From a virus: a DNA stretch of 37,655 bases. The stretch spans positions 1 to 37,655 of the IMG/VR virus record IMGVR_UViG_3300020462_000021. One strand, written 5' to 3'. A program made the translations under genes and the position numbers. Position 1 is the stretch's first letter. Each line of letters begins with the position of its first letter. Shown here piece by piece: positions 1 through 37,655 of the stretch. Below the pieces are notes generated by a model. It had not been told where the DNA came from, did not search any database, and saw only the letters and a list, made by a program, of their open reading frames with translations.

Positions 1-100
1 GCACTATGCGTACACTGCAAAGGGTATGGCTAAGGCTAAAGCGGCAGCAAAGAAGAGTGGTAAGAAGGTGAGTTACGGGAAGAGCAGGAGGAAAGCCTAA
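1..100 (+). CDS. Small basic protein, 5'-truncated by the window edge
   Basis: The reading frame begins at base 2 and ends with TAA at 98-100. It corresponds to the complete 39-residue protein at 37126-37245, from its eighth codon onwards. The visible part is rich in Lys and Ala and ends GKSRRKA, while the other copy ends GKRKRRT. The stop overlaps the next ATG (TAATG), and its last codons contain an AGGAGG motif that serves as the next gene's ribosome-binding site. I do not recognise the family. A role in DNA binding or as a virion core peptide is only a guess from charge and from its place beside the terminase. Confidence 0.7.
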   Translation, partial: HYAYTAKGMAKAKAAAKKSGKKVSYGKSRRKA

Positions 101-288
101 TGGCTAATTGGATTAAGAAGGCTACGTCTAAGAACAAGGGTGCGTTTGGTAGACAGGCTAAGCGAGCTGGTATGAGTACAGGTGCATTCGCTAGGAAAGT
201 TAAAAAGAGTCCCAAGAAGTATTCTGCGACTACAGTAAAACGAGCTAATTTAGCGTCTACTCTCGGCAAGTTACGGAAACGCGCATGA
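100..288 (+). CDS. Small basic protein (62 aa)
   Basis: The protein starts MANWIKKATSKNKGAFGRQA and is strongly basic and glycine/alanine rich, with no membrane segment. The start is supported by AGGAGG about nine bases upstream and by a TAATG overlap with the preceding gene. Its stop overlaps the next start (ATGA at 285-288). A partial second copy with one base change lies at 37535-37655, from assembly overlap or duplication. The function is unknown. Small Lys/Arg-rich proteins of this kind are common beside phage packaging genes and could bind DNA, but nothing here proves that. Confidence 0.75.
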   Translation: MANWIKKATSKNKGAFGRQAKRAGMSTGAFARKVKKSPKKYSATTVKRANLASTLGKLRKRA

Positions 289-731
289 CAACTGAGGAAG
301 TTATTGCGTCATTGGACCCTACTCGTGATTACGGGGACCGTTCATATGAGCAGGTTGTGACTGAGGTTGAGTCAGGGGCGTTGATGGTCATCCCCAGCGC
401 TAAGGGCGGGCAGCCTATTATTCGTCAAAAGGTAGGTGGCTTTGTCATTAAGGGGAGCGGTCGGACTAACGACAGCAACATAGAGCGGGGCACAGCAGAG
501 ACCAAGCGTTTATTTATGGCTAGGGCTGCTGATGATTTTGATTCTGTTTACGAGTCTGTGGTGACGTCTGCTAACAAAGGTGATGTCCGCGCTCAGAAAT
601 TGTTTATGGAACTCTACGTCGGTAGGCCCACCGAAGCTGTCGATGGGATGGACAAGGATATAGCTAAGATTATTGCCGAACATTACCTAAGATCACAAGG
701 GACACGTACCATTGACATCCTTGACGTATGA
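285..731 (+). CDS. Candidate terminase small subunit (148 aa)
   Basis: This gene lies immediately upstream of, and overlaps, the large terminase gene, the usual place for the small subunit that recognises phage DNA for packaging. Around residues 95-115 it has a segment reading KGDVRAQKLFMELYVGRPTE. That resembles the GD-x-RA-x-KLL...GRP region of small-terminase-like proteins. The N-terminal part (SAKGGQPIIRQ...GFVIKGSGRTN) is glycine rich and not diagnostic. I see no clear N-terminal helix-turn-helix, so the assignment rests mainly on synteny and this one motif. It is translationally coupled to the 62-residue gene upstream (ATGA overlap). Confidence 0.55.
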   Translation: MTTEEVIASLDPTRDYGDRSYEQVVTEVESGALMVIPSAKGGQPIIRQKVGGFVIKGSGRTNDSNIERGTAETKRLFMARAADDFDSVYESVVTSANKGDVRAQKLFMELYVGRPTEAVDGMDKDIAKIIAEHYLRSQGTRTIDILDV

Positions 732-2022
732 GCCACCTAATGTGTGGACAGAGATAAATGATGGGGACGCATACGACCCGTGGCCGTGGCAGGACTTACA
801 TGTTCACAGCCGCAGTGAGACTAAACGTTTAATCCTTGCTTGCGGACGTAGGGCTGGTAAGACTACTGCGATTAAAGCAGAGATTGTGCGCGAAGCCCTA
901 AAGCCCCAACAAAGACAGTTTGGGGTACTTCATTCGCCCTATATCTACGTTATAGCCCCTAACTATGAGCTTACGATGAAGGTGTGGGAGCCCGTATGGA
1001 ACCTCTTTGTCGGAAGAGGGGCTCCATTAAGACACTTGTATAAGTCTCACGACAAGACCAGAAAGCTCATAGAGCTCGTGACTGGCGGAAGAATGCAAGC
1101 CAAATCAGCTGATGACCCGACTGGTTTGCAAGGCGACCGCGTAACAGCAGCCTTTGTAGATGAAGCACAAGACCTTAATCCTGAAGCATGGGCCAGCTTT
1201 ATGCCAGCGCTTGCTGATACCGACGGAAGGCTAATTGCTATTGGTATAGCTAAAGGAAAAGGAAATTTTCGCACGTATTTTCAAATTGGACAAGAAGACG
1301 ACCCCCGTTATTACTCCGCTTCAGTCACGTCACTAGCACACCCAAACATCGAGGAAGACGATTTAGAAGAATTTAAGCGAGACCTAACAGAAGCTCAGTT
1401 CAGACAACAGTACCTCGCTGAATGGGTTGAAGACGACGGTCAGGTGTTTAGAAACATTGACGATTGTTTTGATGGCGAGTGGCTTGAACCAAAAGAGTCT
1501 CAATACCTAATGGGCCTCGACATAGGAAAAATAGAAGACTACACAGTAGCGTATGTCATAGACATTAATACGATGAGCATCGTAGCAAGGGATAGATTTA
1601 ATGGATTGGATTACACACTCCTCGGTCCGCGCATTGCAGGGCTATACAAAAAGTACAAATGCCAAACGATTCATCTTGATGGCTCTGGTGTGGGGGAGCC
1701 TGTGGCTGACATCCTACGCAGCGAGGGTTGTTCTATTACATCGTTTAAATTCACTAACCAATCGAAAGCTACACTTGTATCCACCCTCGCCGCCGAAATC
1801 GAGCATGGGAGAGTTCATTTCCCCAAAGATGACGAAATACTTAAAAAGGAGTTAGAATTATTTGAAGGCACTGTGTTATCTGGCGGAGCTGTTCGGTACG
1901 GGCATCCTGTTGGTTATCATGATGACTCGGTGATGGCTGCGGGCTTAGCGGTCATGAAAGCGAAAAAGAGAAAGAACACCACGTCAATGGCGCGTCGTTC
2001 TGACTATCTGACGTTTGGATAA
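712..2022 (+). CDS. terL: Terminase large subunit (ATPase plus nuclease)
   Basis: This is the packaging motor, which translocates DNA into the prohead through the portal and cuts it. The Walker A motif GRRAGKT lies near residues 44-50 and the Walker B segment AAFVDEA near 146-152. The C-terminal RNase H-fold nuclease shows acidic residues in MGLDIGK (about 267), HLDGSGVG (about 321) and YHDDSVMA (about 402). Length (436 aa) is normal. No ATG is available at the head of the frame. TTG at 712 is preceded by AAGGGA at 697-702 with nine bases between, so a TTG start overlapping the previous gene by 20 bases is most likely. TTG at 721 or a GTG a little further on are alternatives. Confidence 0.95.
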   Translation: MTSLTYEPPNVWTEINDGDAYDPWPWQDLHVHSRSETKRLILACGRRAGKTTAIKAEIVREALKPQQRQFGVLHSPYIYVIAPNYELTMKVWEPVWNLFVGRGAPLRHLYKSHDKTRKLIELVTGGRMQAKSADDPTGLQGDRVTAAFVDEAQDLNPEAWASFMPALADTDGRLIAIGIAKGKGNFRTYFQIGQEDDPRYYSASVTSLAHPNIEEDDLEEFKRDLTEAQFRQQYLAEWVEDDGQVFRNIDDCFDGEWLEPKESQYLMGLDIGKIEDYTVAYVIDINTMSIVARDRFNGLDYTLLGPRIAGLYKKYKCQTIHLDGSGVGEPVADILRSEGCSITSFKFTNQSKATLVSTLAAEIEHGRVHFPKDDEILKKELELFEGTVLSGGAVRYGHPVGYHDDSVMAAGLAVMKAKKRKNTTSMARRSDYLTFG

Positions 2023-2025
2023 TGT

Positions 2026-3900
2026 ATGACCACTGAAGAATTTTACGCAGTGTTTGATGATGACTACAGCCGTTACAGGCGGCTTCGTGATAACGTCTAC
2101 CAAAATTATTTTTCAAACATCAAAGATGACACCGACTACTACAACGGGAATTACCCCAACATTGGGGAAATCATTCCGCGTGAGTATCGTGAGTCTGGCA
2201 TGTCAGCGACTATTCCGCCCACTGCTCGGAACGCTGTAGATAACGCATCAGACCACATACTCACCACCCCTCACATTTACGTCCCAGTGAAACAAACTGA
2301 CAACGACCAACAAGCGCAGCAGGGATTAGCTGAGCGCAAGCGCCAGTTCTTAGCTGCGTTTTGGGAACGAGTGGAGCTGGATTACGCAAGCCCTTTGGCT
2401 ATAGGGCGCAAGAAATTAGTTAAAGACGGTCGGATTGTCGTAAAAAAAGAACTCCGCTGGGAATTAATTCCTGACCCTCCAGCAATGGACTCGACTCGTG
2501 GCGAAAAACAAAAGTACCGCAACAGGCTGCGTAAATTAGCACAGTCTCAATTTTTGTGGAAAGTAAGCGTAGCCCCGAATGAAACTATCGTAGAAGACCC
2601 AGACACTCCTAACGACCCGTTGTATGTCTATGAGTTCTACGAAATTTACCCCGATGAAGCTCGTCGAAGGTTTCCTGAATACGTCGATGTATTTGACGGC
2701 GGTGATTCAGAGAAGCTGGAATTTGTGGAACTCTATACAAAGCCGTTTAAGGAAGACTCTGGCTCCCACAAAATGTGGGTCTCAGGTCAGCTAGTCCATG
2801 ACGAAATGAACCCCTATTGCTGGGAAACAGAGGCGTCCACAGAAGACAAAAAAGATTATGACGGTTATGTGCCGTACATCATTAGAGACTCAGGTTGGGG
2901 TGAGGTAGACAAGAACAACGACCCTGCTGACAGGTATGTAGGTATCCTGCGGTACATCCACCCTGTACTACAGGCGGAAGCGCGTCAGCTTACCGCAGCC
3001 GACATTCAATTACGCTACTCAACGTTCGCTCCAATCATCACCAGAAACATTATGGATGATGACACGCCTATTGAATTAGGTGCTGGTAAGCGGATTAACC
3101 TTGTGGATGACCAAGAGATTGAGTTCCGCAAGCTACCAGAAGTGAACCTGTCCGTCTTCCAGATGATGGACCGCGTACATAATTACACCTCCGAGCTGTC
3201 AAAGCTAGGTACGTTAGGGGGCCAGCCTCAGCGCGGGGTGGAGTCTGCTACTGAGGCAGACATGAATATGCGTAACGCAGCTGTTAAGTTGGGCGGGTGT
3301 GTAGCGTCATTACGAGCCTGTATCGCTATCGCGTCACGGCAAGTGTTCCAAGACATCGAGCACATTCTTGACACACCAGTCACGTTAGCGGGGAGCACTC
3401 GACGTTCTGCTAGCGAAATAACTATCAAGCCAGCAGAAATAGACGAGTTTTACGCAGTAGATGTAGAGCTTCACACGTCAGACAGAGCTGCAATTGAGAT
3501 GCGAGACATGATGGTCTGGTCTCAGTTATACCAAACATACGGTGGAATGCTAAGTGCAGAGACCGCTATGGAGAATTCGGGTATCGAAAACCCACAAGAA
3601 GAGCTCCTCAAGGCGTCTGTGAACACCCTCTTTATGTCACCAGAAGCACAGCAAGTGCGTACTATGATGATGTTGAAGGGTTTGCAGGGTCAAGCTGCTG
3701 AAGTGTTACGAGCGTTCCAATCTAACATGTTGCAGAATTCACAGCCAGTACAACCCCCTCAAGGGATGATGCCCCCACCAGCAGGTATGCAGGAAACGGT
3801 GACAGACCAGTTTAGTGTGGGTGAAGAAGTTACTCCGTCAGGAATAGAAGAAAATGTACAAATGGACCGACAGGTCAACGTAGCGAATGAGATGTTCTAA
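2026..3900 (+). CDS. Portal protein (624 aa)
   Basis: It lies three bases behind the large terminase, the normal position for the dodecameric portal that forms the DNA entry vertex and head-tail joint. The N-terminal half holds a mixed alpha/beta region with Tyr/Trp-rich segments. The middle (around residues 385-440) is helical with Q/A/E-rich stretches such as RGVESATEADMNMRN, and the C-terminus is Met/Gln/Pro rich. The size fits podovirus-type portals. I assign it by position, length and overall character rather than by a catalytic motif. Its stop overlaps the start of the next gene (TAATG). Confidence 0.8.
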   Translation: MTTEEFYAVFDDDYSRYRRLRDNVYQNYFSNIKDDTDYYNGNYPNIGEIIPREYRESGMSATIPPTARNAVDNASDHILTTPHIYVPVKQTDNDQQAQQGLAERKRQFLAAFWERVELDYASPLAIGRKKLVKDGRIVVKKELRWELIPDPPAMDSTRGEKQKYRNRLRKLAQSQFLWKVSVAPNETIVEDPDTPNDPLYVYEFYEIYPDEARRRFPEYVDVFDGGDSEKLEFVELYTKPFKEDSGSHKMWVSGQLVHDEMNPYCWETEASTEDKKDYDGYVPYIIRDSGWGEVDKNNDPADRYVGILRYIHPVLQAEARQLTAADIQLRYSTFAPIITRNIMDDDTPIELGAGKRINLVDDQEIEFRKLPEVNLSVFQMMDRVHNYTSELSKLGTLGGQPQRGVESATEADMNMRNAAVKLGGCVASLRACIAIASRQVFQDIEHILDTPVTLAGSTRRSASEITIKPAEIDEFYAVDVELHTSDRAAIEMRDMMVWSQLYQTYGGMLSAETAMENSGIENPQEELLKASVNTLFMSPEAQQVRTMMMLKGLQGQAAEVLRAFQSNMLQNSQPVQPPQGMMPPPAGMQETVTDQFSVGEEVTPSGIEENVQMDRQVNVANEMF

Positions 3901-4178
3901 TGGCTGGTGAACTAGCAGCATTAATGAGTGACGCCGCAAGGCAGGTAACGGTGTTGAACGCTATGGCGTTGGACTACATTGCTGATGCCTTTTCCACCCC
4001 TGAAGAAGCTAAGGTGTTTAGCGCTACATTCGATGAGATGCAAAAAACATTTGCGGCTCACGGTCATGGCGCAGACTTGTACAACTGTACAGAGCCCTTT
4101 TGCATGGAAGCGAAGATGGCAATTATTGAGGCAGTCCAGCTGCTTCAACAGGCCGCCGCTCAGGAAGGAGCTCAATAA
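3900..4178 (+). CDS. Hypothetical protein (92 aa)
   Basis: A small, mostly helical protein (AALMSDAARQVTVLNAMALD...) with a Cys pair in YNCTEPFCMEAK near residues 61-69. It is coupled to the portal gene (TAATG) and to the following 660-residue gene (TAATG), so it is almost certainly translated with the virion operon. I do not recognise it. A portal-associated or core protein is possible from context only. Confidence 0.75.
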   Translation: MAGELAALMSDAARQVTVLNAMALDYIADAFSTPEEAKVFSATFDEMQKTFAAHGHGADLYNCTEPFCMEAKMAIIEAVQLLQQAAAQEGAQ

Positions 4179-6160
4179 TGACCCCTGAAGAAAGAATGGC
4201 ACTCCTAGCCGCAATAGCGGGTGGCATAGATGGACTTACTAAGGAGCAATACCTAGAGTATAAAGACGCAGTAGCTACGGTGTTCGCCAACGATGCTGCT
4301 AGTGCTCAGGGCTTCTCAGCCGGCGGTGATATGTGGCAATCTGCCTACGACGCAATTATGTCAGAGTACGCAAAAGTCGAAGCCCGTTATCCGTTTGAAG
4401 GTCTTGGGTACATGGTGACGGGAATTCTTAACGCAACAGATAAAAATGGCGCACCGCTGCTAGACCCTAATGGCACTCCCAGAAAAGTGTACACAATAAA
4501 AAGTCAGCTATTAGGTCAAACATTAGAAGTAACCGAAATTTTAGATTCGCGAGGCAATCCTACTGGAACGTTTAGTGAGTACATTGTTCCCGCCGCACCC
4601 AAAGGCGAAGATTTAAGAGACCGATACATAATTAAAAATCATCCTGATGGAACTATGCAGCGTATTGATAAGACCACTGCTACGTCAGAAGTATCTGTAG
4701 ACGGCGGAAAGACGTGGACTACTGGGTCATTTACTGAGGCTCAGGAAGTAGATGCCGTAGAGATATCTACGGAAATAATTACCAATGCCTCTGATGGCCA
4801 GCAGTACATTATCAACTCAGCTACAGGCGAAAAAATTAGTGGAGCGTTAGGGGTTGACCCCGATTGGCAATACAAAGAAGGGATGTTAGACGTTTCAGAA
4901 GGCAATCTAGGAGTGTCGCAAGGCAACCTAGAGGTTGCACAAGGACAGCTAGCTGAGAACCAAAGGCAGTTTAACTTAGAGTTTGACGAAGACCGCAGTC
5001 AGTGGACGAGGGAATTTGGGGAAGAGCAGCGTCAATTCGATACAGGAGAAAATCGTTTAGAAAGAACGCTAGCAGCTAATAACTACTTTAATAGTCTGAA
5101 TGAGTTAGGTAGAAACTACAGAACGCTTATACAAACAGCTCCTCAGATGGCTAATGCTGCCACTAATCAGGGTGAATTAATACGGAATATTCTGAGTCAA
5201 GGTGGTGATGTACTAGCCAGAACGTTCTTTACCCGAGGTGGTCAGTCTCCGTTACCAGAAATCACTCAAGCAGACTTGCTAAACAACCTGTCTAAAGAGA
5301 TGACAAACATACAACAGTACGAATCTAATGCTATCAAAGCAGAAAATGACCGACGTACCCGCGCTGACTCCCGTCGTGCAGATGAAGAGTTCCGTCAAGC
5401 AGAGGAACAGCGACGTGCTGATGCTCGCGCTCAGTACGGTCGTTTTGTTAATGAAATGCGGCCAACGGTTAACGAGTCAAGCTCGTTTGATGCGGAAGGG
5501 TACAAAAGCCAGCAAGAGAGAATAGCGGACGCTCAAGCTAATCTTGATAATGCAACTAATTTTGACTACTCCTCGATTGTAGTAGGGACCAATCCAGATG
5601 GTTCAGATAGATTAGTAGACCCTAATCTTGTAGCGGGTATTAGAGCTCAAAGTATCAAAACTGCTCAAGATGCTTTGGATGCGATCCCTGCTGCTACCGA
5701 AGCGGACTACACAACATTTAGTAGGACCGAGACGATGCCAGACAAGCCGTCGTTTGCGGATTGGATGGCTACTTCTGAGTTCGCTACTCCTCTAGACCGA
5801 GCTACGTTCAAGACCAGCTTTGCTCCATCCCAGCAGCTTACCGTTCCTGAAGTACCAGTGCCGAGGCTGACTAGCCAAGCTGAACTTATAGCTTCAGATA
5901 TAGCCACGCGACCACCAGCAGTAGACGCCATGTTTGCTGGTACGATGCCAAACGCTCTGCAATTTGGAGACTTGCCGCTTCCTACACTTCAACAGCTAAA
6001 TACACTGACTCCTACGGAACGTCAGATGTTTAACACGAGCTTGCTGACGCAATTTAACACACCGCTAGAAGACGTAGCTCTGCAATCGCAGCGACAGTTT
6101 GGTGCTCCGAGCATGGACAGGAATAGGGACTTGGCTAAATTTAGAGGGTACGCTCGATAA
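4178..6160 (+). CDS. Coiled-coil virion-type protein (660 aa)
   Basis: The N-terminal ~190 residues contain short beta-like stretches (KNGAPLLDPNGTPRK, NHPDGTMQRIDKT). Around residues 238-300 there is a repetitive, heptad-like region of Gln/Glu/Asp (EGNLGVSQGNLEVAQGQL, then alternating QFN/QWT/QFD units). A second highly charged helix sits near 390-430 (RRTRADSRRADEEFRQAEEQ). The rest is Gln/Thr/Pro rich. Its place between the portal and a giant protein, before the capsid genes, suggests an internal virion or ejected core protein. No enzymatic motif is visible. It is coupled to both neighbours by TAATG. Confidence 0.65.
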   Translation: MTPEERMALLAAIAGGIDGLTKEQYLEYKDAVATVFANDAASAQGFSAGGDMWQSAYDAIMSEYAKVEARYPFEGLGYMVTGILNATDKNGAPLLDPNGTPRKVYTIKSQLLGQTLEVTEILDSRGNPTGTFSEYIVPAAPKGEDLRDRYIIKNHPDGTMQRIDKTTATSEVSVDGGKTWTTGSFTEAQEVDAVEISTEIITNASDGQQYIINSATGEKISGALGVDPDWQYKEGMLDVSEGNLGVSQGNLEVAQGQLAENQRQFNLEFDEDRSQWTREFGEEQRQFDTGENRLERTLAANNYFNSLNELGRNYRTLIQTAPQMANAATNQGELIRNILSQGGDVLARTFFTRGGQSPLPEITQADLLNNLSKEMTNIQQYESNAIKAENDRRTRADSRRADEEFRQAEEQRRADARAQYGRFVNEMRPTVNESSSFDAEGYKSQQERIADAQANLDNATNFDYSSIVVGTNPDGSDRLVDPNLVAGIRAQSIKTAQDALDAIPAATEADYTTFSRTETMPDKPSFADWMATSEFATPLDRATFKTSFAPSQQLTVPEVPVPRLTSQAELIASDIATRPPAVDAMFAGTMPNALQFGDLPLPTLQQLNTLTPTERQMFNTSLLTQFNTPLEDVALQSQRQFGAPSMDRNRDLAKFRGYAR

Positions 6161-9100
6161 TGGCTAGCAAATACGACATCCGCAGAACAAGTAATGCTCA
6201 AGGTATTCCTGCAATGCAAAAGGCTAATACCCGTGGCTTCGACCCCAAACAGTTCGAGCCTCCTACTGGTGAAGAAGATCGTGACAAAGAAGAGCGCGAA
6301 GAAGAAGGTGGTGTTATCAACGCCATTAAAGCGGCGTTTGGTGGATTAATAGATCTTACTCAAGCGTCTCGGATCGGATCGCAAGGATATTCTCCTGAAG
6401 ACATATCACAATTAACAGAAGAAGAAAAAATGGCAGCACTGAAGGGAAGTGAAGAAGACCAGCTTGCCGAAGGTAAGATGCTGCTTAAATCAATGAACCC
6501 TGTTGGTTCTGGCGCATTTGGCGCTATAAGTGGTGAATTTGAAAAAGAAGGCTATGACCCATTTACTATCCCTGATATCGGAGGCAGTACCGATGGAGAG
6601 ATGAGAATTATTGGGACGAATTTGCCTATGCCTATTCAGAAGTACGGAGAAAAGAATTTACTTAAAGGAATAAATTTTGTAGCCGAAGAGGGGGCTAAGG
6701 AGTTTACAAACTTATCAAACTACGCCATTCCATTAGCAGGTCGGAGTTTTAAGACTGCTATGGCAGGATGGTCAGCTGCAACAAACAAATGGAGCATCCC
6801 TTATCTGTCTTCGGCAGGAAGAAAAATAGTAAAGCCTACTCTTAAAGTCGCGGGTGAGCTTGTAGACCCCATGCTAACTTCCGAGAGTGCTACTTACTAT
6901 CAGAAGCTCGCCAAAGAAATGGCCATGATTAACATGATGATAGCTGGAGGCACAGCTGCTGGTGAGCAGGTGGACAAAAGAACTGACAATGTAATTTTGA
7001 CTACAGCCGCTACGTTAGGTGGAGCTATAGCTACGGGGAAACTTACCAGTAAGCAGGTAGATGAACTAATTTTTGCCTTTGACCCTAATCGTCGCAAGTT
7101 ACTAAAAGAAGCAATCGGGAAAATTGTGCAAACGCGCCGCATTGACGAAGGCATTAGGCAAATGGAACAAACTGATGGAGTTCCCGTAAATGTGCCTTTA
7201 GGCCCAACTGTTCGCCCCAACTTGCCCTCCACTCCCAAAATTACCGATCCAGACTTTGATCCAGACATACCAACTTACAGGACAACAATAGAAGCACCCA
7301 TTAAACTAGACGAAAGCGCAGTAAGGAGAGACGTACTAAATGACATCAGAGAAGCCGAGGCAGTTAACGGAAAAGGACAAATCGGACCTACGGGCGTTGT
7401 ACAAGAAGGCGGTTATGACAGGCTGGTTAATCCAAGAGGATTGGGAAAAACCTTTAGGGAAAGCATCGAAGCCGTCAAATCCGAGCATCCAAAAGGATGG
7501 GCAGTCGATGTAAAGGAAGACGAGTTTTACTCTAATCCTGACAATCTTGTATTTTTTGATGAGACCCAGACAGCTGGCGCAGTAGTTACCCCTGACGGGG
7601 AGCTTGTATCTGTGCATAAACGTTACGGAAGTGACGCAGATGTTAACGAAATTCTCAGACAGGCTACAGATAATGCTGTCACTTTAGATGCGTTTGACGT
7701 AGGTGGCTTTCTTCCAAGTAAGTACGCTGAGTTTGGTTTTAAGCCTGTAGCAAGAATTAAATTTGACACAGAGTACGCTCCGGAAGGCTGGCGCCCTGAA
7801 GACGGCACTCCTGACGTCGTATTCATGGTTAAAGACACCAACAATGTATTAGACGATGTGGCCCGAGTCCCTGTAGACTACGCGCCTGACGGCTCTATTA
7901 GGTTTGGGTATGAACAAGCCAGAGAGTCTGTTCCTATAGTAAGCACTTACGACGAGGCGTTAGCAATACAAAGCGTTGCAAAGGCGAGAGTACTATCAGA
8001 AACTCCGCTACCACAACGTCCAGACGTAACTCAATTTGACCCAAAGCAGTCACCGCTTCCAGTAAGAGATGTAAGCGTTAAAGAATTTAGTGACGTAACA
8101 AAACCCCAAGCATTGCTGGCTTACGACGACGAGTTTAATTTGCCCCGCTTACGGGAAAGTTTTGATGATTTATATAGAAGAGCTCATATTTTAGATAACA
8201 TGAATAAAGCGGACTGGACGCCAGAAGCCGCAGAAAATCAAATAGCGCTTTTTAGTAGGGGGAAGTATAGAACCTCAGATGGTCAAGTAAGAGATTGGAC
8301 CGACGTACCCGCGCTGCCAGTGGGAAACCAAAATAATTGGCTGTTGCAAAATGAATATCAGGCTCTTATAGAGCAAATGAATTCCCAACTATCAGTAGAT
8401 TTTGGCAAATTGAATGCCATTTCTGTCATAAAAAGCATACCGTTCGGTTCGGGAATGCTAGGTAGACCCCGCATGAGAAGTATTAATAGTTTTCTTACAG
8501 ATGGTCGGTGGAACGAGGAAGCTATTTATAGGGAAAAAACAAACCCTAATGGCTTTATTGATTTTGATTGGGAAACAGGAAACTACATTTGGAAAGGCGA
8601 ATCAGGTAAAGCGGTACTCGATGTCTTCAGGCAGTACGGAGATGTTGTGGCTCGCCAAGAAGCATTAGAAGCAGCAAGTGGCCTTGACTTACGGGATATT
8701 GACCCAATAATGGCTAAGTCGTTAGAGGATGGGCAGCAACCAGAAGAAGTTATTAATGAGCTGCGAGCTGCGTGGGATCGCGGGGAACTGCCGTTTTTTG
8801 GAGACACTATTGAAGCTAGTGGTGTGTACGGAGGAATGTTCCCGAGGCAAATGACTCAATTTATGGAGAGCCTTGCGACAGGAAGTACTGGTAGGCGCAT
8901 ACAAGTTACCGATGATTCGTTAGGGACATACCGCAATACGATGGCTGAAGTTGCTAATTCTAAACGCGCAGAGGACGGAGGCGACAGTTGGCATTACTTA
9001 GGAGATCCCGCAAAATTGGTGAGCATACGGTTGCAAGCGGGTATGGACGCTCTTGCTAACGACTGGATGCGGAGAAATATAAGTACTCCCCGCGCAGGAT

Positions 9101-12100
9101 TAGGCGGAGAGACGTTATCCGAGCGAATGAGAATGCGTCAAAGCTGGGCTACGTCCCAAGAAAATTACCGTGGAGCTCGTGAAGAATTAAGGGATTCGCA
9201 AAAAGCTCTTGACGAAATTAAACGCAAGTCTCTTCCAAGAGCAACCCGCGAAGAGCAAGCAGCGCAACGAGCGCAAAGGGAAATAGGAATAGAAACGGAA
9301 CGGCTAGACAAATTTGACGTTGATTTAAGAAATCGCTATCAAGGTGAAGCAAATCGATTACTACAAGAAGTTAAATCATTTAAGGATGAATTCTTACAAG
9401 TCGGGCGTCCTTTAGTTAAGGGAGCTCGCGGAACAAAGCAGCAGCCAGTGTTGCGTTTACCTACTAAAACAGCAATAGCGCTATCTGACCAAGTTAAAAA
9501 AGTGGAAGAGTTAACCACTTCAGACACGGTATCAGCAAGCGAAATAAGAGACGCTATTGATGAATTGCGGTTCTTGTATGAGCGTGGTTTAACTATTTTT
9601 GATAACGAGCTTAAAAAACGTCCTGCATTGCGTCGCCAAATTGAAGCGCTCCGCACATCTCCCGATGGTCAGCCTTTAGAAGCAACGTCAGATGCGTGGG
9701 AAAATCGACGAATTAGGCATGAGTCAAGGCAAATGGATCACGACCTTGAAATTATTGGTTCAATGCAAAAAAATATAGCAGATTTAAGAATAAGGGTTGC
9801 GCGAGCGGACCCTGAGCGAGTAGGAGAGCTTCAAAGGGAGCTGGAAGAAGCCCAACAATCCCTTAATGAGTCACGTATGAAAGTTCAGGCGTTTAAAAAA
9901 TATTACAACCAACAGCTAGATGTAGCGCGAGGTGTTGGTCAAGATATATTAATGCGTAAAGAAATAGTGTTCGACAAAAATGGAATCCCTCTGCGCGGCC
10001 AGCCTCGCATGGGTCCCGACGGTCTAGTAGAAGGAGATGTTGTTACTCAAGATGTACCTCATTTAGCTAGTAATAGGGGCAAAGTAATTAAAGACTTTGA
10101 GCGTACAGGCGTTATAGTTGATGCTGAGTTTGCTCGCGCTGTAGAAAACGCACTCGCAAGAGACGCGCTACCTGATACTGGGTGGGGCAAAATAGGCGCT
10201 GAAGTAGACAACATAAATAACTCAATCAGAGCTTTCCAAGCGTCTTACGACCTTAGCGGTATGGGCATTCAGGGGTTAGAGCCATTTGGTTTAAGCCCAT
10301 TAGATATGTTAAGTGCCCAAACTACTGCGTATTACACGCTCCTTAGCCCAAAGGCGCAATTAAAATTTCTTCAACAAAATGAGGCAGCTATCAGACGTAA
10401 CATTGACGAGTACTCACTACACTACGCCTCTACAAACAACTTGGGTGAGTTTGTAGTACGCGATAAGGTTGGCGGTATAGCTATTGCGGGAGATGTCCCT
10501 CTCCCATTTCGGACAAAGGTAGACCCTGTAACTGGGAGTCGAAACTATGCGATTGATAAAACAATTCCAACCCCTAAAAGCAAACCGTGGAAAGTAATTA
10601 CGTCACCAGTGTCAGGGAAGAAAATACAAATTAGTTCTCCTCAAGAATGGGAAAGAAATTACGAAAATAAAGTAGCTCAGACTATGAACACATTGTTGTA
10701 TCCATTTACAAAACCATTAAGTAAGGGGCTTAACGTCTCTAATGCCGCATTTACTCAAGGTGGTAACATGATGCGCCATAACATTATGATGAGTTTACTA
10801 GCCACAGCGAATGTCGCCGATGCGTATGGTACAAAGATTAACTTTGGAAAACTTAGACGAGCGCCGTATCAAGGCATTTTGAAAAACCCAGATGACTTAA
10901 CTAAAGAAGAAAAGCGAAAATTAGGATCAACTGTCAATGCGTTGACTGGCTGGCAAGAGAGACGACCTTCTACTTTAGAGCGAGCGTTTATGTTTGCACC
11001 ACGTTTTTTTGGCGCTCAATTAGAAGTGTTAGAAACAGCAGCGCTAGACGCTGGCCCAGCTGGGTCTTTAGCAAAACGAGCTATGCGAGGCGTGGCTCTT
11101 ACCGCTGCGTTATATACGTGGTGGGCTAATAAGCAAAATGGACATCCCACAGACTTCAACCCAACTATCTTTGTTAAAGGTCCCACAGGTGCTGGCACGG
11201 CAATTAAAAACCCAAATTTTCTGAAGCTTATATCAGATGACTCGCGCAAGTATTCGTTACTAGGAAAGTATGACTCTACGCTAGGTTTGCTTCTTAACAC
11301 CACAGGGGAGCTAGGAGACCCGTTAGGAGCCGCTACAAATTTCTTACGCACAAAAGGCTCTCCGTTATCCTCTAAGGCTATAACTGCTGGCACGAGGAAG
11401 AAGTTTAGCGGAGAAGAATGGGTGTACACAGGCGACGTAGCTGCTGATTCTCGGACTACATTAGCCATGCTAGGGTATCTCTTTGGTGAGGATATGCTGC
11501 CATTTGGTATTCAGGGTGAAATAGAAAGCCAACGAGTACTCAACGGAGAAGTAGATCCGTTAAGTGTAATAAATAAGCACTTGTTCTTCGGCGCATTAGG
11601 TGGGAAAGAATCTCCTCTGTCGGCGAATGCAAGAGTGCTCATAGAGGCTCGACGTCGTAACCCTGACGCGGATTATAAAAATATTGCAGAAGTGCCGTCC
11701 CTACTGCGAAAAGAAATTGGGGAAAGCAATCCTGCTATGTATGAGTATCAGACAGCGTTAGAGAGAGCTGCTGCTGATGCCGTTACAGATCCTATCTTAG
11801 TAAGGAAAGGTGCTATAACAAATGCTAAAGCAACCTTGTACGCAAAAGAAGAAGAAATCATGCGAGACGTCATAGCGGGCATATACAGCCGCACTGACCT
11901 TCCTTCTCTTATTAATAGTGCCACCGCAGCTTACGCTACTACGCTCGAAGGCATAGATAACAGGACGCTTACTACAGAATTAGATATTGAAAATCTAACT
12001 CCAGTATTAGCTACCGTCCGAAGAATATCGAATACATGGGACAAGGCTACAGTGCGAGGCATTGTGGATCATAGTTTCCGCAACCAGCTGTTAGAAAATA

Positions 12101-12786
12101 TACGCGCAGCAAATCCAAAGTTGTACGAGCAAGCCGAATCTATTATGGAGCGAGTCACTGAAAATCATCCTGCTATCATACAGGAAACACTTAAAGCCAA
12201 AGATTATTTGTACAAAGAAACGCGCTACTACGCGACATCAGATGACATATTTAAGGCGTTGTTTAATGACAATGTTGGTCTAGGCGAACTTATTATGGGG
12301 ACAACACTCGGGTCACAAGATAGACGATCTAATGAAGAAAAAGCCGCAGCGTTCCGTGAGGACCTTAAAGGAATAGCAGGTGGTGACATTGATAGTATGC
12401 ACGAGTTCCAAGTACTAATACGAACAACATCGGATGCAGCTAACAAAGAACTCTACCAAAAGATTAACAACGCTGTAAACGAATTGGCAGACACATCCCG
12501 TATTGTACAAAAGATGAGCGATCCGCGTTTAGACCTATCGGCTATTGTGTATCTAGGAGCCAAGCCAGTAATGCACCCAGCAGCACAACAAGCGTACCCT
12601 AACGGCTGGCCACTAGAATATACGGTTGCCGACGCCGCCGATGAAATCAGAGCGCTTGCGTATCACCCAGAGAGCGCGGAAAAATATATTGAATTACTTA
12701 CTATGACTCAAGTGCTTAATGAACGAGGTATGCAGCCTCAAGAAATCGCAGCTGGTATTACTGACTTTGAGTTTGGTGGTCGCTAA
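6160..12786 (+). CDS. Giant multidomain virion-type protein (2208 aa)
   Basis: The largest gene, about 18% of the window. Visible parts in order: a charged N-terminus; a hydrophobic stretch near residues 250-295 (MAMINMMIAGGTAAG...TTAATLGGAIATG); and a globular segment near 420-560 that runs GAVVTPDGELVSVHKRYG, then TLDAFDVGGFLPSKYAEFGF, then YAPEGW and PDVVFMV. I associate that segment with GNAT-like or ART-like domains of phage 'polyvalent' proteins. Long charged coiled coils follow near 1000-1077 and 1180-1250. Helical segments near 1510-1560 and 1602-1657 (TLERAFMFAPRFFGAQ) recall large ejected proteins. The likely role is an internal virion protein delivered with the DNA; the enzymatic function is unproven. 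It starts at a TAATG overlap and ends just before a hairpin. Confidence 0.75.
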   Translation: MASKYDIRRTSNAQGIPAMQKANTRGFDPKQFEPPTGEEDRDKEEREEEGGVINAIKAAFGGLIDLTQASRIGSQGYSPEDISQLTEEEKMAALKGSEEDQLAEGKMLLKSMNPVGSGAFGAISGEFEKEGYDPFTIPDIGGSTDGEMRIIGTNLPMPIQKYGEKNLLKGINFVAEEGAKEFTNLSNYAIPLAGRSFKTAMAGWSAATNKWSIPYLSSAGRKIVKPTLKVAGELVDPMLTSESATYYQKLAKEMAMINMMIAGGTAAGEQVDKRTDNVILTTAATLGGAIATGKLTSKQVDELIFAFDPNRRKLLKEAIGKIVQTRRIDEGIRQMEQTDGVPVNVPLGPTVRPNLPSTPKITDPDFDPDIPTYRTTIEAPIKLDESAVRRDVLNDIREAEAVNGKGQIGPTGVVQEGGYDRLVNPRGLGKTFRESIEAVKSEHPKGWAVDVKEDEFYSNPDNLVFFDETQTAGAVVTPDGELVSVHKRYGSDADVNEILRQATDNAVTLDAFDVGGFLPSKYAEFGFKPVARIKFDTEYAPEGWRPEDGTPDVVFMVKDTNNVLDDVARVPVDYAPDGSIRFGYEQARESVPIVSTYDEALAIQSVAKARVLSETPLPQRPDVTQFDPKQSPLPVRDVSVKEFSDVTKPQALLAYDDEFNLPRLRESFDDLYRRAHILDNMNKADWTPEAAENQIALFSRGKYRTSDGQVRDWTDVPALPVGNQNNWLLQNEYQALIEQMNSQLSVDFGKLNAISVIKSIPFGSGMLGRPRMRSINSFLTDGRWNEEAIYREKTNPNGFIDFDWETGNYIWKGESGKAVLDVFRQYGDVVARQEALEAASGLDLRDIDPIMAKSLEDGQQPEEVINELRAAWDRGELPFFGDTIEASGVYGGMFPRQMTQFMESLATGSTGRRIQVTDDSLGTYRNTMAEVANSKRAEDGGDSWHYLGDPAKLVSIRLQAGMDALANDWMRRNISTPRAGLGGETLSERMRMRQSWATSQENYRGAREELRDSQKALDEIKRKSLPRATREEQAAQRAQREIGIETERLDKFDVDLRNRYQGEANRLLQEVKSFKDEFLQVGRPLVKGARGTKQQPVLRLPTKTAIALSDQVKKVEELTTSDTVSASEIRDAIDELRFLYERGLTIFDNELKKRPALRRQIEALRTSPDGQPLEATSDAWENRRIRHESRQMDHDLEIIGSMQKNIADLRIRVARADPERVGELQRELEEAQQSLNESRMKVQAFKKYYNQQLDVARGVGQDILMRKEIVFDKNGIPLRGQPRMGPDGLVEGDVVTQDVPHLASNRGKVIKDFERTGVIVDAEFARAVENALARDALPDTGWGKIGAEVDNINNSIRAFQASYDLSGMGIQGLEPFGLSPLDMLSAQTTAYYTLLSPKAQLKFLQQNEAAIRRNIDEYSLHYASTNNLGEFVVRDKVGGIAIAGDVPLPFRTKVDPVTGSRNYAIDKTIPTPKSKPWKVITSPVSGKKIQISSPQEWERNYENKVAQTMNTLLYPFTKPLSKGLNVSNAAFTQGGNMMRHNIMMSLLATANVADAYGTKINFGKLRRAPYQGILKNPDDLTKEEKRKLGSTVNALTGWQERRPSTLERAFMFAPRFFGAQLEVLETAALDAGPAGSLAKRAMRGVALTAALYTWWANKQNGHPTDFNPTIFVKGPTGAGTAIKNPNFLKLISDDSRKYSLLGKYDSTLGLLLNTTGELGDPLGAATNFLRTKGSPLSSKAITAGTRKKFSGEEWVYTGDVAADSRTTLAMLGYLFGEDMLPFGIQGEIESQRVLNGEVDPLSVINKHLFFGALGGKESPLSANARVLIEARRRNPDADYKNIAEVPSLLRKEIGESNPAMYEYQTALERAAADAVTDPILVRKGAITNAKATLYAKEEEIMRDVIAGIYSRTDLPSLINSATAAYATTLEGIDNRTLTTELDIENLTPVLATVRRISNTWDKATVRGIVDHSFRNQLLENIRAANPKLYEQAESIMERVTENHPAIIQETLKAKDYLYKETRYYATSDDIFKALFNDNVGLGELIMGTTLGSQDRRSNEEKAAAFREDLKGIAGGDIDSMHEFQVLIRTTSDAANKELYQKINNAVNELADTSRIVQKMSDPRLDLSAIVYLGAKPVMHPAAQQAYPNGWPLEYTVADAADEIRALAYHPESAEKYIELLTMTQVLNERGMQPQEIAAGITDFEFGGR

Positions 12787-12787
12787 T

Positions 12788-12812
12788 AAAAAAGGGGGGC
12801 ATCCAGCCCCCC
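12788..12812 (-). terminator. Intrinsic terminator of the leftward 12.8-13.5 kb gene
   Basis: GGGGGGC at 12794-12800 pairs with GCCCCCC at 12806-12812 over a five-base loop. On the minus strand the hairpin is followed by six U residues (A-run 12788-12793). It lies just past the stop at 12837, so it terminates the leftward gene. On the plus strand the hairpin follows the 2208-residue gene but has no U-tract, so it would at best slow readthrough there. Confidence 0.85.
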
Positions 12813-12836
12813 TCTGCTATTTGACTTTATGTGTCT

Positions 12837-13463
12837 CTACTCGTGAAGACGATCTTTACGCCACTTCCGAAGTGCGTCGAGCTCATTATGGACATGAGCC
12901 TTCGCTTCCTTCCGAGTTGCGAATCCAAGTATTGAATCATGATCGACACGATTATCTAGTTTCCATTTATTGCCCCTATCGCTGGCTAGTTGTACCGAGC
13001 GATACGCATACCATTTAGGAGCAGAGCTGTGGTGGGCAAACGGCTCTGTGGTCCATGCCCACACTGGGTAAGACTCTGTAGTCCTGTACCCTCTAGGCCT
13101 GTACGCCCCCGCTTTGAGCGATAGTACGTTTCGACGCGGGAGTTCTCTTACCTTGAATGCGCGGCCAGTTTTTCGGTTAAACCACATTTTCGGATACTCA
13201 CCCGTCCTGTACCCGTTCTTGACCGCCCGCTTGTGGCTGCTGATTGAAAGAGAGTCTTTGTACCCGCTTGGTATCTCGTTAGTCCACTCGTACCCAAGCG
13301 CGAGGAACGCCTCTACCTCGTGGAGCGGCTGCTCCGATTCCTCCGCGATTATTTCAGCTTTCGACTTCCCTTTATTAGCCGATGCTTTCAAGTCGTCCAT
13401 AGTTGACTGCGTATTTATCGTCTCGCCAGATTCTGCGCTATGCATACATACATAGTAAGGCAT
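12837..13463 (-). CDS. Hypothetical protein (208 aa from the MPYYV start)
   Basis: An isolated leftward gene between the two rightward virion blocks. It begins MPYYVCMHSAESGETI and contains two similar segments (GYRTGEYPKMWFNRKTGRAF and GYRTTESYPVWAWTTEPF), suggesting an internal duplication, and ends very basic (LDALRKWRKDRLHE). The start is uncertain. A GTG at 13490 lies upstream. A promoter whose -10 box falls inside the PYY codons would instead produce an mRNA starting at about the ATG at 13445 (MHSAESG) or leading to ATG at 13397-13399 (MDDLK). Function is unknown; independent promoter and terminator suggest a separately controlled early or accessory (moron-like) gene. Confidence 0.7.
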   Translation of the reverse strand: MPYYVCMHSAESGETINTQSTMDDLKASANKGKSKAEIIAEESEQPLHEVEAFLALGYEWTNEIPSGYKDSLSISSHKRAVKNGYRTGEYPKMWFNRKTGRAFKVRELPRRNVLSLKAGAYRPRGYRTTESYPVWAWTTEPFAHHSSAPKWYAYRSVQLASDRGNKWKLDNRVDHDSILGFATRKEAKAHVHNELDALRKWRKDRLHE

Positions 13464-13481
13464 GTTGATTACTTCTGTCAA
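13452..13481 (-). promoter_or_regulatory. Leftward sigma-70-like promoter
   Basis: On the minus strand TTGACA (13481-13476) and TACTAT (13457-13452) are separated by 18 bases. It shares the 24-bp element with the promoter at 26.8 kb, including the same spacing to the -10 box. It drives the 208-residue gene, and the predicted transcription start falls at or just before the ATG at 13445. Confidence 0.65.
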
Positions 13482-13484
13482 GCG
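13461..13484 (-). repeat. Copy A of a 24-bp promoter-associated repeat
   Basis: It matches 26799-26822 at 21 of 24 positions. Both copies read, on the minus strand, CGCTTGACA, two variable bases, AGTAATCA, one variable base, CATG. Both sit at the -35 of a leftward promoter. The conserved bases outside the -35 hexamer suggest a shared regulator-binding site. Confidence 0.75.
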
Positions 13485-13548
13485 CCTCACAACTTTTGAA
13501 CCTACTTAAATCTATCGTAACGTTTGCTGATTAATGTAAAAGGAAGTG

Positions 13549-13578
13549 TTGACGGGGTAGGGTAAACAAAATTAGACT
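13549..13578 (+). promoter_or_regulatory. Rightward promoter of the scaffold/capsid operon
   Basis: TTGACG at 13549-13554 and TAGACT at 13573-13578 are separated by 18 bases, 28 bases ahead of the scaffold start codon. It is divergent from the leftward promoter at 13452-13481, with about 67 bases between the -35 boxes. An additional looser -35-like TTGCTG lies near 13525. Confidence 0.6.
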
Positions 13579-13606
13579 ATGAGCACAGATGTTCTAAGGA
13601 GGAACA

Positions 13607-14425
13607 ATGACACAAGAAGTAGATGCTCAGACGAATGAGTGGATTACGAACGCAGCACCAGCTGAGGATACCTACGCGACGGCTCCCAGCGAAACTGAAT
13701 ACGTGGTTCCTGATTCCACAGACCCATCCACACTGATCACTGCGTTACAAGAGCGAATAGACCAGCTGGAAAAGAATTTCACTGACAGTAAACATGTCAC
13801 GAATCGCGCAACCAGCTCTTTAGATAGGCTTAATAACAAAATCGAACAGTTTGCCACCAAGCAAGACCTTGAAGCTACCGTTGAAAACGTGAACGGAATC
13901 CGTACCCTTATGGAAGTAGGGCTGTCTGACGTCATGTCAGAGGAGGGCCGAGAACACTTAGCCCAGCAACAGCAAACCACAAACTATAACAGTATGCTTT
14001 CGCAAGCCAAAGACGAGATGCGACAGGAATTGAATGGGGCCTCACCCGACTCTGTGGCAGGTCAAGTAACAAATGAACAATTAGATGAAGGCGAGAGGCG
14101 GGTTCAAGAAGCGTCCAGCCATGTTCGTGGCTACGCCGAAGCCAGAGGTATTGCCCCTGACGAAGTGCAAAGGCTCCCTATTTGGGACGCCCCAAACAAG
14201 ACGTTAGAAGAGGCTGTGCAATCAGCTAAGGAGTATATAGACGAAATGGTAAGACAACGAAATCCCAACCAAATCGCGCAAAGTAAGCAAGCTGCTGGTG
14301 TAACGCCAGCGCGAGCGTCATCTAGTTCTCAAGTGTTGACCATTGAAAAAATGAAAAACATGTCACCACAAGAGATTATGAAGATCCCGAAAGAGATCAG
14401 AAATCAGGCTCTCCGAGGTGGCTAA
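13607..14425 (+). CDS. Scaffold-like protein (272 aa)
   Basis: It sits directly upstream of the major capsid gene. It has an acidic, low-complexity N-terminus (NEWITNAAPAEDTYATAPS), a coiled-coil centre (LITALQERIDQLEKNF, then LDRLNNKIEQFATKQDLE) and a short basic C-terminal tail (MKIPKEIRNQALRGG). This is the layout of capsid scaffolding proteins, which bind the coat protein by a basic C-terminal helix and leave the prohead. Start supported by AAGGAGG a few bases upstream. Identified by position and architecture, since scaffolds share little sequence. Confidence 0.7.
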   Translation: MTQEVDAQTNEWITNAAPAEDTYATAPSETEYVVPDSTDPSTLITALQERIDQLEKNFTDSKHVTNRATSSLDRLNNKIEQFATKQDLEATVENVNGIRTLMEVGLSDVMSEEGREHLAQQQQTTNYNSMLSQAKDEMRQELNGASPDSVAGQVTNEQLDEGERRVQEASSHVRGYAEARGIAPDEVQRLPIWDAPNKTLEEAVQSAKEYIDEMVRQRNPNQIAQSKQAAGVTPARASSSSQVLTIEKMKNMSPQEIMKIPKEIRNQALRGG

Positions 14426-14444
14426 CTATTAGCTAGGAGAAATC

Positions 14445-15293
14445 ATGTCTGTAGACAGATTTATACCTTCGCTCTGGGCTGCTACATTACTGGAAAATTT
14501 AAACAATTCCCATGTAGCGGTAAACTTATGTAACCGGAATTACGAAGGTGACATCGCCCAATCGGGTGATACAGTTCGTATTACGTCGATTGGAAATGTA
14601 ACAATCGACAATTATAACAAGAACACTACAGTTATTGCGCCTGAGACTCTTAACGATTCTCAGCAGGTCCTTACAATCGACCAAGCAAAATACTTTGCGT
14701 TCCAAGTAGATGATGTAGATGCTAGGCAAGTACGTGATGATGGTGCGTTGATGGACGTAGCCATGCGTGACGCAGCTTGGGGTCTTGGCAATCTAGCCGA
14801 TGAATCGGTATTGGCGGCAATGCAAGCGCAAACCGCTACTGGTAATGCACTCGGAGCCATGACCATCGGTACAGGTAACGTTGATGCGTATGACAACCTT
14901 GTTGACTTGTCAATAAAGTTAGACGAAAACAACGTGCCCCGAGATGGGCGTTGGTGTGTAATCCCGCCGTTTTATCATGGCTGGTTACAGAAAAACGCAA
15001 ACTTCGTGTCATACGGTACACAAGCAAACCGTGAAGACCTTGAGAACGGAATCATTGGTGCTGCATCTGGTATGAGGATTGTTGTATCTAACAACCTTCC
15101 TACTTCTGGTACAGGACGAAACTACGTTATCGCTGGTCACTCGGACGGTGTTACTTATGCAGAGCAAATTAATACAGTAGAAGCGTATCGAGTGCAAACT
15201 GCATTCAGCGATGCTGTTAAAGGTTTGCATTTGTACGGATACAAAATTACGCGACCATACGTGTTGGCTACTGCCGACTGTATCTCAGTATAG
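14445..15293 (+). CDS. Major capsid protein (282 aa, P22-coat-like family)
   Basis: The protein opens VDRFIPSLWAATLLENLNNS, continues YEGDIAQSGDTVRITSIGNV and has DQAKYFAFQVDDVDARQV near residue 85. This pattern (FIP-x-LW-x-x-LL, GDTV-I-IG, D-KYFAF-VDDVD) is characteristic of the HK97-fold P22-coat-like major capsid family common in tailed phages. It forms the icosahedral shell. TAGGAG precedes the start, and it follows the scaffold-like gene by 19 bases and precedes a small candidate decoration gene. Length is on the short side but usual for this family in small genomes. Confidence 0.92.
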   Translation: MSVDRFIPSLWAATLLENLNNSHVAVNLCNRNYEGDIAQSGDTVRITSIGNVTIDNYNKNTTVIAPETLNDSQQVLTIDQAKYFAFQVDDVDARQVRDDGALMDVAMRDAAWGLGNLADESVLAAMQAQTATGNALGAMTIGTGNVDAYDNLVDLSIKLDENNVPRDGRWCVIPPFYHGWLQKNANFVSYGTQANREDLENGIIGAASGMRIVVSNNLPTSGTGRNYVIAGHSDGVTYAEQINTVEAYRVQTAFSDAVKGLHLYGYKITRPYVLATADCISV

Positions 15294-15309
15294 GAAAGGG
15301 GATTAGAAA

Positions 15310-15684
15310 ATGGCGATTTTAAACGCAACGCTTACAGAACTAACCCTTAACACAGCAAGCGCTGACTTACCAGCTTCGGGCTGGGACGCTATCAGTGATG
15401 GAGCCCTAGGTTTTTCATTGGATGTGTCAGGCGTCGGATCACCAGTAGTACTGGGATTCCTTGACGGTGGCGCAGCGGATACTATTACAATTACGGCTGG
15501 TGATAGACCACCAGCACAGCTACAGGGTCAGGGCAACTTGACCATTACTATGGCTGCAAGTGATGTAAAGTACATTGTGCTTGAGTCTGGGCGATTTGAA
15601 CAGAATGATTCCACTATTAAGGGAACCGTTGCTGCAAATGCGACTAAGATGATTGCATTCTTGCTCCCAGTTAACTGGGGCTAG
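15310..15684 (+). CDS. Candidate capsid decoration protein (124 aa)
   Basis: A small all-beta-looking protein rich in Ala, Thr, Gly and Asp (AILNATLTELTLNTASADLP..., then VVLGFLDGGAADTITITAGD), with no membrane segment. Its position just after the major capsid gene and before the tail genes is typical of decoration or head-cement proteins. The start is preceded by AGGAAAGGGG. A perfect 14-bp palindrome (15666-15679) covers its last codons and a terminator-like hairpin follows, which would let it be made at capsid-like levels. The assignment is by context. Confidence 0.6.
   Translation: MAILNATLTELTLNTASADLPASGWDAISDGALGFSLDVSGVGSPVVLGFLDGGAADTITITAGDRPPAQLQGQGNLTITMAASDVKYIVLESGRFEQNDSTIKGTVAANATKMIAFLLPVNWG
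15666..15679. repeat. 14-bp perfect palindrome at the end of the decoration gene
   Basis: CCCAGTTAACTGGG lies inside the last codons of the 124-residue gene, 19 bases before the G5/C5 hairpin. It may contribute to RNA structure at the 3' end of the capsid transcript, or may be fortuitous. Confidence 0.5.
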
Positions 15685-15697
15685 TAAGCTACAATGG

Positions 15698-15729
15698 AGG
15701 GGGATGCCTTTACGGGCTCCCCCTTTATT
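15698..15729 (+). terminator. Weak or partial terminator between capsid and tail genes
   Basis: GGGGG at 15699-15703 pairs with CCCCC at 15719-15723, with an inner GCC/GGC pairing, followed by TTTATT. The short U-tract suggests incomplete termination, separating strong capsid expression from lower tail expression. No new promoter is obvious before 15746, so readthrough is expected. Confidence 0.55.
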
Positions 15730-15745
15730 GATTTAAGGAGATGAC

Positions 15746-18334
15746 ATGGTTCGCCAAGCATTACGCTACCAAGTTTTAGACAGTTCTGGTGTGCCGATTG
15801 CTGGAGCGAGCATTCAAGTTGCACAGGTAGGTACAACAACTAACATTACACAGACAATGTATGCAGGGTTAACAGGCGTAACGACTATCGCCAACCCTCT
15901 TATTACAGACGCATCAGGGCGCGTTCAGGCGTACTTTGATGGTACAGACGCAGTGGCATTACTACGTGTCACGATGATTCCAACCCTTACGGGCTTCACA
16001 TTTACTAGCAGAGACGTACAACTAGGCTCCGATTATGGCGTATTAGACGCTGGAGATGTGCCAATTAAAGGCTTAACTGTCGATGCTAAAGACAGATTTA
16101 ACATGGCAAGGACAGATGCTGGCGACCCAGCAACCCTTCAAACAGGCGATATGTGGTACAACACCACGACAAATGCCCTTCACTGGCAGAGCGATGTAGG
16201 CACACAGACCGTTTCTAGTACCACAGGAGACATTACAGGCGTAACTGCTGGTGATGGCCTGACAGGTGGTGGCTTAACTGGCGATGTCACACTTGATGTA
16301 GGTGATGGTAATGCGATAGTTGCATCCGCAGATGCTGTAGATGTGAGCGTTAACGCAGCTTCATCCGCTGCCGCAGCTCTAGCTGGTGACGATAAGATTC
16401 TTATCTCAGACACAGACGATTCCAATACCACTAAGAGTGCCACGATTTCACAGATAGATCCGACAATGCTCACTGGTACAGTTAACCAAGTGTATTTTGC
16501 TGATTCTGCGGGCGATGTCAAGGGTTTAACTTTGGGAGCAGCGAATACTGTGTTGACTTCCGCAGGTGCGACTAGCGACCCTACGTGGGCTGCCGCTGCT
16601 TCTGTGGGAAATAACATGGCTCTCTTTACCAATAACACTGGTGTAGAGTCGGGAGCCACTATCGGTGCTGCGGGTACGGTGCTTACGAGTAATGGCACTG
16701 ACGCAACTGCAAACCCACCTACATGGGTAGCTGCTGCGGGTGGCGCAGAAGGCTCATTTACTGCTAACGGGAGTATCGCTGCTGGTCGTGCAGTGATATT
16801 AGATGCCGCAGGAACAGTCTCACAACTATCAAATACGCTAGTCGCTAACGCAGCAGGAGACGGTACAACAAATAACAGTGGGTATGGTTGGTTTTCACCA
16901 ATGTGGGGTCAAGTTACTCCCGCAGGTACAGCTTACTATGATAAGTCTGTCGATCATCACGTCAGAATGACTCAGAATTATCAGTATCCAAGTAGTCCAT
17001 ATTACGGTGGTATAACAATCAGTGGATTTACAACTGCGGCAGGTGCGTTAACAACAACAAACAATATAGCTGCAAACAATACAAGTTATAACGCTAATAA
17101 CAATGCGTCTAATTATCCAACAGTATGGTATGACGATACGGGTGAAGTTGGGTACATTGCTCAGAGTAATGGCAATGTAAGTAACTATGGTTATTTGTTT
17201 GCAGTATCTAGTAACGGTTCTGCGTTTACTGTAAGTAACAACACGCAGTTTGGTCAGAGCGATGTCGCATTTGCTAAGTGTGGCTTATATGTTCCAGACT
17301 TAGGGTACTCGTTAATTTTTTGGCAGAATTCTACAGGCACTCATTTCTGTGACGTTGATAACGGAAGTGCGGGTAGTACTACAATCACTGTTGGCGGCAA
17401 CATCGCAACGTCTACTTTGGACAGTACAGGATATAGCGACAATAAAGGGGCTATTAAGGCTTCATATGATCCTGACAACAACATTATTTTACTTATATGG
17501 CAGAACGCATCGGCTACAGGCGGTTCTCCTAATCTTAATTATATGATTGGTGCTGTCGCAGGTGGCTCGATTACTTGGGGTAGTGTCGAAACGATGTCAA
17601 CGTCGTATTACTCTAACAACAATCTACAGCTGTGTTACCGAAGTGCTGATTCAAAATGGTTTGCAATATGGACCGACAGTCCTGATGTAAACACCACAGC
17701 CGCAGGTACATGGACAAGCGGTACGACAATGACGTGGAGCTTTAAGACGTTTACCTCTGCTGATGCCGAGTTCTATAAGGGCTATTATCCTCTGACGCAG
17801 CAGCTTGATGATGGATTATCTAATGTTACTGTCATGTCAAAGGACTACTACGGCTATCAAGTGCCACGTATCTTTTCGTATGCGTATGACGTTTCGTCAG
17901 GTCATTACATTGCGGCATCGTCACCAACCTCACCTGTGTTGCCATCTGGTAGTACGGGTTTAGTAAACTTTACTATGGCAAGCAATGGTCAATGGGGGCT
18001 TTCGTATAGTCCCGACGATCAGAAGTATTTGTGGAGTGGTATGACGTGGGCAGCTCCATATTATCTCCAAGCAGGTTCGTATCAGCCGACATCAGGAAGC
18101 GATAACAGCGCCACATTCATTGGTATTGCGCAGTCCACTGTAACTAACGGGCAATCAGTCGATGTAAAGTGGCTAAGCTCTCAAGACACTCAACAATCAG
18201 GTCTAACGATTGCAGCAAGAGCGTATGCAGATTCGAGTGGTGCAATAACAAGTACAGTTGGCACAAATACCTTTATCGGGTTTGCTACTTCAGCGTCAGA
18301 TGTGGTTATCACGCAGACAGGGAGCAGCTTGTAA
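15746..18334 (+). CDS. Tail fibre or adhesin (862 aa)
   Basis: Residues 1-90 form an Ig-like or carboxypeptidase-regulatory-like domain (VLDSSGVPIAGASIQVAQVG, then ITDASGRVQAYFDGT), often seen at the virion-anchoring end of fibres. Near residue 165-190 is the fibre signature TGVTAGDGLTGGGLTGD, followed by two copies of a G-x-VLTS-G...PTW unit (about 260-335). Residues 400-780 are Asn/Tyr/Ser rich with regular SNNT, WYDD and FAIW strands, suggesting a beta-propeller or receptor-binding head. The last ~80 residues resemble a separate small beta domain (FIGIAQSTVTNGQSVDV...). AAGGAG precedes the start. The stop overlaps the next gene. Confidence 0.8.
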   Translation: MVRQALRYQVLDSSGVPIAGASIQVAQVGTTTNITQTMYAGLTGVTTIANPLITDASGRVQAYFDGTDAVALLRVTMIPTLTGFTFTSRDVQLGSDYGVLDAGDVPIKGLTVDAKDRFNMARTDAGDPATLQTGDMWYNTTTNALHWQSDVGTQTVSSTTGDITGVTAGDGLTGGGLTGDVTLDVGDGNAIVASADAVDVSVNAASSAAAALAGDDKILISDTDDSNTTKSATISQIDPTMLTGTVNQVYFADSAGDVKGLTLGAANTVLTSAGATSDPTWAAAASVGNNMALFTNNTGVESGATIGAAGTVLTSNGTDATANPPTWVAAAGGAEGSFTANGSIAAGRAVILDAAGTVSQLSNTLVANAAGDGTTNNSGYGWFSPMWGQVTPAGTAYYDKSVDHHVRMTQNYQYPSSPYYGGITISGFTTAAGALTTTNNIAANNTSYNANNNASNYPTVWYDDTGEVGYIAQSNGNVSNYGYLFAVSSNGSAFTVSNNTQFGQSDVAFAKCGLYVPDLGYSLIFWQNSTGTHFCDVDNGSAGSTTITVGGNIATSTLDSTGYSDNKGAIKASYDPDNNIILLIWQNASATGGSPNLNYMIGAVAGGSITWGSVETMSTSYYSNNNLQLCYRSADSKWFAIWTDSPDVNTTAAGTWTSGTTMTWSFKTFTSADAEFYKGYYPLTQQLDDGLSNVTVMSKDYYGYQVPRIFSYAYDVSSGHYIAASSPTSPVLPSGSTGLVNFTMASNGQWGLSYSPDDQKYLWSGMTWAAPYYLQAGSYQPTSGSDNSATFIGIAQSTVTNGQSVDVKWLSSQDTQQSGLTIAARAYADSSGAITSTVGTNTFIGFATSASDVVITQTGSSL

Positions 18335-18627
18335 TGATTGTACTTCGTAAAAAGGCAGACAATTCTATTTGGATGAGTTGGGAAGATTCTGTAACCGTCA
18401 CGTTGAACGCGACAAAAGTATCTGGAACTAGCGGCGGCGCGACAGAAGAATCGTTCGCATTTACAGATGCAGATTACGAGCTTGTGACTGGAGTGACTCT
18501 CCCTTCTGGCTATCGAGACGGTGCTTGTTACTCCTTTGACGGCAGTGATTGGGTCGTTGTAAATGCCACGCTAAAAAAATATTTTGACGATCTAGAAGAC
18601 GCTGAAAAAACAGCACAAGGTAGATAG
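18334..18627 (+). CDS. Hypothetical protein (97 aa), fibre-associated
   Basis: I place the start at the ATG that overlaps the fibre stop (TAATG). The frame continues further upstream but only inside the fibre gene. The protein is beta-rich with an acidic C-terminus (MIVLRKKADNSIWMSWEDSV...FDDLEDAEKTAQGR). Small genes translationally coupled behind a fibre are often fibre chaperones or tip proteins, but no family motif is visible. Confidence 0.7.
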   Translation: MIVLRKKADNSIWMSWEDSVTVTLNATKVSGTSGGATEESFAFTDADYELVTGVTLPSGYRDGACYSFDGSDWVVVNATLKKYFDDLEDAEKTAQGR

Positions 18628-18636
18628 GAGCCTGAC

Positions 18637-20007
18637 ATGGTAGCTGGACCAGTAGGTATAGGATTCCCTACATCCGCATCGGGTGTAACTACTATAGATG
18701 GTTGTGATTTGCTTGTAGGATTTAGTAAATTTATTAATGACTATTGGGCTAGTGAGACAACCAGCGCAGGATCAGGTACGTTTAATACCCTTGTAGATAC
18801 TAAGCTCGCTCGTTTTGGTGATGACCAGATTATTGATTTTTATGTACGGATTACTGAATCAGGAAGCAACCTTGAATACCAAGTAAGACGCATTACACAG
18901 TTTGTGTCAGCCACGGGGACTGTGTTTGTTGACCCTCCGTTTACTGAGACAGTAGGCACAGAGATTGACTACCAGATTCATAGGTACGATCCAGCAGAGA
19001 AATTTGAATGCTTAGACGAAGCAAGGCTGCGTGAGGATGTATTTGAACACGCCTTCCGATTAATTTATGACGACACTACTACGTCTGATGGTCTTACAGA
19101 CAGCTATGACGTAAATCCAGACATCCGATCAGGCCCTATGTACATCTTTGTAGAAGATCCGCAGTCGGTTGATTCGGAATGGAATGTACTAGCTAACCCT
19201 ACTGGCGATACAACTACTAGTTGGGCTGTTGTTGGGTCAACGGCCACAATAGTTAATGAAAGCAATGCAGACAGGTTAATTCCAAAGTATGACACAAGCT
19301 GTATGAAGCTTTCATCTGCGGCGGCTGTGACGGGTACGTTCTCTCAGGTAGTAGGGTCTATGTCTATTACTGCTGCTCAAGCCGCAGGACGACGCATGAC
19401 ATTTGGTGCATGGGTGTACACGAAAGATACGACGGGAGTGAAGATTCAGTTTAGTGATGATGATGGGGACACTGCCTCTTCGCTACACGGAGGTACTGGC
19501 TGGGAGCTACTTACCGTAGAAAAGTCAATCTCCCAAACTAACACGACAACACTTACCGCAGCGATTATTGTAGCTGGGGGATTGTCAGGAGTTACGGCGT
19601 ACTTTAATCGGGCGTGGGTGTATTTCGGAGAAGCAAATCTTATACAAGACGTGTATCCGTGGCGCGACGCCCACTTACTAAGGCGTGATGCTACCACACA
19701 GCGAGTCCAATTAGCATGGGTTCCTACTGCTGGTAGGCAAATCCGCATGGTGGGACGCCAGTATTTATCAGCGTTAGGTAGTGTGTTATCTACCCAATGC
19801 ACTAATACAATGGAGCTGGATGAGGGTTCAGCGCAGGTATTGTACGGTGCAGCAGCAGAAAGTTTATTTGAAAAGGAAGGATTGACTACCGAAGAGTTCC
19901 CTCAAATAGCGCAACGCATACAAATTATTGACAGGAAAAAAGAGGCTACGCGATCATGGGGGTACGTTATACCACAGCGCCCTACCGTCCGTAGCCCGTA
20001 TCAATAA
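18637..20007 (+). CDS. Neck or tail protein with a carbohydrate-binding-like module (456 aa)
   Basis: The N-terminal ~130 residues and the C-terminal ~110 residues (HLLRRDATTQRVQLAW...DEGSAQVLYGAAAESLFEK) are helical and beta segments that resemble head-tail adaptor proteins. Between them, around residues 180-335, is a beta-sandwich-like insert (MTFGAWVYTKDTTGVKIQF, then GGTGWELLTVEKSISQT) whose W/Y pattern recalls carbohydrate-binding modules. It overlaps the next gene by TAATG. A plausible role is a tail-tube or adaptor protein exposing a glycan-binding module. Adaptor identity is inference; virion location is likely from context. Confidence 0.6.
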   Translation: MVAGPVGIGFPTSASGVTTIDGCDLLVGFSKFINDYWASETTSAGSGTFNTLVDTKLARFGDDQIIDFYVRITESGSNLEYQVRRITQFVSATGTVFVDPPFTETVGTEIDYQIHRYDPAEKFECLDEARLREDVFEHAFRLIYDDTTTSDGLTDSYDVNPDIRSGPMYIFVEDPQSVDSEWNVLANPTGDTTTSWAVVGSTATIVNESNADRLIPKYDTSCMKLSSAAAVTGTFSQVVGSMSITAAQAAGRRMTFGAWVYTKDTTGVKIQFSDDDGDTASSLHGGTGWELLTVEKSISQTNTTTLTAAIIVAGGLSGVTAYFNRAWVYFGEANLIQDVYPWRDAHLLRRDATTQRVQLAWVPTAGRQIRMVGRQYLSALGSVLSTQCTNTMELDEGSAQVLYGAAAESLFEKEGLTTEEFPQIAQRIQIIDRKKEATRSWGYVIPQRPTVRSPYQ

Positions 20008-22124
20008 TGGCACTTATTAGTACAGGCTCCCGCGTAGACACGCCGTATGATGTGTACCTTGAGGTAGACAATCAAAAAGTAGGGTTCATGTTGAATGCTA
20101 CAGAAGGCATTATGGGGTACAGGGCCTCATTAGCTGACCAAGTAACTCCACAATTCAACACTGCGTCTTACGACTACGCTTCTGTGCCTATCGAAGTAGA
20201 GATTCCAGTAGCCTATGAAGACTGGCAGGGTGGTTGTGGGTTCAACTCAGTCGAGTATGAAGAAGCAGGTTCACTGACTAAGTATTCATTTACTCGTGGT
20301 GTAGATGCAAGCTACGCAAATCGCCTGTACTCAGGTCCGTATCACTTCCAGAACTACAGTGACTTAGATGATGATGGTAACTATATCAATGCTAACTTTT
20401 TTGTAGCAGGTGACGCAGCGACTCCACAAGTAAAATTTTTGTATGCCCCGTCAACTGTAACCGCAACTAGTTCAGGCTTATGGGCGTTTGGTGGGCGATA
20501 TGTGTACAAGCATTTGTCAGGTACTACGTGGGACGAAGCGCACGATTTCGGAGCGGGATATTATGTAAGCGACATGATCAACTTTAATGACGTGTTGTTT
20601 ATATCTGTCGCCCTTACGAGCAATAAATTAGCTTCTAATTATTGGTACACAGCGGATGGGTTTGCTACAGCTCCAACACAATCTCTCCTAGCTAATTCAG
20701 GTGTGTTGTTTTTTGCTATACGTGGAGAGTCCTCTGGGAACGCCGTCCTGTGGGCGTGTGATGGCAACGGTAAGCTCCGTACTAACGTAGACGGAACCAA
20801 CACAGGTGGTGCGTGGTCTGGTGCTATAGCTATGGGAACCACTACAAATGACTGGGTAACTGGGCTTGATGTAGTGGGTAGTTATGTATATGTATTCAAA
20901 GTCAACTCAATTTGGCGTACTGACGGTACAGATTCGCTCAATGTGTGGCAATCTCAGGGCGATAATGAGGTGTGGAACGCTAATGCAGGTAACGGATCTC
21001 GTCCATTCGTATGGATTGATGGTAATTGTTACGTCCAATACGGTCGCAGAGTCCTGCAAATCGACGCAGTTAATAACAATATGACGATTGTATGGCCTCC
21101 TAGCGCAGCTCAAGTTGGTTCAGAAGAGCTAGACGGGCGCATTACTGGCATCAGTGGAGACTCTGACTGGCTGTATTTCTCTTTAGTAAATAGCATAGGC
21201 GTGTCTTATATTATGAAGGGCAAGCCTATGACTACCAACTGGCATACCCTTACCTTCACGGAAACCCCTGCAATTAAAGGGATTTATGTAGCGGGAAGCA
21301 GTGTGCTTGGCTCTACTAACCCGTGGATTTTGTATGGAACAGACGCTACAGGTAGCAATCCTCCCTCTGGGGGTACGCTTAGAGGAGTAGTATTACCTAA
21401 TACTGGGATGCTACCTGACACAGATCCGAACTATAGGTTTGCTCAATCTACAGAAAACCAGTACGTTGTAGGCCCGTGGATGGACGTCGGACAAGCTGCG
21501 TCTCCTAAATTACTCAATGGAGCGCGTCTGTTAAGCCGCAGCGCTAACGAATCTTCGCCTACCACTATCAGTTATGTGGCAGATTCGGACAATTATCAGG
21601 ACACATTTATACAAAACGTTCAGCGTGGGGACATTACAGGCACAGTTATAGGCACAGCTACCGACGATGATGCGTCGTTTAGCATCAGTACAGAGGTTCG
21701 GTTTAATAAAATTAGGTACATCTTAAAGCTAGCTCGCCCTGTTGGTGGCACTAACGTAGCGTCTGTTGAATCTGCTGTATTAGATACGACTATTGCTCCT
21801 GAGCGTCGTCGTTTATTTGACATGGATTTATTAATAGCAGATGACTTACCACTTAAAGGCGGGGGTAAATCTCGTTACGGCGCGAAAGTGTCGGAGGAGT
21901 TTTTGTTTAACTCAGCTAACAGGCTGATCACTTTGACCGATATTTTCAATCGCACGTATTCAGTTAAGATGTTGAACCTAAGATCCGCTGGAGTCATCCC
22001 GCAGGATGGGCGAGACACTCAAGTGTACACTGTGTCATTTGCCGAAATCAACCAGCTAACTGACATCGGTGACGTTTTGATCTATGATACAAGTGCGTGG
22101 AACACGGGAAGGATATATAGCTAA
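20007..22124 (+). CDS. Large beta-rich tail protein, possible nozzle (705 aa)
   Basis: It begins LISTGSRVDTPYDVYLEVDN. Its middle (about residues 120-480) consists of repeated Trp/Tyr/Gly-containing strands (SGLWAFGGRYVYKHLSG, WDEAHDFGAGYYVSD, GSYVYVFKVNSIWRTDG), compatible with a beta-propeller. In podoviruses the nozzle (tail tubular protein B) is a propeller protein of roughly this size encoded after the adaptor, which fits the order here. I see no catalytic motif. The assignment is inference from size, fold impression and gene order. TAATG couplings occur on both sides. Confidence 0.6.
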   Translation: MALISTGSRVDTPYDVYLEVDNQKVGFMLNATEGIMGYRASLADQVTPQFNTASYDYASVPIEVEIPVAYEDWQGGCGFNSVEYEEAGSLTKYSFTRGVDASYANRLYSGPYHFQNYSDLDDDGNYINANFFVAGDAATPQVKFLYAPSTVTATSSGLWAFGGRYVYKHLSGTTWDEAHDFGAGYYVSDMINFNDVLFISVALTSNKLASNYWYTADGFATAPTQSLLANSGVLFFAIRGESSGNAVLWACDGNGKLRTNVDGTNTGGAWSGAIAMGTTTNDWVTGLDVVGSYVYVFKVNSIWRTDGTDSLNVWQSQGDNEVWNANAGNGSRPFVWIDGNCYVQYGRRVLQIDAVNNNMTIVWPPSAAQVGSEELDGRITGISGDSDWLYFSLVNSIGVSYIMKGKPMTTNWHTLTFTETPAIKGIYVAGSSVLGSTNPWILYGTDATGSNPPSGGTLRGVVLPNTGMLPDTDPNYRFAQSTENQYVVGPWMDVGQAASPKLLNGARLLSRSANESSPTTISYVADSDNYQDTFIQNVQRGDITGTVIGTATDDDASFSISTEVRFNKIRYILKLARPVGGTNVASVESAVLDTTIAPERRRLFDMDLLIADDLPLKGGGKSRYGAKVSEEFLFNSANRLITLTDIFNRTYSVKMLNLRSAGVIPQDGRDTQVYTVSFAEINQLTDIGDVLIYDTSAWNTGRIYS

Positions 22125-22948
22125 TGCCTCTAACTAATGTTACGGCTGGGAGTACGGCTAACGCTGCTGACCTTAACCAGTACAAATCAGCCCTTGAAGG
22201 TACTACTAGCTTTGCCCCAACTATTGTTGCCGGAGCAGCAGACATCGTATTGCAGCTCGCAGATGCGGCTGGCTCATATAAATTACAAGTGCAAAACTCA
22301 GCGGGTACTGCTGGATTAACCGTCAACTCTAATGGCATAGTTACTCCTACGACTTTTCAGGTGACAGGCGTAGCTACTCCAGCAGACACGGGTGCTGGTC
22401 GTGTGTCTTATGACACTACTAAGAATGTGTTGGTGTATGGCAACGGCACTCAGGTGGTAGAGGTAGCTGATGGTGCGAGCACGACAGTGATTCCCCTTCT
22501 AGCCCAAAGAACTGCCGACCCGTCATCGGTAGTATTCCAAACATTGTCAGATTTTAATGTGACGTTGGCAGCAAATTCTACATACGTGGTTGAATTACTG
22601 CTTATATACCTGACTGGCACAACTCCAGACATACAATTTCAGTGGAACATCGCTTCACTTACTAATACAACAATCCAATGGGGGAGTATGGGGCCCCCAT
22701 TCTTGAACCTATCGACTACCCCCACAGCGTCAACTGATTTCAATGCCATGCACGATGAAGGCGAAATATTAAAACTTAAGGGCAATGGGACCAGCGCAAA
22801 TGACAAAACCGTAGTGCCTGTGTTTGCCACAATACACACCGACGTAACAGGTGGGCAGTTAGAATTTCAATGGGCTCAACTAGTCGCCGATGCTTCCAGC
22901 ACCACGCTGGAAAAAGGTAGTTACATGAAGGTCACAAGGAATGCGTAA
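22124..22948 (+). CDS. Short fibre or receptor-binding type protein (274 aa)
   Basis: The N-terminus (VTAGSTANAADLNQYKSALEG) resembles the anchoring segment of many small phage fibre proteins. The central portion has fibre-like beta repeats (GLTVNSNGIVTPTTFQVTG, VSYDTTKNVLVYGNGTQ). The C-terminal ~130 residues look like a jelly-roll, TNF/C1q-like knob (AQRTADPSSVVFQTLSDFNV and later LEFQWAQLVADASSTT). It is probably a trimeric host-recognition protein. Coupled to both neighbours by TAATG. Confidence 0.7.
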   Translation: MPLTNVTAGSTANAADLNQYKSALEGTTSFAPTIVAGAADIVLQLADAAGSYKLQVQNSAGTAGLTVNSNGIVTPTTFQVTGVATPADTGAGRVSYDTTKNVLVYGNGTQVVEVADGASTTVIPLLAQRTADPSSVVFQTLSDFNVTLAANSTYVVELLLIYLTGTTPDIQFQWNIASLTNTTIQWGSMGPPFLNLSTTPTASTDFNAMHDEGEILKLKGNGTSANDKTVVPVFATIHTDVTGGQLEFQWAQLVADASSTTLEKGSYMKVTRNA

Positions 22949-23940
22949 TGGACGAGAAGAAAAAACCCTCTTTTTTTAAGCGACTCTTTCACATAAAAGA
23001 TGTCCACTTACCGCCGATTAGAATCGGCGCACCTAAATGGAAAACGCCAGAGATTAACATACGTCTACCGTCATTGAACGGCTGGCAGCCACCCAACCTA
23101 CGGGTTGCTTCACTTAAAGGTCTACACATTACTGGGGGCGTGTGGAAAGTTGGTACTTGGGGAATTGGGGTGGGTCTGTTAGTTACAGGTTTTGCTATTG
23201 GTACGTCAGTCGTGTTTACCAGAGCAGCACCTCATTTCCCTGAGCCAGCGCAGTACCATGTAGCTGCGGTAGCCTCTGACCAGACTCTTAAAGTAGGGGA
23301 AGAGTGGACATTTGAAGACAACACGTCCTCTGTAGAGCGTGAGCTACAGGTAAATACATTACAAATCAACATGAGTGGAGCGAGAGCAGCAGACATTAGC
23401 ATTACCGACCTAGAGATTGGTAAGTCAAATCTTGGTGCTGTAGCTGCCATTCAAATACTAGGTGACACGTCAGGTTCAAACGCATTCTTTTTAGAGTGTG
23501 ATGAAATAATCATTACAGGTGTAGAAGCTAAGACGTTTAACCTAGCCAACTCAGAGATATTTACGCTAAATATTCTTAATAATGTGGCAGACGGTATCTC
23601 TGTAGGGCCTACACTTAACGCAGCGGTGCTTGATATTACAGTCACCAGCACCCGTGGGGCGGTTAAAGTCCCTGCTGTTACCAGTGGTTCCTTCGATAAA
23701 ATACTTATACACACTGCTACGGCTGCATCTCAATGCCGTACATTAACCATATCTAACGTGTCTGCGTATGGAAGTGGCATAGACCTAGACCATATTAAGG
23801 CGGGAACGCTGACGATTAGCTCTAGTAAGATAGGTGACGGCACAGGGATTGACGCTCCGAGCTTCATAATTGCGAACACAACCAAGATTCAAGTGCTTAA
23901 TGCCACAGGAAATACGGAAGCGCCTGTCTCCGTTAAATAG
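22948..23940 (+). CDS. Protein with one membrane segment and a beta-solenoid-like domain (330 aa)
   Basis: Residues 1-65 are basic and Pro rich (KKKPSFFKRLFHIKDVHLPP). A hydrophobic segment at about 68-90 (VGTWGIGVGLLVTGFAIGTS) would span a membrane. Residues 115-330 consist of short regular beta strands ending in small residues (ISITDLEIGKSNLGAVAAIQ, DGISVGPTLNAAVLDITVTS), suggestive of a right-handed beta-solenoid. It is translated with the fibre genes (TAATG) and followed after 11 bases by a basic gene. A membrane-anchored virion or host-surface protein is possible. I do not recognise the family. Confidence 0.6.
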   Translation: MDEKKKPSFFKRLFHIKDVHLPPIRIGAPKWKTPEINIRLPSLNGWQPPNLRVASLKGLHITGGVWKVGTWGIGVGLLVTGFAIGTSVVFTRAAPHFPEPAQYHVAAVASDQTLKVGEEWTFEDNTSSVERELQVNTLQINMSGARAADISITDLEIGKSNLGAVAAIQILGDTSGSNAFFLECDEIIITGVEAKTFNLANSEIFTLNILNNVADGISVGPTLNAAVLDITVTSTRGAVKVPAVTSGSFDKILIHTATAASQCRTLTISNVSAYGSGIDLDHIKAGTLTISSSKIGDGTGIDAPSFIIANTTKIQVLNATGNTEAPVSVK

Positions 23941-23951
23941 AAAGTTGTCCT

Positions 23952-24212
23952 ATGGCTAAAGATTCACGACTGGCAAAAGTAGGTGTGTCAGGGTACAACA
24001 GGCCAAAGCGTACCCCCAAGCACAAAACTAAGTCTCATGTAGTGGTGGCTAAGGTAGGAGGGAAAGTGAAGACGATTCGCTTTGGTCAACAGGGGGTAAC
24101 TGGGGACCGGAAAAACACAGCACGTTCGCGTTCGTTTAAGGCTCGGCATGGTAAGAACATTGCCAAAGGTAAGATGTCAGCAGCATATTGGGCGAACAGG
24201 GCTAAATGGTAA
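23952..24212 (+). CDS. Small basic phage protein of a widespread family (86 aa)
   Basis: The sequence contains SRLAKVGVSGYNRPKRTPKH, KTKSHVVVAKVGGKVKTIRF, GQQGVTG and a C-terminal FKARHGKNIAKGKMSAAYWA segment. I recognise this pattern from many tailed-phage genomes, where it is an uncharacterised conserved domain (I recall the label DUF5872 but cannot verify the number). It is very Lys/Arg rich, so nucleic-acid binding is plausible. It sits between the tail block and the lysis genes. Confidence 0.8.
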   Translation: MAKDSRLAKVGVSGYNRPKRTPKHKTKSHVVVAKVGGKVKTIRFGQQGVTGDRKNTARSRSFKARHGKNIAKGKMSAAYWANRAKW

Positions 24213-24218
24213 TAGTCT

Positions 24219-24791
24219 ATGAGACTAGCAATAGCCATAGGATTAGCTCTCACAGTTGTACTTCTTGCGCCTACCGCTCTATCTAATCAACTATATATTA
24301 GCTATGCTGTACCTCCCGTACCTGTCGTGCAGGTCTATACTCCGCCCGTAATAGCCCCTGTAACGCCGCTCAGCGAGGGTGTAGGTGCAAGGACGGTTAA
24401 AGACATTGCTTTATCTACCGATGCAGCTGAGAATGATTTAATCTTCCTGTCTAAATGGGAGCTGATGGATGTACTTGCTCAGACTTCTTGGCGCAGTTAC
24501 ATCACTGCCAATATGTATTACATAGAAGAGTTAGACATGTGGTATTACGACGACTTTTATGCTGTGAAGCTGTATGATCTAATGATGTGTGAAAGCTCTG
24601 GCAGGATAGATGCCATAGGTGACATAGGGATTGGGACTGGTATTTCCGTTGGGTTGTTCCAAATAAACACAGGGTATTGGCCTCAGCTGGCTAAGAAGTA
24701 CCACTTGTTTAGACCAGTAGACAACGCACAGGCGGCGTATGAGGTCTGGGAAATACTAGGGTGGGACGCTTGGAGTTGTCATGACGGATGA
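24219..24791 (+). CDS. Secreted lytic transglycosylase / lysozyme-like enzyme (190 aa)
   Basis: Residues 1-22 form a signal peptide or signal anchor (LAIAIGLALTVVLLAPTALS), followed by a Pro/Val-rich linker. The C-terminal half has the SLT/lysozyme-like motif MMCESSGRIDAIG with the presumed catalytic Glu near 124-125, then VGLFQINTGYWP near 145-156 (the GLFQI-N signature). It would cleave peptidoglycan glycan strands from outside the cytoplasmic membrane. It overlaps the following holin-like gene by 11 bases. It could act in lysis or be virion-associated; placement with membrane proteins favours lysis. Confidence 0.82.
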   Translation: MRLAIAIGLALTVVLLAPTALSNQLYISYAVPPVPVVQVYTPPVIAPVTPLSEGVGARTVKDIALSTDAAENDLIFLSKWELMDVLAQTSWRSYITANMYYIEELDMWYYDDFYAVKLYDLMMCESSGRIDAIGDIGIGTGISVGLFQINTGYWPQLAKKYHLFRPVDNAQAAYEVWEILGWDAWSCHDG

Positions 24792-25053
24792 CGAGCCTAA
24801 GAAAACCAGTGGTGGTACTACCATTACAGGCGTTCAGCTACTGGTGGGCATAATTTTTGTCCCCGTAGTTATGGTTTGGCTGGCTCTAGGGGCTAGGATT
24901 ATCTGGTCTGCTACAGGTAACGTTGAAACATTACAAAATATTGAAGGATTATTAACGGCCCTTGCGGTGCTGTCGCTACCTGTATCGATGGGATTGGGTA
25001 AGTTATTTGAAGCGTTTAGCAATGAGATTGATATACGCAGGAGGGATGACTGA
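24781..25053 (+). CDS. Two-segment membrane protein, holin-like (90 aa)
   Basis: It has a short polar N-terminus, hydrophobic segments at about 17-42 (GVQLLVGIIFVPVVMVWLAL) and 59-77 (GLLTALAVLSLPVSMGLGKL), and a charged C-terminus (NEIDIRRRDD). Size, topology and position after a transglycosylase fit a holin or holin partner. A second holin candidate lies at 26115, so one of the pair may be an antiholin. The stop overlaps the next start (TGATG). Confidence 0.65.
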   Translation: MTDDEPKKTSGGTTITGVQLLVGIIFVPVVMVWLALGARIIWSATGNVETLQNIEGLLTALAVLSLPVSMGLGKLFEAFSNEIDIRRRDD

Positions 25054-25409
25054 TGTATGAGTATAAGGTAACTCTAGACAGGATCGTCGATGGCGACACC
25101 ATAGATGTAAATGTGGACTTGGGCTTTACGGTATGGCTCGCTAAGCAAAGAGTCAGATTGTATGGCCTCGACACATGGGAAAGCAGGACAAGAAACTTGG
25201 AGGTTAAAGCCAAAGGGTTGTTAGCAAAAGCGTTTACTAAGCAGATGGTATCTGAAGCTGAAGAGATAATCTTAATCAGTCATGGGAAGGGGAAGTACGG
25301 AAGAATACTTGGCGAGGTAATTTGTGATGGCGTCAGTTTGAATGATGCGCTCATAGAAAACGGTCACGCTGTCGTGTATGACGGTGGGACTAAGACATTA
25401 AAGAGTTAA
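25053..25409 (+). CDS. Staphylococcal-nuclease-like nuclease (118 aa)
   Basis: The OB-fold nuclease pattern is complete: RIVDGDTIDV (D13, D15), RVRLYGLDTWE (R35, D40, E43) and GKGKYGRILGE (R84), followed by SLNDALIENGHAVVY. These match the calcium-binding and catalytic Asp/Arg/Glu/Arg residues of the family (R35, D40, E43 and R87 in the S. aureus enzyme), so it is predicted active on DNA and possibly RNA. There is no obvious signal peptide. Its place between holin-like and M23 genes is unusual; it may degrade host DNA at lysis or recycle nucleotides. Confidence 0.88.
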   Translation: MYEYKVTLDRIVDGDTIDVNVDLGFTVWLAKQRVRLYGLDTWESRTRNLEVKAKGLLAKAFTKQMVSEAEEIILISHGKGKYGRILGEVICDGVSLNDALIENGHAVVYDGGTKTLKS

Positions 25410-25418
25410 CGGTGAGCG

Positions 25419-25601
25419 TTGTTAGATATTCTAATGGCCGCAGTCGCGTTAACGTTATTAGTAGGATGGTTAATGGAGGATTTGAATGGCAAGATTAAGA
25501 TTCAAGGGAGAGTTAGACGGCCTAAAGTACAGCGGGCATCCCGTGTCAGGGACTATATCAAGTTTCTATGGCGTTGTGCGAAAAAAATTATCGGGCGGTA
25601 A
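25419..25601 (+). CDS. Possible small membrane peptide overlapping the M23 gene (up to 60 aa)
   Basis: This frame begins at TTG (25419), with an ATG at 25434. It encodes a hydrophobic stretch (ILMAAVALTLLVGWLM) followed by a basic tail, and runs 116 bases into the M23 gene in another frame. The 76-base gap between the nuclease and M23 genes is otherwise unusual in this tightly overlapped block, which argues that something is encoded there. No good ribosome-binding site is seen. A 28-residue GTG-initiated frame (25412) competes for the same stretch. Treat as tentative. Confidence 0.3.
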   Translation: MLDILMAAVALTLLVGWLMEDLNGKIKIQGRVRRPKVQRASRVRDYIKFLWRCAKKIIGR

Positions 25602-26115
25602 GGGGCATACGGGCCTAGACATTGCTGGCGCCGAAATTGATGGCGCCCCGATTACAGCGCCAATGGAAGGAATTGTGCATAGTGTATTTCTGGCTCAAGA
25701 AAATCCCCAACAATATACGATGGAATACTTCTTTGGTAATTGCGTTGTGCTTCGTCATGACGACAGCGACGGTAGTCTTCTTGGGTACACTCTTTATGCT
25801 CACATGGCTGCAACGCCAAGCGTCTCGCGCTCTCAACCCGTAAACGAAGGCGACTTACTTGGGCACGTTGGTAACACAGGCCGAAGCACTGCCCCTCACC
25901 TTCACTGGGGTTGTACAGTCGCAGACAATCCGTACTTGTCACGATCTAAAGGGTTGAACGATCCCCTAAACTTCCTAGATAATAGTGAAGAGGAAGTAAA
26001 CGATGTAGATGAGCAGCAGAAGAAAGCAAATGACTTAATTGATGCTGGGCAAAGTATATTAAACAATGTAATAGATGACCTTCAAGGCAAGGTAGATGAT
26101 ATGGAGAATGACTAA
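25486..26115 (+). CDS. M23-family peptidoglycan endopeptidase, endolysin (209 aa)
   Basis: This is a zinc metallopeptidase of the lysostaphin/M23 type, which cuts peptide cross-links in peptidoglycan. The zinc ligands are GHTGLD (H41, D45) and HLH (H138, H140), with an additional conserved His in LYAHM (H106). The domain covers residues ~15-165. The C-terminal 45 residues are an acidic coiled coil (DEQQKKANDLIDAGQSILNN), perhaps for wall binding or regulation. There is no signal peptide, so export needs the holin. GGAGG precedes the start, and the stop overlaps the holin start (TAATG). Confidence 0.9.
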   Translation: MARLRFKGELDGLKYSGHPVSGTISSFYGVVRKKLSGGKGHTGLDIAGAEIDGAPITAPMEGIVHSVFLAQENPQQYTMEYFFGNCVVLRHDDSDGSLLGYTLYAHMAATPSVSRSQPVNEGDLLGHVGNTGRSTAPHLHWGCTVADNPYLSRSKGLNDPLNFLDNSEEEVNDVDEQQKKANDLIDAGQSILNNVIDDLQGKVDDMEND

Positions 26116-26378
26116 TGCAAATATCTGAGGAATTTCGAGACATCGGAGAAAGGGCAATCAGCACGGGAATCCAGTCTGCGATTGGGGTGACAGCTGGCAT
26201 GTCGCTGGCGAACGTGGACATGGATGCTATGGCACTCATAGCCACGGTGTTTATTAGTTCGGCTGCTAGTGTGCTCAAGTCAGGCGTAGCTCAGAAGCTC
26301 GTCGGCGATGACAGTGCTAGTCTAGTAACATTAAAGCGCGACCCAAAGACAGGTCGCTTTATGAAGAGGGAGAAATAA
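26115..26378 (+). CDS. Holin, r1t-like (87 aa)
   Basis: The layout FRDIGERAISTGIQSAIGVT, a hydrophobic segment ending ANVD, a second hydrophobic segment (MALIATVFISSAASVLKSGV) and a polar C-terminus ending KREK resembles r1t-type phage holins, which have an R/A-x-T-x-x-Q segment and two membrane helices. It directly follows the M23 endolysin, forming an endolysin-holin pair. The protein would form membrane lesions that release or activate the endolysin. Confidence 0.75.
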   Translation: MQISEEFRDIGERAISTGIQSAIGVTAGMSLANVDMDAMALIATVFISSAASVLKSGVAQKLVGDDSASLVTLKRDPKTGRFMKREK

Positions 26379-26379
26379 A

Positions 26380-26484
26380 ATGCCAACCATTAAAAAGAAC
26401 GGTAAGCAATTAAGCGCGACAGGTGTACCAGCTGTGTATCCACCAAAGGCCAAGCCAGCCGCAAAAAAATCTAAGGCAAAATAG
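26380..26484 (+). CDS. 34-residue basic peptide
   Basis: A short reading frame beginning MPTIKKNGKQLSATGVPAVY and ending in an Ala/Lys repeat (AKPAAKKSKAK). AGGGAG lies just upstream, it begins one base after the holin stop, and it is the last gene before a strong terminator. The composition resembles the small basic proteins at 1-288 and 37126-37655. Function unknown. Confidence 0.65.
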   Translation: MPTIKKNGKQLSATGVPAVYPPKAKPAAKKSKAK

Positions 26485-26490
26485 AACAAA

Positions 26491-26534
26491 AAAATACCGC
26501 TGCATTTCCAGATGAACAGCGGTATTTCTTTTTT
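26491..26534. terminator. Strong bidirectional terminator
   Basis: AAATACCGCTG (26492-26502) pairs with CAGCGGTATTT (26517-26527) over a 14-base loop. On the plus strand the hairpin is followed by six U residues (26529-26534). On the minus strand the A-run before the hairpin gives a U-tract as well. It ends the virion/lysis operon and the leftward 70-residue gene (stop at 26546), which converge on it. Confidence 0.92.
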
Positions 26535-26545
26535 ATTGTAGTACG

Positions 26546-26758
26546 TTAGCTGCTATGCAGTTTGCAGTACTTTATGTGATTGCAATGTGGTATTTGCCAA
26601 TGGCTCTTAACACTTGCGTCAGCTTCTTTTTTGTCGGTAAACGAATGATGATGACTAAAGTCCGTCGTCTCTATCGTGACGGTCCAGACATCTAACATTC
26701 CTTGTGCCGATTCAAACAATCCCTGAGTTACCTCGATGCCTTCTATTGTGGCATTCAT
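26546..26758 (-). CDS. Hypothetical protein (70 aa)
   Basis: A leftward gene starting MNATIEGIEVTQGLFESAQG, with a His-rich patch (HHHSFTD) and a C-terminal His/Cys segment (HWQIPHCNHIKYCKLHSS) that could bind metal. The start is supported by GAAGGGA with about nine bases spacing. It has a dedicated promoter (26790-26819) sharing the 24-bp element with the 13.46-kb promoter, and shares a terminator with the lysis operon. Unrecognised family; probably an early or accessory gene. Confidence 0.7.
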   Translation of the reverse strand: MNATIEGIEVTQGLFESAQGMLDVWTVTIETTDFSHHHSFTDKKEADASVKSHWQIPHCNHIKYCKLHSS

Positions 26759-26789
26759 GTTGCACGTCCCTTCGTTGCGCTACTAGGGG

Positions 26790-26819
26790 AGCGTAGCACA
26801 TGCTGATTACTGTTGTCAA
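26790..26819 (-). promoter_or_regulatory. Leftward promoter of the 70-residue gene
   Basis: On the minus strand TTGACA (26819-26814) and TACGCT (26795-26790) are 18 bases apart with a TGC just before the -10 (extended -10). Spacing and flanks match the promoter at 13452-13481. Its -35 lies 35 bases from the divergent promoter at 26854. Confidence 0.65.
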
Positions 26820-26822
26820 GCG
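26799..26822 (-). repeat. Copy B of the 24-bp promoter-associated repeat
   Basis: It shares 21 of 24 bases with 13461-13484. The conservation extends over the whole -35 to spacer region, including AGTAATCA and CATG, which is more than two unrelated sigma-70 promoters would share. Confidence 0.75.
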
Positions 26823-26853
26823 GGTGTACCTTCCGAGGGTTTTGTATCCCCTG

Positions 26854-26882
26854 TTGACTTCTGCTGAATAGTGTGGGACAAT
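26854..26882 (+). promoter_or_regulatory. Rightward early promoter
   Basis: TTGACT (26854-26859) and GACAAT (26877-26882) have a 17-base spacer, 28 bases ahead of the ATG at 26911 and upstream of its AAGGAGGG. It is the first promoter of the rightward early block. Confidence 0.7.
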
Positions 26883-26910
26883 GAAAGAGTAGCACAGGAA
26901 GGAGGGAAAA

Positions 26911-27132
26911 ATGAACGCAGAAATTTTGCAAGCATTTTGGAACTACGAAGATGAAGAGATTTCAATGGACGGTCAAGGTGATATGAGTACTCACTATTAC
27001 GAATTTTGGAATGAAGTATTTCACCACCTAGATCCGAAAGCGTTCAACGCAGCATTAAAGCGAGCCGCTAAAAGTCGGCCCGAGGGTAATGCTGCCGAGT
27101 TTCTAAAATCTGAACAGTACCGAAGGAGGTAG
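26911..27132 (+). CDS. Hypothetical protein (73 aa)
   Basis: First gene of the rightward early block, with strong AAGGAGGG and a good promoter. It is acidic and aromatic at the N-terminus (ILQAFWNYEDEEISMDGQGD) and basic at the C-terminus (ALKRAAKSRPEG...EQYRRR). Such small, strongly expressed first genes are often host-takeover proteins, but there is no motif to support a function. Confidence 0.7.
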   Translation: MNAEILQAFWNYEDEEISMDGQGDMSTHYYEFWNEVFHHLDPKAFNAALKRAAKSRPEGNAAEFLKSEQYRRR

Positions 27133-27136
27133 AAGG

Positions 27137-27499
27137 ATGACTAGATATCCAGTAGATATCGACAGACGGATAAAAGAGTTGGAAAGAGAGAAGGTAAGGA
27201 GGTCGAGAGAGAAAGACATGCCAGTAGATGTTAACGAAATATATGCAGCATGGAAAAAGGATCGGGAGATGTATGTAACGCTTGAGGATCATCTTGACTG
27301 GTTTGTGCAAAAGCAGATGGTAATACTTGCTCGTTTCGAGGTGTTGTTTCGTGAGGCTGGCGACGATCATGAAGGCTTGATGGTTGCGAAGGAGGCTTTG
27401 TTAGGAGTAACTGAGCTACACAAAAATGCACCTCCGGCTATTTCGGATAAATACAAAGAAGCATTAGCAAAGGTTACTGAAGAAACGGAGGCCAAGTAG
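27137..27499 (+). CDS. Hypothetical protein (120 aa)
   Basis: A charged N-terminal helix (DIDRRIKELEREKVRRSREK) is followed by a mostly helical body. It contains VTLEDHLDWFV near residue 50, similar to LTLEDHIDWDV in the 56-residue Cys-rich protein at 31074. GGAGG precedes the start, five bases after the previous stop. A 13-bp hairpin follows the gene. Function unknown. Confidence 0.72.
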   Translation: MTRYPVDIDRRIKELEREKVRRSREKDMPVDVNEIYAAWKKDREMYVTLEDHLDWFVQKQMVILARFEVLFREAGDDHEGLMVAKEALLGVTELHKNAPPAISDKYKEALAKVTEETEAK

Positions 27500-27508
27500 A
27501 ATAGAAAG

Positions 27509-27552
27509 TGTAGTAGAGGGGAGTCAACGTATACCTTAGCCCCTCTACTACA
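27509..27552 (+). terminator. Long hairpin behind the 120-residue gene
   Basis: TGTAGTAGAGGGG (27509-27521) pairs perfectly with CCCCTCTACTACA (27540-27552), a 13-bp stem with an 18-base loop containing GTATAC. No U-tract follows, so it is either a factor-assisted terminator, an RNA-stability hairpin, or a processing site between the first two early genes and the next promoter. Confidence 0.55.
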
Positions 27553-27562
27553 TCTCGAAGGC

Positions 27563-27591
27563 TTGCAGATTAAAGGTTAATACGGTAGAAT
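27563..27591 (+). promoter_or_regulatory. Rightward promoter of the replication block
   Basis: TTGCAG (27563-27568) and TAGAAT (27586-27591) have a 17-base spacer, 34 bases ahead of the HTH gene start. Together with the hairpin just upstream it suggests the replication genes can be transcribed separately from the first two early genes. Confidence 0.65.
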
Positions 27592-27625
27592 TTTTGCTGT
27601 AGTCACAGAAATAGGAGGACACAGA

Positions 27626-27841
27626 ATGGCAGTACAGATAGAACCAAATACCATTTATTCAATGGACGAGGTATGTGAGATGTTTAAGGTCTCGCAACCT
27701 ACCCTAACTAAATGGGTGAGGGAGTACGGACTTATAGGGCAAACTGCGGCGGGTGGAGTACGAGGATATAGATTTTTTGTTGGACAAAATCTCTTAGAAT
27801 TCTTCGGGAAGCAGTCAGACAATGAGACAGTACACGTTTGA
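27626..27841 (+). CDS. Helix-turn-helix DNA-binding protein, excisionase/MerR-like (71 aa)
   Basis: Residues 10-33 (IYSMDEVCEMFKVSQPTLTK) form a canonical helix-turn-helix, followed by WVREYGLIGQTAAGGVRGYR, a wing-like segment typical of MerR-superfamily or excisionase-type small proteins. AGGAGG precedes the start. It opens the replication block, so it may regulate early transcription or recruit the downstream ATPase to DNA. There is no integrase, so a true excisionase role is unlikely. Confidence 0.75.
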   Translation: MAVQIEPNTIYSMDEVCEMFKVSQPTLTKWVREYGLIGQTAAGGVRGYRFFVGQNLLEFFGKQSDNETVHV

Positions 27842-28217
27842 AGAGGCACTAGCAGCGCGTAGAGCAGGTATAGAGAAGGTAGAGCGTGGAACTGACCGAG
27901 ACTGGGCAGACCGAGCTCTTAATGTAATAAAACAAGTAGCACAGCAACGGGAAGAGATCACAGCTGATGAAATATGGGGAGTCCTTGAAGAATTCGGAGA
28001 CACGCCACGAGAACCTCGTGCGCTTGGCCCAATTTTTACAAGAGCAGCCAAACTTAATTGGATTATTAAAACAAACAAGTACACAATGTCAAGACGAGCT
28101 GTTAACCACGGCAGAGACATTCGGGTATGGCGTTCAAATCTCAGAGAATCAAATGGAGATGATAATTGGGGCCGCCCCGAAGGGTGGGGCAGACCCCATA
28201 GCACAGAAGGGGACTGA
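27822..28217 (+). CDS. Winged-helix-like early protein (131 aa)
   Basis: Residues ~25-105 have a helix-rich layout ending in a short wing (DWADRALNVIKQVAQQREEI, TADEIWGVLEE, then RALGPIFTRAAKLNWIIKTN and YTMSRRAVNHGRDIRVWRS). I associate this pattern with small winged-helix proteins of actinophage replication modules. It overlaps the HTH gene by 20 bases. The last ~65 bases are overlapped by the next small frame. Possible DNA-binding or helicase-loading role; inference. Confidence 0.75.
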   Translation: MRQYTFEEALAARRAGIEKVERGTDRDWADRALNVIKQVAQQREEITADEIWGVLEEFGDTPREPRALGPIFTRAAKLNWIIKTNKYTMSRRAVNHGRDIRVWRSNLRESNGDDNWGRPEGWGRPHSTEGD

Positions 28218-28326
28218 TAAAGAATCAGAACCAACTGATGCTAGCGTACCACAAGAACTATATAGTGAGGCAGATTTATGGGACCGAGGCAGGTCCGATT
28301 TTCGCCCGATAAAGGAAGATGAATAA
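28153..28326 (+). CDS. Small overlapping gene (57 aa)
   Basis: I call the ATG at 28153, which gives a 57-residue acidic protein (MEMIIGAAPKGGADPIAQKG...) ending at a TAATG overlap with the next gene. The frame is open further back, to ATG 27967, giving 119 residues, but that would overlap the winged-helix gene for 251 bases. No strong ribosome-binding site is visible at either start. Without it there would be a 108-base gap in an otherwise overlapped operon. Confidence 0.5.
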   Translation: MEMIIGAAPKGGADPIAQKGTDKESEPTDASVPQELYSEADLWDRGRSDFRPIKEDE

Positions 28327-28700
28327 TGACAATGACGACAGTAGAATACTTTGCTGAGTATAGGCAGGGTTTAATCACTGCGATTGAGGACTACGAGACG
28401 GCGCGTGAAGCGTTACGTTCCAGTAGGTCTGACGTTCACAAGTACAGACAGGAAATGCTGAAAATTTCAGATGAGTTTGAAATTAAAGGACCTAATCAAG
28501 CGGAGCGGGACAAAGAGTTCCGACGTAAGGTAGATTATTCGGAGCCGTATAAGGGTTACGAACAATTTATGACGGATGCAGCTGAGCTAGTTGCTATTTT
28601 TGAAGGGAGAGTCGAGGCACAGAAATACAAGATTAGATTGCATGAACTAGAATTAAAATTTCTTATAGCACACACAGAAGGAACCAATAACGATGACTAA
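28326..28700 (+). CDS. Hypothetical coiled-coil protein (124 aa)
   Basis: A highly charged helical protein (TAIEDYETAREALRSSRSDV, then FEGRVEAQKYKIRLHELELK). It starts at a TAATG overlap and its stop overlaps the next gene by eight bases. The composition and position in the replication block suggest an accessory protein, perhaps recombination- or helicase-related, but no specific family is recognised. Confidence 0.75.
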   Translation: MTMTTVEYFAEYRQGLITAIEDYETAREALRSSRSDVHKYRQEMLKISDEFEIKGPNQAERDKEFRRKVDYSEPYKGYEQFMTDAAELVAIFEGRVEAQKYKIRLHELELKFLIAHTEGTNNDD

Positions 28701-29235
28701 CGAAGAACAAGGCGGCCACTTGGTCGATGAAGCAACTAAACTAGGCGGCATTATTAAGGGCGGTACGATTCAATTCGGTACTAAAAAGCTACCCTTTTCA
28801 GCTGTAGTAGTGAGTCTTATGGACAACCCTGAGACTGTAATGGAGCGCGTGAAGGCGTTTGAGGAGGCATACGAGGCCGCATTCGAGTCTCAGGAGGCTG
28901 AAGTAGTACAGGCTGAGCCGTTTGAGGACGCTGAAACATCCACTCCTGTCTATAATGACGGCACTCCTATGGAAACTCAGGGTGTAGGGTTCAAGGTGAG
29001 CGGCAAGTGGCCTGACGGCAAGCCGAGAGTTCAGTGTGATACTGGGTGCATGAATCCTAAGAATGCTCAGTACGCGGCTAACATGTTTGAGACTGATATT
29101 AACGGAGAGTTTTCATGGCAGTTGACTAACCGAGGCTTGGACGAGAATGCGTATTTCTGTATTCAGAAATTGCAGGACGGTAGCAAGTGTAGCAACTGGG
29201 TGTTAAGCTCTCATGCCAGAGAGTTGGCAGGTTAG
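28693..29235 (+). CDS. Hypothetical protein with Cys motif (180 aa)
   Basis: The N-terminal half contains LVDEATKLGGIIKGGTIQFG and an acidic linker. The C-terminal half (about residues 95-180) has a compact domain with VQCDTGCMNPKNAQY, FCIQKLQDGSKCSNW and four Cys in total, possibly a zinc-binding fold. It lies directly before a zinc-ribbon-like gene and the replicative ATPase. Single-stranded-DNA or RNA binding is conceivable but not shown. Confidence 0.72.
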   Translation: MTNEEQGGHLVDEATKLGGIIKGGTIQFGTKKLPFSAVVVSLMDNPETVMERVKAFEEAYEAAFESQEAEVVQAEPFEDAETSTPVYNDGTPMETQGVGFKVSGKWPDGKPRVQCDTGCMNPKNAQYAANMFETDINGEFSWQLTNRGLDENAYFCIQKLQDGSKCSNWVLSSHARELAG

Positions 29236-29236
29236 G

Positions 29237-29644
29237 ATGGAGCAGCCTACTAGGACAGGGCTAGGCCCGCAGAAGTGTGTCAAGTGTCACGGCTCTATAG
29301 ATATTAATAAGCCCGAGGTATGCAGCGTCACAGGGACTAGACATTTCTGGTCTATTATGGACGCTCTTGCCTTTAGGAAAAGACCAGCGTCACTAGCTAG
29401 CAGATGCGAGTGTGGTGCGTGGGTCGATATTGAAAATGGTGGTATCAGCTATGATTTTGGACTGGGGAGCAGTCATAGTTGTTTCTACGAGACGGGAGTG
29501 TATTCGGATGGGACCGAAGTGCAGTACGGGACAATAGTTTCTGTACCTGTGACGGAGGATCAGAGCCCATCTGAATCGCTTCCTACTCAAGCATTGCACA
29601 TTGGGGATGATTTTGATGAACATGAAGACAAGGTTTCTCCCTGA
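29237..29644 (+). CDS. Zinc-ribbon-like protein (135 aa)
   Basis: I choose the ATG at 29237, one base after the previous stop; upstream in-frame starts lie inside the previous gene. Residues ~14-62 contain CVKCHG, CSVTGTRHFW and CECGAW, a likely zinc ribbon. The C-terminal half is acidic. It overlaps the start of the ATPase gene by about 38 bases. Function unknown; a DNA-binding accessory for replication is plausible. Confidence 0.68.
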   Translation: MEQPTRTGLGPQKCVKCHGSIDINKPEVCSVTGTRHFWSIMDALAFRKRPASLASRCECGAWVDIENGGISYDFGLGSSHSCFYETGVYSDGTEVQYGTIVSVPVTEDQSPSESLPTQALHIGDDFDEHEDKVSP

Positions 29645-30971
29645 CCTTCATGCGTACAAGTGGGAAGATGGTATAGCCGTCAAGTTTCAGAAGTTTGAGG
29701 ACCGTAGAGAAGGTCTGATAGTTGAAGCAACGTACACCCACGACGGTACGATGTTGGATTTCGGGAAGATAAATTTAAGTAGCCCGTCTACTAGAAAAAC
29801 CCAAGCTAAATCACTGGGCGCTGAGTCCATTGTGTCAGCTGACGAATGGTTGAGCCGACTAAAGATTATTGCTTTTCAGTCGGTGCATGAATGGCGCAAC
29901 GGAGGTGAAGCGCTAATAGATTTGGGAGCTCACTCAATAGACTATGAGAAGGCCGCGTTTATGCTAGAGCCTATGGTCAGTCAGGATGGTATATCTATCC
30001 TGTATGGCGATGGGAGTGCAGGTAAATCGCTCTTCTCACTAGCCATGATGCTCTCAATTTGTACTGGGGAGCCCTTATTAGGAGTTACCCCTGCTAGGAA
30101 GGGACGCTGTGCCTACTATGATTGGGAGGACACAGCAGATAATCACAGTGAGCGCTTACGAGCGTTGATTGACGGTAACAACCTTGATTACCCCGATAAC
30201 GGAATCCTGTATAGGAATCCAGATAGGCCGATACGCCAAGTGATTGAGCGGATACAGGCCGAGGTAGCTGACAACGATATCGAACTGGTTTGCATAGACT
30301 CAATGGGGATGGCAGCAGGTGGTGATCCATCTGACCCGTCCCTCATTATTGACGCTATGAATTCCTGTAAATCTTTAGGCGTTCCAGTAATAGTAATACA
30401 TCATCTCAGCGCTGAATCAGCGTCGAGTAATAACCTACAGCTTAAGTCCAAGCCGTATGGTTCAGTCTATGCGCGTAATGCAGCTCGTAATCTGTGGCTC
30501 ATAGAGAAAAAGCAGGAGCTTGATTCGGAAGAATCCCTGCTGTACCTGACCCATACTAAAGCTAATCACGGACCACTGCGCTCTCGGTTAGCGTTCGATG
30601 TACGGTTCGATAATGCTGAGAATCACAGAATGATAGGCGCTACCTATGAGCAGGTCTCAGCGTCGAATTATTCGGAGGATGTAAAAGAGACCCGCAACGA
30701 TAAAATCTCCGTCAGAGACGCTATTGAGGCGGTGTTACAGCGATGCGGGAGAGACGGCAACCCCTACTCAATGGCAGTTAGTCAGATTCTAAGCATCATG
30801 AAGAAGGAGGAGATACGGAAGGGGACTAGCAAGACGCAGATTCATAACGAGATTAAGATGCACCCTGATTTATATATAGACTCAACGCCCGCCGATGCCC
30901 ACGGCAATACAGAGCGGTTGTGGAGACTTAAATACAGGGGCGCTGGGCTTGACGATGAATCACACTTTTAG
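29607..30971 (+). CDS. RepA/AAA_25-type replicative ATPase (about 454 aa)
   Basis: A RecA-fold hexameric helicase-like ATPase. Walker A GDGSAGKS lies near residues 134-141, the DWED segment near 167, Walker B ELVCIDS near 226-232, and VIVIHHLS near 261-268 followed by an Arg-containing region (YGSVYARNAARNLW). The C-terminal ~100 residues may form a winged helix (ISVRDAIEAVLQRCG...KTQIHNEIK). This pattern is that of RepA-like helicases used by phages and plasmids to open the origin. Start choice among TTG 29601 and ATGs 29607, 29616 and 29622 is uncertain. No primase or polymerase is encoded, so host enzymes must finish replication. Confidence 0.85.
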   Translation: MILMNMKTRFLPDLHAYKWEDGIAVKFQKFEDRREGLIVEATYTHDGTMLDFGKINLSSPSTRKTQAKSLGAESIVSADEWLSRLKIIAFQSVHEWRNGGEALIDLGAHSIDYEKAAFMLEPMVSQDGISILYGDGSAGKSLFSLAMMLSICTGEPLLGVTPARKGRCAYYDWEDTADNHSERLRALIDGNNLDYPDNGILYRNPDRPIRQVIERIQAEVADNDIELVCIDSMGMAAGGDPSDPSLIIDAMNSCKSLGVPVIVIHHLSAESASSNNLQLKSKPYGSVYARNAARNLWLIEKKQELDSEESLLYLTHTKANHGPLRSRLAFDVRFDNAENHRMIGATYEQVSASNYSEDVKETRNDKISVRDAIEAVLQRCGRDGNPYSMAVSQILSIMKKEEIRKGTSKTQIHNEIKMHPDLYIDSTPADAHGNTERLWRLKYRGAGLDDESHF

Positions 30972-31051
30972 CCAGTCACATATGAGTCACAGTATGAACG
31001 GTCATAACCAGTCACAAGTCATACCATACCCCCCTTTAGGGGGGGTATGAC
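30972..31051 (+). repeat. GTCAYA direct repeats and C/G hairpin: candidate origin or control site
   Basis: Five GTCAYA units start at 30975, 30986, 31001, 31011 and 31018, two of them within the identical 9-mer CCAGTCACA. They are followed by a 10-bp hairpin, CATACCCCCC (31025-31034) with GGGGGGTATG (31040-31049). Alternative pairing GTCATAC (31018-31024) with GTATGAC (31045-31051) is possible. The element fills the 102-base gap behind the ATPase gene. Iterons beside a RepA-like gene are a classic origin arrangement, but no U-tract or A/T-rich unwinding stretch is present, so a control role is also possible. Confidence 0.5.
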
Positions 31052-31073
31052 TGGGCTGATGAGGGAGAAAAAG

Positions 31074-31244
31074 ATGAATGAGGTAATTGAGTATTTCGAG
31101 AAGGAAGATGGAGTGATTGTGTTTACGGAGACGACAGCGATTGCTATTTGTAGCAAGTGTGATCAGTCGTTGACGCTTGAGGATCACATAGACTGGGATG
31201 TCGTTGCTCATAAGCAATGCCCCACTAAAGGGGAAGCTGTATGA
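31074..31244 (+). CDS. Cys-containing miniprotein (56 aa)
   Basis: I place the start at the ATG at 31074, preceded by GAGGGAG, rather than at the upstream GTG-type start inside the hairpin. It contains CSKCDQSLTLEDHIDWDVVA and a C-terminal HKQCPTKG, so three to four metal ligands. The TLEDHxDW segment recurs in the 120-residue protein at 27137. Overlaps the next gene (ATGA). Confidence 0.68.
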   Translation: MNEVIEYFEKEDGVIVFTETTAIAICSKCDQSLTLEDHIDWDVVAHKQCPTKGEAV

Positions 31245-31438
31245 GTCACCAACACTACTGGGTTTACCCTGCTAGTAGCGACATAGAAAAAATTGGTAAG
31301 ACGAGGCGTGAATGCGCCCGTTGCAGCGAGGTTGAGGTGTACGACAGGATAGACCTAGACAATCGGAGAGTAGCTGGCCCGTCAGGGCTTAGACCTGCTA
31401 CTGCTAATCATGTCTGGGCAAAAAGGAAAAAGAAATGA
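31241..31438 (+). CDS. Hypothetical basic protein (65 aa)
   Basis: It begins MSHQHYWVYPASSDIEKIGK, has a CARC pair near residues 26-29 preceded by two His and ends in a Lys-rich tail (HVWAKRKKK). It is coupled on both sides by four-base overlaps with its neighbours. A zinc-dependent nucleic-acid-binding miniprotein is possible; no family recognised. Confidence 0.65.
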   Translation: MSHQHYWVYPASSDIEKIGKTRRECARCSEVEVYDRIDLDNRRVAGPSGLRPATANHVWAKRKKK

Positions 31439-31725
31439 AGCGCTCACGCTTAAAGCCACGCTCTAAGAAGATGGCAGCTAAGTATGTCGAGCGTCGGAAG
31501 TTGGTGGAGAAGTTACTTAAAGAGCGCCCGCAATGTGAAGCCGAAGTACCTGACGTATGTACAGGGAAAAGCGTAGACTTGCACGAGGTGTTAGCTAGGT
31601 CACAGGGAGGCTCAATTCTTGACCCTTCTAACATCATCTGTGTGTGCCGAGAGTGCCATGATTTTATAGGTCGAGAAGTTAAGTTAGCAACAGAGATGGG
31701 ATTGAGAAGGAGGCGGTATGGATGA
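31435..31725 (+). CDS. HNH endonuclease-like protein (96 aa)
   Basis: It has a basic N-terminus (KRSRLKPRSKKMAAKYVERR), then the HNH core: CEAEVPDVC, VDLHEVLARSQGGS with the metal-binding/catalytic His, LDPSNIICVC with the Asn, and RECHDFIG with the final Cys/His. All core residues appear intact. In phages such small HNH proteins act in packaging or as DNA-processing nucleases. This one is far from the terminase and embedded in the replication block, suggesting DNA repair or host-DNA breakdown instead. Confidence 0.85.
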   Translation: MKRSRLKPRSKKMAAKYVERRKLVEKLLKERPQCEAEVPDVCTGKSVDLHEVLARSQGGSILDPSNIICVCRECHDFIGREVKLATEMGLRRRRYG

Positions 31726-31927
31726 GGATAAGAAGGCGTTGTCTGAGGCATTGAGTTTGCTAGTAGGTTTCTGCGGTATGGGTGACATCCTGACTGCTTG
31801 GGACCCTAAGTATTTGGACTCTGATTCTTTAATAAGAGTCATAGATATCTTGTCGGAGCATCAGGACGTAACCGAGTACACGATTATGGACAGGCGACTT
31901 AATCAGATTGTGACTTTATATGGGTAA
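31718..31927 (+). CDS. Hypothetical protein (69 aa)
   Basis: A small acidic helical protein (MDEDKKALSEALSLLVGFCG, then SDSLIRVIDILSEHQDVTEY) overlapping both neighbours by eight bases. No recognisable motif. Co-translation with the HNH and resolvase-like genes suggests a nucleic-acid-metabolism accessory. Confidence 0.7.
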   Translation: MDEDKKALSEALSLLVGFCGMGDILTAWDPKYLDSDSLIRVIDILSEHQDVTEYTIMDRRLNQIVTLYG

Positions 31928-32342
31928 GACATTGCTTGAGGTATTCAGTGGTGATGAGGCCAGTAAGCGTGGTAAAAACAATCGGAGCCGAGGTTTATCC
32001 CTAGAGCGAACAGTCAGGGACATTCTAAATCGCGTCATGCGGGCTGAGGCGTGGCGTAACCCGTCAACTGGTAAGGAAATAGCTGATGTAGAAACTCGGA
32101 CTGGTATTTGCCCTCTGTGTGACGGTCTGGGCAAATTGTCACTGGCGGTTGAGGTTAAAAGTTTTATTAAAAAAATGCCTATGTGGTTAGAGCGTGGAGT
32201 CAGTCAGTCTGAGAAAGCAGCGGTCCAAACTGGCAAGACTGGCGTAGTGATTGTGACTTGGAAGGACAAAGGCGCTAGGCGTTATTTTTTGATGAGTGAA
32301 TTGCAAAAAAAAGAGGAGCCCGAAGGCTCCTCTGGTAGTTAA
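31920..32342 (+). CDS. PD-(D/E)XK nuclease, Holliday-junction-resolvase-like (140 aa)
   Basis: The segment GLSLERTVRDILNRVMRAEA is followed by EIADVET, LAVEVKSFIKKMPMWLERGV and QTGKTGVVIVTWKDKG. The E/E-V-K arrangement (Asp/Glu near residue 58-60, then AVEVKS near 77-82) matches the PD-(D/E)XK core of resolvases and related phage nucleases. A CPLCDG pair sits between them. It probably resolves branched replication or recombination intermediates before packaging. Its last codons contain the hairpin that terminates the opposing leftward operon. Confidence 0.75.
   Translation: MGKTLLEVFSGDEASKRGKNNRSRGLSLERTVRDILNRVMRAEAWRNPSTGKEIADVETRTGICPLCDGLGKLSLAVEVKSFIKKMPMWLERGVSQSEKAAVQTGKTGVVIVTWKDKGARRYFLMSELQKKEEPEGSSGS
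32305..32333 (-). terminator. Terminator of the leftward early operon
   Basis: On the minus strand AGAGGAGCC (32325-32333 read in reverse complement) pairs with its complement over a four-base UUCG-type loop and is followed by eight U residues (A-run 32305-32312). It lies inside the C-terminal codons of the opposing resolvase-like gene. On the plus strand there is no U-tract, so it acts leftward. Confidence 0.88.
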
Positions 32343-32363
32343 CCCGAAGGGATGAGTTAACTA
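32336..32363. repeat. Inverted repeat embedding both convergent stop codons
   Basis: TAGTTAAC (32336-32343) and GTTAACTA (32356-32363) are an 8-bp inverted repeat with a 12-base gap. The plus-strand TAA (32340-32342) and the minus-strand TAA (32359-32357) both fall inside it. It may be a structural spacer or weak second hairpin between converging operons. Confidence 0.55.
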
Positions 32364-32542
32364 GTTCTGGTAGCTTCTCTTTCTTCCCTAAATATTTCAA
32401 TCCAACGTAAATCTGAGAGCGCATTGTTTAGATTCTTGACTGCGCTTTCTCGCTCACTCCAGTAATTGTAATCAAGAGTGTTAATAATCTCTGACTTAAT
32501 GTTTTCTAAATCAGCTATTATTTTTTCTATTTTCTCATCCAT
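32357..32542 (-). CDS. Hypothetical coiled-coil protein (61 aa)
   Basis: A charged, Asn/Glu-rich helical protein (MDEKIEKIIADLENIKSEII...). AGGAGG is 10 bases upstream. Last gene of the leftward early operon, immediately after the Cys-rich gene at 32543. No recognised family. Confidence 0.72.
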   Translation of the reverse strand: MDEKIEKIIADLENIKSEIINTLDYNYWSERESAVKNLNNALSDLRWIEIFREEREATRTS

Positions 32543-32818
32543 TTAATTTTCCTCCTGTGCTTGTTCAAAGTTATGTTCCGCTACTGCCTGATTGTCGGTC
32601 CAGTTAGCTCTCTCGGCGCATGTGTCGCAGCTTAGTTGAGTGTTATATAACTCATTACACTCAGGGCAGTAAGCCATGTATTCATCGTTACATTTACAGT
32701 AGCTTTCCAGCTGGTCACAATCTCCACAAACTGCCATTGTTAATCCTCCTGTTATTGCCTCGTGAGTTAGGTGTATAAGCGCCCCTAAAACTAGGGGCGC
32801 CAGTATTAAAATTTCCAT
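32543..32818 (-). CDS. Cys-rich zinc-ribbon protein with alternative membrane-anchored start (91 or 64 aa)
   Basis: The long form starts at ATG 32818 (overlapping the previous TAA) and has a hydrophobic N-terminus (ILILAPLVLGALIHLTHEAI) ahead of the soluble domain. An in-frame ATG at 32737, preceded by AGGAGG, would give a form without the anchor. The soluble part has CGDC, a CKC, CPEC and CDTC, so two zinc ribbons are likely. The presence of a strong internal ribosome-binding site suggests either two isoforms or that only the short form is made. Function unknown. Confidence 0.7.
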   Translation of the reverse strand: MEILILAPLVLGALIHLTHEAITGGLTMAVCGDCDQLESYCKCNDEYMAYCPECNELYNTQLSCDTCAERANWTDNQAVAEHNFEQAQEEN

Positions 32819-33342
32819 TATTTAAGAAGATCCTTTGTCTTCTCAAGATCCTGTGCAGCTGTCTGTACAGCGGCTTCCTTAATCACTTCACTTTGGCGTC
32901 CTTGCATATTTTCAGTGAAGAACCCTAGCTTGGTGCGCTTGCGGTTTTCGCTGCAAATGGTGCATCTTTCTATTTCCCGTTCCAAGTTGCCGTAGTGCTT
33001 GCGGCCTTCTTCCTCTGCTTTAGCTTGTGCAGCGTAGAACTCACGCTTGCAATCCCCAACGTTATGATCGGCATCTACTCGCTTAATATCTAGTGCTAGT
33101 GCATCTAGCATCCAGCCTACAAGTTTCCCGTCTTCATAGTGAGTCCACGCAGCCTCGTAATCTGAAGACTTTCGACTCTTGTTAAGTACCTCATATTTTG
33201 TTGCTAACAAAACTTCAACCGACTTCATCGCGTCCAAGGAATCTTCGATGAGCGACTTGTAAAAATCAGCCCTCGCCTTTTCCTTCTCAGCTTCAGCCTT
33301 CCAGCTTATTCTGTTCGTTGTCTCTGTCTGTACCTGTGTCAT
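32818..33342 (-). CDS. Hypothetical coiled-coil protein (174 aa)
   Basis: I start at ATG 33342, preceded by AGAAGGGA; frames upstream are not supported. The sequence is helical and charged (WKAEAEKEKARADFYKSLIE, then KREFYAAQAKAEEEGRKHYG) with a CTICSEN segment near residue 127. No catalytic motif. Member of the leftward early operon; overlaps the following gene by TAATG. Confidence 0.7.
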   Translation of the reverse strand: MTQVQTETTNRISWKAEAEKEKARADFYKSLIEDSLDAMKSVEVLLATKYEVLNKSRKSSDYEAAWTHYEDGKLVGWMLDALALDIKRVDADHNVGDCKREFYAAQAKAEEEGRKHYGNLEREIERCTICSENRKRTKLGFFTENMQGRQSEVIKEAAVQTAAQDLEKTKDLLK

Positions 33343-33436
33343 AATAAAATCCCTTCTATGACTTTTCTTAACTCCAATTGTTGGAGTCATTGAGCGATTC
33401 AATCTCAGGATTGAACCGCCGCATGACTGCAATAAT
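33343..33436 (-). other. Intergenic stretch with two small inverted repeats
   Basis: This 94-base gap in the leftward operon contains TTCAATC/GATTGAA (33399-33416 area, four-base loop) and ACTCCAA/TTGGAGT (33371-33387), the second without a U-tract. It also carries the AGAAGGGA ribosome site of the 33342 gene. No promoter boxes were recognised here. Confidence 0.4.
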
Positions 33437-33616
33437 CTAGTCGTCTAATTCTTCCTCCCAATCATGGAGTATCCCTTGATTGCGACACCCATAGCACATC
33501 CCCTCATAGTGCCAGTCCATGTGGTTTGGGACCTCGTGTCCACAGTACCCACACTCCACCCGATCTGCTAAAGCCTCGTGGCCGTCTAGGTATTCTTCAG
33601 TTGTTGTCCAGCTCAT
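33437..33616 (-). CDS. Zinc-ribbon miniprotein (59 aa)
   Basis: Starts at ATG 33616 after AGAAGGGAAATT and stops at 33437. It reads MSWTTTEEYLDGHEALADRV, then CGYC at 25-28, HMDWHYEG and CYGC at 45-48, and an acidic C-terminus ending EEELDD. The C-x2-C ... C-x2-C spacing is that of a compact zinc ribbon, and the HxDW segment resembles the 31074 and 27137 proteins. A promoter lies directly upstream. Possible DNA- or protein-binding regulator. Confidence 0.72.
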   Translation of the reverse strand: MSWTTTEEYLDGHEALADRVECGYCGHEVPNHMDWHYEGMCYGCRNQGILHDWEEELDD

Positions 33617-33649
33617 AATAATTTCCCTTCTATTATTTGTTCTGCAATG

Positions 33650-33678
33650 ATTATCGTATAATCAGAAAGCCTTGTCAA
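33650..33678 (-). promoter_or_regulatory. Leftward promoter inside the early operon
   Basis: On the minus strand TTGACA (33678-33673) and GATAAT (33655-33650) have a 17-base spacer, about 34 bases ahead of the ATG at 33616. It boosts the zinc-ribbon and downstream genes independently of the 36.4-kb promoter. Confidence 0.65.
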
Positions 33679-33688
33679 GCCCTCCAGT

Positions 33689-34405
33689 TTATAGTCCCAT
33701 TCGGCCCGCGCATATCGGACCTATACCGCGCCTGATTGACTCTTCCTTGTCCAGTACCTTCCCACAGATAGCACACTGCCCTCTGAGCTTACCAAAGCGC
33801 ATTACCGCGCCCTGTGGGTCTTCTGCTAGGTCCTGTAGCATCTCAGTGACTAGAGTGTTGCGCTCTAGCTTGCGATCCACTTCTCCAGTTGAATCAATCT
33901 TGCCGAGGTAGTTATCAAAGTTGCCCCACGAGTCAGGGTATATTCCTAAAGAGGATAACTCTGAGCTTGAGTAGTGCTCTTCCATATTAACTTCCTTGAC
34001 GTAGAGTGAACCGGCATTTTTGCCGTCCAGTGGAGCCCTTGAGATTCGGTAGTCCTTGCCCTCCCAAGCTAGCGTTAACTTAGGTCGTTTAGCCTGTGGA
34101 AAAGTGTCTGAGAAAAAGTCAACAATCTCCCTGACATTAGTTCGGAAGACCACCTCATTTTCCCTAGCTAGATTAGCCTTGATGCAATTAATAACACCCT
34201 TAACCTGACCCACTGTGAGAGTCTCATATTCTAGGTAAGAGTCCCTGACCTTGACCAGAAATTCAAAAGTAAATTCCTCTTCTGTTAGGTACTCAACGAC
34301 CCCGTCATAAATGACATCCCGATCCGAGTTACTTAGGTTGTCTACATCATCCACAGACCACTTGCTATCGGTCGCCGTGAGTAGTGTTGTAAATTCATTT
34401 TCCAT
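33689..34405 (-). CDS. DUF6011-type protein (238 aa)
   Basis: The start at ATG 34405 follows AGAAGGGAAATT; an upstream TTG (34411) adds only two codons. The C-terminal ~35 residues read GQCAICGKVLDKEESIRRGI then GPICAGRMGL, the CxxC ... S-I-x-x-G-I-GP-x-C pattern I recognise as DUF6011, a zinc-finger-like domain common in phage and actinobacterial proteins. The N-terminal 150 residues (DVDNLSNSDRDVIYDGVVEY...) are helical and acidic. Function unknown; a predicted DNA-binding C-terminus is likely. Confidence 0.78.
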   Translation of the reverse strand: MENEFTTLLTATDSKWSVDDVDNLSNSDRDVIYDGVVEYLTEEEFTFEFLVKVRDSYLEYETLTVGQVKGVINCIKANLARENEVVFRTNVREIVDFFSDTFPQAKRPKLTLAWEGKDYRISRAPLDGKNAGSLYVKEVNMEEHYSSSELSSLGIYPDSWGNFDNYLGKIDSTGEVDRKLERNTLVTEMLQDLAEDPQGAVMRFGKLRGQCAICGKVLDKEESIRRGIGPICAGRMGL

Positions 34406-34433
34406 TTTCAATTTCCCTTCTGTGCTTAACTCT

Positions 34434-34482
34434 AAAAAAGATTGTAAGGCCTACGTCAAGTATCAGCAAGCCTTACAATCTT
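34434..34482 (-). terminator. Leftward terminator with an embedded promoter-like -35
   Basis: AAGATTGTAAGGC (34438-34450) and GCCTTACAATCTT (34470-34482) form a perfect 13-bp inverted repeat. On the minus strand the hairpin is followed by U residues (A-run 34434-34439). It sits after the 63-residue gene. The loop contains TTGACG on the minus strand, so the element could also position the -35 of a weak promoter for the downstream gene. Confidence 0.75.
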
Positions 34483-34494
34483 AATCCCTTTTTG

Positions 34495-34686
34495 TTATCT
34501 TCGTACAATGTCGTGAGTGTTGTTAAGTACTGCTATTAGCTCTTGACCAACTCGTGCATCGGACTTCAAATCTTCAATCTGCTTTTCCAGTTCTACAATT
34601 TTTTCTCGCAAGTGTATTGCGTCTACCTCTACCTGACTTAGTCTGTTAAAAGTAGCTAGTGGGATTATGACTTTTTCTGTTCTCAT
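34495..34686 (-). CDS. Hypothetical coiled-coil protein (63 aa)
   Basis: I start at ATG 34686, preceded by AAGGAG. The protein is a long amphipathic coiled coil (ATFNRLSQVEVDAIHLREKI, then VELEKQIEDLKSDARVGQEL). It is followed by a terminator at 34434-34482, so it ends one transcript of the leftward block. No family recognised. Confidence 0.72.
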   Translation of the reverse strand: MRTEKVIIPLATFNRLSQVEVDAIHLREKIVELEKQIEDLKSDARVGQELIAVLNNTHDIVRR

Positions 34687-34696
34687 CGTTTTCTCC

Positions 34697-34867
34697 TTAA
34701 TACTTTTCGTTACCACCGGCTGTTAATGCGTCTAGGCAGTCGTCACACTTGCAATCCTGTTCGCATATTTCCACAGCTTCCCGTATTCCACGAGCGGTTA
34801 ATAAATCCATAATTTTATCGAACTCACAATCGCCGTTGCATGGTGTCAACTCTCTCTGTTCAGTCAT
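34697..34867 (-). CDS. Cys-rich miniprotein (56 aa)
   Basis: I start at ATG 34867 after AAGAAGGGAAATT; the longer frame upstream is not supported. It contains CNGDC, then EICEQDCKCDDC near residues 39-50, giving six Cys in 56 residues, consistent with a small zinc- or metal-binding fold. Fourth gene from the leftward end of the operon. Function unknown; could be an anti-host protein. Confidence 0.68.
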   Translation of the reverse strand: MTEQRELTPCNGDCEFDKIMDLLTARGIREAVEICEQDCKCDDCLDALTAGGNEKY

Positions 34868-34959
34868 TTTAATTTCCCTTCTTAATGACTCTGGCGTCTT
34901 ATTTGTTAAGGCGCTCATTGAGGCCGCCTAAATCGCTCTAGGCGGCCCGTATGAGGGTC
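34868..34959 (-). other. Intergenic stretch with a 9-bp GC-rich hairpin
   Basis: GGCCGCCTA (34922-34930) pairs with TAGGCGGCC (34939-34947) over eight bases, just downstream of the ArdC-like stop. No U-tract follows on the minus strand, so it is more likely an RNA-stability or partial terminator element than a full terminator. Confidence 0.55.
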
Positions 34960-35970
34960 TTAGCAATCGTCACACTGTTTTAGTATGAAGTTAGCTATTT
35001 TGTCGGCTGCGTCCATTGCCTCAAAGATTAAGTTCGGATCTTTGTCGATGGCCTCGGACCAGCCCTGAATGTAGGCCTCGGAATTTTTCTGAGTGCTTTC
35101 CACGTTTTCAAGATTGCACCACTTTGACAAGTAGGCAGCTGACCACTCAACGCTCATTTCTTCCTTGCCTCGCTCACTGTGCATTTTATAGTTGAAATTT
35201 CTCTCAACGCGTCCCTTCTTGGATGTACTGTGTCCGATCTCGTGGAAGGCTACAGAGTAATAAGCGCTTGAGTGCTCAAACTGTCCCTTCAATGGGATAT
35301 TGACTGTGTCCTTGCTTGGCAAGTAGTGAGGCGCCTCACCGGCCATTGGAAGCTCGTTAAAGGCTACACCAGTACTATCAAGGTAGGCTGCGATGATCTT
35401 GTCTGCGTACTCATCAGGCTTGAAATTTTCATCTGTTGGATTGTGGCAAGGCTGGCCCTTCTTAGCCTCGGACCAGTCGACCTGCTCAGCATTGAAAACG
35501 TTAAACCAAGACAAGCGCATCTGGCCAATATATTTTCCGGTCTCAGCATTGATCCGGATGCGGATCTTTTTCCCTTCCTTGTCTGTACTTGGTACGCAGT
35601 GATTAGGCTGTGTACAGTCAGTCTTGCACTTGAACGGAGAGTAAAAGCGGTTAACTCCTGTTGTAGCCTTCTCTCCCTTGATTACTTTACCGCCTCGGTT
35701 AGATATCTCTTGAAAGCCGATCCAAGTGTTGGAAGTGTAGCCCCTAGCAATAGCCTTAAGAGTAAAGATCCAAACGTTCTTACCCTTGTAGGCTTCACCA
35801 GTGATCCGTCTTGGTAGGCCTAACTCAGCTGAGACGCCAGAGTCCCAAGGGAGGCGCCTAGTTTTTGCCATAGTGGCTTTTACTGATTCGTTTATATCGC
35901 TCTGAATTTTCCCAAAGGCTTTTTTCTGCTTTGGGGTTCGTAGTCCATAAGTTTCGATTGCTGTAGTCAT
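34960..35970 (-). CDS. ardC: ArdC-like antirestriction protein (336 aa)
   Basis: It combines the two ArdC parts: an N-terminal DUF1738-type single-stranded-DNA-binding region (residues ~15-165, with GEAYKGKNVWIF, GYTSNTWIGFQEIS, GGKVIKGEKATTG and WFNVFNAEQVDW) and a C-terminal zincin-like domain with HEIGH (H243, E244, H247) and a downstream EEMSVEWSAAYL segment holding the likely third ligand. Proteins of this family protect incoming DNA from restriction in plasmids and phages. It carries an extra Cys-rich insertion (KCKTDCTQPNHC, C115, C119, C125) between the two halves that I do not expect in standard ArdC. AAGGGA precedes the start. Confidence 0.85.
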   Translation of the reverse strand: MTTAIETYGLRTPKQKKAFGKIQSDINESVKATMAKTRRLPWDSGVSAELGLPRRITGEAYKGKNVWIFTLKAIARGYTSNTWIGFQEISNRGGKVIKGEKATTGVNRFYSPFKCKTDCTQPNHCVPSTDKEGKKIRIRINAETGKYIGQMRLSWFNVFNAEQVDWSEAKKGQPCHNPTDENFKPDEYADKIIAAYLDSTGVAFNELPMAGEAPHYLPSKDTVNIPLKGQFEHSSAYYSVAFHEIGHSTSKKGRVERNFNYKMHSERGKEEMSVEWSAAYLSKWCNLENVESTQKNSEAYIQGWSEAIDKDPNLIFEAMDAADKIANFILKQCDDC

Positions 35971-36005
35971 TTTTATATTTTCCCTTCGTGCTTTTTTTGT
36001 TTGTC

Positions 36006-36386
36006 TTAACTGTTTACTATTCGATTGAGTGCCCCTTCTGCTTTTTGCGTTTCAGCTTGTAGATCTTCTAACTTATTCCGGAGATCGTTTATCTTGATAA
36101 TCTCAGAATCTAAGGTGTCCTTCTCGTCCTCATAGTAGTCAGTGAGTAATGCTTGAAACTTGAGGTTGATACACATTGTCATAGCGTTAACTAGTGAGCT
36201 TTCAACCTGTCCGATCTGCTTGAAGCTCTGGTTAACTGGCTGTCCAAACTGAATCGACTCTTTCAAATCATTAACCGCATATCCTACGGTCCCTACTACT
36301 TGGACGATATTGATCCTCGCCTCGGTAATGTCGTTGACATCCTTAATGAAGTTGAATGTCTGCTTGGTGTTAAAAACTGTAATCAT
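36006..36386 (-). CDS. Hypothetical protein, first gene of the leftward early operon (126 aa)
   Basis: I start at ATG 36386 after AAGAAGGGAATC; the longer upstream frame overlaps the promoter. Sequence is mostly helical with an extended coiled coil at the C-terminus (SEIIKINDLRNKLEDLQAET). As the promoter-proximal gene just before the antirestriction gene it is probably made very early after infection. No recognised family or motif. Confidence 0.7.
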   Translation of the reverse strand: MITVFNTKQTFNFIKDVNDITEARINIVQVVGTVGYAVNDLKESIQFGQPVNQSFKQIGQVESSLVNAMTMCINLKFQALLTDYYEDEKDTLDSEIIKINDLRNKLEDLQAETQKAEGALNRIVNS

Positions 36387-36426
36387 TTCTGATTCCCTTC
36401 TTTTTTTGCTTTCGCTTTGTGCAAAA

Positions 36427-36457
36427 GCTATAGCAAAAGTGTAAAGGGTATCGTCAA
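36427..36457 (-). promoter_or_regulatory. Leftward early promoter
   Basis: On the minus strand TTGACG (36457-36452) and TATAGC (36432-36427) are 19 bases apart, about 40 bases ahead of ATG 36386 and its AGAAGGGA. Spacing is a little long; it is nevertheless the best promoter for the leftward antirestriction operon. Confidence 0.5.
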
Positions 36458-36605
36458 GCCTTAAAGAGTAATTAGCAGAAACACCATACACAGCAAGGGA
36501 GTTAGCCAAATAAAAAGTAGCGGCCTGATTTAGTTTTTTTGTCTATCTCTGGTTCTACGGTCTCAGAGAGTAGCTAATCACTAAGGGAATAAAGCACCAA
36601 TACAA

Positions 36606-36708
36606 GGCCAAATCCTAAACACGGATAAACCGACATTTAATGCTGGTTTATTTTTTGGCCTTTAATACCAAGGGATTAAGACCGCCACCAGTAGAGCGAT
36701 TAAAGGCC
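36606..36708 (+). repeat. Nested, mutually exclusive inverted repeats
   Basis: AAGGCCAAA (about 36604-36612) can pair with TTTGGCCTT (about 36654-36662). GGCCTTTAAT (36657-36666) can instead pair perfectly with ATTAAAGGCC (36699-36708). The shared GGCCTT block means only one of the two stems can form at a time, as in attenuators. Confidence 0.6.
36625..36656 (+). terminator. Rightward intrinsic terminator candidate
   Basis: ATAAACC (36625-36631) pairs with GGTTTAT (36645-36651) over a 13-base loop, followed by a run of T to 36656. It sits in a region with no known gene upstream on this strand, so it would protect the leader from readthrough or end a short RNA. Confidence 0.6.
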
Positions 36709-36712
36709 GTTG

Positions 36713-36728
36713 CCTATCAATTGATAGG
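36713..36728. repeat. 16-bp perfect palindrome
   Basis: CCTATCAATTGATAGG is an exact palindrome just after the 10-bp inverted repeat. Such sites commonly bind dimeric proteins. No second copy was seen in the window. Confidence 0.65.
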
Positions 36729-36742
36729 TGAATGATAGCTAG

Positions 36743-36817
36743 CTAGTAACTGAGCTGTATAAGTGGGATAGGACTAGCGATACAGTCATATGTAAATAAT
36801 ATGTAGCGCTCAGCTAG
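36743..36817. repeat. Large interrupted inverted repeat (cruciform-like)
   Basis: CTAG (36743-36746) and CTGAGC (36750-36755) pair with GCTCAG (36808-36813) and CTAG (36814-36817). Inside the loop a small hairpin, CATAT (36787-36791) with ATATG (36799-36803), could form. The element is A/T rich between its arms. Confidence 0.45.
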
Positions 36818-36846
36818 AAATAATGTTGTCTTGGTTTGCTGTGGCT

Positions 36847-36876
36847 TTGCTGCATGGTGGTAATGTTAAGTAAAAT
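36847..36876 (+). promoter_or_regulatory. Rightward promoter with long structured leader
   Basis: TTGCTG (36847-36852) and TAAAAT (36871-36876) with an 18-base spacer. It would give about 240 bases of leader, including both hairpins below, before the first small basic gene and the packaging operon. Confidence 0.5.
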
Positions 36877-36945
36877 AGTCATATACAGCCCTACAACAAA
36901 GCAGAAAAATAACTAGGCGAAGGGTGGGGTCAAAGTTCGGCGCTA

Positions 36946-36963
36946 CCTCTCCTTTAGGAGAGG
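36946..36963 (+). repeat. 8-bp leader hairpin
   Basis: CCTCTCCT (36946-36953) and AGGAGAGG (36956-36963) are exact inverse complements with two bases between, so the real hairpin will open to about six or seven pairs. AGGAGAGG also resembles a ribosome-binding site that the stem would hide. Confidence 0.5.
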
Positions 36964-37006
36964 GCCACTTAAAGATAATTCATGGGATTCCGAGATATTA
37001 AGTTGC

Positions 37007-37056
37007 GGGGGGAAGCTAATGATGAAAGGAACAGGTTAAAGTCATTAACTCCCCCC
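37007..37056 (+). repeat. Two-part long leader hairpin with G6/C6 base
   Basis: GGGGGG (37007-37012) pairs with CCCCCC (37051-37056), and inside it TAATGA (37017-37022) pairs with TCATTA (37042-37047), leaving a 19-base purine-rich loop containing AAAGGAACAGG. It is one of the most stable elements in the region. No U-tract follows. Confidence 0.65.
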
Positions 37057-37067
37057 AGCGGTGGAGG

Positions 37068-37098
37068 TTGTTAAAGTATAACTGATTTGGTTATACTT
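37068..37098 (+). promoter_or_regulatory. Promoter with overlapping 9-bp operator-like inverted repeat
   Basis: TTGTTA (37068-37073) and TATACT (37092-37097) are separated by 18 bases. AAGTATAAC (37074-37082) and GTTATACTT (37090-37098) form a perfect 9-bp inverted repeat with seven bases between, covering spacer and -10. That arrangement suggests a repressor or activator site. It precedes the small basic genes and packaging operon. Confidence 0.65.
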
Positions 37099-37113
37099 GT
37101 TTCACGTTAAACA
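37098..37113. promoter_or_regulatory. parS-like 16-mer
   Basis: TGTTTCACGTTAAACA differs from the bacterial chromosomal parS consensus TGTTTCACGTGAAACA only at position 11 (T for G). It lies directly behind the -10 box at 37092-37097, over the expected transcription start and 13 bases ahead of the ATG at 37126. No ParA or ParB is encoded in the window. It may bind host ParB or may be an operator for an unknown regulator. Confidence 0.55.
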
Positions 37114-37125
37114 TGAGGAGGCATT

Positions 37126-37245
37126 ATGCCAAAGGTAGGTAATAAGCACTATGCGTACACTGCAAAGGGTATGGCTAAGGCTAAAGCGGCAGCAAAGAAG
37201 AGTGGTAAGAAGGTGAGTTATGGGAAGCGCAAGAGGAGAACATAG
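37126..37245 (+). CDS. Small basic protein (39 aa), complete copy
   Basis: It starts MPKVGNKHYAYTAKGMAKAK and ends KRKRRT. AGGAGG is seven bases upstream. Ala/Lys-rich with a single aromatic patch; probably nucleic-acid binding. It matches the truncated frame at 1-100 except at the C-terminus. Followed after two bases by a second, more basic gene. Confidence 0.72.
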   Translation: MPKVGNKHYAYTAKGMAKAKAAAKKSGKKVSYGKRKRRT

Positions 37246-37247
37246 TT

Positions 37248-37535
37248 ATGCCACCTAGAGTTAAGGCTCGTAAACCAAGAGCATCGGTAAAAAGTCCGAA
37301 AGTAAGTTTGGCGGTGTATAAGGCTGCTGAGGGGATTGGTCCAAAGAGAAAGCCCACCACTCGTAGGAGTATAAAGTACAAATCTACCCCTACTACATCT
37401 GTAGCGAAGGGTCGTGGTACATCGACTGGACGTAAGAGTCGTAGTGTCCGTCCTCCTAGACCGTATTATTGGGAAACCAGTGACAAGGGTGGATTACCCC
37501 GTAAAAGCAGTGTAGGTGGTTCAAGGAGAAAATAA
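37248..37535 (+). CDS. Very basic Ser/Thr/Arg-rich protein (95 aa)
   Basis: About a third Lys and Arg, with many Ser, Thr and Pro (ARKPRASVKSPKVSLAVYKA, then KPTTRRSIKYKSTPTTSVAK) and an aromatic YYWETS near the C-terminus. It resembles protamine- or histone-tail-like proteins in composition only. Preceded by AGGAG; its stop overlaps the next ATG (TAATG). It is missing in the other copy of this region at the window start, so it may be a presence/absence gene in the phage population. Confidence 0.7.
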   Translation: MPPRVKARKPRASVKSPKVSLAVYKAAEGIGPKRKPTTRRSIKYKSTPTTSVAKGRGTSTGRKSRSVRPPRPYYWETSDKGGLPRKSSVGGSRRK

Positions 37536-37655
37536 TGGCTAATTGGATTAAGAAGGCTACGTCTAAGAACAAGGGTGCGTTTGGTCGACAGGCTAAGCGA
37601 GCTGGTATGAGTACAGGTGCATTCGCTAGGAAAGTTAAAAAGAGTCCCAAGAAGT
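37535..37655 (+). CDS. Second copy of the 62-residue basic protein, 3'-truncated
   Basis: Identical to bases 100-220 except at 37586 (C for A, codon change within the GRQ stretch at R/R synonymous position). It runs off the window end. AGGAGAA precedes the start, and the start overlaps the previous stop. It is either the redundant end of a circular assembly or a diverged repeat of the region. Confidence 0.75.
   Translation, partial: MANWIKKATSKNKGAFGRQAKRAGMSTGAFARKVKKSPKK

Follow-up and report, generated by a model that had tools for sequence, protein, structure and literature searches.

GNAT domains within the injected "polyvalent proteins" of phages were described in 2017 (Iyer et al., PMC5512222). 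In MuF polymorphic toxins, variable enzyme modules are carried on head proteins that are thought to be injected (PMC5576092), while Rac, gp28 of phage LUZ19, is a phage-encoded GNAT modifying host transcription (PMC7552054). We analyzed a DNA stretch of 37,655 nucleotides from an uncultured phage (the window; IMG/VR record IMGVR_UViG_3300020462_000021) encoding a giant protein, P0001. On balance we favor the view that P0001 is a head-associated protein with a GNAT acyltransferase module of the phrog_2563 family in an exchangeable slot, and that this module is probably injected and acylates a host protein early. GNATs in injected polyvalent phage proteins are thus already known; the new element is a set of orthologous giant proteins in sister phages with varying slot content.

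The genes surrounding P0001 show the order terminase large subunit (TerL), portal candidate, two ORFs, P0001, scaffold candidate and major capsid protein, which places the giant gene between the terminase/portal candidate on one side and the scaffold candidate/capsid gene on the other (Table 1). The portal candidate had no match in Pfam or PHROG. The ORF proposed in the earlier note proved sound: it comprises 2208 codons without interruption, starts at the last base of the stop codon of the preceding ORF, and has a counterpart of equal length in a relative (L191/L147), 49.5% identical across residues 1-2202. A Kyte-Doolittle scan revealed weakly hydrophobic stretches in the N-terminal part, near residues 51-70 and 277-297. 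Only one enzyme-like domain was recognized in P0001; Pfam gave no match to the protein, and neither a MuF nor a VG15 domain was detected in it by Pfam and PHROG searches. The carrier body matched no PHROG or Pfam family and showed no relation to the carriers of Limnohabitans phage DC33 (a GNAT+ART giant), L045, L047 and L049 (hhalign 0.6%). Compared with solved structures, it gave 40 matches at E ≤ 1, all weak (0.0069 for the best), with many coiled-coil or helical proteins among them, and the carrier C-terminus, used as a single-sequence query against viral contigs, returned none.

Table 1. Positions of the features distinguished in the window (amino acid numbering refers to P0001)
Feature	Position	Strand	Basis
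Terminase large subunit	712..2022	+	Terminase_6C 5.7e-12; phrog_2 1.1e-32
Portal candidate	2026..3900	+	Position and size only; relatives 70-94% identical, 27 loci
P0001, 2208-residue carrier, candidate virion/ejection protein	6160..12786	+	Open frame; equal-length ortholog in L191; gene position
N-terminal part of P0001, residues ~1-344	6160..7191	+	Alignment with sister carriers
Variable slot, GNAT-occupied, residues ~345-655 (boundaries approximate)	7192..8124	+	Alignments, slot lengths
GNAT-fold domain, phrog_2563 family, residues 411-615	7390..8004	+	AlphaFold2; VIA; profile matches
S484, end of strand 4	7609..7611	+	S in 43/43 rows; G in the solo Lannister and UNO-SLW3 proteins
Loop, residues 486-494, expected place of the acyl-CoA P-loop	7615..7641	+	Canonical [RQ]xxGx[GA] in 0/43 rows
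D510, strand 5	7687..7689	+	D in 41/43 rows
Y522, counterpart of RimI Tyr115 and candidate general acid	7723..7725	+	Y in 43/43 rows
P541, W544, G549 and P551, strand 6-7 loop, possible acceptor site	7780..7812	+	43/43 rows each, conservation partly built in by the search patterns
Helical body of P0001, residues ~656-2208, common to sister phages	8125..12786	+	tblastn 22-50% identity; alignment
Major capsid protein, P22-coat-like	14445..15293	+	phrog_267 5.4e-64; PF11651 8.2e-7

At the sequence level, one domain is present at about residues 411-610 of P0001, with a match strength far beyond chance. A profile built from 42 relatives, with the window row left out, recovered it at E = 2.6e-26, while phrog_2563 ("unknown function") matched residues 464-558 at E 1.5e-5, or 4.6e-7 when the domain was searched alone. 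The peptides quoted in the earlier note are present in the translation and lie inside this single domain. The AlphaFold2 model of residues 411-615 (pLDDT 88.2, pTM 0.84) has the order b1-a1-a2-b2-b3-b4-a3-b5-a4-b6-b7, as in GNAT, and its top VIA match is Escherichia coli RimI (5isv; Z 10.4, 2.8 Å over 133 residues). Nearly all of the 50 VIA matches listed bear acetyltransferase or GNAT titles, the rest (e.g. 1wwz and 1wk4) being uncharacterised by title; the protein N-acetyltransferases RimI, Ard1/Naa10 and Naa50 are among them. GNATs were also the best Foldseek matches (E 8.6e-4). The modelling thus supports a GNAT fold, and the domain was assigned as GNAT because of this fold, the conserved general-acid tyrosine and its homology to stand-alone phage proteins that bear the annotation "acetyltransferase". 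Pfam acetyltransferase models matched 0 of the 43 family members, sequence searches against solved structures, whether with the single domain or with a profile, gave irrelevant weak matches only (Zuotin E 0.77; RGS8 E 0.019), and the window's own domain, as a single-sequence query against viral contigs, found no matches.

The earlier note had left this segment between GNAT and ADP-ribosyltransferase (ART) and had suggested structure prediction among its checks. Its GNAT half holds, whereas the ART half was rejected. Although ART domains are present in other giants carrying this GNAT, that reading goes back to the earlier suggestion only and now appears extremely improbable, given that the modelled topology and structural matches are those of GNAT and that neither Pfam nor a local ART profile gave an ART-PolyVal match to P0001. 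ART folds are absent from the Foldseek and VIA lists, an absence that by itself excludes nothing.

The canonical GNAT motif A, or P-loop, reads [RQ]xxGx[GA], and a general-acid tyrosine on helix 4 is common in GNATs, if not universal. In RimI the active-site acid is Tyr115, tyrosine being the usual GNAT acid (PMC3851700, PMC4964394). Its candidate equivalent, Y522, is also invariant, together with W544, in a 9-row set containing phage and plasmid matches, and lies 12 residues from D510, the same distance that separates Glu103 from Tyr115 in RimI. Typical GNAT P-loops and one atypical loop, that of Hpa2, are described in PMC4964394. As the P-loop is atypical throughout the present family, we speak of a GNAT fold and not of a typical GNAT enzyme. 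With the tyrosine in every row of the family alignment but the P-loop motif in none, enzymatic activity of the domain is a likely prediction. The loop between strands 6 and 7 is a possible acceptor site; its P551 is replaced by H in L191.

A catalytically dead GNAT fold that a virion protein retains for a binding or structural role would fit the missing motif and a copy (in contig L192) that has lost several conserved residues while its reading frame is still intact; moreover, a fold by itself is no proof of activity. We nevertheless regard this explanation as unlikely, in view of the conserved tyrosine and aspartate, the counterparts of Y522 and W544 kept by solo proteins in unrelated viruses and plasmids, and the complete absence of the module from sister carriers, which shows that it is not structurally needed.

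Solo relatives of the GNAT domain were found in Streptomyces, Pseudomonas and halophilic archaeal viruses, and Rhodococcus plasmids also encode relatives. In the T7-type phage UNO-SLW3 the annotated genes begin with the solo relative, which lies upstream of the gene for RNA polymerase. As such solo forms exist, packaging is not essential to the function of the family. Other relatives are fused to MuF-like minor head proteins: C-terminal fusions of this kind occur in Methanobrevibacter virus vir075 (phrog_2468), in Lactococcus fujiensis L118 (phrog_2494) and in gp4 of Microbacterium phage Caron (VG15, phrog_193). The domain is embedded in other giant phage proteins as well, often beside ART-PolyVal; in 39 of the 80 viral loci, or 4 of the 42 non-redundant ones, both domains are encoded in one ORF. 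This pairing, like the position of the UNO-SLW3 gene, speaks for an effector role.

Virion carriage of P0001 is plausible because of the gene order and of these fusions to minor head proteins. The same two observations speak against a giant protein that stays unpackaged and acts late in the cytoplasm, in assembly or lysis; the lack of database matches to the carrier body would suit such a protein, yet we consider it quite improbable. No virion proteomics for this phage group was found. Under the preferred reading, P0001 would be packaged in the virion and would enter the cell together with the viral DNA, whereupon the GNAT would use acyl-CoA to acylate an amino group on a host protein within the first minutes. 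If phage Rac and T4 Alt are a guide, the target may be RNA polymerase or the translation apparatus; a defence protein would be the other possibility. The GNAT superfamily acts on both small molecules and proteins (PMC4964394), and an active enzyme could instead serve detoxification, assembly or decoration, modifying small molecules or the phage's own proteins. This seems improbable, as the closest folds among the VIA matches listed include RimI, Ard1/Naa10 and Naa50, while the ART-PolyVal partners and head-protein fusions suggest delivery.

Phages whose portal candidate is 70-94% identical to that of the window encode an orthologous giant protein at the same genomic place. Across 21 contigs (a count leaving out L206, which has two shorter ORFs), the slot holds a GNAT in 2, a decayed GNAT in 1 (L192), a different insert in 4 and nothing long in 14; sister phages without a GNAT have either another insert or a slot of only 95-177 aa. 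Alignment A9 omits rows L045 and L068. The replacement of P551 in L191 and the decay in L192 indicate that the GNAT is dispensable in some relatives. Where it is retained, the GNAT segment is conserved more strongly than most of the protein around it: the two GNAT-retaining phages are 64% identical in this segment (dN 0.30, dS 1.83), compared with 49-53% in five other carrier segments. In 100-residue steps, the first 100 carrier residues exceed it at 72%. The long branches of L129 and L192 mean that the slot tree gives no order of gains and losses.

The other inserts are carried by L130/L196/L148 and by L129. A one-sequence comparison relates the insert of L130 to that of L129 (28% over 85 aa, E 8e-7), and neither showed a relation to the GNAT domain. 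An ART identity of this insert type was considered from a by-eye likeness (YH, then ST) and dropped: Pfam, PHROGs and the ART profile lent no support, hhalign against three ART-PolyVal domains brought no confirmation, and neither did an AlphaFold2 model (pLDDT 41.5, two sequences in the input). Six weak matches to the L130 insert (L221-L226) were chance-like short proteins and were discarded. It is possible, though doubtful, that residues ~345-655 form a true exchange site for injected enzymes, in which phages that are otherwise close relatives hold a P-loop-less GNAT, a different YH..ST-type module or nothing depending on the host, and that the GNAT represents a new class of protein acylator which binds its acyl donor without a classical P-loop. 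No report of such a swap slot in an ejection protein was found in the open-licence PMC literature, in a search that was not exhaustive.

For an enzyme previously left between two classes, the fold is now defined and a candidate for the catalytic residue named. Closely related phages offer four kinds of natural allele of one head-region protein (plus, decayed, other and minus), so the importance of an injected enzyme can be tested by allele comparison and not by deletion of the whole protein. The solo, head-fused and plasmid forms of one family provide tractable model proteins.

Like P0001, the polyvalent proteins of Iyer et al. (as outlined in PMC5512222) include very large phage proteins with a RimI-like GNAT, encoded with portal-terminase genes; the P0001 locus belongs to a portal-terminase phage, the portal by position only, and lies near late genes. 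They combine several disparate domains, as do relatives in other phages, whereas P0001 has one recognized domain. In their family 1 an ART domain is typically in the same polypeptide, as in many giants found here, and this ART-neighbour architecture is the feature that agrees with that family. Identity with their family 2 (Mycobacterium phage Alice gp113) was rejected (hhalign probability 0.1%, HMM score -1.5). Rac is a functional analogue only, expressed inside the cell from a gene of its own (PMC7552054); homology was dismissed, as Rac belongs to a different PHROG (phrog_3986) and shows no profile similarity. GNAT-MuF-like fusions of the phrog_2563-type family recall the MuF polymorphic toxins, in whose description (PMC5576092) the main text contains neither GNAT nor acetyltransferase; P0001 differs from these toxins in lacking a MuF/VG15 domain and in its internal, not C-terminal, GNAT. 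RimI resembles the domain in fold and in the pair Tyr115 and Glu103, matched by Y522 and D510, but has no significant sequence similarity to it and possesses a canonical P-loop (RQGLGRA). The phrog_2563 solo "acetyltransferases" of Streptomyces phages such as Lannister belong to the same domain family as the P0001 GNAT, and differ in not being embedded: they are accessory or early proteins, 125-159 aa long, with a P-loop richer in glycine (KGRG, KGMG).

The 2208-codon frame proposed in the earlier note is open throughout (window positions 6160-12786, + strand; the window is a complete IMG/VR virus record, 37,655 bases long), and the peptides cited there are present in its translation, P0001. 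An ortholog of identical length (49.5% identity) was found in an environmental contig (L191/L147). No Pfam family matched P0001 at E ≤ 1, while residues 464-558 matched PHROGs family phrog_2563, of "unknown function" (E 1.5e-5). Of the two folds suggested for the embedded domain, GNAT and ART, structure prediction supported GNAT: the AlphaFold2 model of residues 411-615, built from a 43-sequence family alignment, has the GNAT order of elements (pLDDT 88.2, pTM 0.84). The top VIA-align row was RimI (5isv_B; Z 10.4, rmsd 2.8, 133 aligned), where rows up to 1 Z apart are ties and 206 of 995 chains reached Z 8. The Foldseek matches in the PDB were GNATs, which scored modestly (best E 8.6e-4, TM 0.42), and those among viral models were large phage proteins (E 1.9e-14), one titled "Large polyvalent protein associated domain-containing protein". 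One addition of the present analysis is that a phrog_2563-type sequence is assigned, by prediction, to the GNAT fold and that a candidate catalytic residue, Y522, is named in it.

With a 147-residue segment as tblastn query, 63 of 50,697 phage records (E ≤ 0.01) and 43 of 72,556 plasmid records (E ≤ 0.1) were matched; a closer family member, L049, matched 194 phage records. Profile-guided scans identified relatives in 388 of 428 candidate stretches of viral contigs, from which 80 loci were kept, and in 31 of 63 stretches of genome contigs (30 loci). Of the 80 viral loci, a set that includes many near-duplicates and some ORFs truncated at contig ends, 61 have the domain in an ORF of 1000 aa or more and 38 in one of 2000 aa or more (longest, 4988 aa); among non-redundant rows, 18 of 42 reach 1000 aa. 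ART-PolyVal accompanies the GNAT domain in the same ORF in 39/80 viral loci, 1/30 genome loci and 4/42 non-redundant rows. Solo forms occur in Streptomyces Likavirus-type phages, annotated as acetyltransferase, in the halophilic archaeal virus HATV-2 and in phage UNO-SLW3. Since the UNO-SLW3 gene is the first annotated one, upstream of the RNA polymerase gene, its position suggests an early takeover or anti-defence role. Such diversity of carriers is the pattern that would be expected from a conflict or takeover module, and the three head-protein fusions are good laboratory models. The taxonomy line of phage DC33 (PQ492659) reads Inoviridae, which looks wrong; the phage's own paper describes a 39 kb genome and a short tail.

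Features of the window and of related loci
Feature	Location	Strand	Remarks
ArdC-type protein	window 34960-35970	-	ArdcN (2.3e-16), MPTase-PolyVal (6.5e-21); phrog_7245 anti-restriction protein
SLT_3 lysozyme-like ORF	window 24219-24791
Peptidase_M23 ORF	window 25486-26115
Alternative insert	L130 2720-3439; L129 538-1290		same slot; copies related to each other, YH and ST motifs
Solo phrog_2563 protein	L006 752-1231		T7-type Pseudomonas phage UNO-SLW3
MuF-like minor head protein + C-terminal phrog_2563 GNAT	L001 3765-5342		Microbacterium phage Caron gp4 (VG15, phrog_193)
Same	L003 3867-5519		Methanobrevibacter virus vir075 (phrog_2468)
Same	L118 5946-7205		Lactococcus fujiensis locus (phrog_2494)
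Giant, GNAT + LPD22 + ART-PolyVal	L002		Limnohabitans phage DC33
Giant, GNAT + ART-PolyVal + LPD38	L049
Giant, GNAT + 2_5_RNA_ligase2	L028 3958-11532		2H phosphoesterase-type
Giant, GNAT + ART-PolyVal	L069
Giant, GNAT + DUF2213 + NUDIX	L050 7588-10971
GNAT domain on Rhodococcus plasmids	L008 8362-9510; L009 8953-9495		close downstream of "N-formylglutamate amidohydrolase" gene (2/2 regions)

Y522 is Tyr in all 43 aligned sequences and D510 is Asp in 41. The search patterns did not contain these residues or S484; those patterns account in part for the lack of variation at P541, W544, G549 and P551. Y522 and W544 were also invariant in a nine-sequence set of phage and plasmid matches. The D510-Y522 spacing of 12 residues equals that of Glu103-Tyr115 in Escherichia coli RimI, and this stretch is two residues shorter in most relatives; hhalign paired the LY...GF segments of RimI and the domain in an alignment of non-significant score. 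The classical P-loop pattern was found in 0/43 aligned sequences and in 0/3 solo proteins, though the latter are glycine-rich at that place. This family-wide absence of a canonical P-loop, likewise an addition of the present analysis, is the best argument for the main rival reading, a dead GNAT fold retained for binding, against which the invariant Tyr and the solo forms speak most strongly. Given the Tyr/Asp conservation and the missing P-loop, acyltransferase activity is predicted and judged probable.

The giant gene lies in the order terminase large subunit, portal candidate, 92-aa ORF, 660-aa ORF, giant, scaffold candidate, major capsid protein. The capsid protein as query retrieved 70 loci and the portal candidate 27; the close ones carry a giant ORF at the equivalent position, sharing the body from about residue 611 onwards (22-50% identity), and the segment preceding it varies. 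In the window and 97 loci (L121-L217), the GNAT profile (E ≤ 1) matched only the window and L191/L147. The slot (residues ~345-655) was readable in 21 distinct contigs, window included, near-identical contigs being scored separately, so that independent events are fewer. It holds the GNAT domain in two (window, L191/L147; 390 aa), a decayed copy in one (L192; 346 aa, 41% identity and E 3e-31 against the segment of the window, with changes at W544 and around D510), a different insert in four (L130/L213, L148/L195, L196 and 5′-truncated L129; 435 aa in the L130 type, 253 aa in the aligned part of L129) and no long insert in 14 (L121, L127, L131, L134, L136, L137, L138, L142, L150, L153, L198, L205, L209, L217; 95-177 aa). 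For the L130/L129 insert, Pfam, PHROGs, an ART profile, hhalign against ART-PolyVal and an AlphaFold2 model gave no family or fold. Slot labels clustered on the body tree (two changes for three groups), whose long branches make the order unsafe. This polymorphism, in which a single site of an orthologous protein of the head region has the module present, absent or replaced, is, like the fold assignment and the missing P-loop, an addition when judged against the open-licence literature.

Between the window and L191, the GNAT segment (residues 421-610) shows 64% identity and five other segments 49-53%; in 100-residue steps, residues 1-100 exceed it (72%). With a dN of 0.30 and a dS of 1.83 for the GNAT segment, the comparison fits purifying selection on the module; segment 341-420, the only non-GNAT segment with a computable dS, gave 0.72.

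The ArdC-type gene gives the phage a second conflict-type gene, which lies outside the head region. The SLT_3 and Peptidase_M23 ORFs probably encode cell-wall enzymes.

The best reading of these data is that the giant would be carried in the virion and enter the cell together with the DNA, where its GNAT domain would acylate a host protein. Giant phage proteins with GNAT domains were already described in 2017. Precedents are injected polyvalent proteins with GNAT and ART domains and T4 Alt, a packaged ART that acts on RNA polymerase, as described in PMC5512222 and PMC7824862. A further precedent is Rac, whose action results in RNA polymerase alpha being cleaved (PMC7552054), although this protein belongs to a family separate from the window GNAT.
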